64,000 bases of DNA from an uncultured Prochlorococcus sp. (GTDB lineage: Bacteria; Cyanobacteriota; Cyanobacteriia; PCC-6307; Cyanobiaceae), in NCBI RefSeq assembly GCF_902522795.1, contig NZ_CABYWZ010000005.1, positions 1 through 64,000 on the forward strand, read 5' to 3'. The position numbers were made by a program, and so were the translations under genes. Shown in pieces: positions 1 to 64,000 of the stretch (its first letter is position 1; the number at the start of each line of letters is the position of its first letter). The notes under the pieces were generated by a model. That model had not been told where the DNA came from, did no database searches, and was given only the letters and a program-made list of their open reading frames with translations.

Positions 1-12
1 TTTTTGAGATAA

Positions 13-153
13 TTACGATCTATCTTTATTTATTTCTGTTAAAGATTTTCTACCTTCTTTGAGGGTTCTTAAAACAAGCCAAGTTAGAGAGGAAATCATG
101 AGAATTATAAGTGTAATTAGAGAAATATGAGTTGTATCAATATTGTTGGCCAA
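13..153 (-). CDS. possible 46-aa single-span membrane protein
   Basis: The minus strand holds a short open frame starting at a TTG (151-153) and ending at TAA (13-15). The predicted product has a polar N-terminus (LANNIDTTH), one hydrophobic segment of about 18 residues (about 9-27) and a basic, polar tail ending KDRS. That layout suits a very small single-span membrane protein with its tail in the cytosol. No ATG and no convincing ribosome site are visible, and no family is recognised. It lies in a run of similar tiny genes, which is the main reason to list it. It could be chance coding in AT-rich DNA. Confidence 0.3.
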   Translation of the reverse strand: MANNIDTTHISLITLIILMISSLTWLVLRTLKEGRKSLTEINKDRS

Positions 154-191
154 TTATATTAAATTCTATATGAATCTTTAATTTAGAAAAT

Positions 192-374
192 TCAAACGTC
201 TGACCTAGAGTAAGCAGGTATTAGCATTCCACCATCTTGATCATCATTATTGTCGTCATCAAATCCTCCCCCTAGAAGTAATTCAATAATTACAAGTACA
301 GCTAATGGGTAAAGACACCATAATATGGCTGTAAAAGGACTTACTGAGGAAGAAGCCGTGTAAAATTCTGTCAT
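192..374 (-). CDS. 60-aa membrane protein with acidic DDDQDGG-type tail
   Basis: A small protein with one strongly hydrophobic helix (about residues 14-36), then a Gly-rich turn (LLGGG) and a very acidic stretch FDDDNNDDQDGG followed by MLIPAY. The acidic signature resembles the tail of the unrelated-looking 44-aa protein at 1511-1645 (NDDDDQDGGKLI), so the two may be paralogues sharing a C-terminal motif. The function is unknown; the motif could bind metal or a partner protein, but that is inference. The start is an ATG at 372-374, and the gene stands alone on its strand. Confidence 0.6.
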   Translation of the reverse strand: MTEFYTASSSVSPFTAILWCLYPLAVLVIIELLLGGGFDDDNNDDQDGGMLIPAYSRSDV

Positions 375-659
375 AAAATGATATTAATCTAAAGAAACAA
401 CAATTGTGGATCCTTTGGGTAGTGATTTATTCAATATTTCTATAAATATTTTTTAAAAACTTTTCTCTTTCGCACGAATAGATCTTAGGAATGCAAGGAT
501 ATTTTTATTCTTCAAAATCAATTTGGATAATAATTTTCTTGAACCTACTGAGAAACTAATAATGACATAATGAATCACGCAATTGTTATTTTTTATACTT
601 AACAATAATTGTACAATTTTGATTCAAAAACTATTATTTATTTTGATTTTATAAATTCT

Positions 660-785
660 ATGTTTTCTTTCACTTTTGATCCTTTGGCTGCGATATTTGG
701 TATATCAGGAATTGTAGGCTTCTTTTCTTTGTTTCTGCTGCTAAGGGAACTTCCAGTATCAATACAAAGCCAAAAAAGGAATTAG
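660..785 (+). CDS. 41-aa hydrophobic membrane protein
   Basis: An ATG at 660 opens a 41-codon frame ending in TAG at 783-785. The product begins MFSFTFDPLAAIFG, has a long hydrophobic helix (about residues 8-28) and ends in a short polar basic tail (QSQKRN). This is a typical single-span mini-protein, comparable in size to small photosystem or cytochrome b6f subunits, but it does not match any I can name. The roughly 285 bases before it (375-659) show no convincing gene. Composition and helix-plus-basic-tail layout support it moderately. Confidence 0.45.
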   Translation: MFSFTFDPLAAIFGISGIVGFFSLFLLLRELPVSIQSQKRN

Positions 786-854
786 ATTAGAACTTATTCT
801 GTCAGAAAACTAAATTAATATTTTAAATTTAGTATTTAAAAGGCTTGTTAATTA

Positions 855-1025
855 TTACTTATTCCATTGTTTAGAAATAAATTCAAGAAAATCTTTTAGA
901 TCCTCTTCAGGACAATTTGTTTGTTTTTGTAAATCAATGCAAGTTTGCTTTATATTTTCAAAGGCCTTTTTTACTATTTCGTTTTTTTCAATAACTTCAA
1001 AATATTCTTGATCAGTAAAAGGCAT
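855..1025 (-). CDS. 56-aa soluble hypothetical protein
   Basis: ATG at 1023-1025 to TAA at 855-857 encodes a charged, mostly helical protein beginning MPFTDQEYFEVIEKNE. It has two cysteines about 9 residues apart (TCIDLQ... TNCPEE) and a C-terminal aromatic stretch ending SKQWNK. No transmembrane segment is present, unlike its neighbours. The regular mix of charged and hydrophobic residues looks like a real short helical protein. No family is recognised. Confidence 0.5.
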   Translation of the reverse strand: MPFTDQEYFEVIEKNEIVKKAFENIKQTCIDLQKQTNCPEEDLKDFLEFISKQWNK

Positions 1026-1115
1026 AATATTAGTTTCCTTCTTGAAAATTATTTATTAACCATATCTTATCTACATTGACTTAACAGTAAAGAAGAAAAA
1101 ATCTTTTTCTTAAAT

Positions 1116-1391
1116 TTAGCTACCCAATCGATAATGTTTTTTAATACTTTTGGTTACTTCCCATTCGCAGTTAAGTCCAGCAGGAAACTCAACTAGATCT
1201 CCAGCTTTAATCACGTAAATGTCACCGTTTTGGGTACTTATTTTAGCTTGACCTTCAATAATTAAGCAAATTTCCTTATCATCGTAATTCCATTGAAATT
1301 TGCTTGGCTCACATTCCCAAATAGGCCAACTTTTTATTCCATACTGAATTATTACGCTTGCACTACAGGGGGAAGATATTAGAATTTTCAC
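1116..1391 (-). CDS. cupin-domain protein (DUF861/cupin_3 type)
   Basis: A 91-aa single-domain cupin. Residues 33-50 (FQWNYDDKEICLIIEG) form the first cupin strand pair, and residues 62-79 (KAGDLVEFPAGLNCEWEV) the second, followed by the KKHYRL ending typical of the DUF861/EutQ-like cupin_3 group. Small cupins of this group fold as a beta-barrel; the classic metal-binding histidines are not obvious here, so an enzyme role is uncertain. Length and motif spacing match stand-alone family members. It is transcribed alone; the substrate is unknown. Confidence 0.75.
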   Translation of the reverse strand: MKILISSPCSASVIIQYGIKSWPIWECEPSKFQWNYDDKEICLIIEGQAKISTQNGDIYVIKAGDLVEFPAGLNCEWEVTKSIKKHYRLGS

Positions 1392-1510
1392 GAAATAGTT
1401 CGGATGTGTTTTTTCATTTTACAAATTAAAGAAATAATTATTTTCGAGAATGTGTATTTCTTTACTGTCTTTTATTTTTTTTCGTTTATCATAAAAAAAA
1501 TTTCTAATTT

Positions 1511-1645
1511 ATGGATGAGCTTACTGTATTGTCAATTTCGCTATCTATAGCTTCTCTAGGAATATTTTTTTTATTTTTCGCTTCTAATGATGATGATGAC
1601 CAAGATGGAGGTAAGTTGATTAAATCATTAGAAAGAATTAATTAA
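1511..1645 (+). CDS. 44-aa membrane protein with NDDDDQDGGKLI tail
   Basis: ATG at 1511 to TAA at 1643-1645. The product starts MDELTVLSISLSIASLG, has one hydrophobic helix (about residues 5-24) and then the acidic signature SNDDDDQDGGKLI before a basic end (KSLERIN). The same DDxDQDGG pattern occurs in the 60-aa protein at 192-374, on the opposite strand about 1.2 kb away. Matching signature, matching topology and similar size suggest a small family. Its stop overlaps by 4 bases the stop of the convergent 40-aa gene at 1642-1764. Confidence 0.6.
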   Translation: MDELTVLSISLSIASLGIFFLFFASNDDDDQDGGKLIKSLERIN

Positions 1646-1764
1646 TTCCAAGTAAATAAAACATTTAATAGAGATTTATAACCTATAAAACCTGCATAAA
1701 TGCAGCTTAAAAAAATAACATAAACTTCCAAAGTGCCGAGTCTTTTTTTCTTTAATGTTTTCAT
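1642..1764 (-). CDS. 40-aa single-span membrane protein
   Basis: ATG at 1762-1764 to TAA at 1642-1644. It has a basic N-terminus (MKTLKKKRLG), then one hydrophobic helix (about residues 11-27) and a short C-terminal hydrophobic stretch ending FTWN. The strong positive N-terminus predicts the N-end in the cytosol. The 3' end overlaps the convergent gene at 1511-1645 by 4 bases. No family is recognised. Confidence 0.45.
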   Translation of the reverse strand: MKTLKKKRLGTLEVYVIFLSCIYAGFIGYKSLLNVLFTWN

Positions 1765-1841
1765 TGTTTTGAGTGTTTATAGGGTAATTTTATTTAATTT
1801 GATTTTTATTAACATGAGTATTTTTTACATTAACTCAGAGA

Positions 1842-2714
1842 TTAAAGAATTATTAATGTCAAGCCAAAAAATAAAAAACAAGTAAAAAATATTATTTTTT
1901 TTGTAATTTCTCTTTCCTCATTCTTAGCAAAAAATAAGGAAATTACTGGAGATGTGCTTAATAAAGCCCAACCTACTCCTATGGGTAGGGTTTTAAACAC
2001 AACTTGTTGTAGAAATATTCCTATATTTGTTCCAAGAAGTATTGAAATAAAAAATCTTTTTTGTTGTTTTTTGTCTATGTTTTTTAAGAAAAAATTAATC
2101 TTAAATCCTTTTAGACTAATCAAAAAAATTATTGCACCTAATAATCTTATTTCAGTTGTAAGGAAAGGAGATAAATTGCTTTGAAGGAAAACCATCCTTG
2201 ATAAAAGACCTCCAAGAACAGCACATAAAACTGATAAAAAAGGAAAAGCAAAAATCTTAAAGTTATTTTTTTCTGAGAAAGAGGAGTTTTCCTCTCTAAA
2301 ATCGTTACTTTTTCTGAGAATTATGAATAGCGAAATCGTTATTATAATTATTCCAACCCATGATTTAGTTGTTAAATTTTCATTAATAAAAAATTCCCCT
2401 GACAAAGCTGCCATTAATGGAGAAAGAGTTTCTATAGATAAAGTTTTTCTTGTACCAATTGTTTGTAATGACTTTAAATAGAAAGTATCACCTAAACCAA
2501 TACCTATTATCCCACTAATTAGTAGTATAAATATGTTTTTTAATGCAGTTGTAGAACTTAGATTGATAAAAGCAGGTATAAAAATTAAAAAAGCTATTAT
2601 ATTTTTTATTAAATTAATATCTATTGATTTATATTTTTGAGTTTGCGCGCGCCAAATAAAGCAAGCATAAGTCCAAGATGTAGCAGCTCCAAAAGCAGAA
2701 AGGATTCCAATCAA
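1842..2714 (-). CDS. DMT-superfamily (EamA) transporter
   Basis: A 290-aa integral membrane protein with about ten hydrophobic helices in two halves, the EamA repeat layout of drug/metabolite transporters. The N-terminal half begins MIGILSAFGAATSWTYA and contains the family-like region ETLSPLMAALSG; a polar loop (about residues 135-150) separates the halves; the second half holds GVGWALLSTSPVISLFFA. Members export or import small metabolites, and the substrate cannot be told from sequence. It ends in a hydrophobic helix with no tail. It is flanked by tiny membrane genes and may share a transcript with those upstream at 2736-3088. Confidence 0.85.
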   Translation of the reverse strand: MIGILSAFGAATSWTYACFIWRAQTQKYKSIDINLIKNIIAFLIFIPAFINLSSTTALKNIFILLISGIIGIGLGDTFYLKSLQTIGTRKTLSIETLSPLMAALSGEFFINENLTTKSWVGIIIITISLFIILRKSNDFREENSSFSEKNNFKIFAFPFLSVLCAVLGGLLSRMVFLQSNLSPFLTTEIRLLGAIIFLISLKGFKINFFLKNIDKKQQKRFFISILLGTNIGIFLQQVVFKTLPIGVGWALLSTSPVISLFFAKNEEREITKKIIFFTCFLFFGLTLIIL

Positions 2715-2735
2715 AACGAATAATTTTTAAAAATT

Positions 2736-2834
2736 TTATTTAATAAATTGAGTAAATGCTAAAAAGAATACATAAATAAGAATCAAAATCCCCGGTAAGT
2801 ACTGAAGTTGTGTTTTGAAATTATTTTTTTTCAT
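2736..2834 (-). CDS. 32-aa membrane mini-protein
   Basis: ATG at 2832-2834 to TAA at 2736-2738. The product has a polar basic start (MKKNNFKTQLQ), one hydrophobic helix (about residues 13-28) and the end TQFIK. The gene sits 21 bases upstream of the DMT permease and 17 bases downstream of the 78-aa gene, in the same direction, so all three could be co-transcribed. Its layout resembles the 40-aa protein at 1642-1764 (basic start, single helix). Very short, so confidence is limited. Confidence 0.4.
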   Translation of the reverse strand: MKKNNFKTQLQYLPGILILIYVFFLAFTQFIK

Positions 2835-2851
2835 ATTTTCAAAAATTTATT

Positions 2852-3088
2852 TTAAATAGTTTTTTTATTAGAAGGGTACAAACTCTCTAACTTTTTTCTT
2901 CTTTTAACTTTCTCATTAATTCTTTCTTCTTTTTCCTTTTTCTTGATCTCATCATTTATCTTATTTTGTCTATATCCAAACCAAAGTAGAACCCAAATAA
3001 CAGAAGTTATTAAAAGAAGAAAAGTATATTGACCAGTCATAGGAAAACTGGCCTCAGAATATTTAACGTAAGAAAATATTAAACTCAT
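2852..3088 (-). CDS. 78-aa membrane-anchored protein with highly charged tail
   Basis: A single membrane helix (about residues 20-40, TFLLLITSVIWVLLWFGY) is followed by a very basic, charged helical region rich in Lys, Glu and Arg (about 42-68) and a short end SNKKTI. The charged part is likely to form a cytosolic or stromal-side helix or coiled coil. No family is recognised. It heads a run of three same-strand membrane genes ending with the DMT transporter. Confidence 0.6.
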   Translation of the reverse strand: MSLIFSYVKYSEASFPMTGQYTFLLLITSVIWVLLWFGYRQNKINDEIKKKEKEERINEKVKRRKKLESLYPSNKKTI

Positions 3089-3210
3089 TTAATTAAGTTA
3101 AAACATAAAAATAAAGACTGCGTTTATTTTTTTAGAAATTTAAGAATTAGTAAATTGCAACTATTTATTATGTAGTTTTAAAGTTTTTTATTAATTTTTT
3201 TATGGTTTTT

Positions 3211-3234
3211 GGAGTAATTTTTCTTTTTTACTCC
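3211..3234. repeat. 7-bp inverted repeat upstream of the flavoprotein gene
   Basis: GGAGTAA (3211-3217) and TTACTCC (3228-3234) are perfect inverted arms around a T-rich 10-base loop, about 40 bases before the flavoprotein start. No U-run follows on either strand, so this is not a good terminator. It could be an operator or leader hairpin, or chance. Confidence 0.25.
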
Positions 3235-3273
3235 TTGCTATTATCAGATTGAAGCATATTAAATAATAAGTTT

Positions 3274-4518
3274 TTGGAACTTTTTGATTTAGCTGTTATA
3301 GGAGGAGGTGCAGCCGGTTTTATGACAGCAATAACTGCTGCTGAAAATGGAGTAAAAAGAATAATAATTCTTGAAGGAACTTCAAAACTTATGGAGAAAG
3401 TAAGGATTAGTGGAGGGGGAAGATGTAACGTCACTAATGCGACATGGATACCGAATGAACTAATTGAGAATTACCCCAGAGGTGGAATTCAGCTCTTGGA
3501 ATCATTTAATCGTTTTGCTGCTGGAGATGTATACGATTGGTTTGAGAAAAAAGGTTTAAAATTAAAAATTGAGGAAGATCTAAGAGTATTTCCAGTGTCT
3601 AATTCTTCTTCAGATGTTATTGATTGTTTGAGAAAAAGTGCTTTATCAAAAAACGTAGAGATACTAACAAAATTTTTTGTAAAAGAAATTTCAAAAACTC
3701 CAGATAATATATTCAATATTTTTAGTCTTAAAAAAGCAAAGGTAACTGCAAAAAATATTATTCTTTCAACTGGAGGTAATCCAAGCGGATATAAATTAGC
3801 TCAAAATCTTGGACACACCATTGTTAAACCTGTACCATCGCTTTTTACTTTTTCTACAAAAGAACCAAATTTGGATGAATGTAGTGGGGTATCGATAAAG
3901 GGCATAGATATAGAAATTAATTTAAACAATAAGAATTTTCAAAATAGAGGCGATTTACTCATAACGCATTGGGGGTTTAGTGGGCCAGCAGTATTAAAAC
4001 TTTCATCAATTGCAGCAAGGGAACTTTATAGCCAAAAATATAAATTTAATTTAATCATTAAATGGTCTTCTTTAAGTTATGAGGATTTAAAAGAAAAAAT
4101 TAATTATTTAAGATTAAATAAAGGCAAGGTGAATCTTATTAATAGTAGACCTGTTCCACTATTAACAAAAAGATTATGGATTTTTTTATTAAAGAAAATA
4201 GGTATTGATAAAGAGAAAAAGTGGGCTGATTTACTGGCGGATGAAAGAGAGAAAATGATAAGTACTCTAATGAGGGATAAATATATAATTTCAGGCAAAG
4301 GTCCATTTGGAGAGGAATTTGTTACTTCCGGAGGCGTAAAAATTAATGAGGTTAATTTTAAAAGTATGGAGAGCTTAATTTGTCCAGGGTTATTTTTTTC
4401 TGGAGAAGTTTTGGATGTTGATGGGATCACTGGTGGATTTAATTTTCAACATTGTTGGACAAGTGGATGGATCGCTGGGATGGCAGTCTCAAAGTTAAAT
4501 CAGTCAATAATAAATTAA
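3274..4518 (+). CDS. NAD(P)/FAD-dependent oxidoreductase, BaiN/HI0933 family
   Basis: A 414-aa flavoprotein. The N-terminal dinucleotide-binding motif VIGGGAAGFMTAI (about residues 8-20) binds the FAD ADP moiety; SGGGRCNVTN (about 46-55) and the C-terminal GEVLDVDGITGGFN block are hallmarks of the HI0933/BaiN family. Length matches the family (about 400 aa). The in vivo substrate of this group in cyanobacteria is not settled. The start used is TTG at 3274, directly before the FAD motif; the upstream in-frame stop leaves little choice. No obvious ribosome site is present. Confidence 0.9.
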   Translation: MELFDLAVIGGGAAGFMTAITAAENGVKRIIILEGTSKLMEKVRISGGGRCNVTNATWIPNELIENYPRGGIQLLESFNRFAAGDVYDWFEKKGLKLKIEEDLRVFPVSNSSSDVIDCLRKSALSKNVEILTKFFVKEISKTPDNIFNIFSLKKAKVTAKNIILSTGGNPSGYKLAQNLGHTIVKPVPSLFTFSTKEPNLDECSGVSIKGIDIEINLNNKNFQNRGDLLITHWGFSGPAVLKLSSIAARELYSQKYKFNLIIKWSSLSYEDLKEKINYLRLNKGKVNLINSRPVPLLTKRLWIFLLKKIGIDKEKKWADLLADEREKMISTLMRDKYIISGKGPFGEEFVTSGGVKINEVNFKSMESLICPGLFFSGEVLDVDGITGGFNFQHCWTSGWIAGMAVSKLNQSIIN

Positions 4519-4637
4519 AAAGTAATAAATCAGTAAGTAACAATTCAATAAGTTTATCTTTTTTTTATTAAGGATTAGATGGAAAAAGTTTTTTGAAGAA
4601 ACTTTAATTTTAAAGTTTTAATTATTGGTGAAGATTA

Positions 4638-5387
4638 ATGCAGAATCTTGTATCAAAAAAAGAAGAAGAGGAAAGAAGATTAAAAGCTTTAGCAGAATAT
4701 AGGATTTTGGGAACGAAGCCAGAATCATGTTATGACGATATTACAAAAATTGCTGCTACAACCTGTAATGTGCCTATTTCTTTAATGACATTGGTAGACA
4801 AAGATAAACAATGGTTTAAATCCAAAATAGGACTTCAATTATCAGAAACAAGAAGAGATTGGTCTTTTTGTACCCATGCAATAAAAGAAAATAGTCCATT
4901 AATTATTCATGATGCTTTCCAAGATGAAAGGTTTATAAATAATCCATTGGTAACAGGAGACCCCAAGATTCGTTTTTATGCAGGTTTTCCCCTTAGAAAT
5001 AGTGATGGTAATAAACTTGGAACTCTTTGTGTAATAGACAGAAAGCCAGGAAATCTAACTACACAACAATTCAATATTATGGAATTATTATCCAAGCAAA
5101 TAGTTTCATTTTTAGAGCTTCGAAAAAAGTCATTGAACTTGCTAGATGCGTTGTCTAACTTGCACAAACAGGAAGGTATTTTATCTGTCTGTTCATATTG
5201 CAGAGAAGTCAAAAATAACGAGGGAGATTGGATGCATTTAGAAAAATATCTTTCGAAAATTAGTGATATTAGATTCAGTCATGGGGTTTGTGATAATTGT
5301 ATGGAAAAACATTTCCCAGATGTAATCGAAGTATGGAATAAAAAGGATTTCTTTGAAGATGGTCAGAAAAGGTTTTTAGAGTCCTAG
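4638..5387 (+). CDS. GAF-domain protein with C-terminal zinc-ribbon-like CxxC pair
   Basis: The 249-aa product has an N-terminal helix, a GAF domain (about residues 25-165, including the conserved region RFYAGFPLRNSDGNKLGTLCVID) and a C-terminal segment with CSYC (185-188) and CDNC (218-221), which could bind Zn or another metal. No histidine-kinase, cyclase or phosphodiesterase domain follows, so it is a stand-alone sensor or adaptor. Known families pair the same CxxC tail with receiver or GAF domains. The GAF ligand cannot be told; no obvious bilin-attachment cysteine site of the phytochrome type is seen. ATG is preceded by GGTGAAG. Confidence 0.85.
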   Translation: MQNLVSKKEEEERRLKALAEYRILGTKPESCYDDITKIAATTCNVPISLMTLVDKDKQWFKSKIGLQLSETRRDWSFCTHAIKENSPLIIHDAFQDERFINNPLVTGDPKIRFYAGFPLRNSDGNKLGTLCVIDRKPGNLTTQQFNIMELLSKQIVSFLELRKKSLNLLDALSNLHKQEGILSVCSYCREVKNNEGDWMHLEKYLSKISDIRFSHGVCDNCMEKHFPDVIEVWNKKDFFEDGQKRFLES

Positions 5388-5475
5388 ATTCAATACCTGA
5401 CTTTTTATTGTTTAATTTATTTTCTAAACAAATTCTTTATTTGGTGGTTAGTATTGTATAAATTTTTACTAGAAA

Positions 5476-5961
5476 ATGTTATTAGGAACTTTATTGACAG
5501 GTGAAATTGCTAAAAGTGCATTAGTAGCATATGTTCATTATTTAGGAATAATATTGTGTTTCGGTTCTCTTTTGTTTGAAAGATTGACTCTCAAAGTAGG
5601 TCTTAATAGAAATGAGACGATCTCAATGATAATTGCAGATGTGGTTTATGGTTTAGCAGGAGTTGCGATTTTAGTTACTGGGATTTTGCGTGTTAAGTAT
5701 TTTGGTCAAGGAGGTGATTTCTATACAGGTAATCCTGTGTTTTGGATAAAGGTTTCTCTTTATATTATTGTGGGGTTACTTTCTTTATATCCAACAACAA
5801 CCTATATCTTATGGGCCATTCCATTAAGTAAGAATAAATTACCTGAAATATCTGAAAATCTAGTCAAGAGGTTCAGACTAATCATCACTACTGAATTAGT
5901 GGGCTTTGCAACAATACCTTTGTTTGCCACTCTCATGGCTAGAGGTGTAGGTTTAGGTTGA
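5476..5961 (+). CDS. DUF2214 family membrane protein
   Basis: The 161-aa product has four hydrophobic helices (about residues 15-35, 52-72, 88-112 and 132-155), with the loop containing RVKYFGQGGDFYTGNPVFWIK between helices 2 and 3, which is typical of DUF2214 proteins of cyanobacteria and proteobacteria. The function is unknown. The stop overlaps the TTG start of the DUF1643 gene, so the two are probably translated from one transcript. Confidence 0.85.
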   Translation: MLLGTLLTGEIAKSALVAYVHYLGIILCFGSLLFERLTLKVGLNRNETISMIIADVVYGLAGVAILVTGILRVKYFGQGGDFYTGNPVFWIKVSLYIIVGLLSLYPTTTYILWAIPLSKNKLPEISENLVKRFRLIITTELVGFATIPLFATLMARGVGLG

Positions 5962-6500
5962 ATAATTTATTCCTAGAAAGAAATTGTTTAATAAGTGCAA
6001 ACAAACTATATAGATGGAGTTTAAGTTATAACATTTCTAATTCTAGAAAAGAGATTATCTTTATTGGTTTAAATCCCTCATTATCGGATGAAGTTTTCTT
6101 GGACAACACAACAAAAAAGATAATCAAAATTTCGAAAAACAATAATTATGGCAAAGTTAAATTAATCAATTTATTTGCTCTTATTTCAAGTAATCCAGGA
6201 AGACTCTTTAATCACAAAAACCCTGTTGGGTATTTAAACAATAATCATATTTATAAAAACTTAAAACACTGGTCTGAAAATAAAAATTGTGATTTATGGT
6301 TAGGTTGGGGTAACAAAGGGAAATTTCTAAATAGAAATAAAAGAATATTAAAAAAAATAATGCAATATAACTCAATCAGAAAAAATAATTTTGATAATCC
6401 TCTTGGACCGCTTTTAATTAAGAAAACAATCAAAGATAATCCAATACATCCTCTATACTGTTCTGATAATTCCATTCTCAAAGATTTAAAAATGATTTGA
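5958..6500 (+). CDS. DUF1643 family protein
   Basis: The 180-aa soluble protein carries the DUF1643 signature: IFIGLNPSLSDEVFLDNTT (about residues 34-52), KVKLINLFALISSNP, and later WLGWGNKG. Members are small proteins of unknown function, sometimes linked to phage or restriction regions. The only plausible start is the TTG at 5958, which overlaps the preceding stop (TTGA), suggesting translational coupling. The C-terminal part is basic and more variable. Confidence 0.8.
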   Translation: MNNLFLERNCLISANKLYRWSLSYNISNSRKEIIFIGLNPSLSDEVFLDNTTKKIIKISKNNNYGKVKLINLFALISSNPGRLFNHKNPVGYLNNNHIYKNLKHWSENKNCDLWLGWGNKGKFLNRNKRILKKIMQYNSIRKNNFDNPLGPLLIKKTIKDNPIHPLYCSDNSILKDLKMI

Positions 6501-6565
6501 TGCAAAGGTTTCAGAGGCAATTAATTTAAGCTTATGTTAAAGTAACTTTAAGAACGGGTTAAATT

Positions 6566-6694
6566 ATGAGTAACACAAAGCAACTGCAAAAACTTAAAAA
6601 CTTAAATGTAAAAGCAGAAAAATGCCTTACAAGAGATAAAGCACAAAAAATATTGATAAAGGCTAATAAGGCTCAGAGTAAAATAAATTTTTAA
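6566..6694 (+). CDS. 42-aa basic hypothetical protein
   Basis: ATG at 6566 to TAA at 6692-6694. The product is very Lys-rich and helical (MSNTKQLQKLKNLNVKAEKC...), with one cysteine and no membrane segment. Its amphipathic Leu/Ile-Lys pattern suggests a single helix that could bind nucleic acid or a protein partner; this is inference. It lies between DUF1643 and pirin with clear gaps on both sides. Confidence 0.5.
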   Translation: MSNTKQLQKLKNLNVKAEKCLTRDKAQKILIKANKAQSKINF

Positions 6695-6788
6695 ATTTGA
6701 TATTTGCTTTTTTTAGGAATAATTTATCAAAAAAATTTTACAAATATTTTTCTAATTATTTAGAATTTTTTTATTCTATTTAATTTTG

Positions 6789-7520
6789 ATGGTTTTTAAT
6801 ATTATTAAGATAAGAAAATCCGATGATAGATTTTTATCAAGAAGAGATTGGCTGCATTCAATGCATTCATTTTCTTTCGCAGAGCATAGAGATCCAAAAT
6901 GGGATAATTTTGGGAAAATTAGAGTTATAAACGAAGATATTATTTCTCCTAATGCAGGATTTAATACACATTCTCATGCAAATATGGAAATAATTACTGT
7001 CGTAACAAAAGGAGCAATAACTCATAGAGACTCTTTAAACAATCTTGGAAAAATTCACAAAGATGAAGTACAAGTTATGTCTGCAGGTACTGGAATCTCT
7101 CATAGTGAGAAGAATGAAGAAAATGAGAACTGTAAGTTGTTCCAGATTTGGATAGACACTAAAAAAGAAAATATCAAACCTCGATATGATCAAATTTCAT
7201 TAAATCAAAAGTTGTGGGAAAATCTTATTTTTAATTACAAAGACGGTAAAAAAAATAAGCTTTTTCTAAATCAAAGTATCTCTTTATGGCGTTGTAAATA
7301 TAAGCCAATTAAAGAAAAAAAATTGCCATTAGAAATAGATAAATATAATTGGATACAAATAATAGAAGGTAATCTTTTATTAAAAAGTAAAGACTCTAAT
7401 TCAAAGATATTTCTCGAATCTGGAGATGGCTTGGGTTTTGAAGTTAATTATTATGATGATGTCTCTATAGATACTGAAAAAGACTTAGATTTTCTCTTAT
7501 TTTCAATGCCTTCCTTATAA
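6789..7520 (+). CDS. pirin family protein (YhhW-like)
   Basis: The 243-aa bicupin belongs to the pirin family: residues 20-60 hold SMHSFSFAEHRDPKWDNFG, and the metal-binding histidines lie in FNTHSHANMEIITVV and in HRDSLNN/GISHSEKNEE. Some bacterial pirins are quercetin 2,3-dioxygenases and others regulate metabolic enzymes; the role here is unknown. The start chosen is ATG at 6789; an adjacent in-frame TTG at 6786 would add one residue. Its second cupin is less conserved, as is usual. It appears monocistronic. Confidence 0.9.
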   Translation: MVFNIIKIRKSDDRFLSRRDWLHSMHSFSFAEHRDPKWDNFGKIRVINEDIISPNAGFNTHSHANMEIITVVTKGAITHRDSLNNLGKIHKDEVQVMSAGTGISHSEKNEENENCKLFQIWIDTKKENIKPRYDQISLNQKLWENLIFNYKDGKKNKLFLNQSISLWRCKYKPIKEKKLPLEIDKYNWIQIIEGNLLLKSKDSNSKIFLESGDGLGFEVNYYDDVSIDTEKDLDFLLFSMPSL

Positions 7521-7528
7521 TTAATCTG

Positions 7529-7849
7529 TTACTTTTCCCCATCAACTCCTTTATTAAATGCATTTAAGGCTTGCAAAGCCATATTAAGGTGAACTTCCAT
7601 AGCACCAAGTGCAATTAAAGAATTTGGTGATTTATCTTTAAGTGTATTCTCTTTTCTTTTTGATAACTCATTAACTACCTTCTTAGTTGAAGCTTCCCAA
7701 TTATTTATTAACTCTTCAAATTCTCTTTTTTCAGGACTTTCAATTTCTGCTAATTCATCAGAAAAATGAGCATCTTTTTGTGCCTTAAGCATCAAGTAAC
7801 TTAATTTTTTATGACTTATTGCTTGAGGTAAATTGTTAGATTCACTCAT
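7529..7849 (-). CDS. 106-aa conserved-looking hypothetical protein
   Basis: A charged, all-helical protein with no membrane segment. Its central region has Glu/Lys-rich helices (about residues 25-80) and a C-terminal amphipathic helix (GAMEVHLNMALQALNAF). The length and composition look like a small cyanobacterial helical-bundle protein; no named family is recognised. It converges tail-to-tail with pirin, 8 bases apart. Confidence 0.65.
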   Translation of the reverse strand: MSESNNLPQAISHKKLSYLMLKAQKDAHFSDELAEIESPEKREFEELINNWEASTKKVVNELSKRKENTLKDKSPNSLIALGAMEVHLNMALQALNAFNKGVDGEK

Positions 7850-7935
7850 TGCTAGTAGTTAATTTATAGTCAAAATCTAACTAATTAAGTAAATATTTGC
7901 TAGTGGGTAAGCGGTTGTGATGACCGACCTGAAAA

Positions 7936-9366
7936 TTACGAAATGATACTTGAACAAAAAATGGATTTATTAACCTTTAATTTTTCACTTATTAGTTTCT
8001 TGAAATAATCTCCACGCTCTTCATAATTTTTAAATTGATCAAAACTAGAGCATGAAGGTGAGAATAATATTGTTCCAACCCTATTATCTTGTAAATAATG
8101 AAAAACAAAATTTAAAAGCTCTTGTAGTTCTGAAAATTCAAAAATATTTTTTTTAAATCCTTGATTAATAAGCGCCATTTTTAGGACCTTTGAGCTTTCT
8201 CCAAAAAGGAATACACATTTAACTTTTTTCTTTAAAACTTTTATCCACTCACTATATTCATTGCCTTTTAATCTACCCCCAGCAATGATTATTATTTGAC
8301 CTTCAATTGAACTTATTCCTGCAATAGATGAGTCAAAATTTGTAGCTTTACTATCATTAATGATTTCCAAATCATTATTTTTATAAATTGTTTCCATCCT
8401 ATGGGGTAATTGTTTGTAATTAGATAAAGAATCTTTAATCTTCTTGCCAGATAATCCAACTTTTCTTGCTGCTGCAATTACCAATAAAAGATTTTGAAGA
8501 TTATGCATTCCTTTTAAAGGAAAATGTTCAAGTTTGAATAATTTATTTCCTCTCTCAACAACGTATGCTTGATCATCTATCCAATAATCGCAATGAATAA
8601 AATTTGATTTATCGAAACTAGTTGTTATCCAAACCCCTCTTGATAGCGAACTGTAGTGATTCCTTAGGTTTTTATCGTCATAATTGTAAATTCTAAAATC
8701 AGATTTTTCTAACAAGCTTTTTTTTATGTTGAAATAGTTTTCAAGTGTTTTATGTCTTTCAAGATGATCTTCTGTGAAGGTTGTCCATATTCCAATATTA
8801 GGTTTTACTTCTGGAGAAATTTCTATTTGATAACTGCTTAATTCAGCTACAACCCAATCAATTTTTTCATGTTTTTTGGAGTGAGCATATTTACATAAAG
8901 GTGTACCAATATTCCCAGCAAAAGGAGCATATAATCCAGTATCGCAGAGTATATGGCTTAGTAGATGAGTAACAGTAGTCTTGCCATTAGTGCCAGTAAT
9001 ACCTATCCAATTTGTGTCTTTTAAAATTTCCCATGCAACATTAATTTCTCCAATTACTTTAATTCCCTTTTTTTTTAATTCAATAATAGTTATATGGTCA
9101 TAAGGTATTGATGGGCTTACAACAACAGATTCGACCTCTTTCACAAAAGGTTTAATTTCTCCAAATACAAATTCTTTATTTAGAGAAACTCTTATATTAA
9201 GCTCTTCTAATGCTGTTTTTCTTTCTAAGAATTCTATCCCATCTTTACTTTCCCAAACAATTACTCTCTTATTGATGCTTCTCAAATACTTGGCAGCCCA
9301 AAATCCAGATTTACCTAATCCAATTACAAGATTAATATTTCTTTTACTTGAATGATTATCTATCAT
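7936..9366 (-). CDS. murD: UDP-N-acetylmuramoylalanine--D-glutamate ligase (MurD)
   Basis: A cytosolic Mur ligase that adds D-Glu to UDP-MurNAc-L-Ala in peptidoglycan synthesis. Seen: an N-terminal Rossmann-like domain ([18 protein letters not shown]), the ATP-binding P-loop [23 protein letters not shown] in the central domain, and the C-terminal domain with [18 protein letters not shown] and [17 protein letters not shown]. The preferred start is ATG at 9364-9366 (476 aa); an upstream in-frame start at 9414 would add 16 residues of low-complexity sequence before the domain and is less likely. Transcribed alone. Confidence 0.95.
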
Positions 9367-9466
9367 TAAATTTATAATTGCATTTATATTAATTGTGTTT
9401 AAGGGGTAATTCAATCATGAGATCTTTCTTCAGTATTTATAGTATTCGCCCAAGAAAAGTTAATTA

Positions 9467-9733
9467 ATGGAAGATAATACTGCAAAATATTGGTTCTCTT
9501 GGTTTTATGAAAAGTGGGAGGAAAATGATCCAGGTGAATTAATTGAACAAGGTTTAACTCCGTCTCAGATTGCTGAGCGCTTTGTTAATGAAAACCATGA
9601 TAGTCTTGTTCAATTGTCAAAAAAAATTGATGAAAAAAATTATGATGCCTTAACAGAATTTATGAAACTCTCAGAGAGTGAATTACATATCTTGAAATAT
9701 TTTCTAAAGTTAGTAAAAATGAAAAATTTATAA
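9467..9733 (+). CDS. 88-aa conserved-looking hypothetical protein
   Basis: A small acidic helical protein starting with ATG: MEDNTAKYWFSWFYEKWEEND. Aromatic residues cluster in the first 20 residues, then comes LTPSQIAERFVNEN, which has a helix-turn-helix flavour but is too short to call. Its last 6 bases overlap the convergent SDR gene. No family is recognised. Confidence 0.65.
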   Translation: MEDNTAKYWFSWFYEKWEENDPGELIEQGLTPSQIAERFVNENHDSLVQLSKKIDEKNYDALTEFMKLSESELHILKYFLKLVKMKNL

Positions 9734-10657
9734 GAAGTTATTAAGTATTTCAAGGCTTTTTTCCCATAAATTTTTTCTTTCTTTTTTGTTCATGGCGAAA
9801 GGAGAAGTAGGGGATAGTTTTGGATGACCTCTGAAATTAAATCTAGGACCATAATGATCACCGCCTCTTGCGTCTGGTGAAGTAGCTGCATAAAGTTGAG
9901 GTAAAGCACCCATCTCAGCAGTTTGAAATATAGGGCTAAATAATTCCAATGAGAATGTTTCTAATGGACTAGGGTTAGGTTTTTGAGCAGTAAAGAGATT
10001 TGTTTTTGCAATTCCTGGGTGAGCAGCTAAAGAGAGTATATTCTTGTGCTTTAAGTTCTCATTTAGTTCCAAAGCAAACATTACATTTGCCAATTTACTA
10101 TTGGAGTAAGATTCCCATTTGTTGTAATAGTTCTCGGCTTTAAGATTTTCCCAACCAACTTTGCCAAAAAATTGTGCTCCGGAAGTAACCGTCACTATTC
10201 TAGATTCTTCTTTTTTTTCAATAATTGGAAGTAATTTTAGAGATAAAAGCATGTGAGCTAGATGATTAACTGCAAATTGTATTTCATAACCTTGGGCACT
10301 AAGAGTTTTAGGCGGATGCATAATGCCTGCATTATTGATTAGTAAATCCAAATTTTCAAAATTATCAAAAATTATGGACTGAACTTCGACAATATTTTTT
10401 AAATCTGATAAATCTAACTCTAAAGGTGTAAATAATCCTTCAGGATTAAGACCTTTAAGTTTTTTGATAGTTTGATTAGCTTTTTCAAGCGATCTACAAG
10501 CTATAAGAACATGAGCATTTTTTTCTGCTAAGGCCTTTGCAGTGTAGTATCCAAGACCACTATTTGCACCAGTTATTAGCGCTGATTTGCCTGCAAGGTT
10601 TGGAATATGAGATGTTTCCCAGTTAGAGATTTTAGATCTTGAAATAATGGCAGTCAT
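9728..10657 (-). CDS. short-chain dehydrogenase/reductase (retinol-dehydrogenase-like)
   Basis: The 309-aa SDR has the cofactor motif TGANSGLGYYTAK (about residues 29-41), NNAG (NLDLLINNAGIMH), the catalytic serine in VTVTSGAQ, and the YxxxK pair in YSNSKLAN. Arg in IACRSLEKA after the second strand suggests NADP(H). It is the longer, RDH/WWOX-like type, related to protochlorophyllide-reductase-like SDRs; the substrate is unknown. The C-terminal part (TSPDARGGDHYGP) is the usual family ending. It converges with the 88-aa gene and lies upstream of the ligase-like gene on the same strand in reverse order. Confidence 0.88.
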   Translation of the reverse strand: MTAIISRSKISNWETSHIPNLAGKSALITGANSGLGYYTAKALAEKNAHVLIACRSLEKANQTIKKLKGLNPEGLFTPLELDLSDLKNIVEVQSIIFDNFENLDLLINNAGIMHPPKTLSAQGYEIQFAVNHLAHMLLSLKLLPIIEKKEESRIVTVTSGAQFFGKVGWENLKAENYYNKWESYSNSKLANVMFALELNENLKHKNILSLAAHPGIAKTNLFTAQKPNPSPLETFSLELFSPIFQTAEMGALPQLYAATSPDARGGDHYGPRFNFRGHPKLSPTSPFAMNKKERKNLWEKSLEILNNFL

Positions 10658-10765
10658 TTAGTAATCATGAAAATTGATTTGGAATTTAACCAAAATTTAA
10701 TTACTTTTTCACTGTAAATACTGGAAGTCAGTATCGTGAGCTCTTTTTGAAGGTACTATTTAATA

Positions 10766-11515
10766 TTATTTTTGAATTGCATATTGCCATTCGTTATTTT
10801 GAGAGTAACTTTTCTCTCTAAGTAACTGTAATTTCCTACTATTTATTTTTATAACTATCCCATTAGTTGGATATTTCGCAAATATTTTTCTCTCTAACCA
10901 ATTTTTTTTATATATTTGGATTTCGCTTGTATGATTTGTGAAGTAACTGTCAGGGGTGCTGAAGCCACATTTTTTAAGATAGTTAAGGGTTTCGTATTGA
11001 TTAAGTCTTCCATTAAGTATTTGGAAACAGCAAAAGCGGAGACTTTCTCCAATCCCTTTCTTATCATTGAGGTATTTTCTTGTAATTCTTTGGGAAATAC
11101 CGGCAACTTGGTTTGTAGCGTATAGTTCACCTCTAATTTGAAAATCTCGTTTGATAGGAATACAATTGGGGACATTTTTAATTTGTTTAATTTTGCTTGA
11201 GACATCAAATCCTTTTTTTGTAATAGCTTTATTAAACTTGCCATCTATATATCTAATTGCAATAGCACAGCCATCAATTTTTGGTTGAATGCTTAATCTT
11301 GTTTTTGTTAATAAACTTTCCAAAAATTCTTTATAGTTTTCTTTAGCTAATTTTGGCAAAAGTTCATTATTTTTTTGATTAAAGTAGTCAGGTTTTCGAT
11401 CAACAGGAATAAAGAGCTTTTCAAGTTGTTTAAATGCATCATCCGAAATTATGCCTTCACCTAATCTGTATTGTTCATCTAGATACTTAACATCTTTCAA
11501 TAATAAATTATTCAT
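10766..11515 (-). CDS. truncated NAD+-dependent DNA ligase-like protein (adenylation domain only)
   Basis: The 249-aa protein resembles LigA from its Ia domain through the adenylation domain, with the OB-fold, zinc finger, HhH and BRCT parts absent (LigA is usually about 670 aa). Residues 11-31 match the Ia region (ISDDAF). The motif I nucleophile is K79 in KIDG, motif III is RGE (128-130), and motif IV is NGIVIK (218-223, D to N). The frame ends at motif V (WQYAIQK). By hand alignment, several NMN-binding residues are changed, so NAD+ use is doubtful. It could act in nick repair, in RNA or DNA adenylation, or as a non-catalytic binder; it may also be a decaying gene, though the frame is intact. 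Confidence 0.75.
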   Translation of the reverse strand: MNNLLLKDVKYLDEQYRLGEGIISDDAFKQLEKLFIPVDRKPDYFNQKNNELLPKLAKENYKEFLESLLTKTRLSIQPKIDGCAIAIRYIDGKFNKAITKKGFDVSSKIKQIKNVPNCIPIKRDFQIRGELYATNQVAGISQRITRKYLNDKKGIGESLRFCCFQILNGRLNQYETLNYLKKCGFSTPDSYFTNHTSEIQIYKKNWLERKIFAKYPTNGIVIKINSRKLQLLREKSYSQNNEWQYAIQK

Positions 11516-11777
11516 AATAATTTTGATAAATATTTAAAAATCTTTTAGAAAAATCATTTAAATAAAGATGAGATTTTAAAAGTAATTGACCACTAAATAT
11601 CCTCCTACGCAGAGAGCAATTAAAGAGTATAAAATGTATTGATCAAGCGTTTAAATTAAATATCTCAATCAAACATATTTACTAAAAAGTGAAATAGAAA
11701 ATTTTAAGGCTTAATAAGCAGACTAATTTTTAAAATTACTATCAATACCAAAAAATATTTTTTAAAGTTATGAGAAA

Positions 11778-12932
11778 ATGTCATTTTTATTAAAAGCCCA
11801 AAATACCTGGGGAAATTTTGCGAAATACAAAATTAATGATTATGCAAAATTAAGAAATTTTGATTTTGGCCCAAATAACGAAAGTTCAGTTTCAAAATTA
11901 TCGCCTTTTATTACTCATAGAATATTATCGGAATATGATCTGATTCATGATATTAAAAGTAAGTACAAAATCAAAAATTCAACTAAATTTGTTGAAGAAA
12001 TATTTTGGAGAGTTTACTGGAAAGGGTGGATGGAAAATAGACCTAAAGTTTGGAGAAATTTTATTTCAGAAAAAAATCTCGATTTTGATTATGAGCTATA
12101 TGAAAGTGCAATTAATGGCAATACAGAATTAGATTTTTTTAATTCTTGGGTCCATGAATTAAAGCATTACAACTATTTGCATAACCATACAAGAATGTGG
12201 TTTGCGAGTACTTGGATATTTAATTTAGGCCTCCCTTGGCAATTGGGAGCAAAGTTTTTCTTTAAATATCTTTTTGATGGTGATGCTGCATCTAATCTCC
12301 TTAGCTGGAGATGGGTCGGAGGATTGCAAACGAAGGGAAAACAATATCTTTTTTCATCATCAAACCTCAGAAAATTTTCAAATAATAGATTTAATGCAGA
12401 AAAAATAAGTAATCAACAAATTTTGCTTGAAGAATCTAATCAAATACCATTAGAAGATGAAATTTATAAAAATGATATGGACCCTAAATCAGATAATCTG
12501 ATTATGTTTGAAAATGATCTGCACCTTGCAACCCTCAAAAATTTACTTACAAGTTATAAAAAAGTATTTATTATCCTTTTAAAAAATGAACAGAGACAAA
12601 TTAAATTGTCTGAATCTGTTTTGAAATTTAAACAAGATTTGGTCTCTGAATTTGTAGAGCATTTTGACAATATTGAACAGATTGATCCTTATTCACTGGA
12701 AAATACTTTTAAAAATACCAACGAAATAGACATTATTTATCCTGGAGTGGGAGAAAATTATGATTTCATAACTGAGTTTAAAAATTTACACAATAAAAAA
12801 ATTTTTAACCTTGTTAGAGATGAAGATTTATTTGCTTGGAAATTTGCTAAAAAAGGGTTTTTCAAATTTAAAGAAAACATTCCGAGAATTAATCAGAGAA
12901 TATTTGAAAATTATTCAAAAAATAATTTTTAA
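11778..12932 (+). CDS. photolyase/cryptochrome-like protein with FAD domain first
   Basis: The 384-aa protein opens directly with the photolyase FAD-binding domain (about residues 35-205): SKLSPFITHRILSE, EEIFWRVYWKGWMENRP, HNHTRMWFAS and DGDAASNLLSWRWVGG. The usual N-terminal alpha/beta domain is missing at the front. Instead residues 240-375 look like that domain at the C-terminus: NLIMFENDLHLATLKNLL resembles the photolyase N-terminal strand and DLRL motif, and the end DLFAWKFAKKGFFKFKENIP resembles the strand-end VFTPFxxxW region. This suggests a reordered, possibly circularly permuted photolyase. ATG start; light-driven DNA repair or sensing is inferred. Confidence 0.8.
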   Translation: MSFLLKAQNTWGNFAKYKINDYAKLRNFDFGPNNESSVSKLSPFITHRILSEYDLIHDIKSKYKIKNSTKFVEEIFWRVYWKGWMENRPKVWRNFISEKNLDFDYELYESAINGNTELDFFNSWVHELKHYNYLHNHTRMWFASTWIFNLGLPWQLGAKFFFKYLFDGDAASNLLSWRWVGGLQTKGKQYLFSSSNLRKFSNNRFNAEKISNQQILLEESNQIPLEDEIYKNDMDPKSDNLIMFENDLHLATLKNLLTSYKKVFIILLKNEQRQIKLSESVLKFKQDLVSEFVEHFDNIEQIDPYSLENTFKNTNEIDIIYPGVGENYDFITEFKNLHNKKIFNLVRDEDLFAWKFAKKGFFKFKENIPRINQRIFENYSKNNF

Positions 12933-12973
12933 CTTAGTTGAATTTCTAATCAGAAAAAGAATTCTTAGAGTAC

Positions 12974-12989
12974 TAAGTATAAATACTTA
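12974..12989. promoter_or_regulatory. 16-bp near-perfect palindrome upstream of doxX-like gene
   Basis: TAAGTAT-AA-ATACTTA is a perfect inverted repeat with a 2-base centre, 78 bases before the DoxX start and 42 bases after the photolyase-like stop. Its symmetry fits a dimeric regulator's operator; it is too AT-rich to be a terminator. In this AT-rich DNA chance cannot be excluded. Confidence 0.3.
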
Positions 12990-13067
12990 ATTAGGTGCGA
13001 CTTTTGCTGTTTAATCCACGATGGATACTGTGACTAGTTATTTTTACTTAAGGATAATTTTTTTATA

Positions 13068-13619
13068 GTGCTTTCAACAATTCTTACAAAGTCGTTTAGC
13101 AAAGATACTGCTTTATTAATTCTTAGAGTTATAACAGGTACTGTTCTTATACATCATGGTTATGAGAAATTAGCGAATATCGAAAATTTCGCTGATGCTT
13201 TTGTCAGACCTTTACATCTTCCATTTCCAATATTTTTATCATACATAGCGGCATTTTCAGAAATAGGTGGTAGTTGGTTACTTATTATCGGCTTAGCTAC
13301 AAGGTTTGGAGCTTTGGCAATTGTTGGAACAATTTCTGTAGCTATATACCATGCTCTTGTTACTTCAGGTTTTAATATTTTCTTGCTAGAGCTTCTACTT
13401 TTATATTTCGCTTCTGCAACTTCAATTGCATTAACAGGGCCTGGTAATTTCTCATTAGATGAAGTCATTATCAGAATTTTGAAATCAGAAGATGAAGCAG
13501 AAATTGTTACCTCAACAAAATCAAAATCTTCTAAGGAAATTGAAGTTAAAGAAGAAACAAGTAAAGGTGGTTTATTTCAATTCCTGCAAGCAAACATACT
13601 TTCAGATACTTCAAGCTAA
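13068..13619 (+). CDS. DoxX family membrane protein
   Basis: The 183-aa protein has four membrane helices in its first 120 residues, with the DoxX-type start LLILRVITGTVLIHHGYEKLANIENFADAF and the third-helix region GLATRFGALAIVG. DoxX-like proteins are linked with thiol redox balance and quinone-linked functions; the exact role is unknown. The C-terminal 45 residues are a charged Ser/Lys/Glu-rich tail not typical of the core. The start is GTG at 13068. It overlaps the convergent 57-aa gene by 9 bases. Confidence 0.85.
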   Translation: MLSTILTKSFSKDTALLILRVITGTVLIHHGYEKLANIENFADAFVRPLHLPFPIFLSYIAAFSEIGGSWLLIIGLATRFGALAIVGTISVAIYHALVTSGFNIFLLELLLLYFASATSIALTGPGNFSLDEVIIRILKSEDEAEIVTSTKSKSSKEIEVKEETSKGGLFQFLQANILSDTSS

Positions 13620-13784
13620 CTTTTTAGGATAAAGGCTATTTATCAGCTCTACCCGTTTACGATAACTGTTTCTCTTCTCGAGCTTTATCTTAATTGTCGC
13701 TTCAGAAAGACTTATAAACAGTCCTATAGCTGTCACCCAAGATAAAAAAATAAAAGGGTTCTTTGGAATTTCTGAGAAATTCAT
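13611..13784 (-). CDS. 57-aa single-span membrane protein
   Basis: ATG at 13782-13784 to TGA at 13611-13613. The product has one hydrophobic helix (about residues 10-27, FIFLSWVTAIGLFISL) and then a basic helical tail (IKIKLEKRNSYRKRVELINSLYPKK). The topology (short N-end, single span, basic cytosolic tail) resembles the 78-aa protein at 2852-3088, which also ends with LxSLYPxxKK. It overlaps DoxX by 9 bases at the 3' ends. Confidence 0.55.
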   Translation of the reverse strand: MNFSEIPKNPFIFLSWVTAIGLFISLSEATIKIKLEKRNSYRKRVELINSLYPKKLA

Positions 13785-13858
13785 ATGAATAATACTTCTT
13801 TTTTAAAACTGACCGATCACTATATGATTTTCAACCTAAATATACAATTTAGAAATAT

Positions 13859-14410
13859 TTAAGGATTAATTTCAACTTTTTCCCATTTCTTAATCTTTTC
13901 CCAAAGATAACGTTTATGAACAGGCTGTTCTAATTTAAGAAGATCTACTGAATCGATTTCAAAATTTAAAACTACAAAATTTTCTGACTTAGGCAGATTG
14001 GAAAATAATTCATGAGCAGATTGTACTTTTGGGGTTATTTTCTCTCCAGGAGATCCCCAAAACCAAGAAGATTTTGATTTTTCTGATAATAAATCCCAAT
14101 AATTTTTGTTATCACTTAATTCACGTATTTTTCCTTTGAATCTATATTGTGATTTGGTTTTCAAAAAAAACCATAATATTTCTGCATTAGGGTTAGATTT
14201 TAAATGTCCAATTTTTTCACTTCTTCTATCTGTAAAAATAATCATTGAATTATCTTTATACCATCCTCTGAAAACAACTGTTCTTAATCTTGGCTCGTTT
14301 TCTTCGCTGACTGTTGCAAGCTGTATCCATCTATTAGAGGGAGATTTGCCCTCTTTTTTTCTAGCGGATTTTAAATCTTGTCTCCAACTTGGTAAGTTGT
14401 TATCAGGCAT
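13859..14410 (-). CDS. FMN-binding PPOX (pyridoxamine 5'-phosphate oxidase-like) protein
   Basis: The 183-aa protein belongs to the cyanobacterial/plant Npun_F5749-type PPOX flavoproteins: NRWIQLATVSEENEPRLRTVVFRG opens the split-barrel, IIFTDRRSEKIGHLKSNPNAEILWFF is the FMN-contacting block, and RYLWEKIKKWEKVEINP closes the C-terminus. These proteins bind FMN; the reaction for this subgroup is not established, and it is not clearly a true PdxH. It overlaps the downstream end of the DUF1295 gene by 8 bases, indicating co-transcription. Confidence 0.85.
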   Translation of the reverse strand: MPDNNLPSWRQDLKSARKKEGKSPSNRWIQLATVSEENEPRLRTVVFRGWYKDNSMIIFTDRRSEKIGHLKSNPNAEILWFFLKTKSQYRFKGKIRELSDNKNYWDLLSEKSKSSWFWGSPGEKITPKVQSAHELFSNLPKSENFVVLNFEIDSVDLLKLEQPVHKRYLWEKIKKWEKVEINP

Positions 14411-15020
14411 TTAATTTAGGCAATATAAGACCACTTTTCTTTTTGTATGCTTCGAATGAATCATATTTTGCTAGAGATTTATCTTTTTTTATCATTCTTG
14501 GTAGAAAAACAATAGAGAAAAATATTGCAAGAATTATTAATGGAATGAAGCTCATTGAAAGAATGGCAAATGATAGATAAATTAGTATTTCTCCAAGATA
14601 ATTTGTATTCCTTATATTTTTGAAAAATCCTTCTTTAATAAGATCTTTTTTTAATTTAAGAGAAAAATATTTTTGGGCATCACTAGCAAAGTGTAAAAAC
14701 ACACCAATTATATTTATAGATACAGATGCAGCTATTACGATGTTTGGAACAGATTTCTGAGATGAGATAAGAATGTAGGGAGCTACCCAGTAACTTCCAA
14801 GGAAAATAAAACCAGTGACTGAAGTTAAAAAATTGATTTTTTCTTTAAAATAAGGATCTGGGAATATCTTTTCTTTTAGAAGCCAAAGTAATCCATAAGT
14901 ACCATGAAGAGCTAAATAAACGTAGGGAGCGATCGTAAAATTATCAAAAAAAATCATAAGTCCTATTACTACAAATGCAGTGAGCCCCTTATGTAGATTA
15001 ATTATTTGATTAAGTTTCAT
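14403..15020 (-). CDS. DUF1295/ICMT-like membrane protein
   Basis: The 205-aa membrane protein has about six hydrophobic helices and the conserved C-terminal block DAQKYFSLKLKKDLIKEGFFKNIRNTNYLGEILIY split across a loop and a helix, as in DUF1295 and isoprenylcysteine-methyltransferase-like or steroid-reductase-like proteins. In that group the block binds the SAM or NADPH cofactor; the actual substrate is unknown. It ends YDSFEAYKKKSGLILPKL, also family-like. It overlaps the PPOX gene by 8 bases. Confidence 0.75.
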   Translation of the reverse strand: MKLNQIINLHKGLTAFVVIGLMIFFDNFTIAPYVYLALHGTYGLLWLLKEKIFPDPYFKEKINFLTSVTGFIFLGSYWVAPYILISSQKSVPNIVIAASVSINIIGVFLHFASDAQKYFSLKLKKDLIKEGFFKNIRNTNYLGEILIYLSFAILSMSFIPLIILAIFFSIVFLPRMIKKDKSLAKYDSFEAYKKKSGLILPKLNA

Positions 15021-15088
15021 CTTTTTTTAATAATCTAAAAAATGAAATTATTTTTTGTGGATATAACCTAGGTCATCAAAAGTTTTAA

Positions 15089-15160
15089 TGGGCGATACTG
15101 GATTCGAACCAGTGGCCACTACCGTGTCGAGGTAGTGCTCTACCACTGAGCTAATCGCCC
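15089..15160 (-). tRNA. trnV-GAC: tRNA-Val (GAC), with C at position 33
   Basis: The minus strand folds as a full cloverleaf: acceptor GGGCGAT/ATCGCCC, D-arm GCTC/GAGC, anticodon stem CTACC/GGTAG, T-arm ACTGG/CCAGT with TTCGAAT loop, discriminator A. The anticodon loop reads TCGACAC, so the anticodon is GAC (Val). Position 33, almost always U, is C here (base 15129). CCA is not encoded. Confidence 0.95.
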
Positions 15161-15209
15161 AAATTGAAGAATTTTTAATCTCCCTTATAAGAAAATAGCA
15201 GGTTGCGTT

Positions 15210-16001
15210 TCATTTTCTAAGTAATTTAACTTTCCATCGTTCTCTTTTGGTTATTTCTAAATTTAGAATTTCGATAAATCCCTTATTTTCAAGTTCAAGT
15301 TTGTCGCCAATTTTTAGATTAATAGTTGGCTTATTAACTTTACTTCCATTTAATCTGAGCATTCCATTTTCTATCCTTTCAATGATTTTGGTTCGTGATA
15401 CCCTAAAGCCTGCTGAAGCTATAGCATCTAATCTTTTTGAAGCTTCCACTGTATTGATAAGTTTTTTTGATCTTCTGGAAGGTATTTGTAATTCATCTAT
15501 ACCTACTAAATTAACTTTTACTTTTACGTCTCTCAAATAACAAATCTTTTCATCTAAATTCTTAATATCTGAATTATCAATTATCCCTTGTGCTCCCCTG
15601 TCGCCAATAGTCCATATATCTCCAACTTTTATTTGTTTAACCCCATTTTCAATTAAGAGGGATCTAAAGTCGTCTTGTGTAGCATTATCAAATAAAAAAT
15701 TTCCATTAATTTCTATTCCTTGAGCTGGAAAATTACTTTTTAGCGCAACCTCTTCAGGAATATTATCTCCTCTAAAGCAAGCTATCCTAGATCTTTGAGA
15801 AGAGGAGAACCCTCCATAAATAAAAAATTTGAAATCATTTAAATTTTCAAATTCTTTTAAAATCTCTTCGCAAACAAAAGTTGAATTAAACCCAGTCCAA
15901 TAAGTTTCCCAGTTTTTGTAAGCTAAGTTTGCAATATTTATTAATTCCTCAGTTTCTTTCTTGTAGTTTGAATTTATTAAGATTTCTTTTAAGTCAATCA
16001 T
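15210..16001 (-). CDS. photosystem II S4-domain (YlmH-like) RNA-binding protein
   Basis: The 263-aa protein matches the cyanobacterial 'photosystem II S4 domain protein' family. The N-terminal part (about residues 1-170) is the YlmH-like region (FFIYGGFSSSQRSRIACF, IGDRGAQGII). The C-terminal S4 domain (about 180-245) has RLDAIASAGFRVSRTKIIERIENGMLRLNG, an RNA-binding fold. Homologues affect PSII assembly or ribosome rescue-like steps; the exact role is inferred. It starts one base after the stop of the next gene downstream on the map (16002), so the pair is coupled. Confidence 0.85.
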   Translation of the reverse strand: MIDLKEILINSNYKKETEELINIANLAYKNWETYWTGFNSTFVCEEILKEFENLNDFKFFIYGGFSSSQRSRIACFRGDNIPEEVALKSNFPAQGIEINGNFLFDNATQDDFRSLLIENGVKQIKVGDIWTIGDRGAQGIIDNSDIKNLDEKICYLRDVKVKVNLVGIDELQIPSRRSKKLINTVEASKRLDAIASAGFRVSRTKIIERIENGMLRLNGSKVNKPTINLKIGDKLELENKGFIEILNLEITKRERWKVKLLRK

Positions 16002-16568
16002 TTAGCCTTCTAAAAAAATTATATCTTTTGCTTCTGATTGTTTTATCAAAGCCCATGGTAATTCAGCTCCAATTTGATTTTCTAGTAAAATAAGCCATTT
16101 ACCCTCTTTATTAAAATTAATTATTGATCTTAACTCTTTATTTCTATTAATGTTGATACTTGCAGAAGAAACAATGCTTCCTAGATATCCTGAACCCATT
16201 CCTAAAAGACCTCCAATTAGTGATTCCCCGATGTTATTTAAACCAAGAAAGCTGAAGGTAGATAAATTTGTCATATTGGAAAAAGCTATTCCAGCTATAA
16301 ACCCAAATGGCATAAGCCATCTACTCATATCTTTTTGTCTGATCTTTCTATCAAGTTTAGGATTTAAGATTCTTATATCTTCAAAATTTTGAGATTTGAA
16401 TAAGATATTTGCTTTCGCATTTAGCAATTCTGTTTCGTCTGATGATATTTTCTCACTTATTGGTGGGATCAAAATAGCTTCAGAGAGCATTACTGATTTT
16501 TCTTTGAAAACATCAAATAGCTGGATACATTTATCAATGTCTTCAAATATCACAATACTTTTAGTCAA
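16002..16568 (-). CDS. 188-aa cyanobacterial membrane-associated hypothetical protein
   Basis: Soluble N-terminal region with an alpha/beta look (SIVIFEDIDKCIQLFDVF), then two glycine-rich hydrophobic segments (about residues 85-105 and 110-135, GESLIGGLLGMGSGYLGS) and a C-terminal strand region (GKWLILLENQIGAELPW). This resembles cyanobacterial proteins with a central hydrophobic hairpin, but no function is known. It is transcribed just upstream of the S4 gene with no gap, so the two probably form an operon. Confidence 0.7.
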   Translation of the reverse strand: MTKSIVIFEDIDKCIQLFDVFKEKSVMLSEAILIPPISEKISSDETELLNAKANILFKSQNFEDIRILNPKLDRKIRQKDMSRWLMPFGFIAGIAFSNMTNLSTFSFLGLNNIGESLIGGLLGMGSGYLGSIVSSASININRNKELRSIINFNKEGKWLILLENQIGAELPWALIKQSEAKDIIFLEG

Positions 16569-16667
16569 ATTTCAATCCTCAAATGTTTGTGTGTTATTCA
16601 AATTAATAAAATAAGATACATACACTATAGATTAAGTTAAAGTAAAAGATTAAAGAACCAATCTTAA

Positions 16668-18254
16668 ATGACAAAAGTTCTCATTACAGATCCAATTGAT
16701 CAAACAGGAATTGATATTCTTTCACAAGTTGCTCAGGTTGATCAGAAGATAGGAATCTCAGACTCTGAGTTAGCTTCCATTATTAAAGATTATGATGCTT
16801 TAATGATTCGCTCTGGTACTCAAGTGACTGAAGAAATTATTAACTCTTCAAGTAAACTGAGAATTATTGGGAGAGCAGGAGTTGGAGTCGATAATGTAGA
16901 TGTAAAGGCTGCTACGCAAAAAGGAGTCCTTGTTGTTAATTCTCCAGGGGGTAACACAATAGCTGCGGCTGAACATACTATAGCTATGATGTTGGCCTTA
17001 TCTAGACATATTCCAATTGCTAATAGTAGTACGTTGTTAGGTAAATGGGAGAGAAAGAAGTTCGTTGGGAATGAGCTTTATAAGAAAAAATTAGGTGTAG
17101 TAGGTTTAGGGAAAATTGGTGCTCATGTAGCAAAAGTTGCTAATGCCCTGGGAATGGATGTTTGCGGATATGATCCCTTTGTTTCAACTGAAAGAGCTCA
17201 ACAAATCCAAGTTAAACTATCTGATCTAGAAGATTTATTCCAACAATCAGATTATGTAACTTTGCATTTACCTCGCACACCAGAGACAGAGAATTTAGTA
17301 AATATGGAGGTGTTAAAAAGTATGAAAAGTAGCGCAAAATTAATCAATTGTGCAAGAGGAGGCTTGATTGACGAAGAAGCATTATCAGAAGCTTTAAATA
17401 AATCATTGATTGGAGGGGCTGCAATAGATGTCTTTTCAAAAGAACCTTTGGAATCTAATTCACCACTTTTGAAGGTTGAAAAGAATCTTATCCTTACCCC
17501 TCACTTAGGAGCATCTACTAGGGAAGCACAAGAAAATGTAGCAGTTGACGTTGCAGAACAAATCAGGGATGTCTTGCTTGGCTTATCTGCGAGAACTGCA
17601 GTAAACATACCAGGGTTGAGCCCTGATATTATGGATAGTTTAAAACCTCATTTGCAGTTGGCTGAAACAATGGGTCTGCTTATAAGCCAGCTTTCAGGTG
17701 GACAGATACAGAAACTAGAAGTAAAGCTTCAAGGTGAATTCGTTCAACATCCTTCCCAACCTTTAATAATAGCTAGTCTTAAAGGCCTTCTAAGTAAAGC
17801 TTTGGGAGATAGGATCAATTACGTTAATGCTTCGTTAGAAGCAGATTCAAGAGGTATTTCAGTATTAGAGAGTAAAGATGAGGCAAGACCTGAATTTGCT
17901 AGTGGGTCGCTTCAATTAACCACTTATGGAGATAATGGAGACCATAGCGTGGCAGGAAGCATTTTCGCTGATGGAGAATTAAGAATTATTAGTATTGATC
18001 AATATCCTGTTAATGTATCCCCAAGTAGATACATGTTGGTTACTAGGCATAGAGATATGCCTGGTATTATTGGTAAGCTTGGTTCTTTATTAGGCAGCAA
18101 CAATGTAAATATTGCCTCAATGCAAGTTGGGCGCAAAATTGTTAGAGGAGAAGCTGTGATGGTTCTAAGTATTGATGATCCAATTCCTAATAAGTTGCTT
18201 GATACCATTGTTGAAGTTGAGGGAATTACTAACGCTAATCCAGTTACTTTATAA
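16668..18254 (+). CDS. serA: D-3-phosphoglycerate dehydrogenase (SerA)
   Basis: It oxidises 3-phosphoglycerate with NAD+ in the first step of serine synthesis. The 528-aa length is the long type with ASB and ACT domains. Seen: GVGVDN near residue 71, the NAD motif GLGKIG (146-151), the catalytic Arg in CARGGLIDEEAL, Glu in AIDVFSKEPL, His in LTPHLGAS, and a C-terminal ACT domain (about 455-528, starting RYMLVTRHRDMPGIIGKL) that usually binds serine. The ATG follows a clean leader. prmA follows 18 bases downstream on the same strand. Confidence 0.97.
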   Translation: MTKVLITDPIDQTGIDILSQVAQVDQKIGISDSELASIIKDYDALMIRSGTQVTEEIINSSSKLRIIGRAGVGVDNVDVKAATQKGVLVVNSPGGNTIAAAEHTIAMMLALSRHIPIANSSTLLGKWERKKFVGNELYKKKLGVVGLGKIGAHVAKVANALGMDVCGYDPFVSTERAQQIQVKLSDLEDLFQQSDYVTLHLPRTPETENLVNMEVLKSMKSSAKLINCARGGLIDEEALSEALNKSLIGGAAIDVFSKEPLESNSPLLKVEKNLILTPHLGASTREAQENVAVDVAEQIRDVLLGLSARTAVNIPGLSPDIMDSLKPHLQLAETMGLLISQLSGGQIQKLEVKLQGEFVQHPSQPLIIASLKGLLSKALGDRINYVNASLEADSRGISVLESKDEARPEFASGSLQLTTYGDNGDHSVAGSIFADGELRIISIDQYPVNVSPSRYMLVTRHRDMPGIIGKLGSLLGSNNVNIASMQVGRKIVRGEAVMVLSIDDPIPNKLLDTIVEVEGITNANPVTL

Positions 18255-18272
18255 AGTGGCCTGTTCTAGTTA

Positions 18273-19184
18273 ATGGAAACTAAAGATTGGTATAAACTGA
18301 CCTTTCTGATAGAAAGTGATTCTGAAGAAATTATTATTTGGCAATTAAATGAGCTGGGAATATTTAGTTTTTCATTTGAATATTTAATTAAAAATGAAAA
18401 TAAAAAAGAAGTGAATATATGGCTTCCAATTAATGATTGGGGTGATAGTTCTAAAAGAGGTTTTGAAAAAATAATTAGCAAACTTCTAAACATTAATTCA
18501 CCTAAGAATAAATTTTTTGATTGGAGTATAATTAAAGAGGAGGATTGGTTAACAAGTTGGAAGAAATATTGGGCTCCTCAATTAGTAGGAAATCATTTTT
18601 TAATATTGCCTTGTTGGATAAATATAAATAAAAAATTTAAAGATAAACTCATCATAAAAATTGATCCTGGAGCAGCCTTTGGTACTGGAAGTCATCCTTC
18701 GACTTATCTTTGCTTGGAAAAAATGGAGAATATTTTATTTTCCGATAAAAAGGTATTAGATATTGGCAGTGGTAGCGGGATTTTGAGTGTCGCGGCAAGA
18801 TTACTTGGCGCTAAAGAGATTTGCGCAGTGGATAATGATTATTTAGCTATAAATTCAACTAACTCTAATTTTCAACTAAATTTCGGTAATTTAAAAAACT
18901 TAAATACATATTTGGGATCTTTTAATGAGGTAATTTTAAAAAATCAACTCAAACAATTTGATTTTGTTTTATGCAATATTCTTGCTGAAGTAATAAAAGA
19001 AATGATTCCAACTATTTATAAGTGTTTGAAAAACAATGGGGAAGTCATTTTCAGTGGAATTCTGAATTCACAAAAGGATGAAATTATAAAAATATTAATT
19101 CAGAATGACTTGAAATTATTGGATGTATCAACTAGAAAAGATTGGGTATGCATTTCTGCGCAAAAAACCAGAGATCCAACCTAA
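18273..19184 (+). CDS. prmA: ribosomal protein L11 methyltransferase (PrmA)
   Basis: It trimethylates ribosomal protein L11 using S-adenosylmethionine. The N-terminal domain (about residues 1-90) recognises substrate; [19 protein letters not shown] precedes the SAM-binding motif [19 protein letters not shown], and the NPPY-like catalytic-loop equivalent is NILAEV. The length of 303 aa is normal. It lies 18 bases after serA and probably shares its transcript. Confidence 0.95.
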
Positions 19185-19318
19185 GTATAAGTTTTTCTTA
19201 TAGATACTCTTTCATACATTTTATTGTGTCATTTTTTACTTCAAAATCTCACATATCGACCTAATCGATGTTAAAAATGTAGTTGATAGGTATTAATTAC
19301 CAACAATTTTTTATTTAA

Positions 19319-19618
19319 ATGGCTTCTTACAAAGTTACACTCATCAGCGAAGGTGAAGGTCTCAATTCAACTATTGAAGTACCTGATGACCAGTACATCC
19401 TCGATGCGGCTGAAGAACAAGGTATCGACCTTCCTTATTCCTGCAGAGCTGGAGCATGTTCAACATGTGCTGGAAAAGTTACTTCTGGTAGTGTTGATCA
19501 ATCAGATCAAAGTTTCTTAGATGACGACCAACTAGAAGCTGGTTTTGTTCTTACTTGCGTTGCTTATCCAACATCTGACGTGACAATTACAACTCACGCT
19601 GAGGAAGAATTATACTAA
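19319..19618 (+). CDS. petF: plant-type [2Fe-2S] ferredoxin (PetF)
   Basis: The 99-aa soluble electron carrier downstream of photosystem I. Cluster ligands are C42, C47, C50 and C80, the CX4CX2CX29C spacing of plant-type ferredoxins, in [16 protein letters not shown] and LTCVAYP. The codons used (GCT, GGT, CTC) look optimised compared with neighbours, as expected for an abundant protein. The leader contains ATCGA-CCTAA-TCGAT (about 19255-19269), a small inverted repeat that could be regulatory. A terminator follows at 19664. Confidence 0.97.
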
Positions 19619-19663
19619 TTATATAAATTTAACTTTTATAAGTTGATTATTCATTATTTTTCT

Positions 19664-19690
19664 GCCACCCTCTATGAAGGTGGCTTTTTT
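19664..19690 (+). terminator. rho-independent terminator after petF
   Basis: GCCACC (19664-19669) pairs with GGTGGC (19679-19684) around a 9-base loop, followed by a run of six T. It is 45 bases after the ferredoxin stop and immediately before the next gene's ATG. Confidence 0.85.
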
Positions 19691-19694
19691 GTAA

Positions 19695-20063
19695 ATGGAT
19701 AAATTTAAATTTTTTAAGTCGGGCAGTGTTCAATCAAGTTATGGAGGTCAGTACAGTTATAAGGTAATTGGACCATGTTGCAGACTTTATGATAGAGAAG
19801 AGTTACCTTGGCCCTGCTCAAGACTTGCTTGGAGAAGTAAGGAGCCTAGTTGGAGAAGAATAGGGTCTAGGTTCGTTGCTGATATGGCTTCAAGAAAATG
19901 CCCATCTTACTCGGTTCAGATTTTGGAGCCTGGATCAAAACCTGTTGAAACAGTTATAACCCTTTTTTCAAAGAAATTTTCTTCTGAAATACAAGAATGG
20001 TGGTATAGCAAAAAACCAGGCTCAAAAGAGCCTGGTAATATCTTTCCTTCTGAAATTAGTTAG
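19695..20063 (+). CDS. 122-aa cyanobacterial hypothetical protein
   Basis: A soluble protein rich in Trp, Arg and Pro, with YSYKVIGPCCRLYDREELPWPCSRLAWR (two nearby cysteines plus one) and SWRRIGSRFVADMASRKCPSY. The density of Trp/Arg motifs and four cysteines suggests a small structured, possibly metal-binding, protein; no family function is known. It starts 4 bases after the T-run of the ferredoxin terminator, so its own promoter must overlap the ferredoxin end or it depends on read-through. The minus-strand terminator for the pentapeptide gene lies inside its last codons. Confidence 0.7.
   Translation: MDKFKFFKSGSVQSSYGGQYSYKVIGPCCRLYDREELPWPCSRLAWRSKEPSWRRIGSRFVADMASRKCPSYSVQILEPGSKPVETVITLFSKKFSSEIQEWWYSKKPGSKEPGNIFPSEIS
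20010..20036 (-). terminator. minus-strand terminator inside the convergent gene
   Basis: ACCAGGCTC (20015-20023) and GAGCCTGGT (20028-20036) are perfect 9-base arms with an AAAA loop. On the minus strand the stem is followed by a TTTTTT run, giving a strong intrinsic terminator about 37 bases past the pentapeptide gene stop, within the coding region of the 122-aa plus-strand gene. Confidence 0.8.
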
Positions 20064-20072
20064 CTTTATATA

Positions 20073-20636
20073 TTATGCTTTTGGCTTTGGAGGCATGTAA
20101 CCTTTCAAGCCGGTGCATTCAAGACTATCAATTGTATTAACTCCAGTTTGTGAGTTAGTTCCACTAGCTCTTTCACATAATGATTTTCTTTGAGAAAGAT
20201 CAAGATTTGCATCAGTAAAGTCTGCTCCATCAATAATTGCTCCATCAAAAACACTTTTCATTAGCTCACCATTGGTAAGATTTGCATCAGTAAAGTCAGC
20301 ATTATCAAAGCGTGTTGCATATGCAATGAGGTCTGTCATATTTGCCCCTTTAAAACTAGAGTTTTTTGCTGTAGTTACACTCATATATGCACCTTGAAGA
20401 TTAGCTTCTCCTAAATCTTGATTAGATAAATCATATTTAACATATTCAGTATTATGAAGGTCGGCACCGTGAAGATCATCTTTTAGAACGTCAACTGATG
20501 AGGGATCACTAGGATAGAGTGCTTTTGCAGAGATTGGATTAATAAGTAAACCAATAATTAATGGAAGAAAAATAAATAGTCTTTTACAAGACTTATGTAG
20601 TGATGAAAAAATAGAGACCATTTCGATCAACTTCAA
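20073..20636 (-). CDS. secreted (probably thylakoid-lumen) pentapeptide-repeat protein
   Basis: The 187-aa precursor has a basic start, a hydrophobic signal core (about residues 18-36, LFIFLPLIIGLLINPISAKA) and probable cleavage after AKA. The mature part carries A(D/N)LxX pentapeptide repeats such as GADLHNTE, GEANLQGA, FKGANMTDL, NADFTDANL and GADFTDANL, forming a right-handed quadrilateral beta-helix. The C-terminal LCERASGTNS...DSLEC contains a Cys pair that may form a disulphide, as in plant lumenal TL15/TL17-like proteins. The role is unknown. A terminator follows at 20010-20036. Confidence 0.85.
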   Translation of the reverse strand: MKLIEMVSIFSSLHKSCKRLFIFLPLIIGLLINPISAKALYPSDPSSVDVLKDDLHGADLHNTEYVKYDLSNQDLGEANLQGAYMSVTTAKNSSFKGANMTDLIAYATRFDNADFTDANLTNGELMKSVFDGAIIDGADFTDANLDLSQRKSLCERASGTNSQTGVNTIDSLECTGLKGYMPPKPKA

Positions 20637-20707
20637 ATAGAAAAACTTAAGACTATTATTTCATGGGTTGGTCATTTACAACGCTCCTGCTAACGAACTG
20701 TTGCAGT

Positions 20708-21646
20708 TTATTTTATTTCTGTAGTAAGAAAATCTTTGGCAAGATATGTATTTGGGAAAACTTTTTGCGCCTCTTTAAGCAAATCGTTTGGTGTAATTGA
20801 ATTTTTATTAGTGTATCTTGGACTTAAATGAGTAATAATTAATTTTTTTGTATTAGATAATAATGCTGTTTTGGCAGCCATGATTGTTGTTGAATGTAAT
20901 TTTTCATAGGCCATGCTCTCATCTTCCTGAGAAAATGTTGATTCATGTACGAGTAAATCGGCATTTTTCGATAGTGAAACAGCTGATTCGCTAAAGACTG
21001 TATCTGTGCAATAAACAAAACTTTCTCCCTCTCTTGGAGGACCACAGAATTCTTTTCCATCAAATGTCCTCCCATCTGCCAAAATAACTTTTTTACCTTG
21101 TTTCAATTCTGAATAAATTGGTCCAGGTGCTATTTTTAGGGACTTTGCTTTTTTGATATCAAATATACCTGGTTTATCTTTTTCACTCACCCTATAACCA
21201 TAAGCAGGTACTTTATGTTTAAGGCAGGCGCAATTTACTTGTATTTTGTTATTTTCAAATATAATTTTATTTTTTGATGCAAAATTTTCAACTTCCACAA
21301 AATGCAATGGGAATGACAATTTGCAAAAACTACTTTTAAGTGCTGAATTTATAAAACTTCGTAACTCTGAAGGACCGTAAATTTCAATACCCTCACTATT
21401 GCCTGATAAACCTAAGGTAGCCAAAAGTCCAGGCAAACCATAAATATGATCACCATGCATATGTGTAATAAATATTTTCTTAATTTGTGAAGATTTAATG
21501 TTGCTTTTCATTATTTGATGTTGCGTTCCCTCTCCACAATCAAAAAGCCAAACTTCTGATGACTGGGATAATTTCAGTGCTAGGGAAGAAACATTTCTCG
21601 TTAAGGATGGGACTCCTGAGCTTGTTCCTAAAAAAGTGATATTCAC
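20708..21646 (-). CDS. rnz: ribonuclease Z (tRNA 3' processing endonuclease)
   Basis: It cuts the 3' trailer from pre-tRNAs. The 312-aa bacterial short form has the beta-lactamase-fold Zn motif HMHGDH (residues 62-67) in [17 protein letters not shown], an N-terminal [14 protein letters not shown], a central exosite-like region, and the C-terminal LLVHESTF and [10 protein letters not shown] motifs. tRNAs in this window lack encoded CCA, which fits the need for RNase Z processing. The start is ATG next to a divergent gene. Confidence 0.95.
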
Positions 21647-21734
21647 TTATTTATGGTATTTTTATTGTTATATCTGGATTAAATTTAGACTTTTAGTCAA
21701 ACTTAGGCAAATTAAGCATTTGTTTTTAAACAAA

Positions 21735-22910
21735 GTGATACTTAAATTTAAAAATAACTATAGAAAATGTTGCCTTATAAGTATTTTATTTATTTGTGTT
21801 TTTCAGAGTGAAAGTGTTTTTGCATCGAGAGAGCCAATAATTAGAGTTTTGATATCAAAAAATAACAATTTAAGGATCAGATCAGATAGATCAATTCCTT
21901 TAACTATAGAGGGGAAATTTTTTTCAAGCAAAAAAATAAAAGGCTTAACTTTAAAAAATGAGAAAGATAGAAAAATTTTATATTTTGATAAAAATAAACA
22001 AAAAAAATATGATTTAAAAAGTAATCAACAATTTCAAGTTAGTTCATCTGATGGAAGAGGTATATGGGTAGGTCGGAAGAGATTTTCTGGTAAGCTTAAT
22101 CTCTTTGTACTTGACTCTGAAATATTGGTAGTAAATGTTTTAGGAATAGAAAAATATCTAACTAGCGTAGTAGGTTCAGAGATGCCAACAAAATGGCCTA
22201 TAGAAGCATTAAAGGCACAAGCAATTGCCTCTAGAACTTATGCTTTAAAGCAAAAGGGAAATAATTTATTTGATATAGATTCAACTCAGAAAAATCAAGT
22301 CTATAATGGTTTAGAGTCAAGAACTTATAAAACTATAAGAGCCGTTAAAAGTACAAGATCTTTGGTTTTAACGTATAAAAATAAATTAATTAATGCTTTG
22401 TTTCATAGCAGTTCAGGTGGAATGACAGAAAATAGTCAAGATGTATGGAAGAATAAATATCCATATTTATCAAGTGTGAAAGATTTTGATAAGAATAATC
22501 CAAAATTTAGATGGAAAAAAAAAATTTCGAGTAATGAATTAATAAATTTATTTCCCAATATTGGAGGTTTAAAAAATATAGAGATTCTAGATATTACTAG
22601 TACCGGGAGGGTAAAAAATGTAAACCTTATTGGAGCTGATGGTTCTGATCAAATGTCCGGGGTAGCTTTAAGAAAAAGATTAGGACTTAAAAGTAATTTT
22701 GTGAGATTTAAGTTTTTTGAAGAAGAATTAAATAACAATACTCCCTTAAAGAAAGGTTTGATAGTGTTTGGACAGGGAGCAGGTCATGGAGTAGGAATGA
22801 GTCAATGGGGTGCAAAATACCTGGCGTCTAGAGGCCATAAAGCTGAAAGAATATTAAAGTATTTTTATAGGGGAGTGCAGATTAAACCTTTTAAAAAAGA
22901 TTACCTATAG
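21735..22910 (+). CDS. SpoIID/LytB-domain secreted protein
   Basis: The protein has a signal-like N-terminus and the SpoIID/LytB domain: YLTSVVGSEMPTKWPIEALKAQAIASRTYAL (in two blocks) and the C-terminal GAGHGVGMSQWGAKYLASRG. The domain family includes lytic transglycosylases of peptidoglycan and amidase enhancers, here probably periplasmic wall remodelling. The chosen start is GTG at 21735, giving MILKFKNNYRKCC then the hydrophobic core LISILFICVF and a VFA-SRE cleavage site; a GTG at 21636 would add 33 odd residues and overlap the divergent rnz gene. Confidence 0.85.
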   Translation: MILKFKNNYRKCCLISILFICVFQSESVFASREPIIRVLISKNNNLRIRSDRSIPLTIEGKFFSSKKIKGLTLKNEKDRKILYFDKNKQKKYDLKSNQQFQVSSSDGRGIWVGRKRFSGKLNLFVLDSEILVVNVLGIEKYLTSVVGSEMPTKWPIEALKAQAIASRTYALKQKGNNLFDIDSTQKNQVYNGLESRTYKTIRAVKSTRSLVLTYKNKLINALFHSSSGGMTENSQDVWKNKYPYLSSVKDFDKNNPKFRWKKKISSNELINLFPNIGGLKNIEILDITSTGRVKNVNLIGADGSDQMSGVALRKRLGLKSNFVRFKFFEEELNNNTPLKKGLIVFGQGAGHGVGMSQWGAKYLASRGHKAERILKYFYRGVQIKPFKKDYL

Positions 22911-22913
22911 AAG

Positions 22914-23831
22914 TTATTTAGCATTAAGGACCAATTTTGGATTTATATTAGACTGATCTTTATTTAAGAAGCCAATCCCAAGTAATGTTTGTTTTTTATC
23001 TATTACTTTTATGGGTTTTTTATAATCAAAAGACTTACTTTCTTTGAAGTAATTAATATCAACTTTGATTGCTCTTCCTGTTTGCCAAAAATTGATTTGT
23101 TCTTCATTCACTAAGACAAATGATGTAATGTGATTTAGAGCAGAAATTGTTGGGATGATAAAATTTTTCGAGTTTTTCTTACCTTTTTCGATATCAGATA
23201 TTTTAATGGAGTTTTGTTCATCAAAGCCACAAGCCGAAATTCTTTTTAGTTGTAGAAGGCAACCTTCGGAATTAAGAATTTCTCCTAAATCTCTTGCAAT
23301 TGCTCTTATATAGGTGCCAGCTGAGCATTGGATTTTTATTTCTATGATTCCGTTTATTTGGTCCCATTTCATTAAAGTAAGTTCGTCTATTTTTACTTCT
23401 CTTGGTGCTAATTCAAAATTTTCATTTCTGAAAGATCTTTTATAAGCTCTCTCACCATTGACGTGCACACTAGATACTTTCGGCGGAATTTGTTTAATAA
23501 TTCCTCTAAATCTATTTAAGTATTGATCTAATTTTTCATAACTGATTTTAGGCCAAGCTTTTTGTTTAATTATTTCCCCGTGAATATCATCAGTGTTAGT
23601 TCTAATCCCTAATTTAATTTGTCCTATGTAAGTTTTACACTGAGGAAGATATTGAATAAATCTTGTTGCACTGCCTATAGCGATTGGTAATGTTCCTATA
23701 ACTTCTGGGTCAAGAGTTCCTGTATGCCCTACCTTTTTTGTATTTAGTAACTTCCTTATTTGTTTAACACAATCATGTGAGGTACACCCTTTATCTTTAT
23801 AAATTACTAAGAATCCATCTTTAGTTTCCAT
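22914..23831 (-). CDS. truB: tRNA pseudouridine(55) synthase (TruB)
   Basis: It makes pseudouridine 55 in the T-loop of tRNAs. The catalytic Asp is D41 in [20 protein letters not shown], preceded by [15 protein letters not shown]; other family blocks are [13 protein letters not shown] and [17 protein letters not shown]. The length of 305 aa is normal. It converges with the SpoIID-like gene 3 bases away. Confidence 0.95.
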
Positions 23832-23895
23832 TTTTAATATTAAGAATACTTTGAGAAAGATTTATAACCATTCTATGATTTTGGTATAGGAAATT

Positions 23896-24648
23896 TTGAG
23901 TAAGAAATTGAAAAATAATAATTTTATTTTAAAAGAGTTTTTAGAAAATGCTTTTAATTTGAAATCACATTTAATGGAATACTTATCTATTAGAGAATGT
24001 GATTTAGATGGATTTCTTGCAAATGCAAAGATGAATTTGGCAAATTCACATCCTGAAGATGTTTTGAATGATGTTTCAGATTTTTATACTGAGATTGTAG
24101 GAGATAGGCATATAGCTGATTTAGCTGCTTGGCATATTACAAGTAGGGACTACATCGCTGATACTTTAAAACTTCAGCAGAGATTTTCTAGAGATTTAGT
24201 TTTAGATTTTGGAGGAGGTATTGGTACGCATGCCTTAGCTAACGCTATGTCTTCAAAAGTTGAGCATGTTTTTTTTGTAGATATTAATCAAACAAATAGA
24301 AATTTTGTTGAATACAGGGCTAAAAAATTAGGTGTCGAAAAAAAACTTACTTTTTGCAAGACAATTCAAGATACACAAATAATCAAATTTGATACGATAG
24401 TTTGCCTTGATGTTTTGGAACATCTTGCGGATCCAACTTCTCAAATTAATAATTTCAGCGAGATTATGGATAGTAATTCTATTGCTCTATTTAATTGGTA
24501 TTTTTACAAGGGAGATAGGAATGAATATCCCTTTCATACCGATGACAGTCAAATTATCGAAAAGTTTTTTGAAACTCTTCAATCAAACTTTTTAGAAGTA
24601 TTTCATCCTATTCTTATAACTACAAGAGCTTATAAGAAAATTAGATAA
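23896..24648 (+). CDS. class I SAM-dependent methyltransferase
   Basis: The 250-aa protein has the Rossmann methyltransferase fold: motif [20 protein letters not shown] (about residues 101-119), the acidic end of strand 2 in [11 protein letters not shown], and post-motif [14 protein letters not shown]. An N-terminal helical region (about 1-90) may give substrate specificity. The substrate is unknown. The start is TTG (no better codon upstream). Its last 8 bases overlap the convergent rpmA gene. Confidence 0.85.
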
Positions 24649-24901
24649 CTATATTAACTCTTTTTCTATTTCTTAAATTACGTTTAATGCTTTCGAAACT
24701 TACTGTTCCTTCTTTAAGTGCAAAAAGGGTGTCATCTTTACCTTTTCCGACATTGATCCCAGGTAAAAAGGATGTACCTCTTTGGCGAATTAAAATTGAT
24801 CCAGCAGTTACTTTTTCTCCTCCATAAGCTTTCACACCCAATCTTTTGGAATTTGAATCTCTTCCGTTTCTAGTAGAACCTGTTCCTTTTTTATGTGCCA
24901 T
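24641..24901 (-). CDS. rpmA: 50S ribosomal protein L27 (RpmA)
   Basis: The 86-aa L27 begins [24 protein letters not shown] with the expected conserved N-terminal tail near the peptidyl-transferase centre and [19 protein letters not shown]. It follows rplU by 9 bases in the standard rplU-rpmA operon. Confidence 0.97.
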
Positions 24902-24910
24902 TAGAAGTGT

Positions 24911-25354
24911 TTAATTTGTAGATTTTTCGGATTTTGGTTGAGTTTCCTTTTTAATAGTTTCTTCCTTTTTAGAAGAGGGCTTAGGAGAACTCTTTCCTAT
25001 TTTAATAGATTTTACCATAACTCTTGTTTGTTCTTGTCTATGGCCCATTTTTCTTCTTGTCTTTTTTTTGGGACGCATTTTGTATACAAGAATCTTCTTA
25101 TCTCTTTTGTGTGAGACTACTTCTAATTCAATTTTTGCATCTTTAATGTAAGGTTTCCCAACAGTGATAGAGTCTTTATCTTTTAAAAGTAAAACTTTAT
25201 CTAGTGTTACCTTATCTTTCTCTTTTGCATTTAACCTATCAATGTCATAGTATCTGTCTACTTCGAAACAAAATTGTTGACCCGAAGTTTCTGCTATCGC
25301 GTACAATTCATTACTTTTTGAAGAATTGTTTGAGGATTTTTTAGAATTTGTCAT
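24911..25354 (-). CDS. rplU: 50S ribosomal protein L21 (RplU), extended ends
   Basis: L21 core is clear: YAIAETSGQQFCFEVDRYYDID and MRPKKKTRRKMGHRQEQTRVMVKSI (split over the C-terminal block). At 147 aa it is longer than the usual about 103 aa: a Ser/Asn-rich N-terminal stretch of about 15 residues and a Lys/Pro/Ser-rich C-terminal tail (about 30 residues, ending KSEKSTN) are extra, as seen in some cyanobacterial proteins. The 142-base gap to kaiB is the place where kaiA would lie in other cyanobacteria. Confidence 0.96.
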   Translation of the reverse strand: MTNSKKSSNNSSKSNELYAIAETSGQQFCFEVDRYYDIDRLNAKEKDKVTLDKVLLLKDKDSITVGKPYIKDAKIELEVVSHKRDKKILVYKMRPKKKTRRKMGHRQEQTRVMVKSIKIGKSSPKPSSKKEETIKKETQPKSEKSTN

Positions 25355-25496
25355 ATCTTAAAGACGCTATCAGGCTCAAATTGATAATTTGATTAAGCCA
25401 AATAAGCAATCATAATGGTTTGTTTATTTTCTTATTTTGTAGTGTAATAAGTCAAGGGTTGTTTAAATCTTTTATATCAATGCAGGAACTATAACA

Positions 25497-25814
25497 ATGG
25501 CAGCAAGAAAAACATACATTCTAAAACTCTATGTTGCTGGAAATACACCTAATTCAATGAGAGCTTTAAATACTTTAAGAGAAATTCTAGAAAATGAATT
25601 CAAAGGAGTTTATGCTTTGAAGGTTATTGATGTACTTAAACAACCACAACTTGCAGAAGAAGATAAGATTTTAGCTACCCCAACCTTAGCTAAAATTTTA
25701 CCGCCGCCAGTGAGAAAAATAATAGGTGATCTTTCAGATAGAGAGAAAGTTCTAATTGGTTTAGACCTACTTTTTGATGAATTAACTGAAACTGAATATA
25801 GTGGAGATAAATAA
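25497..25814 (+). CDS. kaiB: circadian clock protein KaiB
   Basis: KaiB binds the KaiC CI ring during the timing cycle. The 105-aa thioredoxin-like protein begins [21 protein letters not shown] and contains [24 protein letters not shown] and [12 protein letters not shown], all typical. It is followed 64 bases later by kaiC on the same strand. No kaiA is present: only 142 bases separate it from rplU, too little for a kaiA gene. Confidence 0.97.
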
Positions 25815-25878
25815 TATATTTAAAACTTTTATAATTAAAGATAAATTTATTTTACTTTTGTTTAATTAGCACAAAACT

Positions 25879-27408
25879 ATGAATGATAAGAAATTTGGCA
25901 AATCAAATAAAATGCAAGTACAAAAATTACCAACAGGAATAGAAGGTTTTGATGATGTTTGTAGGGGTGGATTGCCAGTATCTCGAAGTACACTCGTTAG
26001 CGGTACATCAGGAACTGGTAAAACTGTTTTTTCACTGCAATATTTACACCATGGAGTTTGTAATTTTGACGAGCCTGGAATCTTTGTAACATTTGAGGAA
26101 TCACCTCTAGATATTATTAGAAATGCCGCGAGTTTTGGTTGGGATTTACAAGAATTAATTGATCAAAATAAACTGTTTATTTTGGATGCTTCTCCTGACC
26201 CGGACGGTCAAGATGTTGCGGGTAACTTTGACTTGTCTGGTCTTATTGAGAGAATTAGTTATGCAATTAGAAAATATAAAGCTAAAAGAGTTGCAATAGA
26301 TTCAATAACTGCGGTCTTTCAACAATATGATGCTATTTACGTTGTTAGAAGAGAAATATTTAGACTGATAGCAAGATTAAAAGAAATTGGTGTGACAACT
26401 GTTATGACTACTGAAAGGGTTGATGATTATGGACCTATTGCAAGATATGGAGTAGAAGAATTTGTATCTGATAATGTTGTCTTATTAAGAAACGTTCTTG
26501 AGTCAGAAAAAAGAAGAAGAACTCTAGAAGTTTTGAAGTTAAGAGGTACTGTACATATGAAAGGTGAATATCCATTCACTATGGGAATGGATGGAATAAG
26601 TGTGTTTGCCCTAGGAGCAATGAGATTAACTCAGAGATCCTCAAATATTAGGATTAGCTCTGGAGTTAAAGATCTTGATGATATGTGTGGTGGAGGATAT
26701 TTTCAAGATTCCATCATTCTCGCCACTGGAGCCACTGGTACAGGCAAAACTATGCTTGTATCAAAATTTGTTGAAGATGCGTATAACAATAATGAAAGAG
26801 CAATACTTTTTGCATATGAAGAATCTAGGGCTCAATTACTTAGGAATGCGACAAGCTGGGGTATAGATTTTGAAAAAATGGAAAGCGATGGCTTATTGAA
26901 AATTATTTGTGCATATCCTGAATCAACTGGTTTAGAAGATCACTTACAAATTATAAAAACGCAAATTAATCAATTTAAACCAAAAAGGATGGCAATTGAT
27001 TCTCTCTCTGCATTAGCTAGAGGTGTAAGTTTGAATGCATTTAGACAGTTTGTAATTGCCGTTACTGGTTATACAAAACAAGAGGAGATAGCAGGATTTT
27101 TTACTAATACTGCAGAAGAATTTATGGGGAGTCATTCTATAACTGATTCTCATATCTCAACAATTACAGATACTATATTGTTGCTTCAATATGTAGAAAT
27201 AAAAGGTGAGATGGCTAGAGCTTTAAATGTTTTTAAAATGCGTGGATCTTGGCATGATAAACGAATAAGAGAATTTATCATTACTAATAGTGGCCCAGAA
27301 ATAAAAGATTCTTTTTCAAATTTTGAACAAATATTTAGTGGTGCCCCTCATAGAGTTGTGCCTGATCAAAATGTTCAAAATGTTTTTAAAGGATTAGATA
27401 ATAATTAG
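25879..27408 (+). CDS. kaiC: circadian clock ATPase/kinase KaiC
   Basis: The 509-aa double-RecA-fold ATPase has CI Walker A GTSGTGKT (42-49) with E73/E74, and CII Walker A GATGTGKT (284-291) with E314/E315. The autophosphorylation region SITDSHISTITDT is conserved, with S427 and T428 (equivalent to Ser431/Thr432 of Synechococcus elongatus) and T422 (Thr426). The A-loop region SFSNFEQIFSGAPHR is kept but the tail after it is short (about 20 residues). Without kaiA here, a damped or hourglass-type timer is expected from work on Prochlorococcus. The 3' end overlaps nblS by 4 bases. Confidence 0.98.
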   Translation: MNDKKFGKSNKMQVQKLPTGIEGFDDVCRGGLPVSRSTLVSGTSGTGKTVFSLQYLHHGVCNFDEPGIFVTFEESPLDIIRNAASFGWDLQELIDQNKLFILDASPDPDGQDVAGNFDLSGLIERISYAIRKYKAKRVAIDSITAVFQQYDAIYVVRREIFRLIARLKEIGVTTVMTTERVDDYGPIARYGVEEFVSDNVVLLRNVLESEKRRRTLEVLKLRGTVHMKGEYPFTMGMDGISVFALGAMRLTQRSSNIRISSGVKDLDDMCGGGYFQDSIILATGATGTGKTMLVSKFVEDAYNNNERAILFAYEESRAQLLRNATSWGIDFEKMESDGLLKIICAYPESTGLEDHLQIIKTQINQFKPKRMAIDSLSALARGVSLNAFRQFVIAVTGYTKQEEIAGFFTNTAEEFMGSHSITDSHISTITDTILLLQYVEIKGEMARALNVFKMRGSWHDKRIREFIITNSGPEIKDSFSNFEQIFSGAPHRVVPDQNVQNVFKGLDNN

Positions 27409-29471
27409 ATAATTTCTTTAATTTCAGAACCTGAAAAAGAATCTGAATTATTAATTGCTTTTGTCAATAATTCATCTTTATCGGATTGTGCTAGGGCCAA
27501 ATCAAACCAGAAAGTTGTTCCTACTCCTAGTTCACTAGCCATACGAATTTCTCCACCGTGTTTTTCTATTATTCCTCGAACTATTGATAAACCTAAACCG
27601 GTACCCTGCTCAGTATGAACAGAATTCTCTACTCTATAAAAACGATCAAATATCTTTTCTTGATCAGCTTGAGATATTCCTGAGCCAGTATCAGCAATCT
27701 CAATTCTTACTTTTGGGAGTGGTGAAACTAATTCACATTGAGGGGCTTCATCATTTTTAATACTTGGAGGGAAAGCAGGACAGGAATCTGGCCAAGTATA
27801 AGCTCTTATAATTAGGGAGCTGTTTTTTGGACTAAATTTCAATCCATTACCCAGTAAATTATCAAAAACCTGTAAAAGCAAATCAAAATTCCCAAGAATC
27901 GAAGGAATAGTTTCCTCAATATCATGAGCTAATGAAACATTTTTTTCTGTAGCATTGAGTCTGTAATTTCTAAGAGTCTGTTCTATTGCTGGTTTAATGT
28001 CCATTTGCTCTAGCTGGACTATTTTCCCAGACTCTAATCTTGATAAATCTAATACATCATTTACTAGTCTCGTTAACCTATCAGTCTCTGAATTCGCAAT
28101 TCCTAAAAACTCTATTTGTTCTTCGTCTGAAAGCTGATCTTTTAAATCGTGTAAGGTCTCAACATAACTTTTGATATTAAAAAGTGGTGTCCTTAATTCG
28201 TGAGAAACATTGCTAATAAATCTATTTTGAGCTGCGTTAAGTTCAACTTCTCTAGTTAAATCTTGGATTGTTACCGCAATTCCTTTTAATTCAACTTTAT
28301 TTGTATCTAAAACTGATTGCAAGACAATCCTTAAAGTTCTGGCTGGTTCTCCTAAACTGAATCTTAAATCGTCCTTCTCCTTTTCCCTGTTTAAGATAGA
28401 CTCTATATTCGTATGTAAGTCATTAGATAAAATTTCGGGGATTTCATTTAGAAAATTTTTACCCTCTAAAAATCTTCCTTCCCAACGAAATAGTCTCTTT
28501 GCTGTTGGGTTAGTAAGTACAATTTTCCCTTCAGAGTCCAATAATATGGCACCATCAGCCATTGTAGCTATTAGTGATTGCTGTTTAATTTGTGCCGCTT
28601 TTAGTTCTTCTATATTAGCTTCGTCATAGTTTTCTAACTGGGTGGCCATTCGATTAAATCCATTTAAGAGTTCTCCTAGATCACCTGTCATAGGTAAAGA
28701 AATTCTGGATTTAAAATTTCCTCTTGAAATTTCTCTGACACCTCTTACTAACTCTCTGACGGGTCTTGTAATAGTTAATGCATTAAATACGGCACCAAGT
28801 ATTACTAAAACCCAAATAGATATAAAAACTGCAATGGTTACTTCTCTAGTTAAGGCAGCACTGGCTAGTGCTTTTTTATTAGGGGTGACTCCCAAAGCTA
28901 AAGTTCCAAGATATTTGCCTTTCCACAACATTGGCACAAATACATCTGTTACTTGACCTTGAGGTGTAGCATGCTGCCTAACCAATGGAAACTGTGGTCT
29001 CTTTTTTAATTCTGAGGGCAGTTTTAATCTTCTAGTGAGCTGAAACTGACTATCTGAGCTTGTCGGGGTTGCACTAATCGGTATTCCAAGTTGAACAATA
29101 TCTTCAGCATCAGTAAAGAATATATAACGTAGGTTTCGACTTGATCTCCAGAACTTTTCGGCTACATTTGAAATTTCTTTTTTTTGGTTATTAGCGACTA
29201 ATTCTGTAACATTCCCAGATAACAATAAGCCAAGATCTCTAGCATACCTAGTATCATTCATTCCAGCATCTCTTTGAATACTATTTAGTGCAAAAAAAGT
29301 TATTCCTGTCATTAGGAGGCTCACGACAAGAGTAGCTATAGCTAACAACTTTGTTCTTAAACTGAACCCACTCCACCAAGCGAGGAGTCCATTAATCCAA
29401 TAGTTTTTATTCATATCTTCATTATCAGTGATATTATATTTTCTACTTTCTCTATTATTGGTATCCACCAT
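27405..29471 (-). CDS. nblS: NblS/DspA(Hik33)-type sensor histidine kinase
   Basis: A membrane sensor kinase of the light and stress response. Counted from the chosen start: a TM helix at about 40-62, a periplasmic sensor region of about 140 residues, a second TM (about 212-232), a HAMP region (ITRPVRELVRGVREISRGNF), a PAS domain (about 300-390), the HisKA box SHELRTPL with H424, and HATPase boxes NLLGNGLKFSP and DTGSGISQADQEKIFDRFYR, GTGLGLSIVRG. The start ATG at 29469-29471 follows a GAGGAG site that overlaps the purD stop; an in-frame GTG/ATG upstream would overlap purD and is less likely. 688 aa. Confidence 0.92.
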   Translation of the reverse strand: MVDTNNRESRKYNITDNEDMNKNYWINGLLAWWSGFSLRTKLLAIATLVVSLLMTGITFFALNSIQRDAGMNDTRYARDLGLLLSGNVTELVANNQKKEISNVAEKFWRSSRNLRYIFFTDAEDIVQLGIPISATPTSSDSQFQLTRRLKLPSELKKRPQFPLVRQHATPQGQVTDVFVPMLWKGKYLGTLALGVTPNKKALASAALTREVTIAVFISIWVLVILGAVFNALTITRPVRELVRGVREISRGNFKSRISLPMTGDLGELLNGFNRMATQLENYDEANIEELKAAQIKQQSLIATMADGAILLDSEGKIVLTNPTAKRLFRWEGRFLEGKNFLNEIPEILSNDLHTNIESILNREKEKDDLRFSLGEPARTLRIVLQSVLDTNKVELKGIAVTIQDLTREVELNAAQNRFISNVSHELRTPLFNIKSYVETLHDLKDQLSDEEQIEFLGIANSETDRLTRLVNDVLDLSRLESGKIVQLEQMDIKPAIEQTLRNYRLNATEKNVSLAHDIEETIPSILGNFDLLLQVFDNLLGNGLKFSPKNSSLIIRAYTWPDSCPAFPPSIKNDEAPQCELVSPLPKVRIEIADTGSGISQADQEKIFDRFYRVENSVHTEQGTGLGLSIVRGIIEKHGGEIRMASELGVGTTFWFDLALAQSDKDELLTKAINNSDSFSGSEIKEII

Positions 29472-29475
29472 AAGC

Positions 29476-30807
29476 TTAATTCTCCTCAGAAAAGTTTTTT
29501 CTGACTTGATGACCAATGTCATTCCTAAAGTAAATACCCTCAAAATGAATTTCTTTTAAATTCTTGTATACTTTTTCAAAAACCATATCGAAATCTTTAT
29601 CTTGACAGACAATACTTAAAACTCTTCCTCCATCAGTTAATAATTTACCTTCTTCGCTTAAGGAAGTACCCGAGTCGAAAACTTGACAATCATTTGAGTC
29701 TAATTTACCTATATTTATTTGAAATCCAGTTTTATATTCGTGAGGATAACCATTGGAGGTCGCTATTACGCATCCACTAACCTTATTAGAAGTATTAATT
29801 TTTTCATTACCAGTTAAATTACCCATTGCGCATTTTTCTAAAAGAAATACAAAATTTTGATCCATTAAGGGCATTATCGTTTGACATTCTGGATCTCCGA
29901 ATCTGCAATTATATTCTATAACTTTGGGCCCAGATTTTGTGATCATTAACCCAAAATAAATTACCCCTCTATATTCAATATTTCTCTTATTTAGTTCATT
30001 TATTGTAGGTTCAATTATCTCTTTGATGATTCTATCAAGGTAATCTTCAGTTAATAATGGGGCAGGAGAATAAGCGCCCATACCTCCAGTATTTGGGCCT
30101 TTATCTTTCTCGTTAAGTCGTTTGTGATCTTGGGCGGTTGGAAGTAATATATATCTTTCTCCATCGCATAAAGCAAAAACTGAAACTTCTGGCCCTTGAA
30201 TTTTTTCTTCTAGAACAACAACATCCCCAGAATTACCAAATCTACCGTTAAAAATTGATTCTGCTGCTTTAAAGCATTCATCTTTTGAATTAGGAATAAA
30301 AACACCTTTACCTGAAGCAAGACCATCAGCTTTAACTACCAGAGGAATTGATGATGAATTGATAATTTTTTTTGCTTCTTCTAGAGAATTGACTTTCCAA
30401 AATTTTGAAGTTGGAATATTTGCATTTTGCATAAATTCCTTCGCCCAAGATTTACTAAATTCTAATTTTGCTCCATCTTTATTAGGACCAAATACTTTAA
30501 AATTTTTTTTGCGAAGAAAATCAGCCAATCCATTTGCTAGAGGTATTTCTGGTCCTATTACAACTAAATCTATCTTCAGAAAATCAAGTTTTTCTAAAAG
30601 TTCATTTTTATAGTTAATGTCAATTTTTATTCTTTCACATTTATTTATTCTTTCTGAACCAGCGTTACCAGGAATTAAATAAACTTTTTTAACTAATTCA
30701 TTTTTTTGAATAGCCCAAGCTAAAGAGTTTTCTCTTCCGCCATTTCCAATTATTAAGATATTTTCTAATCTTATAATGCTCCTAGAACTTGGTGAATGAA
30801 TTCCCAT
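29476..30807 (-). CDS. purD: phosphoribosylamine--glycine ligase (PurD)
   Basis: It makes GAR from 5-phosphoribosylamine, glycine and ATP in purine synthesis. The 443-aa ATP-grasp protein has ILIIGNGGRENSLAWAIQ at the N-terminus, VVKADGLASGKGVFIP, LLPTAQDHKRL, GPNTGGMGAYSPAP and EYNCRFGDPECQ, all PurD blocks. The first 14 residues before the core (MGIHSPSSRSIIRL) are an extra lead; an internal start is possible. Only 4 bases separate its stop from nblS. Confidence 0.96.
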   Translation of the reverse strand: MGIHSPSSRSIIRLENILIIGNGGRENSLAWAIQKNELVKKVYLIPGNAGSERINKCERIKIDINYKNELLEKLDFLKIDLVVIGPEIPLANGLADFLRKKNFKVFGPNKDGAKLEFSKSWAKEFMQNANIPTSKFWKVNSLEEAKKIINSSSIPLVVKADGLASGKGVFIPNSKDECFKAAESIFNGRFGNSGDVVVLEEKIQGPEVSVFALCDGERYILLPTAQDHKRLNEKDKGPNTGGMGAYSPAPLLTEDYLDRIIKEIIEPTINELNKRNIEYRGVIYFGLMITKSGPKVIEYNCRFGDPECQTIMPLMDQNFVFLLEKCAMGNLTGNEKINTSNKVSGCVIATSNGYPHEYKTGFQINIGKLDSNDCQVFDSGTSLSEEGKLLTDGGRVLSIVCQDKDFDMVFEKVYKNLKEIHFEGIYFRNDIGHQVRKNFSEEN

Positions 30808-30942
30808 ATATTTGTTTTTTAGGGTTATGAAGTTTCGATGAATAATCAGTTAAGATGAAATTAACTATTTCATAAAGTTGATCTCTAATAGATATGTTAA
30901 TTACAAATCATACTTTTAGTAATCAAATGAGGTCCTAGATCA

Positions 30943-31671
30943 ATGAACAATAAATATGAGTTGATTTATGAAGGTAAAGCAAAAAAGGTTTTTTCTCATG
31001 AAGATGTAGATAAAGTAATAATTGAATTTAAAGATGATGCTACAGCTTTTAATTCTTTGAAAAAAGCTAGATTTGAAGGTAAAGGCAAACTTAATTGCCA
31101 AATTAGTGCAAAAATTTTCGAACTCCTTATAAATAGGAATATTCCAACGCATTTTCTTGAGCTTAAAAATGAAAATACAATGATTGCAAAAAAAATAAGG
31201 GTAATTCCATTAGAAATTGTTTTAAGAAATATTGCTTATGGCTCTTTGTGTAAACAGACTAATATCAAATTAGGGACTAAACTGGCAAAACCATTAATTG
31301 ATATCTACTTTAAAAATGATGAACTTAATGATCCGCTAATTACAAAAGATAGAATTGAATTATTGAATATAGTAAGTGCTAAAGATTTAGATTCCATAAT
31401 AGGTTTAACTTTAGAAATTAATAGAATCCTTCAAAAATTTTTTAAAAATATTAAACTTCAACTCGTAGATTTCAAGTTGGAGTTTGGTTATGATCTTAAA
31501 AATAATATTCTTCTTGGGGATGAAATAAGCCCTGATAATTGTAGATTGTGGGATCTTAATCAAAAAAATGATATAATTGTGAGTCTAGACAAAGATATTT
31601 TTAGAAATGATTTAGGTGGTTTAATTGAAGCTTATAGCGAAATTAACCGAAGGATAAATGATTGCATTTAA
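30943..31671 (+). CDS. purC: SAICAR synthetase (PurC)
   Basis: It joins CAIR and aspartate in purine synthesis. The 242-aa protein starts ELIYEGKAKKVF and contains FKDDATAFN, RVIPLEIVLRNIAYGS and LGDEISPDNCRLWD. The start has a good site (GAGGT) 12 bases upstream. It is divergent from purD across a 135-base intergenic region that must hold both promoters. Confidence 0.96.
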   Translation: MNNKYELIYEGKAKKVFSHEDVDKVIIEFKDDATAFNSLKKARFEGKGKLNCQISAKIFELLINRNIPTHFLELKNENTMIAKKIRVIPLEIVLRNIAYGSLCKQTNIKLGTKLAKPLIDIYFKNDELNDPLITKDRIELLNIVSAKDLDSIIGLTLEINRILQKFFKNIKLQLVDFKLEFGYDLKNNILLGDEISPDNCRLWDLNQKNDIIVSLDKDIFRNDLGGLIEAYSEINRRINDCI

Positions 31672-31715
31672 CTTTATTCAAGAAATAATGCCCTACACAA
31701 CATAATTAAAATACT

Positions 31716-33848
31716 ATGCAAAAACATTTTTTGAAATTTAGCAAGGTTTTCACTCATATTACTTGTATTCCTTTGATTTTGATATCAAATAATTCAGAAC
31801 TGTCCGCTAAGTATTTGAGAAATAACTTTGTTCCATCAATACCAAACTTAAAAACACCAATTATTAATAATGATTTATTTCAAGAGATTGAGATAAAAAA
31901 AGAGAAAAAATTTCTTCTTGCGGAAAATAATAATGAAATTAATGAAGAAAGTGTTCTTATCTCAGAAATAATTATCGAAGGTTGGGAAAAACATCCTGAG
32001 GGTAGAAAACTAGAATTGGCTGCATATGATTCTATGAGCATAAAGCCTGGAAGTATAGTTGATAATCAAATTTTAAATAAAGACCTCAATGCAATATATG
32101 CTAGTGGTTGGTTTTCAGGAGTTAAAATAAAGGCTCAAGATGGGCCTCTGGGCGTGAGGCTAATGGTAAATGTAGTGCCTAATCCAATTTTGAAGAAAGT
32201 TGAACTTCAACCAATAAACTCTCTAATCTCAAATAATTACGTAGATGATATTTTTAATAATTATTATGGAACAACACTTAACTTAAATGAATTCCAAAAT
32301 AAGATAGAAATAATAAAAGAACGTTATGTAAAAGAGGGTTATTCTCTAGTGAGAATTAGTGGCCCCGATAGAATCTCTGAGAACGGAGTAGTAACATTAA
32401 AAGTTAATGAGGGCATTGTATCTAACGTAAAATTAAGATTCCTAGGTTCTGATGGTGAATTTGTTATTGATGGAAAACCTAGAAAAGGGGAAACAAAAGA
32501 CTGGGTCATAAAAAGAGAATTAAAAACACAACCTGGAACTATATTTAATAGAAAAGTTTTAGAGGCTGATATCAGTAGACTTTATGCAACATCATTATTT
32601 GATGATGTCAAGGTCTCTCTTGGGCCGGATAATTCAAATCCTGGCCAAGTCATAATTTTCTTAGATTTAAGCGAGCAAAGAACAGGATCATTGACAGGTG
32701 GTCTAGGTTATAGCAATGGTTCGGGGATCTTTGCCTCACTTGGTTTGCAGGAAACAAATGCACTAGGTAGAGCATGGTCCACAAATCTAAACCTAAATTT
32801 TGGAGAATATTCAACTACCTATAATTTCTCTTTATCTGATCCATGGATTAAGGGAGATAGATATAAAACTTCTTTTAGAACAAATGTTTTTTTGAGTAGA
32901 GATTATCCCCAAGAATTTAAAAGTGAAAATAATGGAAGGATTTATGCAGTTGATGATACAACAACTGAAAGTACCGATTCATTTTCTTCAATAGTTTTAG
33001 AAAAAACTGGAGGTGGTTTTTCTTTCTCTAGGCCTTTAAACGGTGGAGATCCATTTAAGGTTGCTAAATGGAGAGTTCTAGCTGGAATGAATATCAAGAG
33101 AGTAAAGATGATTGATGGTGACGGTAATCAAAAACCTTATGGTGATATGACACCAACAACAGGAAATATAAGCGATATTATTTGTATTGGATTGACTGCA
33201 AATGACGGTTCCTGTCCTGAAGAAAATACATTAGTGAGTTTCATTGCAAATACTTCTAGAAATAATTTGAACAGTTCTATCAACCCAACTGAAGGAAATA
33301 AATTTAGCTTTGGGACAGAACAATTCGTTTCAATGGGCAAAAACTCTCCAACTTTTAATAGAATGAGAGCCTCATATTCATTTTTTATACCAACAAAATT
33401 AGTAAATTTAACAAAAGCATGTAAATCTATTAATGCTACCAGTGATGATTGTCCTCAAGCTATTGGATTTCAATTTAAGGCGGGAACTATTCTTGGGGAA
33501 TTGCCTCCATACGAAGCATTTTGTTTAGGAGGAACATCATCTGTTAGAGGTTGGGGATCTTGTGATTTAGCTGTAAGTAGAAGTTTCGTTGAGGGCACTG
33601 CAGAATATAGATTCCCTGTCTGGAGAATGATATCAGGAGCTTTATTCGTCGATGCAGGGAGTGATCTAGGGTCTCAAAAGGAGGTTCCTGGAAAACCCGG
33701 TAAATTATTGCAAAAATCAGGTTCTGGTTTTTCCCTTGGAGGGGGACTTGGGGTTAAAACTCCGATAGGTCCATTAAGATTAGATGTTGCTAGCAAGGAC
33801 CTAAGTGGAGATTGGAGATATACACTTGGAGTTGGATGGAAGTTTTAA
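31716..33848 (+). CDS. bamA: BamA/Omp85-family outer-membrane assembly protein
   Basis: It inserts beta-barrel proteins into the outer membrane. The 710-aa protein has a signal-like N-terminus, three POTRA-type repeats (about residues 85-320; for example SEIIIEGWEKHPEGRKLE, FNRKVLEADISRLYATSLFDDVKV) and a C-terminal Omp85 beta-barrel with the QETNALGRAWSTN block, CLGGTSSVRGWGSCDL (the RGF/RGWG-type signature) and the C-terminal GWKF ending. Three POTRAs is the usual cyanobacterial count. It abuts lpxC with no gap. Confidence 0.92.
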   Translation: MQKHFLKFSKVFTHITCIPLILISNNSELSAKYLRNNFVPSIPNLKTPIINNDLFQEIEIKKEKKFLLAENNNEINEESVLISEIIIEGWEKHPEGRKLELAAYDSMSIKPGSIVDNQILNKDLNAIYASGWFSGVKIKAQDGPLGVRLMVNVVPNPILKKVELQPINSLISNNYVDDIFNNYYGTTLNLNEFQNKIEIIKERYVKEGYSLVRISGPDRISENGVVTLKVNEGIVSNVKLRFLGSDGEFVIDGKPRKGETKDWVIKRELKTQPGTIFNRKVLEADISRLYATSLFDDVKVSLGPDNSNPGQVIIFLDLSEQRTGSLTGGLGYSNGSGIFASLGLQETNALGRAWSTNLNLNFGEYSTTYNFSLSDPWIKGDRYKTSFRTNVFLSRDYPQEFKSENNGRIYAVDDTTTESTDSFSSIVLEKTGGGFSFSRPLNGGDPFKVAKWRVLAGMNIKRVKMIDGDGNQKPYGDMTPTTGNISDIICIGLTANDGSCPEENTLVSFIANTSRNNLNSSINPTEGNKFSFGTEQFVSMGKNSPTFNRMRASYSFFIPTKLVNLTKACKSINATSDDCPQAIGFQFKAGTILGELPPYEAFCLGGTSSVRGWGSCDLAVSRSFVEGTAEYRFPVWRMISGALFVDAGSDLGSQKEVPGKPGKLLQKSGSGFSLGGGLGVKTPIGPLRLDVASKDLSGDWRYTLGVGWKF

Positions 33849-34685
33849 GTGTTTTCTTGGCCTGCTAATTATGATGATTGTTATACCTTGGCTGGTGTTA
33901 TCTCCCGAGAGGGAATAGGCCTGCATAGTGGAGAAAAAACAAGAGTTAGAATTTCTTCCTACGAGAAAGAAGGATTTTATGTTTCTTTTAGGGATAAACC
34001 TAACGAGATTTTTAAGTTAACTCAGGAATTAATTGGAAGTACGATGCTTTGTACAGCGGTTAAATTAGGGGGGAGAAATTTGTATACTATTGAACATTTA
34101 TTATCTTCAATGGCAGGGTGTGGGTTGAGTTATATACATATTGAGGTTGATGGTAAAGAGATTCCTCTTTTAGATGGATCGGCAATCCAGTGGGTTAGAG
34201 ATTTTGAAGAAGTAGGGATAAAAAAGGCACCTAGACCAGATAATTTTTTTCGAGAGATTAATAAATCAATAATTTTAAATAAAGAAGGCTCAGTTATAGC
34301 AGCAACCCCTTCTAAAAAAACAACAATCATATCCACAATAAGTTTTGCCTATAAAGCAATTGGAAATCAAACTTTTGTGATTGATTTAAATCCAAAAAGT
34401 TTTGTTGAAATGATTGCTCCTGCTAGAACATTTGGTTTTAAAGATCAATTTCAAGAGTTAAGTGAACTTGGATTAATAAAAGGCGGAAGTTTAGAAAATG
34501 CCCTTGTTTGTGATGGTGATAAATGGGTTAATCCACCATTAAGATTTGATAATGAACCAATAAGACATAAAATTTTAGACCTGATTGGGGACTTGGCTTT
34601 GGTAGGGTTACCTAAGGCTCAAATTTTAGTTTATAAAGGATCACATTCTTTAAATGCTTTATTGGCCTCATCGCTAAAAAATTAA
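33849..34685 (+). CDS. lpxC: UDP-3-O-acyl-N-acetylglucosamine deacetylase (LpxC)
   Basis: A Zn deacetylase and the committed step of lipid A synthesis. The 278-aa length is normal. Seen: [12 protein letters not shown], the Zn-binding [14 protein letters not shown], and the C-terminal [13 protein letters not shown] with the second His/Asp pair, plus KGSHSLN. The start is GTG immediately after the BamA stop. Confidence 0.95.
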
Positions 34686-34702
34686 TTTTATCTTTAATTG
34701 TT

Positions 34703-35161
34703 TTGGAAAAGAAATTATTCAGTGAAAATGATCAACTTTCCTCTGAGCAAATACTAGGTTTATTGCCTCACAGATATCCTTTTGCTCTTGTGGACAAAGT
34801 CATAGAGCATATTCCCGGGGAGAGAGCTGTTGCAGTAAAAAATGTAACTATAAATGAGCCTCAATTTCAGGGACACTTTCCTGAGAGACCCTTAATGCCA
34901 GGGGTTCTTATCGTTGAATCAATGGCTCAAGTTGGTGGAATAATTGTAACGCAAATGCCAGATCTTCCTAAAGGACTTTTCGTCTTTGCTGGAATCAATA
35001 ATGTTAAATTCAGAAAACCAGTTGTGCCAGGAGATCAATTGATAATTTCTTGTGAGTTATTGTCTATCAAAAGACAAAGATTTGGGAAGGTTAAAGGTGA
35101 GGCGCATGTTGATGGGAATTTGGTTTGTGCTGGAGAATTAATGTTTTCATTAGTTGATTAG
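34703..35161 (+). CDS. fabZ: 3-hydroxyacyl-ACP dehydratase (FabZ)
   Basis: It dehydrates hydroxyacyl-ACPs in fatty acid synthesis and supplies chains for lipid A. The 152-aa hot-dog protein has [14 protein letters not shown] (catalytic His) and [20 protein letters not shown] (catalytic Glu nearby). The start is TTG at 34703, 17 bases after lpxC. Confidence 0.95.
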
Positions 35162-35165
35162 AGAT

Positions 35166-36008
35166 ATGGATTATAAAAATACTGAATTTAACTCAAGTTT
35201 AAGTGGTGTAAAAGTGCACCCAAATGCTTTTGTTGATCCAAGTGCTGAATTACATGATGGGGTTATTATCTCTCAAGGAGCTATTGTCGGCCCTGATGTG
35301 ACTTTAGGAAAAGGGACCGAAATAGGACCGAATGCTGTTATTTTAGGCAAAACTAAAGTTGGTATAAACAATAAAGTTTTCCCAAATGTTTTTATAGGTC
35401 TTGATCCTCAGGATCTTAAATATAAAGGGGCCCATACTGAAGTAATTATTGGAGATAATAATACTTTCAGAGAATGTGTAACTATTAATAAAGCAACTGA
35501 TGAAGGAGAAAAAACTATAATAGGCAATAATAATTTATTGATGGCTTACACGCACATTGGTCATAATTGTGAACTTGGTAATGGAATAGTTATATCAAAT
35601 AGTGTTCAAGTTGCAGGTCATGTAAAGATTGAAGATAAAGCTATTATTGGCGGTTGTTTAGGTATTCATCAATTTGTACATATTGGATATTTAGCAATGA
35701 TTGGAGGAATGACTAGAGTAGATAGAGATGTACCGCCTTTTTGTTTAGCAGAAGGGCACCCAGGAAGATTGAGAGGTTTGAATAGGATTGGAATTAAGAG
35801 AAGTGGTTTAACAGACAATAAAGATTTTGACTTAAAAATACTTCAAAGTACTTGGAATCTACTTTTTAAATCTAATGATGCGATTTCAAGTTCATTAGAA
35901 AAAGTAATGACAAAAGAACTAGATCTTTCATCTTCAAAATTATGTAGTTTTTTAAAAGAGTCAATATCTAAAGAAAGACGAGGACCAATGCCTGTAGTGA
36001 ATTTATGA
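35166..36008 (+). CDS. lpxA: UDP-GlcNAc acyltransferase (LpxA)
   Basis: It adds the first acyl chain in lipid A synthesis. The left-handed beta-helix of hexapeptide repeats runs from VHPNAFVDPSAELHDGVIIS to about residue 190, with the conserved AYTHIGHNCELGNG and GGCLGIHQFVHIG, and a C-terminal helical domain. The start is ATG at 35166; an in-frame TTG at 35154 inside fabZ would add four residues and is less likely. Overlaps lpxB by 4 bases. Confidence 0.95.
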   Translation: MDYKNTEFNSSLSGVKVHPNAFVDPSAELHDGVIISQGAIVGPDVTLGKGTEIGPNAVILGKTKVGINNKVFPNVFIGLDPQDLKYKGAHTEVIIGDNNTFRECVTINKATDEGEKTIIGNNNLLMAYTHIGHNCELGNGIVISNSVQVAGHVKIEDKAIIGGCLGIHQFVHIGYLAMIGGMTRVDRDVPPFCLAEGHPGRLRGLNRIGIKRSGLTDNKDFDLKILQSTWNLLFKSNDAISSSLEKVMTKELDLSSSKLCSFLKESISKERRGPMPVVNL

Positions 36009-37183
36009 ATAAAAAGATATTTATAAGTACTGGAGAAGTCTCTGGAGATTTGCACGGAAGTTTGTTATCAAAAGCATTATTAGATGAAGCTAAAAAAAAA
36101 TTTATAGATTTAGAAATTTGTGGATTAGGTGGGGAAAGGATGAAGAAAGAAGGTGTAAAAATTCTTCAAGATACTACATCAATAAGTGCAATAGGAATTT
36201 GGGAAGCATTACCTCTTATTCTTCCAATGATAAGAATTCAAAAAAGGTTCTATAAATTACTAAAAAAATATCCTCCGGATTGCTTAATTTTGATCGACTA
36301 TATGGGTCCCAATATAAAAATTGGTACGAAATTAAAAAGATCGAAGACTAAAATTCCAATTTTTTACTATATAGCGCCTCAAGAGTGGGCTTGGAGGGTT
36401 GGCAATAATTCTACAACGAATCTAATAAAATTTTCTGATAAAATTTTTGCGATTTTCAAGAAAGAAGCAGCATTTTACAAAAAGAGGGGCGGAAATGTTT
36501 TATGGGTTGGCCATCCAATGATTGATTTGACAAAAAAACTTCCTTTAAAGAAAGATGCCAGAACTATTTTGAACCTTCGCTCTGATCAAAACATTTTACT
36601 TTTGATGCCCGCATCAAGACCTCAAGAATTACGATATATACTTCCTACTTTTATGAGGGCAGCTAAAAAATTACAACAAAAATATCCAAATTTGGTTGTA
36701 TATATTCCCTCCTGTCGGAATGCTTTTGATGAAAAATTCAAAAAAGCTTTTAGCAAATATCAAGTTAAAGGACTTGTGATTTCTCAAAAAGATAGTTCAA
36801 AATTAAAGCCTTATATATATACACTTACTAAAATTGCTTTTTGCAAATCTGGGACAGTTAATATGGAATTAGCTCTATATGGAATCCCGCAGATTGTTGG
36901 TTACAAAGTAAGTAGGGTAACAGCTTTTATTGCTAGAAAAATTCTTAATTTCAAAGTAAAATATATTTCTCCTGTAAATTTGTTAGCTAATAAATTACTA
37001 ATTCCTGAATTTGTACAGAGAGATTTTGACGAAAAAAAAATCTTTTATAAATCTTGTAGGATTATTGAGGGAAAGTCAGAAAAAATAAAAATAAAAAATG
37101 GTTATGCTTTTTTAAAAAAAGAATTAGGTGAAGAGGGCGTAGTCCAAAGAGCTGCTAAAGAGATTATTAATTCTATTATTTAA
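36005..37183 (+). CDS. lpxB: lipid-A-disaccharide synthase (LpxB)
   Basis: A GT19 glycosyltransferase that joins UDP-diacyl-GlcN and lipid X. The 392-aa protein starts KKIFISTGEVSGDLHG and has GLGGERMKKEGVKIL, YYIAPQEWAWR and KSGTVNMELALYGIPQIVGYK. It overlaps lpxA by 4 bases (ATGA), so the two are translationally coupled. Confidence 0.95.
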   Translation: MNKKIFISTGEVSGDLHGSLLSKALLDEAKKKFIDLEICGLGGERMKKEGVKILQDTTSISAIGIWEALPLILPMIRIQKRFYKLLKKYPPDCLILIDYMGPNIKIGTKLKRSKTKIPIFYYIAPQEWAWRVGNNSTTNLIKFSDKIFAIFKKEAAFYKKRGGNVLWVGHPMIDLTKKLPLKKDARTILNLRSDQNILLLMPASRPQELRYILPTFMRAAKKLQQKYPNLVVYIPSCRNAFDEKFKKAFSKYQVKGLVISQKDSSKLKPYIYTLTKIAFCKSGTVNMELALYGIPQIVGYKVSRVTAFIARKILNFKVKYISPVNLLANKLLIPEFVQRDFDEKKIFYKSCRIIEGKSEKIKIKNGYAFLKKELGEEGVVQRAAKEIINSII

Positions 37184-37199
37184 ACTTTATAATAAAAAA

Positions 37200-37802
37200 A
37201 TGAAAAATTTCTTAACACTAATAATTGCTCTTTCAATATTCATTTACCCTGTTAACGCTTTTGCAGAGGAATTGATTCTTGCAGGAGGTTGTTTTTGGTG
37301 TTTAGAGCATGATTTAGAGTCATTAAAGGGGATAAATTTTGTACAAAGTGGTTATTCAGGTGGAAATTTACAAAATCCTACCTACGAAAATCATGAAGGA
37401 CATCAAGAAGTGGTTTTGGTGAACTATGATCCCCAATTGGTAACTTTACCAGAGATACTTAGGCTCTATTTGAGAAATATTGATCCTCTGGACGGAAAGG
37501 GTCAATTTTGTGATCGCGGAGATTCTTACAGGCCAGTGATCTTTTTCAAAGATGAAACTGAGGAAAGTGATGCAAAAAATGCAATTGTTTCAGCCTCTAA
37601 TGAGTTGCGTGTGCCATTAGAAAAAATATCTTTAGAACTAAAATCAAAAGGCCAATTTTGGTTAGCTGAAGAATATCATCAGAATTTCGCTGAGAGAAAT
37701 GAATTAAAATATAAGTTCTATAGATTCTCATGTGGGAGAGATCAAAGGTTGGATAAATTATGGGGGGATAACGCTAGATCAACAAATCTTTGGACTGAAT
37801 GA
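37200..37802 (+). CDS. msrA: peptide methionine-S-sulfoxide reductase (MsrA), exported form
   Basis: It reduces methionine S-sulfoxide in proteins. The catalytic Cys is C31 in LAGGCFWCLEHDLESLKG, followed by GYSGGNLQNPTYE and AEEYHQNF. A signal peptide precedes it (MKNFLTLIIALSIFIYPVNAFAEE), so the enzyme is likely exported to periplasm or lumen, unlike the usual cytosolic MsrA. It is 16 bases after lpxB and probably co-transcribed. It converges with pepA 11 bases away. Confidence 0.93.
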   Translation: MKNFLTLIIALSIFIYPVNAFAEELILAGGCFWCLEHDLESLKGINFVQSGYSGGNLQNPTYENHEGHQEVVLVNYDPQLVTLPEILRLYLRNIDPLDGKGQFCDRGDSYRPVIFFKDETEESDAKNAIVSASNELRVPLEKISLELKSKGQFWLAEEYHQNFAERNELKYKFYRFSCGRDQRLDKLWGDNARSTNLWTE

Positions 37803-37813
37803 TTTTAAATATT

Positions 37814-39286
37814 TTATTTATTTGTAATCCATTGAACAAGAGTTTTAACTCCAAAACCGGTTGCTCCTGATGGATTAATCCCCTTATTCTTATCAGTCCA
37901 ACAAGTTCCAGCAATATCAATATGAGCCCATTTAATCTCTGCATCAAAGAATTCCTCTAAAAATAAAGCAGCAGTAATTGACCCACCTGCTCTAGGACCT
38001 GTATTTTTCATATCAGCTATATGAGACTTTAATCCTTCTTTATAAGATTTTTGTAGAGGCATTTGCCATAATTTTTCTCCAGACTGGGCTGATGCAGCTT
38101 TTAGATCATTTGCTAAGTCATCATTATTACTCCAGAATCCAGCTACATCATTACCTAATGCAACAACAATAGCTCCTGTTAAAGTGGCGAGATCTATTAT
38201 CGAATCTGGTTTTAAATTGGATGCGTAAGTTAAAGCATCAGCTAATGTGAGCCTACCCTCTGCATCAGTGTTATTTATTTCAATTGTCTTACCATTAGAT
38301 GCCTTTACTACATCTCCAGGATGTACTGCAGATCCATTTATCATGTTTTCGCAAGCTGCCACAATAAAATGTACTTCTAGTCCCTTTGGTTTTATTGCTC
38401 CAAGTGCTTTTGCTGCTCCTAAAACTGCAGCGCTTCCGCCCATATCATATTTCATCATTTCAATTTGAGAGGCTCCTACTTTCAGGTTGTATCCTCCAGA
38501 ATCAAAGGTTAAACCCTTCCCAACAAGCGCAATCTTTTCTTTTATAGGCCCCTCTGACTTCAAAGTAAGATGTATAAATTTAGGATCAAGATCAGAACCT
38601 TTTGCTACAGCTAAATATGCACCCATTCCTAAATCTTCACAATCTTTTGCCTCTAAAATTTTTACTTCCAAACCATGATCTTTAGCTATTTGAGAAGCTT
38701 GTATAGACATTTCCTGAGGCGTAAGACTATTTGGAGGGGCGGCTACAAGTCTTCTAGCTAGTTCTACACCTTCACATATTTTTTCTGTCTCTTCAAAGCT
38801 AGTATTCTCAAATTTCTTTAAATTCAACAACTCTATTTCTTTAAGCACTATCTCTTCATCTTTTTTCTTGTTGAATCTATTGTCCTTATAAGCAGATAAT
38901 CTTGCTGACTCTGCTAATTGATTAATTTCTAGTTGAGAACTTATTAATTCCCAAGGAAGCAAGATGCTGATTTTTTCATTTTCATCAACAGTTTTTCTAA
39001 TTAGATTTCCGATTGAGTTTTCTATATCACTTTTATTTAGGTCTTTTGATTTGCCAAGACCAACTATGATTAAAGTTTCTAATTTTTGATCTAAAAATTC
39101 AAAGCTTAGAGTTTTTCCTTTTTCTCCTTTGAATTTTTTTTGAGTAACTTTTTTTATTAATAATTTTGGGTCAACAACAAATTTTATGTTTTCAAGTTGG
39201 CTGGCAATTTCTTCCTCTAAAACTCCAAAAATTAATGAAGCACCTTGCCAGTTATCTAGATTTTTTTGGAATGTGGAAAATTGCAT
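37814..39286 (-). CDS. pepA: leucyl aminopeptidase (PepA, M17)
   Basis: A cytosolic metallo-aminopeptidase releasing N-terminal residues, also cleaving Cys-Gly. The 490-aa protein has the M17 core: [15 protein letters not shown], the metal-binding [31 protein letters not shown] and the C-terminal IDIAGTCW. The N-terminal 160 residues are the macro-like domain. Confidence 0.95.
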
Positions 39287-39310
39287 TTGTAAAATGGATT
39301 TAATTTACTT

Positions 39311-39922
39311 TTAGTTATTTGTGAAAGTAGTTGCCCACCTATCTCGAGTTTCTTTATTAAAAGGTGGTAACCATAAATATATCAGTTGCTGCTCTAATTT
39401 ACGTCTTAGTTTCACTTCTTTAGGTACATCTAAGAAGAAACGAATATCTTGGTGACTCGATAGGTTGTTATGGGCTAGGGCTTCTTTATAATTCATGAGG
39501 TAATTTTTACAGTCATGTTCTCCCTTCCATCTTTTATTGGCTACGTTTGTTTCTCCTATATAAAGGATTATTTTAGAACTTTCCATCGAGTCAATTACAA
39601 AATACATTGCGGGCCCATTGTGTATATATTGATTGGCTCTCCAAAAGTTTAATGATAATGGCTGCAGGGAAAAGGGATCAATTTTTCTTTCATTGGAAAT
39701 TATATTTATAGGAAGACTTGTTTGGTGCAAAGTTTTATTGTGAGCATCTTTTTTAATTTTAAATTGGTGATTATGTATCCTATTTCTCCATTCAATTATG
39801 AGTTCTCTTTCGATTTTTAAATTATTTGTTTGTTGAAAATTAATTGATGTATTTACATTTGAACCAAATAATTCAAATTGTCTATTTTGATTTGAAGTAT
39901 TATTTACGTTGAATCTTTCCAA
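39311..39922 (-). CDS. GIY-YIG-like nuclease-domain protein
   Basis: The 203-aa protein has an N-terminal basic stretch and then a GIY-YIG-type core: MYFVIDSMESSKIILYIGETNVANKRW (Y...YIGET, then Arg) and C-terminal LEQQLIYLWLPPFNKETRDRW with the catalytic Glu (QQLIYLW region). Such proteins are possible DNA endonucleases, though the substrate is unknown. It is transcribed 25 bases upstream of pepA. Confidence 0.75.
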   Translation of the reverse strand: MERFNVNNTSNQNRQFELFGSNVNTSINFQQTNNLKIERELIIEWRNRIHNHQFKIKKDAHNKTLHQTSLPINIISNERKIDPFSLQPLSLNFWRANQYIHNGPAMYFVIDSMESSKIILYIGETNVANKRWKGEHDCKNYLMNYKEALAHNNLSSHQDIRFFLDVPKEVKLRRKLEQQLIYLWLPPFNKETRDRWATTFTNN

Positions 39923-40072
39923 TATTTATCAAACATGTATACTAAATTTAATTATGAAAAAATATAAATCAAAGAATTATTTATAAACTAAAATTTATTA
40001 ATGTTCTAATCAATTTAAAAGATTCTTGTTATCTTGTAATTGAGCCTTAATCTTGCGAAGTAAAAAATAGAA

Positions 40073-40396
40073 ATGGGATTCTTTGAGTCAGACATAGTTC
40101 AAGAAGAAGCTAAAAAGCTTTTTACAGATTACCAAGAACTTATGAAACTTGGCTCTGATTATGGAAAATTTGACAGAGAAGGAAAAAAAATGTTTATAAA
40201 AAAAATGGAATCTCTTATGGATCGTTATAAGGTTTTTATGAAGAGATTTGAATTGTCTGAAGATTTTCAAGCCAAAATGACAGTAGAACAATTAAAGACA
40301 CAGTTAAGTCAATTTGGGATTACTCCTGATCAAATGTTCGATCAGATGAATAAAACCTTAATAAGAATGAAGGTTGAACTCGATAAAACTTCTTAA
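40073..40396 (+). CDS. DUF1825 family protein
   Basis: The 107-aa all-helical protein MGFFESDIVQEEAKKLFTDYQ with FDREGKKMFIKKMESLMDRYKVFMKRFELS and TPDQMFDQMN is the cyanobacterial DUF1825 family. No membrane segment. The function is unknown. It lies 19 bases before tyrS and may share its transcript. Confidence 0.9.
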   Translation: MGFFESDIVQEEAKKLFTDYQELMKLGSDYGKFDREGKKMFIKKMESLMDRYKVFMKRFELSEDFQAKMTVEQLKTQLSQFGITPDQMFDQMNKTLIRMKVELDKTS

Positions 40397-40415
40397 ATTT
40401 AACTGTTAAAGCTTC

Positions 40416-41654
40416 ATGTCAGATAATTTAATATTGCCATCATGGCTATCAAGAGGAATAGAAGAATATTTTCCAATTAGGGGAACAGATCAATCCTTTT
40501 CAGAGATAATTGATCATGCGAAAAAAAATAATAAAAAATTAAGGGTTAAACTCGGGATCGATCCAACTGGAACAGATATTCATCTTGGGCACAGCATATT
40601 GTTTAAAAAACTTAGGGCATTCCAAGATAATGGACATATTGCAGTTTTAATTATTGGAGATTTTACTGCTCAAATTGGAGACCCAACCGGAAAAAACAAA
40701 ACAAGGGTTCAGTTATCGGAAAAACAAGTTAAGGATAATGCAGAAACATACTTAACCCAACTAGGGATGGGAAAGCCAGCTAATGAATCTATTTTAGATT
40801 TTGATTCAAAAGATAGAATAGAAATTAGATATAACAGTGAATGGTTAAAAGGATTAAATCTCAATTCGATAATTGAATTAATGGGGAGTGCAACAGTTAG
40901 TCAAATGTTAGCTAAGGAGGATTTTAATAAAAGGTACACTTCGCAAGTTCCAATTGCTTTGCATGAATTCTTATATCCACTATTACAAGGCTACGATTCG
41001 GTAGTTGTTCAATCAGATATTGAGCTTGGAGGGACAGATCAGAAATTTAATATTGCAATTGGAAGAGATCTTCAAAGGCATTTTAAACAAGATCCTCAAT
41101 TTGGTGTTCTGCTGCCAATTTTGACAGGTTTAGATGGAATTAAGAAGATGAGTAAATCTGAATTTAACACCGTAGGTTTGACTGAAGATCCTCTTTCAAT
41201 GTATTCAAAATTAGAAAAAGTTCCCGATAATATAATACCTACCTATTTTGAATTACTTACAGAATTAGATTTAAGTTTTCTTGAAAACTTAAATCCTCGT
41301 GAATTACAGAGAAGAATGGCTTTAGAAGTTACTACTTTATTCCATGGGTCCAAAGAAGCATTAAGGGCGCAATCAAACTGCGAAAAATTATTCCTTGGAC
41401 ACAAAGAAAAAGTTGGAGAAATTCCAGAGATTTCTTTAAAAGAAGTAGTTTTTCCAGTTAAGTTTTTTTACTTGTTAAGTGCTCTAAAACTTTTCAAATC
41501 TAGCAGTGAATCTAAAAGATCTATTAAAGGTGGGGGTGTAAAAATTGATAGTCAGAAATTAATAAATCCTGATTTAGTTTTTAATTCAAAAAATGATTTG
41601 GAAGGAAAAATTTTGCAAATTGGAAAAAAAATAATTAAGAGGTTTGAAAACTGA
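40416..41654 (+). CDS. tyrS: tyrosyl-tRNA synthetase (TyrS)
   Basis: It charges tRNA-Tyr. The 412-aa class I synthetase has the HIGH-like DIHLGHS motif, [14 protein letters not shown], the tyrosine pocket in [16 protein letters not shown] and the KMSKS motif ([10 protein letters not shown]). A C-terminal S4 domain follows ([12 protein letters not shown]). The long insert-containing form fits the TyrRS-type used by cyanobacteria. Confidence 0.96.
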
Positions 41655-41660
41655 AAATTG

Positions 41661-42389
41661 ATGAATAAAAGATTTAATTCAGAAGATAAAATAATATTGG
41701 CAATTGATGGATTAAATTTAAGTCAAGCAAAATTACTTCTGGAAAAATGTCCTAATATCAAGTGGGTGAAAGTTGGTTTAGAGCTTTTTGTTCGGGAAGG
41801 TCCAAGAGTTATTGAAATTTTAAAAGGTTTAAATAAAAAAATTTTCTTAGACTTAAAATTTCATGATATTCCCAATACCATGCGTGCAGCATGTTCCCAA
41901 GTTTCAAAATTAGGGGTTGATATAATTTCTATTCATGCTGCAGCAGGTCTAAAAGCTCTTAAGGATTCGAAGAAAGCATCTTTAGAAGGGGCCACCTCAG
42001 TTGGTTTTAAACCTCCATTAGTTGTAGGAATAACTGTTTTAACAAGCTTTTCTCTTAAAGATTTTCAAACTGATCTTGATAGAAATAATTCAATTGAAGA
42101 AAATGTATTGAGACTTGCAAAATTGTCTTTTGATGCCGGATTAGATGGATGTGTTTGTTCCCCTTGGGAGGTAAAAATGTTGAGATCTATTTATAAGGAT
42201 AATTTTGAACTTATTACACCAGGCATCAGATTAAATATTGACAAAAAAGATGATCAAAATAGAATTATGACTCCCCATGAAGCTTTAGATAATGGGGCTT
42301 CTAAGTTAGTCATTGGTAGATCAATATCAAAAGCTATAGATCCTAATAAAGCTCTAATAGAAATATTCAAATCTATTGATTCTGATTGA
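41661..42389 (+). CDS. pyrF: orotidine 5'-phosphate decarboxylase (PyrF)
   Basis: It makes UMP from OMP. The TIM-barrel protein has LAIDG at the N-terminus and the catalytic [13 protein letters not shown] (Lys and Asp), [10 protein letters not shown], and the C-terminal [10 protein letters not shown] phosphate site. The chosen start is ATG at 41661 (242 aa); a TTG 3 bases upstream is also possible. It overlaps plsY by 17 bases convergently. Confidence 0.95.
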
Positions 42390-42966
42390 TTTTGGATTCT
42401 TCTCCTTTAAGCAATCTTGTTATGTTTGTTCTATGTTTCCAGATTACTAATAATGCCACAATTAAACTTATGAAAAAATATGAGTGCATAAATTTACTTA
42501 GGTAAAAAAACATAAAAATAGGAAGTAAAATTGCAGCTGAAATACTGGCCAAAGAAACAAATTTAGTTTTTGTTAGGACTATTAAAAAAATACCAAGAGA
42601 TGCGAGTCCAACTTTCCAAGAAAGAGCTAAAAACATACCTAATCCAGTTGCAACAGCTTTCCCACCTTTACCTCCAAGCCATATTGGCCAAATATGTCCT
42701 GAGATAGCGGATATCCCTGCTATAACTTCTATTAACCCTTGGTCAGTGTAATATTGAGCAATTTTTACTGCAATAAGCCCTTTCCCAACGTCAATGATAA
42801 ATACAAAAAGTGCTGGCCATTTCCCAACATTTCTTAAGACATTTGTGGCACCTGTAGATCCAGAACCTATAGTTCTTAGATCTAAATTCTTTAGATATTT
42901 TCCAATTAAAAAGCCTGTCGGAATTGATCCTAAAAAATAGCTTGTAAAAATTATTAAGATATTCAT
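42373..42966 (-). CDS. plsY: glycerol-3-phosphate acyltransferase (PlsY)
   Basis: It transfers acyl groups from acyl-phosphate to glycerol-3-phosphate in phospholipid synthesis. The 197-aa protein has five to six helices and the PlsY motifs [32 protein letters not shown] and [15 protein letters not shown]. It sits 5 bases after the DUF3086 gene in the same direction. Confidence 0.95.
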
Positions 42967-42971
42967 AAAGC

Positions 42972-43982
42972 TTAGTTTAGTTCAAGATCATCGTAAATTT
43001 CATTATCTGAACCAGCAAATGCAACCCATAATGGGAATTGAAGTATTGGAATTTCAACAGAGGTTTCTGCTGCATCAATTATAATAAATGGCAATTCTTC
43101 ATTCGCTTCTAATCTATCAGCTCTCTCGATAACACCTTCAGGCCTTTCAAAAAGAACAATCCCACTATTAGGTCCAAAGTCATCCCTTGTGAGACCAAGT
43201 GAATCTTGAAGAATTCTTCTCCATTCACCTAATCGTTCAGGCTGCGAAGCTAAAATAAGTGTCTGAAACTGATCTCCATATAATTCTCCAAGAATAGATA
43301 TTAAACCCGCCGACAACAAGGCATTTTTTTGTCGAGATCCTCTACTTTCAAGAGAACCTCTTCCGCCCATATTAAAGAACCAATCATCCATAATTTCTAT
43401 ATCTGATGAATCAAGACTCCGTCTTAATTTCCAAGGTTCTGCGTAAAAGTCAGGTTGTTCTGAAAAACTTGAAAAGCAACTTTTTATAATTTCTTCATCT
43501 GGCTTAAATGTTTCAGAAAGAGCCGGAACATTAACTACATTATTTGTGCTATTTTTTTGCTTTTTATCATCAAGGGGAGAAGGCTTTACGATTATTGGTT
43601 GAGAAACTAATTCAAGTTTCTCTACGTTTTGTGAAAGACTCTGCAAAGCTCCTGTCAAGTACTCTTGAAAGCCTTTAACTCTTTTAGCAATATTATCTGA
43701 CTGTCCTTTGAAATTTGAATCAATATCTTTTTCTATTTCATTTTTTTTTGTTTCTAACTCCTTTATCTCTTTAACTAAAGAGTCTTTTTTTGAAACGAGA
43801 TCTCTAAAAATTTCATTAGAAATTTCATCAAAAGATTTATTTGAGTTGTCGTTTTTAGATGTAATTTTTTTATTTTGCGTTGTATTTTTCTTGCTAGTTT
43901 GTTTAGTTTTATCATCTGAAATTGACTTATCTATTATTAATTCCTTTTCAGGATTATTGTCGGAAATTTCTGTATTGGTCAT
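42972..43982 (-). CDS. DUF3086 family protein
   Basis: The 336-aa protein has a low-complexity Asn/Lys/Ser-rich N-terminus (about residues 1-60), a coiled coil (about 60-105) and the DUF3086 C-terminal region: [50 protein letters not shown] and [11 protein letters not shown]. Cyanobacteria-specific, function unknown. It lies immediately upstream of plsY. Confidence 0.88.
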
Positions 43983-44016
43983 TTAAATAATTTTGATGAA
44001 TAGGCAAAGTTTGATT

Positions 44017-44433
44017 CTAAGAATTTTTAATTTCTAGGGAGTCAACTTTTTTTATGAGCTCATCTTTTAATTGCTTTGGATTAAACAAAATTGGTAATAA
44101 ATGAGGACTGGACTTTTCTCTAAAATAAAAAATACCTGGGATTATAGGAAAAAAGAATTTCCATGATATCCAGTTCTTGAATGGAAAAGTTCTAATCTCT
44201 TTTCCTAATTGTAAAACGATAAAATCATCATTTGTTATTTTTATTCTCAAGGTGAATGACTGAAGTAATAAAAAAAAGCTAAAAGAAGCAAAAACTATTG
44301 TTGGCAAAGAACCAATATTCAAAAACAAAAGCATAAAACTTAAAACTATTAGAATGATTGGCAACTGAAATGAGGGAGATATTATTACTGGTTCCTCTTT
44401 TTTTGATTTAGTATTAAACATAGAATCATCCAA
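44017..44433 (-). CDS. DUF3119 family membrane protein
   Basis: The 138-aa protein has two adjacent helices (about residues 22-62) and then a soluble beta-rich region (IKITNDDFIVLQLGKEIRTFPFKNWISWKFF) that fits the cyanobacterial/plastid DUF3119 family. The function is unknown. It overlaps the MlaE-like permease by 8 bases and is likely translated with it, which suggests a role in lipid transfer, as inference. Confidence 0.85.
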   Translation of the reverse strand: MDDSMFNTKSKKEEPVIISPSFQLPIILIVLSFMLLFLNIGSLPTIVFASFSFFLLLQSFTLRIKITNDDFIVLQLGKEIRTFPFKNWISWKFFFPIIPGIFYFREKSSPHLLPILFNPKQLKDELIKKVDSLEIKNS

Positions 44434-45181
44434 ATAAAATTTGTGTTAGTAATACATCCATTAAAGATACAGTAACGAGAGTCATTACAACTGCGCCTGT
44501 TGTACTTGTTCCAACTTCTTTGGGACCACCTTTAGTAGTGAGTCCATATCCACAAGCAATGATTGAAATAAGTAATCCGAACACTACAGATTTTATTAAC
44601 ATTGAGGTTAAGTCTGAACTAGTTAAACTCACATTACCTGACCTTACAGAAGTCCAAAAAACTATTGGAGGAACTTTATAAAAAATTGTGCTCCAAATTT
44701 GTCCACTCCACAAAGCTACAGATAAAAACAAAAGACACTGTATTGGAGACATTATTACCATCGATAGCAACCTTGGGACTACTAAATATTGGACTGGTTC
44801 GGTCCTTAACATGGTTATTGCCTCAATTTGTTCTGTGACTTTCATAGTGCCCAGTTGAGCCGCATAGGCAGTTGCTACCTTTCCAGTCATTAAAGTAGCA
44901 GTTAGGAGAGGAGCCATTTCTCTTGCCATGCCTACGGCTAATAAACCTCCTATTTCACTTGAAACCCCCATACTTGTAAGTTGTGATGCAACTTGAATAT
45001 TAAAAACTGTACCTGCGGCAATTCCTGTAATTAATACAATTAATAAACTGCCAGGACCTGACTCCATAAGTTGGTCAAAGAGATCATTTTTGGAAATTTT
45101 ACCCTTAAAGATAAAATTAATTGCTTGCCCGCCAATGACTAGGCTGCTTAGAAGTCTTTTGAAAAAATTAAGGTAATACAT
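44426..45181 (-). CDS. MlaE/TGD1-type lipid ABC-transporter permease
   Basis: The 251-aa permease has the MlaE family layout of five to six helices and the motifs GPGSLLIVLITGIAAGTVFNIQ, MAREMAPLLTATLMTGKVATAYAAQLGTM and GYGLTTKGGPKEVGTSTTGAVV. Orthologues act with an ATPase and an MCE substrate-binding protein to move phospholipids between membranes (TGD1-TGD2-TGD3 in plastids). Neither partner is adjacent here, so they are probably elsewhere. Confidence 0.92.
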   Translation of the reverse strand: MYYLNFFKRLLSSLVIGGQAINFIFKGKISKNDLFDQLMESGPGSLLIVLITGIAAGTVFNIQVASQLTSMGVSSEIGGLLAVGMAREMAPLLTATLMTGKVATAYAAQLGTMKVTEQIEAITMLRTEPVQYLVVPRLLSMVIMSPIQCLLFLSVALWSGQIWSTIFYKVPPIVFWTSVRSGNVSLTSSDLTSMLIKSVVFGLLISIIACGYGLTTKGGPKEVGTSTTGAVVMTLVTVSLMDVLLTQILFG

Positions 45182-45190
45182 ATCTTTATA

Positions 45191-46588
45191 TTAGTTTGTA
45201 ATTAATTTTCGATCCCATTTTCTCATGATTAAAAGACCAATTATTACCAATATTGAGGGTATAAAACCAATACATAATCTAATAGTTAATTGTGCTGAGT
45301 AGCATTGTTCAATAATATTTAGACCATCTTTATCAACAAAGCATGATTGATAACCTGATAAATACAATAAAAATCCTAATAATTGAACACTAAACGCGAT
45401 ACCAATCTTCTGAATAAGTACCATCCAAGCAGTATATAATCCTGCTGGTTTCTCTGGATCTTCATCTATTGCATCAGGGAGTAGTGACCAAGGGATAAGA
45501 AAAGCGGTTGAAGCTCCAATGCCAATAAGACAGATAATGAAAATTAAAAGAATGAACAGAAATATGTTACTGGCATTTAGGAATAAACTATCTCCAACTC
45601 CTGAAATTTTTGATAATGAAGGTAAAAACAAAGCTGATGTACACGAAATAATCCACATAATCGCTCCATAGTTTAAAGCTGAAATCCTGTTCAATTTATT
45701 TGATACTCTGGTCCATATTTGTAAACCAACTAAAGCGCTAATTTGGAAAGGTATCGGGATCCACTTCGCAATATATGTTGGTACATTCAGTACATCCTCG
45801 ACATAGATTAACGCTACTGTTTGCATTAATTGTAAGGCGCACCAAAGAAGAATATAAAGCGTAATAACTTTTAGAAATTTTTGATTTCTGAAGATCCTTT
45901 TGAATTGAAGTGTTATGGCTTCAACTTTTCCTGAAGGCCTTCTTGCTTTTTTTGCAAATGGGGCTAATCCCCAACAAGAAATTAATGTTGCAGCAACTGC
46001 AATACATCCGCTTATTTTACCCATTAAAAAATATTCATTATTTGCAGATCCTTCGGACCCTAATACAACTCCAGCAATTATTAACCCAGTTAGTCCTGCA
46101 ATTATTGAGCCAGTAAATCTAGATGCGTTTAGTCTTGTTCTTATTGCTGTTTTTTCAGAAATTTCAGTAGATAGAGCTGCAAAAGGAAGATTAATACTTG
46201 TATAAGCAGTCATTACGATTATAGAAATTATGGCATAGTAAAAAGTCTTGGTTAGCACTGAACCAGTGGGTGTCCACCATATCGCAGTTAAAGAGAAACC
46301 AAGAGGAACAGATGCTGCTACCATCCAAGGGATTCTAGGCCCCCATCTTGATTTGGTACGATCACTTAACCAGCCAATTAACGGATCATTTACAGCATCC
46401 CATATCTTTATTAACATTAATAATGATCCTGCAATTATTACTGGTAAACCAGCAGAAATAAAGAACTTGAAAAGAAAAAAACCAAATTGAGTGGCGACTA
46501 AACCTGTACCTGCATCTCCTAGCCCATAAGAGAACATTAATCTTGTTGTTGATCTAGAAATATTTTTTTTCGAGTGTGAATTTTCCAA
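45191..46588 (-). CDS. GPH-family (MelB-like) sugar/cation symporter
   Basis: The 465-aa protein has about 12 membrane helices, with the GPH signatures MFSYGLGDAGTGLVA at the N-terminus, NDPLIGWLSDRTKSRWGPRIPWM after helix 2, and IGASTAFLIPWSLLPDAIDEDP. Glycoside-pentoside-hexuronide symporters use Na+ or H+; the substrate is unknown. It ends just before tRNA-Gly and near a glycogen debranching enzyme. Confidence 0.88.
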   Translation of the reverse strand: MENSHSKKNISRSTTRLMFSYGLGDAGTGLVATQFGFFLFKFFISAGLPVIIAGSLLMLIKIWDAVNDPLIGWLSDRTKSRWGPRIPWMVAASVPLGFSLTAIWWTPTGSVLTKTFYYAIISIIVMTAYTSINLPFAALSTEISEKTAIRTRLNASRFTGSIIAGLTGLIIAGVVLGSEGSANNEYFLMGKISGCIAVAATLISCWGLAPFAKKARRPSGKVEAITLQFKRIFRNQKFLKVITLYILLWCALQLMQTVALIYVEDVLNVPTYIAKWIPIPFQISALVGLQIWTRVSNKLNRISALNYGAIMWIISCTSALFLPSLSKISGVGDSLFLNASNIFLFILLIFIICLIGIGASTAFLIPWSLLPDAIDEDPEKPAGLYTAWMVLIQKIGIAFSVQLLGFLLYLSGYQSCFVDKDGLNIIEQCYSAQLTIRLCIGFIPSILVIIGLLIMRKWDRKLITN

Positions 46589-46649
46589 TCTTTTTACTTT
46601 GTTGATTGTTTGATAATGTATTATTGCAATGGTAATTCTATTACTTAAT

Positions 46650-46720
46650 GCGGGCGTGGTTTAGTGGTAAAACCTCAGCCTTCCAAGCTGAAGATGCGGG
46701 TTCGATTCCCGCCGCCCGCT
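46650..46720 (+). tRNA. trnG-UCC: tRNA-Gly (UCC)
   Basis: Full cloverleaf: acceptor GCGGGCG/CGCCCGC, D-arm GTTT/AAAC, anticodon stem TCAGC/GCTGA with loop CTTCCAA, T-arm CGGGT/CCCGC-type pairing with TTCGATT loop, discriminator T. The anticodon is TCC. CCA is not encoded. Confidence 0.97.
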
Positions 46721-46721
46721 T

Positions 46722-48755
46722 TTAGAATAAATTATTTTTTGCCCCAAATACTTCTTCTGAAATGATTAATAAAGAGCTCCTACTCTTTATTGAAACAGAT
46801 TTTTCATTTATAGTTAAGGGTTTAAAAATCTCAGACATGCTAGTGTCAATAAATTTTAACCAATTATATTTACATTTCGGCAAGGGGAAATCGATACTTT
46901 TTGAATATGCATTTAAACCTATCCAGACCAGCGGATTAGTATTGCCTTTGTTAATGCTAAAGGCTACTGTGTGAGACCAACTACTCCAATCGGGGCTATC
47001 TAACTTTGTTCCATGCCAATGATATGTTGGGATATGTTCATTGGTTTGATTATTAGGGAAGAATGATGGATTGAAAATGTTTATTAGTTTTTTTCGGATT
47101 TTTATGACGTATTTAAAATATTCTAATAATTCCAAATCTTGTTGACCATGTTCCCAATTCATCCAGCCCAATAAATTATTTTGGCACCAAGAATTATTGT
47201 TCCCGCCTTGTGATCTTCCTATCTCATCACCCATAAGTATCATTGGAACACCCTTAGAGATAAGTAAACTAAGAATAAGATTTTTTTGTTGTCTTTTTCT
47301 TAAATCATTGATTAAGAAGTTCGTAGTTGGTCCCTCAATACCATGATTCCAAGAATTGTTATGGTTATCTCCATCTCTATTTTGTTCTCTATTAGCAAAA
47401 TTATGTTTTCTATTGAAAGTTACTAAGTCTTTTAGAGTAAATCCATCATGTGAAGTAATAAAATTTATCGACTTTGGGCAAATATTATCTTCTTTATAAA
47501 TAGATGGAGTACCTTTTATTTTATCGCTCATATTCCAAGCTGTATCTTTATCCCCCTTCCAAAATCTCCTCAAGTCATCTCTAAAATGACCATTCCAAGT
47601 GAAAGTATTCTTAGATGGGAAATCACCTAATTTATATAAACCGCCACAATCCCATGGCTCACTTATGAACTTGATATCGATAAGTTCTGGTTCACATTCT
47701 ATATCTTCAAAAATTGGAGGATTATCAAGCGGTGAAAGATTTTCTCCTCTTGATAGGGCAATTCCTAAATCAAATCTAAAACCATCAACTCCTAATTCAC
47801 TCGCCCAACATTTTAATGATTCAATTATTAGTTTTCTAACTAATCCTCTGTTTGCCGCAATAGTATTACCGCATCCGGAGACGTCCTGATAATTTTTATC
47901 TTTTCCAATAAAGTAATAAAGATTTTCATCTATACCTTTCCAAGATATTGCTGGCCCTTTTGAATCACCTTCGGAAGTGTGATTGTATACAACATCTAAG
48001 ATGACTTCAATTTCTGCTTTATGACATTCCTCTACAAATCTTCTAAATTCCTCTCTATTCTTTTCGGCGGATTCATTCGAAAGATATTCAAAATGCGGAG
48101 TAAACCAATTAATTGGACTATAACCCCAAAAATTTTTTAGACCATTTGGGGCATCAGTAGGATCAAAACAAAAAATTGGAAGTAATTCAATTGTTGTAAT
48201 ACCCAGTTCTTTGAGATACGGAATTTTTTTTAAAAATTTCTTAAAACAACTTTCATCTTTATCAGTTGATTCAGTGAAAGCTTTGATATGGAGTTCATAA
48301 ATAATTGTTTCTTCCCAAGAATGTTTCGGTCTTGGATAATCCTTAAAATTAAATAATTGTCTATCGCAAACAACGCTTTTAAGACAAGAATTAGTGTTTT
48401 CTTGCGTTTTTAATGCATTTTCTCTTTTATAACTTCCCCACCCAGTTATACCCCTTGAACATGGATCGAGTAATACTTTTTTTTCATAGTTATTGTTGAC
48501 CTCATTATTTTTTTGTTTTACTCTAAAAGCATAAATACAACCTTCATTTAGATTTTTTACCTCCGCATGCCAGTAAGGACCTGTATTATGATTTTGATCT
48601 AGTTTCAATATACTTTTTGGGGAAATAGAACCCTCTTTCTCAAACAATAAGATTTCTACATATTCTGCATTTGTGGCTACTAGGGAAAAATTAACCCCTT
48701 GTGAAGTTAGAGAACTTCCTAAGGGAAATGGTTTACCTTTATTGATATGAGTCAC
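46722..48755 (-). CDS. glgX: glycogen debranching enzyme / isoamylase (GH13)
   Basis: It cleaves alpha-1,6 branches of glycogen. The 677-aa protein has an N-terminal CBM48-like beta domain (about residues 1-130; KPFPLGSSLTSQGVNFSLVAT), then the GH13 catalytic barrel: region I DVVYNHT, region II GFRFDLGIAL (Asp nucleophile), region III SEPWD (Glu), region IV FITSHDGFTL. Isoamylase and GlgX share these features; the length fits both. It converges with tRNA-Gly. Confidence 0.9.
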   Translation of the reverse strand: MTHINKGKPFPLGSSLTSQGVNFSLVATNAEYVEILLFEKEGSISPKSILKLDQNHNTGPYWHAEVKNLNEGCIYAFRVKQKNNEVNNNYEKKVLLDPCSRGITGWGSYKRENALKTQENTNSCLKSVVCDRQLFNFKDYPRPKHSWEETIIYELHIKAFTESTDKDESCFKKFLKKIPYLKELGITTIELLPIFCFDPTDAPNGLKNFWGYSPINWFTPHFEYLSNESAEKNREEFRRFVEECHKAEIEVILDVVYNHTSEGDSKGPAISWKGIDENLYYFIGKDKNYQDVSGCGNTIAANRGLVRKLIIESLKCWASELGVDGFRFDLGIALSRGENLSPLDNPPIFEDIECEPELIDIKFISEPWDCGGLYKLGDFPSKNTFTWNGHFRDDLRRFWKGDKDTAWNMSDKIKGTPSIYKEDNICPKSINFITSHDGFTLKDLVTFNRKHNFANREQNRDGDNHNNSWNHGIEGPTTNFLINDLRKRQQKNLILSLLISKGVPMILMGDEIGRSQGGNNNSWCQNNLLGWMNWEHGQQDLELLEYFKYVIKIRKKLINIFNPSFFPNNQTNEHIPTYHWHGTKLDSPDWSSWSHTVAFSINKGNTNPLVWIGLNAYSKSIDFPLPKCKYNWLKFIDTSMSEIFKPLTINEKSVSIKSRSSLLIISEEVFGAKNNLF

Positions 48756-49381
48756 TTTATCTTAATCATTGATTAATTTAATACTGAGATAATTTATTTA
48801 AATTACTGATATTTGAATAATAGATGCAAAATTAAAAAAAAAACTCAAATTTAATGCTTCACTAATCAACTTTGTTTGATCTTGGAGAGTATTAATTTTC
48901 TAATTAATTACAATTTCTTGATCCACCTGTTCAGTGCATTAAACCATTTATAGAGAAAGTTTAATAATGAGAAAATCAGATTTTTCTTGATTTCAAAATA
49001 CAAATTGTGTTTTTTCATGTGATGAGAAGGAAATATATCTGAAAATTAATAAAACATAATAAATAGCTCAAATTCTTAAATTCACCCCCCCTTTAACATT
49101 TTTCCCTTTTGCTAAATGTAGTTAGATTCTTAATCTTAAATCCAGTGTTACCAATGCTTTTTGCTGTTCTCTAAATGAAGGGGCTGTTTTTTATAAATGA
49201 AAAAGTACGGCCATAAAAAATAAATTATGTTGCTAAAAATGTCCCTAAAATTTGTATAAAGCTTTGCGCCGCCGGCATTTTCGGTTGCCGTATTTGTATT
49301 TGCTCCATATGATGTGAAAGTTCAAGGTTTAAAACTGATTTAAATCTTTTTTTTTAACCCTTAGCTTTAATTTAAATTTCA
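48756..49381. other. 626-bp gene-free stretch before the HU gene
   Basis: No plausible gene on either strand, only short chance frames. It contains a run of seven C (49085-49091), several T/A tracts and a compact GC-rich hairpin near 49273, all unusual for this AT-rich genome, so a promoter region, a long HU leader or a small RNA could lie here. Confidence 0.6.
49273..49290 (+). ncRNA. GC-rich hairpin in HU leader, possible small RNA or 5' UTR element
   Basis: CGGCA (49273-49277) and TGCCG (49286-49290) pair around the loop TTTTCGGT, within the GC-rich stretch GCGCCGCCGGC...TTGCCG about 92 bases before the HU start. Such local GC is rare here. Strand is unknown; it could be a 5' UTR structure, part of a small RNA, or a protein-binding site. 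Confidence 0.35.
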
Positions 49382-49657
49382 ATGAACAAAGCTGATTTAG
49401 TAAATCTTGTTGCAGCTCGTACAGAGCTCACAAAAACTGATGTTTCTTTAGTTGTTGATGCAGCTATTGAAACTATTGTTGATTCAGTAGTGGAAGGCAA
49501 AAAAGTCTCTTTACTAGGATTTGGTTCTTTTGAACCAAGAGATCGTTCTGCAAGACAGGGATTAAACCCTAAGACAGGCGAAAAAATAGCAATACCCGCT
49601 AAAAGAGTTCCAACATTCTCTGCAGGTAAACTTTTTAAGGATAGAGTTCAAGGGTAA
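49382..49657 (+). CDS. hup: DNA-binding protein HU
   Basis: The 91-aa histone-like protein begins MNKADLVNLVAARTELTKTDV and has VSLLGFGSFEPRDRSARQGLNPKTGEKIAIPA, the DNA-binding arm with its conserved Pro. It bends and compacts DNA. It sits alone between a long leader and a terminator. Confidence 0.97.
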   Translation: MNKADLVNLVAARTELTKTDVSLVVDAAIETIVDSVVEGKKVSLLGFGSFEPRDRSARQGLNPKTGEKIAIPAKRVPTFSAGKLFKDRVQG

Positions 49658-49689
49658 TCTTTTAAATCTATTTCTTCATTTAATAACAA

Positions 49690-49715
49690 GGTGCTCTTTT
49701 AGGGCATCTTTTTTT
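49690..49715 (+). terminator. terminator after the HU gene
   Basis: GGTGCTC (49690-49696) pairs with GGGCATC (49702-49708), partly through G-U pairs, around a 5-base loop, followed by seven T. It is 33 bases after the HU stop. Confidence 0.75.
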
Positions 49716-49791
49716 ATCGCAATAAAATGCAATTACCTCAATGATCAACACTTTTAACAAGGCATCCAAAATTTTAAAATCTTAAGAAGTA

Positions 49792-50103
49792 ATGAAATGT
49801 TTAACTATTTTATTCCTGAAATTTTTGTTGTTATCTAATTTTGTTATAGCTGAAACAATACCAACAAAGTCTAAGATTTTAAAACAATCTAATGATTGTT
49901 TTAAAGACTCTCGAACCCAATTATGTAAAGAATTAGTTTCTGAAATTGAAAAACTTCAATTAGTAGTATTTGACCAAAATAGATTCAAATGTCAATCAAG
50001 TTTATTGGGGCTGCAAACGGAAATTATTGAAGCTTATTTTTTTAATAATTTCTCAAATGAGAAAATTTCATTAATGATCCCATATGTGATTAAAAATTGT
50101 TAA
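49792..50103 (+). CDS. 103-aa secreted hypothetical protein
   Basis: It has a signal peptide (MKCLTILFLKFLLLSNFVIAET) with cleavage near IAE, then a mature part of about 82 residues containing four Cys (DCFKDSRTQLCKE, RFKCQ and the terminal NC), suggesting two disulphides. It is probably periplasmic or lumenal. No family is recognised. ATG start; stands alone. Confidence 0.65.
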   Translation: MKCLTILFLKFLLLSNFVIAETIPTKSKILKQSNDCFKDSRTQLCKELVSEIEKLQLVVFDQNRFKCQSSLLGLQTEIIEAYFFNNFSNEKISLMIPYVIKNC

Positions 50104-50157
50104 TTATTAAAATAATTTATTTTTTTGGAATATTATAAATTTGTTATTTAATTTGTA

Positions 50158-50400
50158 ATGGTAAAAGGTTTTTCTGATAAGGAAGTTAAGAATAATATTC
50201 AAAATTCTAAAATAAAAGAAAAAAAAGGTTTAGCTGGTTTTCTTAAAGGCAAAAAATTTACTTACACTTTGCCAGGTAAAAAACAAATAAATATTTTTGG
50301 ATCATTAGTAATAGGCTTAAATATGATTTTAGTATTGTTAGTCATCCTGTATTTGAAGAATCAAGCATTCCATGATTTTGTATTTAATGTTGGTCGCTAG
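50158..50400 (+). CDS. 80-aa membrane hypothetical protein
   Basis: The protein has a basic, Lys/Asn-rich N-terminal half (KNNIQNSKIKEKKG, then LPGKKQINIFG) and one membrane helix (about residues 46-66). The N-end is predicted cytosolic. ATG at 50158 follows a T/A-rich leader. The function is unknown. Confidence 0.6.
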   Translation: MVKGFSDKEVKNNIQNSKIKEKKGLAGFLKGKKFTYTLPGKKQINIFGSLVIGLNMILVLLVILYLKNQAFHDFVFNVGR

Positions 50401-50458
50401 CTATGTTTTTAGATCGAAAAAATTTATTAGATGATATATTTAAATTTTAGAATATCTT

Positions 50459-50716
50459 ATGAAGGTAGTTAATTTAGTTTCTCAAGTATTTTTTTTTGTA
50501 ATAACTGTTCTATTTTTGATATATTTTTTAACAGGTTATGACTCCGCTTTCGAGGCAGACCAAAATTGTCATTCATATCTTTCAAGTTACGAAAACCCAT
50601 CTGGAAATTATGGTTGTGATCATGATACTGAGACACATCAGTGGATACTTTACAAGTCCAATGAAAGTAAAGAACCAGCAGAAATTATTAAGAAATTTAG
50701 GTACAAGTTTTTATAA
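50459..50716 (+). CDS. 85-aa membrane or secreted hypothetical protein
   Basis: The N-terminal hydrophobic segment (about residues 5-26, VSQVFFFVITVLFLIYFLTGY) is an anchor or uncleaved signal, followed by a Cys-containing polar domain (NCHSYLSS, YGCDHDTETHQW) with a likely disulphide and several His/Asp. Located 58 bases after the 80-aa gene. No family is recognised. Confidence 0.6.
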   Translation: MKVVNLVSQVFFFVITVLFLIYFLTGYDSAFEADQNCHSYLSSYENPSGNYGCDHDTETHQWILYKSNESKEPAEIIKKFRYKFL

Positions 50717-50923
50717 ATCAATTTTCTTATAAAAAAACTTTGCAGATACAATAGATATAACAGCTGTAACTGTGAAAGTAAGGTATTGATAAATGCTTCC
50801 TTCTAAGTAGATTTTATTTTTATATAGAGGAAAATCGACTAAAGATCCTAAAGTGCCCCAAATAATTACCCATACAGATACGTATAAGAATACTTTTATT
50901 GGATTAGATTTTTTTGCTTCCAT
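50711..50923 (-). CDS. 70-aa two-helix membrane protein
   Basis: The protein starts MEAKKSNPIK and has two hydrophobic helices (about residues 10-28 and 43-63) with the loop FPLYKNKIYLEGSIYQ, ending in FYKKIDL. It lies 2 bases downstream of the Hli gene on the same strand, so it is likely co-transcribed with it. The function is unknown. Confidence 0.65.
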   Translation of the reverse strand: MEAKKSNPIKVFLYVSVWVIIWGTLGSLVDFPLYKNKIYLEGSIYQYLTFTVTAVISIVSAKFFYKKIDL

Positions 50924-50925
50924 TT

Positions 50926-51171
50926 TTAATTAATACCAAAAATTGAAGAAGTAACAGGTCTGCCGCTAAAAACTAACTCGGTTAATATGAGCATTAAGAA
51001 TCCGATCATTGCTGCTCTACCATTTACAAGTTCAGCACTACTATTAAACCCAAAAACATTCTTTACTTCATCTCCCTGATTGTCTACCCATTTTGAGTTT
51101 TCATTATCAGTTGAAGATGTATTAGTAAAATCATCACTTTGATTTTCTATTGGAGAGCCGTTTTCTTGCAT
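50926..51171 (-). CDS. high-light-inducible (Hli/Scp) chlorophyll-binding-like protein
   Basis: The 81-aa protein ends with the single Lhc-like helix: the ExxNGRxAMIGF motif appears as AELVNGRAAMIGFLMLILTE (E47, N50, R52 ligands). Residues 1-40 are a polar, Asp/Asn/Ser-rich lead that may lie on the stromal side. Hli proteins protect photosystems under excess light by binding chlorophyll and carotenoid. It is followed 2 bases later by a two-helix membrane gene. Confidence 0.92.
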   Translation of the reverse strand: MQENGSPIENQSDDFTNTSSTDNENSKWVDNQGDEVKNVFGFNSSAELVNGRAAMIGFLMLILTELVFSGRPVTSSIFGIN

Positions 51172-51216
51172 AAAAATTTTATTATTTATTCTAGTAATTT
51201 TAAAACTAAATTATTA

Positions 51217-52242
51217 TTAAATTAAAGTTGAAATTATAAAAAAAATTAAGAAAAAAATTATTATCCATAAAAATTGTAATCTTAAAATTAATTGACAAAT
51301 TAATTTGATTTTTTCTTCAGTGCAATTATCTCCAGTCGAGTTGATTATTGGCTTTTCAATAATTTCATTTTTATATTTACTTTTACCTCCCAATTTAATA
51401 CCGGAAATATAGGCAAATATAGCTTCTGAAATTCCAGAATTAGGCGAATCATATTTTTTACCATCAAGATAACTTTTTTTTATGATTGATCCATACTCAT
51501 TAACTTTAGAGCTTACTAAAGGTAATGTAATTAAAACTAATCTTGAGGGAACAAATGTAAAAATATCTTCGATTTTTGCACTGAAATAACCCAAATATTT
51601 AAAACAATCATATTTGTAACCTATCATTGAATCTAAAGTACTTATGGCTTTATAAGAAAAACCAAGTGACAAAGGTCCTGGTAAAAAAATTGAAAACTGC
51701 ATAAAAATAATTCCAATAAAAATCCAAAATAATGGCCCAAATACTCCATCAACAGAATTTTCTGTAAGGCTCTCGGTGCTTGATCTCAAGAGATGTTTTA
51801 TAGAGGATGAACCTACATCCCTACTTACTATTCTTTGTACCTTCTCTTTGATTATTTTCTTATTTTGTTTATTAATTTGTTTGCGTTTTATAAGCTCTGC
51901 AATCTCTTTCACACTTGAAATAAGTCCCTTAGTCGCAATACAACTTGAAAGCCCAAAAAAAATTAACAATCCCCCAAAAAAATGATTTTTTGATTGTACA
52001 TAACTTAGTTCTATAAATTTTCCTAAACCAAAACTCATTCCAATAGTTGATATAGCTACGAATAACCCCCCCCCAAACAATATATTTTTATTTTCTCCAA
52101 AATTATTTATTAAGTAATCAGTTATTTTTTTTATGTAAAAGCCTATTACTTGAACAGGGTGGATTAAGAATCTTGGATCACCGATCAATAAATCAAAACC
52201 AATCGATCCAAGGAATATTAAAAATAAATTTATTTCAGCCAA
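51217..52242 (-). CDS. cobD: adenosylcobinamide-phosphate synthase (CobD/CbiB)
   Basis: It attaches the aminopropanol arm in cobalamin synthesis. The 341-aa membrane protein has the family opening [52 protein letters not shown] and [21 protein letters not shown]. It overlaps the ilvC end by 13 bases. Confidence 0.93.
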
Positions 52243-53219
52243 CTGAACATCGAGCGCAGACCTTTACCTACTTTTTCAATTTCATGTTTTGAGTTCTCTT
52301 CTCTTAATTTTGTCATTAAGGGTTTGTTTTTATCGCATTCTTCCACAAAATTCTTTGCGAAAGTTCCATCTTGAATATCTTTTAGAATTTTCTGCATTTC
52401 TTTCTTTGTATTACTATTGATAAGTCTTTTACCGCTTACATAATCTCCATATTCTGCAGTATTTGAAATGGAATCTCTCATTTGAGATAAGCCTCCCTTC
52501 ACCATTAAATCAACAATAAGTTTAACTTCATGTAAGCATTCGAAGTAAGCTAGCTCGGGCTGATATCCAGCCTCTACAAGAGTTTCGAAGCCTGATTTGA
52601 CGAGCTCTGATAATCCTCCGCATAAAACCGCTTGTTCGCCAAATAAATCAGTTTCTGTTTCTTCTTTAAAGTTTGTTTCAAGAATCCCAGCTCTCGTTCC
52701 GCCAATCCCTTTAGCGTAAGCCATTGCCAATGATCTTGCGCTTCCGGAAGAATCCTGTTCAACTGCAAACAGTGCGGGAACTCCTTGACCATTCTGATAT
52801 TCCCAACGAACAGTGTGTCCAGGCCCTTTTGGGGCAATCATTACAACATCCACAAAACTAGGAGGTTTTATAAGTTCGAACCTTATATTGAAGCCATGAG
52901 CAAAACTTAGTATCTTTCCTTCTTTTAAGTTTGGTTCTATTTCTTTAAGGTAAACATCTTTCTGAAACTCATCGGGGAGGAGAATCATAATCCAGTCTGC
53001 TTTTTCACAAGCTTCAGAAACGCTAAAGACTTGTAGACCATCGCTAATAGCTTTGCTTTCAGACTTACTTCCTTTATACAATCCAACAATTACATCCATA
53101 CCACTATCTTTAAGGTTTAGGGCATGTGCATGACCTTGTGATCCATATCCAATAATCGCTATTGTTTTATTATTTAAAAGACTTAGATCTGCATCTGTGT
53201 CGTAAAAGAGTTGGGTCAT
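52230..53219 (-). CDS. ilvC: ketol-acid reductoisomerase (IlvC)
   Basis: It converts acetolactate to dihydroxy-isovalerate in branched-chain amino acid synthesis. The 329-aa class I form has [20 protein letters not shown], the Mg-binding [18 protein letters not shown] and the C-terminal [12 protein letters not shown]. The start has no close ribosome site. Its last 13 bases overlap cobD. Confidence 0.96.
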
Positions 53220-53329
53220 TAGTTGTAGCTTCTTTGCATTTTATAGTTATTATTTTAGACATTAAGGTGGCAATAAACCAAAAAAATTTTCAATTTAAAA
53301 ATTAAAATTAAAATATTAATTTAGAAATA

Positions 53330-53941
53330 TTAAGACTGATTTGCTTCACTTGGGTGTGTAATTACTCTATCGATTAATCCATAATTTTTTGCTTCTTCCG
53401 CACTTAAAAAATAATCTCTATCAGTATCCTTTTCAATTTTCTCAAATGATTGGCCTGTCATATCTGCCATAGAAATATTTAACATATCTTTGATTCTTAA
53501 AATTTCCTTAGCTTCTATTTCAATATCACTTGCTTGGCGTTGAGATGTCCCTCCTAAGGGTTGATGAATCATTATTCTGCTGTGGGGTAAAGCAACTCTT
53601 TTACCTTTTGTACCAGCGGCCAATAGGAAGGCTCCCATTGAGGCTGCGAGTCCTACGCATATGGTTACTACATCGCTTTTTACGTATTTAATAGTGTCAT
53701 ATATAGCCAATCCAGCAGTTACTGATCCTCCTGGGCTATTTATATACAGATAGATAGGTTTGGAATTATCATCAGAATCTAAATAAAGCATTTGTGCAAC
53801 AAGGCTATTAGCAATACCATCATTCACTTCTTGTCCAAGAAAAAGAATTCTTTCAACACCTAGTCTTGTATATATGTCGACCCATCTTTCGTATTGACTT
53901 CCTGGAAGTCTGTAAGGCACGCTTGGAGTTCCTATTGGCAT
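53330..53941 (-). CDS. clpP: ATP-dependent Clp protease proteolytic subunit ClpP
   Basis: The 203-aa serine peptidase has a complete triad: S101 in [12 protein letters not shown]126 in MIHQPLGG, and the Asp of the DTDRD region (about 176). Pairs with the inactive ClpR 23 bases upstream to form the mixed ClpP/ClpR ring typical of cyanobacteria. Confidence 0.95.
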
Positions 53942-53964
53942 GATTTTAAATAGTTTTGTGAATG

Positions 53965-54636
53965 TTAAATTTTATTTGGTAGATCTTTTTGACTTGTAAG
54001 TATTCTATCGATAACTCCATAATCTTGGGCTTCTTGGGGGTTGAGATAACTCATCCTGTCAGAGTCTTTTGAAAGTTCTTCGATAGTCTTTCCAGTATTA
54101 CGAGATAAAATCTCCAGCATTGATTTTTTATTTTTCAAAACTTCCTCAGCTCTTATTTGGATATCGGTTGCTTGACCTCTTGCTCCGCTTATAGGTTGAT
54201 GCAAAACAATAGAAGCATGAGGAAGAGCGGCTCTTTGCCCCTTAGTGCCAGATGAAAGGATTACTGCAGCAGTACCCATTGCTTGTCCGATACATATTGT
54301 GTGTACTGGAGGCTTGATGTAGCTTATCGTATCGCAGATAGCAAAAGCTTCTGTTTCAAAACCAACAGCATCTCCTGTGTACCAACTTGTACCAGTTGAA
54401 TTGATATAGAAATAGATTGGTTTTTCCGGATCCTCAAACTCTAGATAAAGAAGTTGAGCAATAATTAGCTCAGTAACATCCATTCCCAGTTGTCTTTTCG
54501 CATCATCATCTGAAAATAATGGTAAACCAAGATAAACAATTCGCTCTTTTAGTAAAAGAGAGGGAAGATCAGGGGGCGGGGTCCTCATAACGGTGTTTTC
54601 GCCGTAATAAGGAGCAGATACAGTCATTTGTATCAC
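53965..54636 (-). CDS. clpR: inactive ClpP paralogue ClpR
   Basis: The 223-aa ClpP-like subunit has lost the catalytic Ser: [14 protein letters not shown] has Gly121 where ClpP has Ser, while His146 (VLHQPISG) is kept. It carries the ClpR insert ([18 protein letters not shown]) before the active-site region. It is the regulatory partner of the ClpP3/R core, transcribed directly before clpP. Confidence 0.93.
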
Positions 54637-54667
54637 GAAATTAAGATTATGCTGATTCTAGCTAGAT

Positions 54668-55777
54668 TTAGCCCTGTGTCGCTGGTGATTTAAAAGATTT
54701 GTTTGACTCAGGATTATTTATTAGTTTTCCAAAGACCATTCTTCCCGTGGGAGTTTGTAATGCTCCTGTGATAACAATATCTAATCTGCTTCCCACAAAA
54801 TTCTTTGCCTCATCAATAACAACCATTGTGCCATCATCTAAATATCCAATACCTTGCATTTTTTCTTTGCCTTCTCTTACGATTTTTATATTAAGTGATT
54901 CTCCAGGTTGTACTTCTGGCCTTAAGGCAATAACCAAATCACTCAAATTCATAACTTTTAATTCTTTAACTTCAGCAATTTGAGAAAGATTATAATCAGC
55001 CGTTATTAGAGTTCCTGTCATATCCTCAGTAATTTTCAAGAGTTTTTCATCTACCCCATTACCTTCATACTTTGTTGGATTTATTACAAGTCTTCTCCCA
55101 TATAAATCTCTTAATTCTTTTAATAACTTGAGACCTCTTCTGCCTTTCGACCTTTTTTCATTACTGCTTGAGTCTGCTAAAGTTTGTAATTCGTCAATTA
55201 CACTTTGAGCAACAATTAATTGCCCTTCTAATAAGCCGCAACTTAATAGGCCATTGATTCTTCCATCGATAATTACGCTTGTATCTAGAATCTTTGGACT
55301 GGCGGCAGGAAGGATCCCTTCATTGACTAGATATGCATCAGTATTATTTGGATTAAATAATCTCAATAATGTCCTTCCATGCGTATCTGCCAACTTATAA
55401 CCAAGCACACCAAAGAAAATGTTGCTTAATATAGCTGCTAAGGGTTTTGCGAAAAAAACCTCCCTAGGGAAGGGAATTAATAGTATTGGAGCAAGTAGGA
55501 GGTTCGCAACAAGTAATCCTAAAATTAATCCAACTGACCTACTTATTAGTAAGTCTGTAGGCATTGTTCTTATTTGATCAAGAAACGTCTTTCTAAGTTG
55601 AAGGAATACAAACCCAGCTGCTAATCCTACAAAAAACCCTATTATTGCTAGAACAATCCTAAAACCCTCTACATTAGATACCTGTTTGAGTATATCTATT
55701 GGCAATAAATCAACACCAAGCCATCCTGAAGCAGCCCCAGATAATACAAATAAAATTAATACTAAGATATCTGTCAT
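54668..55777 (-). CDS. PIN-TRAM domain membrane protein (YacL-like)
   Basis: The 369-aa protein has about four N-terminal membrane helices (about residues 1-140), a PIN ribonuclease-like domain (about 165-285; ILDTSVIIDGRINGLL, TLITADYNLSQIA) and a C-terminal TRAM domain (about 290-350; GIGYLDDGTMVVIDEAKNFVG). YacL-like proteins are conserved in cyanobacteria and Gram-positives; a role in RNA or stress is inferred. It heads the run to clpR and clpP. Confidence 0.9.
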   Translation of the reverse strand: MTDILVLILFVLSGAASGWLGVDLLPIDILKQVSNVEGFRIVLAIIGFFVGLAAGFVFLQLRKTFLDQIRTMPTDLLISRSVGLILGLLVANLLLAPILLIPFPREVFFAKPLAAILSNIFFGVLGYKLADTHGRTLLRLFNPNNTDAYLVNEGILPAASPKILDTSVIIDGRINGLLSCGLLEGQLIVAQSVIDELQTLADSSSNEKRSKGRRGLKLLKELRDLYGRRLVINPTKYEGNGVDEKLLKITEDMTGTLITADYNLSQIAEVKELKVMNLSDLVIALRPEVQPGESLNIKIVREGKEKMQGIGYLDDGTMVVIDEAKNFVGSRLDIVITGALQTPTGRMVFGKLINNPESNKSFKSPATQG

Positions 55778-55873
55778 ATCTATAATCTACTAGGATTTAT
55801 TAATTGAGTAAATAAGGATTTAATTTTTTTCGATCCTAAATACTTTTTTGGAGCTTAAAAATGAATTTAGATT

Positions 55874-57097
55874 ATGAATAAGTTTCCAAGAAGCGCTTAT
55901 GTGCACATTCCTTTTTGCCACAGAAGATGCTTTTACTGTGATTTTGCAGTTATTCCATTAGGAAACAAAGTTGAAACTTTGCAAGGTTATGGAAGCAAAA
56001 CTGTTAAAGATTATTTGCACTTTTTATATAAAGAAATATTGTCAATTAAGCATAAATCACCTCTATCGACAATTTATTTAGGAGGTGGCACTCCATCAAT
56101 TCTGGATCCTACCCAAATCAAAGAATTAATTGATCTTTTTAAAGAAAATTATGGAATTGACTATGGAGCTGAAATCACTATGGAAGTTGATCCAGGTAGT
56201 TTTACTCAAGATGATCTTTATGGATTCATAAATGCTGGGATAAATAGATTTAGTCTCGGAGTACAAAGTTTTAATAATCAGATACTTCAAAAATCTGGAA
56301 GGCGTCATTTGAGAAAAGATGCTGAAAAATCTTGTTTATGGTTAAAGAGAGAATATGATTCTGGGTTAATAAAAAGCTGGAGCTTAGATTTAATTCAAAA
56401 TTTGCCACTTAGTGGAGCTAAAGAATGGCAAGATGATTTAAAAAAAGCAATAACATTTTTACCGCCACATATATCTATTTATGATTTAAATATTGAAAAT
56501 GGAACTGTTTTTAAAAAATTAATTGATTTAGGAAAATTAAAACTTCCAAGTGATCAAGAGGCTTTTAGAAACAGTAAATCAACCCATTTAATTTTAAAAA
56601 ACTCAGGGTATTCAAGATATGAAATCTCAAATTATTGTCTACCGAGGCATCAATCAAGACATAATAGAGTTTATTGGAGTGGTTTAGGCTGGTGGAGTTT
56701 TGGTCAAGGTTCCACAAGTTCTCCCTGGGGGGAGAAGTTAATTAGACCAAGAGTTAGTAATGAATATAAAGAATGGGTAATTAGACAATGCGAAGTTAAT
56801 TTGGATTCATCTCTCATTAATAAGGATTTTGTTTACAAAGAACTTGATGAAAAAATAATGTTGGGATTAAGACTTAAAGAGGGTGTAGATATCTATGGGT
56901 TGTTCAAAGAACAAAATTGGGAAAACAAAAAATTTAAAAGCAACTTTAGTAAATTGCTTAAAGAATGGGAAAGATTTCTAGAAAGTGGACTATTAGTAAG
57001 AAAGGGGAATAGATTCTTTTTAAGTGATCCTAAAGGAATGGAACTAAGCAATCAAGTTCTCGTTTCCATGTTTAAATGGTGGGATAAGATTAATTAA
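55874..57097 (+). CDS. hemW: HemW-like radical SAM protein
   Basis: The 407-aa radical SAM protein has the cluster motif CHRRCFYC (C15, C19, C22) in YVHIPFCHRRCFYCDF, IYLGGGTPSILD and SLGVQSFNNQILQKSGR. HemW-type proteins bind heme and deliver it; many are annotated as coproporphyrinogen III oxidase (HemN-like), but the short motif without the extra N-terminal HemN part favours HemW. Stands alone on its strand. Confidence 0.9.
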   Translation: MNKFPRSAYVHIPFCHRRCFYCDFAVIPLGNKVETLQGYGSKTVKDYLHFLYKEILSIKHKSPLSTIYLGGGTPSILDPTQIKELIDLFKENYGIDYGAEITMEVDPGSFTQDDLYGFINAGINRFSLGVQSFNNQILQKSGRRHLRKDAEKSCLWLKREYDSGLIKSWSLDLIQNLPLSGAKEWQDDLKKAITFLPPHISIYDLNIENGTVFKKLIDLGKLKLPSDQEAFRNSKSTHLILKNSGYSRYEISNYCLPRHQSRHNRVYWSGLGWWSFGQGSTSSPWGEKLIRPRVSNEYKEWVIRQCEVNLDSSLINKDFVYKELDEKIMLGLRLKEGVDIYGLFKEQNWENKKFKSNFSKLLKEWERFLESGLLVRKGNRFFLSDPKGMELSNQVLVSMFKWWDKIN

Positions 57098-57359
57098 GAT
57101 TAACTATACTCATTATTATCATAGCTAAAACTACTGGTATCACTTCTATTGGGCCAAGGGAAACCAAATTGAAAATAAAAAAAGTTAAACCTAAAAACAA
57201 TAGTTCCAGCAATTCAACGAATATAAATTGTGATTCACCTGTTTGGGAAAAGAAGCATATATGTAATTAATGAAAATCTTTATATATATTTTATTTTTAA
57301 TTAAATGCTTGCAAATAAAACGTTCTTAGCTAATCGGTCTTATGACAAAATGTTTGAGG

Positions 57360-58133
57360 TTAGTTAAGTCTTTCAGATTCTACCCAATCTTTTAATTTAT
57401 CCTTAAATAATTTTTTGCCTTGAATAATCGGTTGGCAAAAAGGTGGTTGATCATCATTGAGGCCTAACAAATCTGCAGTAACCCTTACTTGCCCATCGCA
57501 ATAGTTACCTGCGCCTATACCTATTGTAGGTATTGTTAAAGTGTTTTGTATTTCTTTAGCAAGCAAATCGGGAATATGTTCAAGAACTACTGAAAAACAT
57601 CCTAATTTTTCAAGAACAGAGGCATCTTTCTTTATTTTTTCTTGGCTTTCTAAGCTTTCTCCTTGTTTCTTTAATCCAAGATTCAGATAACTTTGTGGTG
57701 TAAGCCCTATATGACCCATGACAGGGATTCCCATTCTTATTAATCTAGAAATAACTTTTTGTATTTCTGGTTCTGCTCCTTCTACCTTTACAGCTTTTGC
57801 ATAAGTGTTCTGGATTATTTTCCCTGCGAACTCAACAGCTTTATCCTCTCCACATTGGTAAGTAAGGAAAGGCATATCTGAAACGACTAAAGGTTGTTCT
57901 TCAATTTTCTTTTTAAATCCTCTTGTAACAGCATTAGTGTGATAAATTATATTTTGTAGAGTTAATGGCAATGTCGATTTGTAACCTAAGCAGACCATTG
58001 CTAGGGAATCTCCTACCAGGACGATATCAACATTGGCATGTTCTGCAATGGATCCTGATATAGAATCCCATGCAGTTAATGCAATGATTTTTTGAGATTG
58101 TTTTTTATAATTAATCAAATCTGAAGGTAACAT
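57360..58133 (-). CDS. panB: 3-methyl-2-oxobutanoate hydroxymethyltransferase (PanB)
   Basis: It makes ketopantoate for pantothenate and CoA. The 257-aa TIM-barrel protein has ALTAWDSISGSIAEHANVD, VLVGDSLAMVCLGY, KVEGAEPEI, GHIGLTPQSYLNLG and IGIGAGNYCDGQV, all PanB blocks. The 262 bases between hemW and panB show no convincing gene. Confidence 0.95.
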   Translation of the reverse strand: MLPSDLINYKKQSQKIIALTAWDSISGSIAEHANVDIVLVGDSLAMVCLGYKSTLPLTLQNIIYHTNAVTRGFKKKIEEQPLVVSDMPFLTYQCGEDKAVEFAGKIIQNTYAKAVKVEGAEPEIQKVISRLIRMGIPVMGHIGLTPQSYLNLGLKKQGESLESQEKIKKDASVLEKLGCFSVVLEHIPDLLAKEIQNTLTIPTIGIGAGNYCDGQVRVTADLLGLNDDQPPFCQPIIQGKKLFKDKLKDWVESERLN

Positions 58134-58179
58134 AATGAATTTATATATCTTTTTTAATCAAGAATTGCTAAGATGTTTT

Positions 58180-58276
58180 TGACTCGGCCTTTCGCGGTTT
58201 TAACGCCTAAACCTGGTCAGGACCGGAAGGTAGCAGCCACAAGGGATGCTTGAGGCAGGCGAGAAAACCGAGTCAC
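58180..58276 (+). ncRNA. ffs: bacterial SRP RNA (4.5S-like)
   Basis: GGTCAGGACCGGAAGGTAGC followed by AGCC is the SRP domain IV signature with the conserved GGAAG tetraloop region. The ends pair as GACTCGG (58181-58187) with CCGAGTC (58268-58274), giving a closed hairpin of about 95 bases. A TAAGAT hexamer at 58169-58174 sits 6 bases upstream, well placed as a -10 box. It lies on the plus strand between panB and ftsZ, ending 14 bases from the ftsZ stop. Confidence 0.95.
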
Positions 58277-58289
58277 TCTATTTTACCTT

Positions 58290-59405
58290 TTAACCTATAT
58301 CTTTTTTATTTTGCCTTAACTTTAAAAATTCAGGAATACTTGCTCCTGATTCTTTTTTATCGGAAAAATTATATAAGGGTTGAGTTGACAATCGGTTTTT
58401 TATTCTTTGTTGATTTAATGGTTGATTTGTTTCAAATCCTGTAGCAATTACAGTAACTTGAATCTCCCCTTCCATTGCTTCATCGACCACAGCACCAACA
58501 ATAATATTTGCTTCTTGGTCAACAACATCATAGATAATTTCAGATGCGGAGGTCATATCTTCTAATGTCATGTCCTTACCACCAGTAATATTTATGACGC
58601 AGCCTTTAGCTCCATCAATTCTGGCTGCTTCTAGTAAAGGACTATTCATTGCTGCCTGTGCTGCCTCTAAAGCTCTTGATCTGCCTGAACCAATACCTAT
58701 ACCGAGAAGAGCAGTGCCTGCTTCCGTCATAACTGATCTAACATCAGCAAAATCAACATTAACTAATCCTGGGCAAGTAATTATGTCACTAATACCTTTG
58801 ACTCCCATTCTTAAAACGTCATCAGCATTCCTAAATGCTTCTTGAAGAGGAGCTCCTGCTATAACCTCTTTTAATCGGTCATTTGGAATAACTATAAGAG
58901 TATCAACGTTTTCAGCTAGTCTTGCGATCCCCTCCTCTGCTTGACGCATTCTTCTTTTTCCTTCAAAAGAAAATGGTTTGGTTACTATACCTACTGTTAG
59001 AGCTCCACTTTGTTTGGCTACTTCTGCAACAACGGGAGCTGCACCTGTACCAGTTCCTCCACCCATTCCAGCGGCAATAAAAACTAGATCAGATCCCTCT
59101 AAAGCTTGCTGAAGCTCTTCTTTGGATTCTTCAGCTGCTTTTTGCCCAATACTTGGATTTCCACCTGCACCTAAACCTCTAGTAAGATTTTGTCCAAGTT
59201 GAACCCTACTCTCTGCAGAAGATTGAAGAAGGGCTTGTGCATCGGTATTGAGAACTCTAAATGAAACACCTTCTAAATCACTATTTATCATTCTATTGAC
59301 TGCATTACTGCCACCACCACCAACACCAATTACTTCTATTTTTGCATTTTGGCTTGGAAGGATTTCTCTCGATTGATCAAAGTTTGGATTGTTACCGAAG
59401 CTCAT
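58290..59405 (-). CDS. ftsZ: cell-division GTPase FtsZ
   Basis: The tubulin-like division protein polymerises into the Z-ring. The 371-aa protein has [14 protein letters not shown], the GTP-binding [19 protein letters not shown], and [11 protein letters not shown] with the T7-loop; the C-terminal tail (after about residue 325) is short and ends [16 protein letters not shown], matching a conserved FtsZ tail. It follows ftsQ across a 178-base gap, which probably holds its own promoter. Confidence 0.97.
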
Positions 59406-59583
59406 CTCTTAATAGGAATCTAATAATAGTATTGGGTGCATTATGAACTTACTGAGCTCATCTGTAGGAATTTGTTGAGGAAAATCCTAAAAATATTTAT
59501 TTATTAAATATTTTGTTTGAATGCAAAACCCATATCAACACTACAATAATTAAAAAAAATTACTCGAAATCCTTTTTCAAATA

Positions 59584-60309
59584 TTAGGGTTTGAACACTT
59601 TTATTTTTGGTTTATCTGGATTAGTAAGATCAATACTATCTATTTTTTTTGAAAAGCTATTTTTCTTAAATTCATTTTTAAGATTATTGATTTTTTGAAA
59701 TTGATAGTTGATTAAATTTGGCTTAAATCCTAAGAATATTGTTTTTAAATCTTTTTCCTCAACAGTTAGAAACCCATCGGATGAAAAAGTAATTTTATCT
59801 ATATCTATTTCATAATTTTCTATAGAGATAAAAATTTCAGATAATATTTTTTTAAATTTTTCTTTCCACCCAAAAACTTTTATTGTTAATTTATTCAAAT
59901 TTTTTTCATCAACATTTTGTTTATTTATAAAAGTTCCATCTTTATCAATGAATCCTAATATTTTTTCGTCTTTTAATATTTTCTCACCGTAAGCTATTGG
60001 AATTCTTGAATTAATATGAATTTTCAAACCAAAAGGAAATAATTCTCTATTTACCGAAACATTTTTAAGAGATAAATTTTGTTTTAACTCTTTTTCTAAC
60101 AAATGAGTTTCAACAAAAATTAATCTAATAGGAAAATTTAAAGATGAATTTTTTACAACATCATTCTGCGAAAATAATTCACTACCAGTAATCCTAATGT
60201 CCTGAGCACCAACTTTTTTGAGAGTTTTTATGCTTAATAAGCTCGTTAAAAATAAAAATGAAATTAGAAAAAAAAAGCTTCTATTTTTGATTCCTTTTTG
60301 GTTTTTCAC
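59584..60309 (-). CDS. ftsQ: cell-division protein FtsQ/DivIB
   Basis: The 241-aa membrane protein has one N-terminal helix (about residues 10-28), then a POTRA-type region (QDIRITGSELFSQNDVVKNSSLNF) and the FtsQ beta region (VNRELFPFGLKIHINSRIPIAYGEK, FIDKDGTF). It acts in the divisome between ddl and ftsZ as in the dcw cluster. It overlaps the 136-aa gene by 4 bases. Confidence 0.88.
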   Translation of the reverse strand: MKNQKGIKNRSFFFLISFLFLTSLLSIKTLKKVGAQDIRITGSELFSQNDVVKNSSLNFPIRLIFVETHLLEKELKQNLSLKNVSVNRELFPFGLKIHINSRIPIAYGEKILKDEKILGFIDKDGTFINKQNVDEKNLNKLTIKVFGWKEKFKKILSEIFISIENYEIDIDKITFSSDGFLTVEEKDLKTIFLGFKPNLINYQFQKINNLKNEFKKNSFSKKIDSIDLTNPDKPKIKVFKP

Positions 60310-60716
60310 AAATCACATCGAGCTTTTTCCATCAGTTGGTCCATCCATTCTCTCGCTTGCTCTGCATCTGAAAATGGTACATCCATCTCTTTCCCATTCC
60401 CTACTAATCTCAACCTGCACTTACCTTGAGATTCACTTGTTAGAGGAGCTTCTCCAGAAGTTAGTGCCATTAATTCAACTAATTCCAGTTTCTTTATTGT
60501 AAAACAATCTTTTTCTTCAAATTTGCCAGCTTCAAATGCGCTCCACTTTAACTCCCCATCTTTTAGGGACGCTGCACCTGAACTATCTAACTTGCAAAGT
60601 TCAGAGTCCCTTGCCCAACTTCTAAAAAGATTTTGCCTTCTTCTTTCTAACCATCCAAGTGCAGTTAATAAAATGAAGATTAAAAGTAATGGTAACCAAA
60701 GAAGTCCATGCAACAT
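60306..60716 (-). CDS. 136-aa membrane-anchored protein in the division cluster
   Basis: A single N-terminal membrane helix (about residues 3-20, GLLWLPLLLIFILLTALGW) is followed by a soluble domain of about 115 residues with RRQNLFRSWARDSELCKLDSSGAASL and DVPFSDAEQAREWMDQLMEKA, the latter resembling the end of a PH-like fold. It lies between ddl and ftsQ, overlapping ftsQ by 4 bases, so it may be a division-linked protein. Its codon and base use look less AT-rich than its neighbours. No family is recognised. Confidence 0.7.
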   Translation of the reverse strand: MLHGLLWLPLLLIFILLTALGWLERRRQNLFRSWARDSELCKLDSSGAASLKDGELKWSAFEAGKFEEKDCFTIKKLELVELMALTSGEAPLTSESQGKCRLRLVGNGKEMDVPFSDAEQAREWMDQLMEKARCDL

Positions 60717-60727
60717 TTGATTTAAAA

Positions 60728-61795
60728 CTACAAATCTAAAGATATATGTACCAGTTTAGCCACAAGTTGTTCAATTTTTAAACCTGAAGCTTCCCAAAGC
60801 ATTGGAAACATACTGTTTTTTGTAAAACCAGGAATTGTATTTATTTCATTTAACAAAATTTTATTTGAAGATTTTTCTAAAAAGAAATCCACTCTTGCAA
60901 AACCAAAAATATTGAGTGCTCTACAGCTTTTAATAGCAATTTCTTTAATTTCATTTGCGATTTTAGAATCTATTTCGGCTGGGATAATTATTTTATTATT
61001 TGAGTGATATTTTGAATCGTAATCATACCATTCACTTTCGTAATTTACCTCGCCTATCTCAGAGGTTAAGAGTTTTGAATTCCCAATTATTCCGCATTCA
61101 ATCTCCCTTACCTCTAACCCTTCCTCTACTAAGATTCTTGGATCTATTTCATGAGCCTTTTCTAAGGCTTGTAATATTTCTGATTCACTTATGACTTTAG
61201 AGATGCCAAGAGATGATCCAGAGTTCGATGGTTTTACAAATACAGGAAAATTTAATTTTTTTAAAATTTCATTAATTATTTTATTTTTTACTTCCTTATC
61301 TTTGAGATCTTCATTTTGAAAAACTAGATAATTAACTTGTGGAAATTTAAGTTTTGAGAAAATTGTTTTCATCAATATTTTGTCCATTCCAAGTGCAGAG
61401 CCAATAATTCCACATCCGACTAAAGGTTTCTTTGTAAATCTAAGTAAGCCATGAATTGATCCGTCTTCTCCATTAAATCCATGTAAAAGAGGAAACCAAA
61501 CATCAACATTTTGAAATTCAATTCCGTAAAGAAAGTTAAATTTTTCTTGATTAAAAATTTCTTGTTTTTTCGTTTTATTGTTTTCAATTTCGCCTATTAG
61601 GATTTTTTCTGAACTATCACTATCAAGCCAATCTCCATATTTGTTTATGTAAAAGGCTTTTACTGTAAAGAATTCTTTGTTTATTTCTGAATTAAATGCT
61701 TGATAAACTGTTTTCGCAGATGATATCGATACTGCATGTTCATTGGAATTCCCACCAAATATTAACCCAATACATTTTTTCTTAACCCCGATCAT
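60728..61795 (-). CDS. ddl: D-alanine--D-alanine ligase (Ddl)
   Basis: It makes D-Ala-D-Ala for peptidoglycan. The 355-aa ATP-grasp protein has GLIFGGNSNEHAVSISSAK, PLLHGFNGEDGSIHGLL, VKPSNSGSSLGISKV, FARVDFFLE and the C-terminal LNEINTIPGFTKNSMFP, all Ddl blocks. It follows miaB by 11 bases and precedes the unknown 136-aa gene by 11 bases. Confidence 0.96.
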   Translation of the reverse strand: MIGVKKKCIGLIFGGNSNEHAVSISSAKTVYQAFNSEINKEFFTVKAFYINKYGDWLDSDSSEKILIGEIENNKTKKQEIFNQEKFNFLYGIEFQNVDVWFPLLHGFNGEDGSIHGLLRFTKKPLVGCGIIGSALGMDKILMKTIFSKLKFPQVNYLVFQNEDLKDKEVKNKIINEILKKLNFPVFVKPSNSGSSLGISKVISESEILQALEKAHEIDPRILVEEGLEVREIECGIIGNSKLLTSEIGEVNYESEWYDYDSKYHSNNKIIIPAEIDSKIANEIKEIAIKSCRALNIFGFARVDFFLEKSSNKILLNEINTIPGFTKNSMFPMLWEASGLKIEQLVAKLVHISLDL

Positions 61796-61806
61796 TTAGA
61801 AAAAAA

Positions 61807-63201
61807 TCATAAATAAAGTTCGCCAGTTAAAGAAAAAGGTCTTGCTTCATTTATTCTGACATCTATCTCATCTCCCAATGAAAAATTAAAGTTTAAGTTG
61901 TTAGGAATTTCTACGAAAGTTAATCTATTTGTTCTAGTTCTACCCATAATTTGAGAGGAATTTTTTGGATTTAAACCCTCAATTAAAACGCTTTCGATAT
62001 TATTGATATATCTTTGATTTCTACTCCTAGCAGTTTTCTCGACCAAATCATTAATTTCTTGTAATCTAGCTTTTTTTACCTCTTCAGAAAGTTGATTCGT
62101 CCAAACTGCTGCAGGCGTATTTGGTCTTGGAGAGTATGCTGCTGTATTCACCTGATCAAAGCCAATTTCTGATATTAGCTTTAATGTATCTTGATATTGT
62201 TGCTCGGTTTCTCCTGGGAAAGCAACTATCGCGTCAGCTGTGATTGATGCATCTGGCATTAATGACCTTATGTTCTCGATAATATTTTTATACTTTTTAA
62301 TAGAATATCCTCTGGACATTTGCTTTAAAATTTCATCATTTCCACTTTGGAAGGGGATATGGAAATGTTCACAGACTTTATCAAGTTCATAACAAGCTTG
62401 AATCAATCTTTTTGAAAAATATCTTGGATGACTAGTAGCAAATCTTATTCTGCGAATTCCTTTAACATCATGAATATAATACAAAAGATCAGTTAGGGTA
62501 TTTTCTTTTCTCCCCTCTTTTGTAGTTCCTGGAAGGTCTCGACCATAAGCATCAATGTTCTGACCCAAAAGAGTAATTTCTTTAAAATTATCATCAGCTA
62601 ATTTTTGGATCTCACTTTTTATCGCATTTGGATATCTTGATTGCTCTTTTCCTCTTACAGATGGGACCACACAATATGAACATCTTTCATTACAACCATA
62701 AATGATATTAACCCAGCCACAAATAGAGCTTTCTCTTCTGGCACTTGTTATATCTTCAGAAATGAAGGTTTCTTCTGTAGCAGCAACTTGATTTCCTAAA
62801 TCAACTTTCCCCAGAAGATTCTCAAGGTTATTTACATGTTGAGGGCCCATTACTAGGTCAAGTTCTGGGACTCTTCTTAGTAAGGATTCTCCCTCTTGCT
62901 GAGCAAGACAACCTGCAACAACAAGTTTTAAGCTAGGGATTTTGTGCTTTCTTTTTGCTTGTCTTCCTAGAAAGCTATAAACTTTTTGCTCTGCATTATC
63001 TCTAATAGTGCATGTATTGTACAAGACCAAATCGGCATTTAATTCATGATCTGCTCTGGTGTATCCCATTTTCTCTAATGTCCCAGCCATTCTCTCAGAA
63101 TCAGCCTTGTTCATTTGGCATCCAAATGTGGTTATCCAATAACTACCAGTAGTTGAATTCTTTTGAGTTTTTTTTTCGTCTGATTTTGTTTTTGTTAGCA
63201 C
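61807..63201 (-). CDS. miaB: tRNA-2-methylthio-N6-dimethylallyladenosine synthase (MiaB)
   Basis: It adds the methylthio group to ms2i6A37 in tRNAs. The 464-aa protein has the N-terminal UPF0004 domain with three cluster Cys (C28, C64, C98), the radical SAM cluster C170, C174, C177 in [26 protein letters not shown] and a C-terminal TRAM domain (about 400-464). ATG with a modest leader; the next gene is ddl 11 bases on. Confidence 0.96.
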
Positions 63202-63273
63202 TTTGCTAGGAATTTTTTATGATTCTTTAATTCAAAATTACAAGTTAAATAATTTTGCTGCAATATTTTTGAG

Positions 63274-63347
63274 GGCGAGCGAGGGGATTCGAACCCCCGA
63301 ATAGCGGCGCCACAAGCCGCTGCCTTAACCACTTGGCGACGCCCGCC
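63274..63347 (-). tRNA. trnH-GUG: tRNA-His (GUG)
   Basis: Full cloverleaf with the extra G-1: GGCGGGCG start paired with C73, acceptor partner CGCTCGC, anticodon stem GCGGC/GCCGC and loop TTGTGGC (anticodon GTG, U33 present), T-loop TTCGAAT. CCA is not encoded. Confidence 0.97.
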
Positions 63348-63475
63348 TCACATTTATAAATTTAACAACTCAAGGGTAATTTTTCATAGTTATTTTTATC
63401 TTTTAGAGAAATTTGAATTATTTTCTAATTCAGTAAAGTTTTCTTATGATTTAAAATAAAAGAAAATTTAAAAAT

Positions 63476-64000
63476 TTGAGTAATTTCGGCACAGCTGAGG
63501 TTCTTATTCCCCGAAGCCTTTGTTTAATAGAAGATATAGATAACCTCATTATCGATGTAGAGGATTTATGTTCAGTTTCCATTAGTTGGGAGGATGGATT
63601 TGTTTCTGAGTTACATCCTTTAAAAAATAAAATTACAAAACCAAAAAACATTTTATTCCCAAGATTTGTTGAAACGCATTCGCATTTTGATAAATCTTTT
63701 ATATGGGCAGACTTTCCTAATCTTGAATCAAACTATGGAGGAGCATTATCAGTAAATCTTGAAGAACATAAAACTAGAACTACAGATAAGGTTCTTGAAA
63801 GAGTTGAGAAATCATTAAAACTTGCCATACAAAATGGATACCGAGCAATTAGAAGTCATATTGATACATACAAAGGTCAATCTATTGATATTTGGATTGA
63901 ACTTTTTAAATTACAAAAAAAATTTTCATCTAAGTTGACTTTGCAATACGTTGCTCTAGCCCCATTGGAATTCTGGGATACAACTGATGGAGAAGATTTG
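63476..64000 (+). CDS. cytosine-deaminase-like amidohydrolase (5' part)
   Basis: The frame runs off the window's end. It starts at a TTG at 63476 (no ATG nearby; an upstream in-frame stop is at 63452-63454) and has the metal-binding FVETHSHFDKSF of CodA-like deaminases at about residues 65-76, then SHIDTYKGQ. The family acts on cytosine or related rings. The start and product are uncertain because only about 175 codons are visible. Confidence 0.7.
   Translation, partial: MSNFGTAEVLIPRSLCLIEDIDNLIIDVEDLCSVSISWEDGFVSELHPLKNKITKPKNILFPRFVETHSHFDKSFIWADFPNLESNYGGALSVNLEEHKTRTTDKVLERVEKSLKLAIQNGYRAIRSHIDTYKGQSIDIWIELFKLQKKFSSKLTLQYVALAPLEFWDTTDGEDL

Follow-up and report, generated by a model that had tools for sequence, protein, structure and literature searches.

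A Prochlorococcus photolyase with its two domains in reversed order

Our analysis supports the conclusion that one open reading frame (ORF) in the window, the 64,000-nucleotide stretch of DNA that was analyzed, encodes a photolyase with reversed domain order, since each of its two domains could be matched separately to its counterpart in ordinary photolyases. The window lies on contig C5 of a 1.42 Mb assembly, and its host is most likely a high-light clade Prochlorococcus. The ORF starts with ATG, has no internal stops and encodes 384 amino acids followed by a stop (Table 1). Taking the evidence together, the gene is very probably Prochlorococcus phr7, which encodes a short photolyase-like (NewPHL) enzyme, and this is the best explanation overall. 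By analogy with characterized proteins, its role would most likely be the light-driven repair of cyclobutane pyrimidine dimers (CPDs), probably in single-stranded DNA.

The swap of domains that had been proposed from the letters alone is thus correct, yet already known, because the reversal in NewPHLs was published in 2020 (Emmerich et al., as cited in PMC9426592 and PMC13274461), and Prochlorococcus Phr7 was described and put in the NewPHL class two years later (Haney et al., 2022; PMC9426592). In the sections of that paper available to us, Phr7 has an N-terminal FAD domain and a short C-terminal Z-domain, and occurs in HL and LLI Prochlorococcus. The protein studied here has the same FAD domain and C-terminal Z-domain and likewise no Fe-S cysteines; against the published account, as far as those sections go, nothing of substance differs except the placement in the tree, which the paper puts beside Phr4 and Phr6. 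The window gene is a Phr7 ortholog, judged by its architecture, its genus-level conservation and the Prochlorococcus-type ATP-dependent ligase of its genome. The literature that we searched held no work naming Phr7 beyond PMC9426592, and no enzyme described as a circularly permuted photolyase turned up there by titles and the starts of abstracts. The present analysis makes a modest addition, consisting of a confidently predicted model of Phr7, a match in fold between the Z-domain and the photolyase N-terminal domain, and a shift in the tree toward the NewPHLs.

Table 1. Coordinates in the window of phr7 and of the domains and motifs of its product.
Feature	Position	Strand	Basis
phr7 (NewPHL-type photolyase)	11778..12932	+	ORF, genus-wide matches, alignments
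FAD-binding (catalytic) helical domain, residues 1-205	11778..12392	+	PF03441; structural match reaches about residue 220
E74..W77-R78, equivalent to E283, W286, R287 of Anacystis nidulans photolyase	11997..12011	+	Column check; hand-read numbering
N136..R139-M140, equivalent to N349, R352, M353	12183..12197	+	Column check
D167, D169, N173, W177, W179, equivalent to D380, D382, N386, W390, W392	12276..12314	+	Column check
Linker, residues 206-239	12393..12494	+	Mostly coil; block-mean pLDDT 84-91, among the lowest
C-terminal five-stranded Rossmann domain, residues 240-384 (predicted)	12495..12929	+	AlphaFold, VIA-align, HHalign
GFFKFKENIP, residues 360-369, conserved end motif of the C-terminal domain	12855..12884	+	Alignments

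The catalytic domain at the N-terminus

That the protein opens directly with the FAD domain, as the sequence-only reading had it, was borne out by several searches. Pfam FAD_binding_7 (PF03441) matches residues 71-194 (E 1.3e-13), no DNA_photolyase domain (PF00875) was found by Pfam ahead of it, and the FAD domain of the model starts at residue 1. The three longest NCBIfam matches run from ORF residues 7-17, which correspond to photolyase profile positions 211-227. Likewise, the five best matches of a PDB sequence search start at ORF residues 15-38, corresponding to chain residues 209-255; the antenna domain that ordinarily precedes the FAD domain is therefore absent. AlphaFold modeled the whole protein, using 75 sequences, with a pLDDT of 93.8 and a pTM of 0.91, and the first half of the model is all helical. 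VIA-align placed model residues 1-220 on residues 176-416 of the Thermus photolyase 1iqr (Z 16.3, rmsd 3.1, 214 aligned), and photolyases and cryptochromes filled 49 of the 50 rows listed for the whole model; the remaining row was a chain from a mitoribosomal assembly intermediate.

The catalytic residues are largely those of a photolyase. When 19 photolyase positions were checked column by column, the canonical residue was present at 15 (S39, L41, S42, E74, W77, R78, N136, R139, M140, W154, D167, D169, N173, W177 and W179), while four near the flavin differ (V38, F71, Y133 and S172). Class I CPD photolyases (E. coli PhrB, A. nidulans and Thermus) share both domain folds with Phr7, along with these 15 flavin and dimer positions, but have the Rossmann domain first and the FAD domain second. 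We take E283, W286, N349, M353 and W392 to be the residues that contact the dimer in the A. nidulans enzyme; their equivalents, E74, W77, N136, M140 and W179, are without exception across 9 Phr7 and 41 NewPHL rows. Judged by eye, an alignment gap in Phr7 takes the place of the third tryptophan in the canonical electron chain. By its sequence, with the FAD_binding_7 match and the conserved flavin and dimer residues, the protein is a member of the photolyase/cryptochrome superfamily.

The four unusual residues near the flavin, and the small number of characterized members of the NewPHL class, could be taken to mean that Phr7 is a cryptochrome-like light sensor devoid of repair activity. We consider this highly improbable, as the presumed dimer contacts are invariant across all 50 Phr7 and NewPHL rows. 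The relatives in Dinoroseobacter shibae and Methylobacterium mesophilicum also argue for a repair enzyme, being described in the text seen of PMC9426592 as CPD photolyases that repair single-stranded DNA.

An iron-sulfur photolyase was ruled out, since the window protein contains no cysteine. The four Fe-S cysteines are present in 26, 26, 26 and 23 of 26 Phr4/Phr6 rows. The first of these positions retains C in the four Phr7 rows from a second genus of the family (g26) and in 23 of the 41 NewPHLs; the other three are, as a rule, not C in either group.

The C-terminal Rossmann domain

With high confidence, AlphaFold predicted strands at residues 240-244, 262-266, 299-302, 316-320 and 341-345, alternating with helices, and residues 236-384 modeled alone reached a pLDDT of 92.8 and a pTM of 0.83. 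The segment, read earlier as the missing N-terminal domain (about residues 240-375), was thus found to be neither disordered nor all helical, and the resemblance held up when the predicted domain was compared with known structures. Its best VIA-align match is the S. elongatus 6-4 photolyase 8ijy, residues 2-131 (Z 9.2, rmsd 2.6, 108 aligned), and photolyases and cryptochromes occupy rows 1-16 without exception and 45 of the 50 rows listed, in what is a re-ranking of the 1000 chains placed highest by Foldseek. We put the weight on the uniformity of this list over the Z score, because, as the tool warns, models with no clear match often reach a best Z of 7-8.

A different explanation is that an unrelated Rossmann or HUP-like domain was fused to the FAD domain, such that the swap is merely apparent. 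Foldseek with the C-terminal domain, a check proposed along with the original reading, did find a photolyase, but only at rank 15 (5kcm, E 1.3e-2), with phosphopantetheine adenylyltransferase (CoaD) ranked first (E 1.5e-3). NCBIfam similarly gave a weak CoaD match to residues 249-338 (E 0.015). CoaD and the photolyase N-terminal domain belong to one broad class of Rossmann-like (HUP) folds. Pfam detected no photolyase domain in residues 236-384, and its DNA_photolyase model was matched by only 3 of 75 C-terminal domains of the family (best E 0.041); a search of PDB sequences with the C-terminal profile returned no photolyase up to E 10. These results would favor an unrelated domain, as would the HHalign probability of only 16% obtained when 94 NewPHL/Phr7 C-terminal rows were compared with 29 canonical N-terminal domains.

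The same HHalign comparison nevertheless speaks against it in other respects. The alignment (score 27.0, E 0.0016) spans the domains from end to end, 4-159 on 5-179. In it, the aspartates of ENDLHL and of the canonical DLRL motif fall in one column, and GFFKFK, in which G360 and F362 are invariant in 75 sequences, lines up with the canonical GPFWKN, so that both motif assignments guessed at by hand were recovered. Among 200 column shuffles the highest score was 18.4, and a single one of 200 block shuffles reached 27.0. Against 33 Phr5 domains the score was 30.4; here 200 column shuffles went no higher than 21.2 and 3 of 200 block shuffles scored as high, and enlarging the profiles left the result unchanged, with one and three of 200 block shuffles as high. 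A fused reversed-order protein from Persicobacter failed as a sequence bridge: block shuffles scored as high in 46 of 100 cases for NewPHLs and 27 of 100 for canonical N-terminal domains, no better than such shuffles, and in 8 of 100 for Phr5, a link that appears weak. The alignments together suggest a signal linking the C-terminal domain to photolyase N-terminal domains that is above chance and modest.

The domain at the same position in Phr4/Phr5 genes offers a further comparison. In the two tested, Pfam DNA_photolyase was matched with E-values of 1.1e-4 and 2.3e-4, weak recognition that falls under Pfam's own cut-off, and a Phr5 profile aligned with canonical N-terminal domains at an HHalign probability of 96%. 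Given these matches, the VIA-align list and the shuffles, we regard an unrelated fused domain as very improbable. The predicted structure instead supports the C-terminal domain as corresponding to the antenna domain that ordinary photolyases have at their N-terminus. With the FAD part lying on the photolyase C-terminal domain and the Rossmann part on the N-terminal one, the swapped order stands. What these separate matches support is a reversal of domain order; a circular permutation in the strict sense, with both domains keeping their placement in space between new chain ends, would be a further step.

The gene, its neighborhood and its relatives

The gene is widespread in its genus. A near-full-length match (start at or before residue 14, end at or after residue 379) was found in 32 of 37 same-genus genomes, the window's own included; in 9 of these 32 there is a stop near the 3´ end, and the ORFs there are nonetheless 378-395 amino acids long. 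The five genomes without such a match (G003, G020, G031, G032 and G035) have completeness values of 94, 81, 51, 58 and 84%, respectively. Across both halves of phr7, dN/dS was 0.10-0.23 in six comparisons, two of them with saturated dS (above 1.3, L028 and L036) and one with a dS of merely 0.05-0.06 (L003); the range was 0.12-0.17 for the FAD part and 0.10-0.23 for the C-terminal part. Purifying selection acts on both halves. A chance or broken ORF was ruled out by these dN/dS values and the genus-wide matches. A scan for promoters gave 8 sites where 10.7 were expected, and one for terminators gave 1 where 0.5 was expected.

A phage-borne gene was also considered, and dropped given how sparse and partial the matches in phage and viral records are. 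Only 10 of 50,697 phage records match the Phr7 protein, all at less than 60% identity and none covering 80% of it. Records labeled as Staphylococcus, Listeria or Enterococcus phage, OR844990.1 and OR850038.1 among them, match the FAD domain of photolyases at about 26%, and some of them may be host DNA. Among viral contigs, a single Phr7 protein as query gave one 42-residue match, and alignment A2 as query gave none; the contig concerned (IMGVR_UViG_3300006345_000990) ends in these 42 Phr7 residues, at 90% identity, and we read it as host DNA or the edge of a prophage.

The neighborhood of phr7 is itself conserved. All 37 same-genus loci compared have a DoxX gene next to phr7, with SDR and PNPOx-like genes at the outer sides (9728-14410 in the window); in the four g26 loci (L193-L196), the SDR gene alone was found within the 1.5-kb flanks. 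Adjoining phr7 on the other strand, at 10766-11515 (-), is a 249-residue ORF consisting solely of the adenylation domain of an NAD-dependent DNA ligase (PF01653). A match to this ORF lies beside phr7 in 33 of the 37 loci (absent from L028, L031, L191 and L192) and is split into two pieces in three (L016, L018 and L020). A second ORF with only the adenylation domain is found on contig C1.

Full-length LigA was absent from all seven genomes of the window's genus that were searched (its own, G015, G022, G024, G060, G126 and G146), where the frames are 249-263 amino acids long, and present as a 685-713 residue frame in all six genomes of other genera in the family. The distribution of an ATP-dependent ligase, with a frame of 444-452 amino acids, is the opposite, with seven of seven genomes in the genus and none of the six outside it. 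The 442-residue ATP-dependent DNA ligase of the window genome matches PDB entries 6rau, 6ras and 6rar over 432-441 residues (E to 7e-282), which are structures of the Prochlorococcus marinus ligase according to the part of PMC6698739 available to us. The housekeeping ligase thus seems to have been replaced in the window's clade. A table in PMC3940434, seen in part, places an ATP-dependent ligase of Synechococcus WH8102 among early losses.

Beyond the cyanobacteria, Ruegeria sp. TM1040 was matched by tblastn over residues 21-332 (35.6% identity, E 7e-61), and a scan of genome contigs found at least 592 related stretches, of which the best 80 were kept. We take 72 of these best 80 to be alphaproteobacterial, from our own placing of their genera; record titles assign the other eight to Proteobacteria, Burkholderiaceae, Betaproteobacteria, Moraxellaceae, Woeseiaceae, Thioalkalivibrio, Gammaproteobacteria and one cyanobacterium. 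Since the 80 loci are those that best match a Ruegeria-led alignment, this make-up leans toward relatives of Ruegeria. After a length and coverage filter 77 loci were retained (L079, L080 and L084 were dropped), and three near-duplicates (L052, L060 and L068) were excluded from alignments A3 and A4.

Phr7 is homologous to the proteobacterial NewPHLs along its full length, the end motif W..A..GFF..K..IP included. As judged on alphaproteobacterial relatives rather than on the characterized proteins, Phr7 and NewPHL/SPL enzymes share the inverted order, the lack of an Fe-S cluster and full-length homology. The two are 29-37% identical, and some NewPHLs (such as L041-L043) have about 8 additional residues after D104 that Phr7 lacks. 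Closer to home, four g26 genomes carry full-length copies at 41-43% identity, in keeping with the HL plus LLI distribution given in the parts consulted of PMC9426592.

Several of these relatives have features of their own. Among alphaproteobacterial NewPHL genes on plasmids (L041, L043, L044 and L045), those of L041, L043 and L044 have a UbiB-type kinase gene adjacent or a few genes off, and a DUF3429 gene adjoins the NewPHL gene in L044 and L045. A contig titled 'uncultured cyanobacterium' (L112, CASBPX010000068.1) carries a NewPHL that is nested among alphaproteobacterial ones, beside L110, and is probably mis-binned. The reversed-order photolyase-like protein of Persicobacter sp. (Bacteroidota; L047, 2234-3532) has 433 residues, sits on a long branch and, by eye, is without clustered Fe-S cysteines; the next ORF looks, again by eye, like a photolyase of ordinary order.

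The origin and function of Phr7

The main question about the history of Phr7 is its relation to the Phr4/Phr5 split pair and the Phr6 fusion of Synechococcus, Cyanobium and other cyanobacteria. These share with Phr7 the order of FAD domain then Rossmann domain, as well as a related FAD domain, but unlike Phr7 they have the four Fe-S cysteines and are often encoded by two genes. A match to the Phr5 domain was found in 46 of 194 genomes of the class, one of them (G115) weak and inside a long frame of canonical size, and in none of the eight genomes of the window's genus listed. Five loci (L201, L203, L204, L205 and L212) hold single-ORF fusions of the Phr4/Phr5 type.

Phr7 could therefore be a derived cyanobacterial Phr4/Phr5/Phr6 protein (Fe-S enzymes, with proposed 6-4 activity) that lost its cluster in the picocyanobacteria and is perhaps 6-4-active still. 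The common domain order, in split or fused genes, the 30-37% identity between the FAD domains of Phr7 and those of the Phr4/Phr6 type, and the C at the first Fe-S position, which was kept as described above, all fit such a descent. The tree of Haney et al. (2022; PMC9426592), in the part seen, also has Phr7 nearest to Phr4 and Phr6. An alphaproteobacterium is not among the outgroups named in what we have of its methods section.

Our own tree argues otherwise. It was built from 238 FAD-domain columns and 88 rows, for which the 82 NewPHLs were thinned to one in two and the 29 canonical rows to one in three, and Phr4 was represented by a subset. The program flagged long branches (L047, L046, L165 and L045) and an odd letter make-up in all nine Phr7 rows. 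The nine Phr7 rows group with 41 proteobacterial NewPHLs (SH-aLRT 99). Holding Phr7, Phr4 and Phr6 together as one clade is 84.1 log units worse (p-AU 0.000934), and comparing Phr7 inside the proteobacterial NewPHL group with Phr7 beside it gave a p-AU of 0.48, which favors neither placement. The FAD-domain columns thus indicate that Phr7 shifts from Phr4/Phr6 to the NewPHLs once proteobacterial NewPHLs join the tree. In one local search, moreover, the best NewPHL match covers residues 14-371 (E 3e-86) and the best Phr4 match the FAD domain alone (E 1e-26). Altogether, we think it very unlikely that Phr7 is a cluster-free descendant of Phr4/Phr5/Phr6.

A tentative and rather doubtful further reading would be that high-light Prochlorococcus, in which the Fe-S photolyase of the Phr4/Phr5 kind known from its Synechococcus-like relatives seems to be missing, took a cluster-free NewPHL from a proteobacterium rather than inheriting that enzyme, and thereby spared iron, which we infer could be an advantage in an iron-poor habitat. 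The SH-aLRT support and the AU test fit this reading, whereas the p-AU of 0.48 leaves either direction of transfer possible.

The preferred reading of the gene as phr7 suggests how its product may work. The N-terminal helical domain would bind FAD as well as a pyrimidine dimer flipped into the pocket; the reduced flavin, once excited by blue or near-UV light, would pass an electron to the dimer, which would then split, as in photolyase chemistry. The C-terminal Rossmann domain most likely covers the catalytic domain on its flavin side and would carry no antenna pigment. Class I CPD photolyases do carry one, and an antenna pigment is stated for photolyases in general in the portion seen of PMC9426592. 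The chemistry would be of the CPD rather than the 6-4 type, and a preference for single-stranded DNA would be expected from the Dinoroseobacter and Methylobacterium relatives. We found no biochemistry of Phr7 in the literature searched, and the mutants and E. coli transformants in the sections available of PMC9426592 concern the Synechococcus genes phr1 to phr5.

Raw sequence and structure prediction confirm a reversed-order photolyase in Prochlorococcus, an abundant marine phototroph. They also indicate that the published Z-domain has the Rossmann fold of the antenna domain, so that photolyases of two domains come in either order. In studies of Prochlorococcus UV resistance, a NewPHL origin of Phr7 becomes likelier than one from a Phr4/Phr6 protein lacking its cluster. 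If the acquisition from a proteobacterium were true, reversed-order photolyases would have been exchanged, an Fe-S enzyme for a cluster-free one, in a way that would spare iron in an iron-poor habitat.
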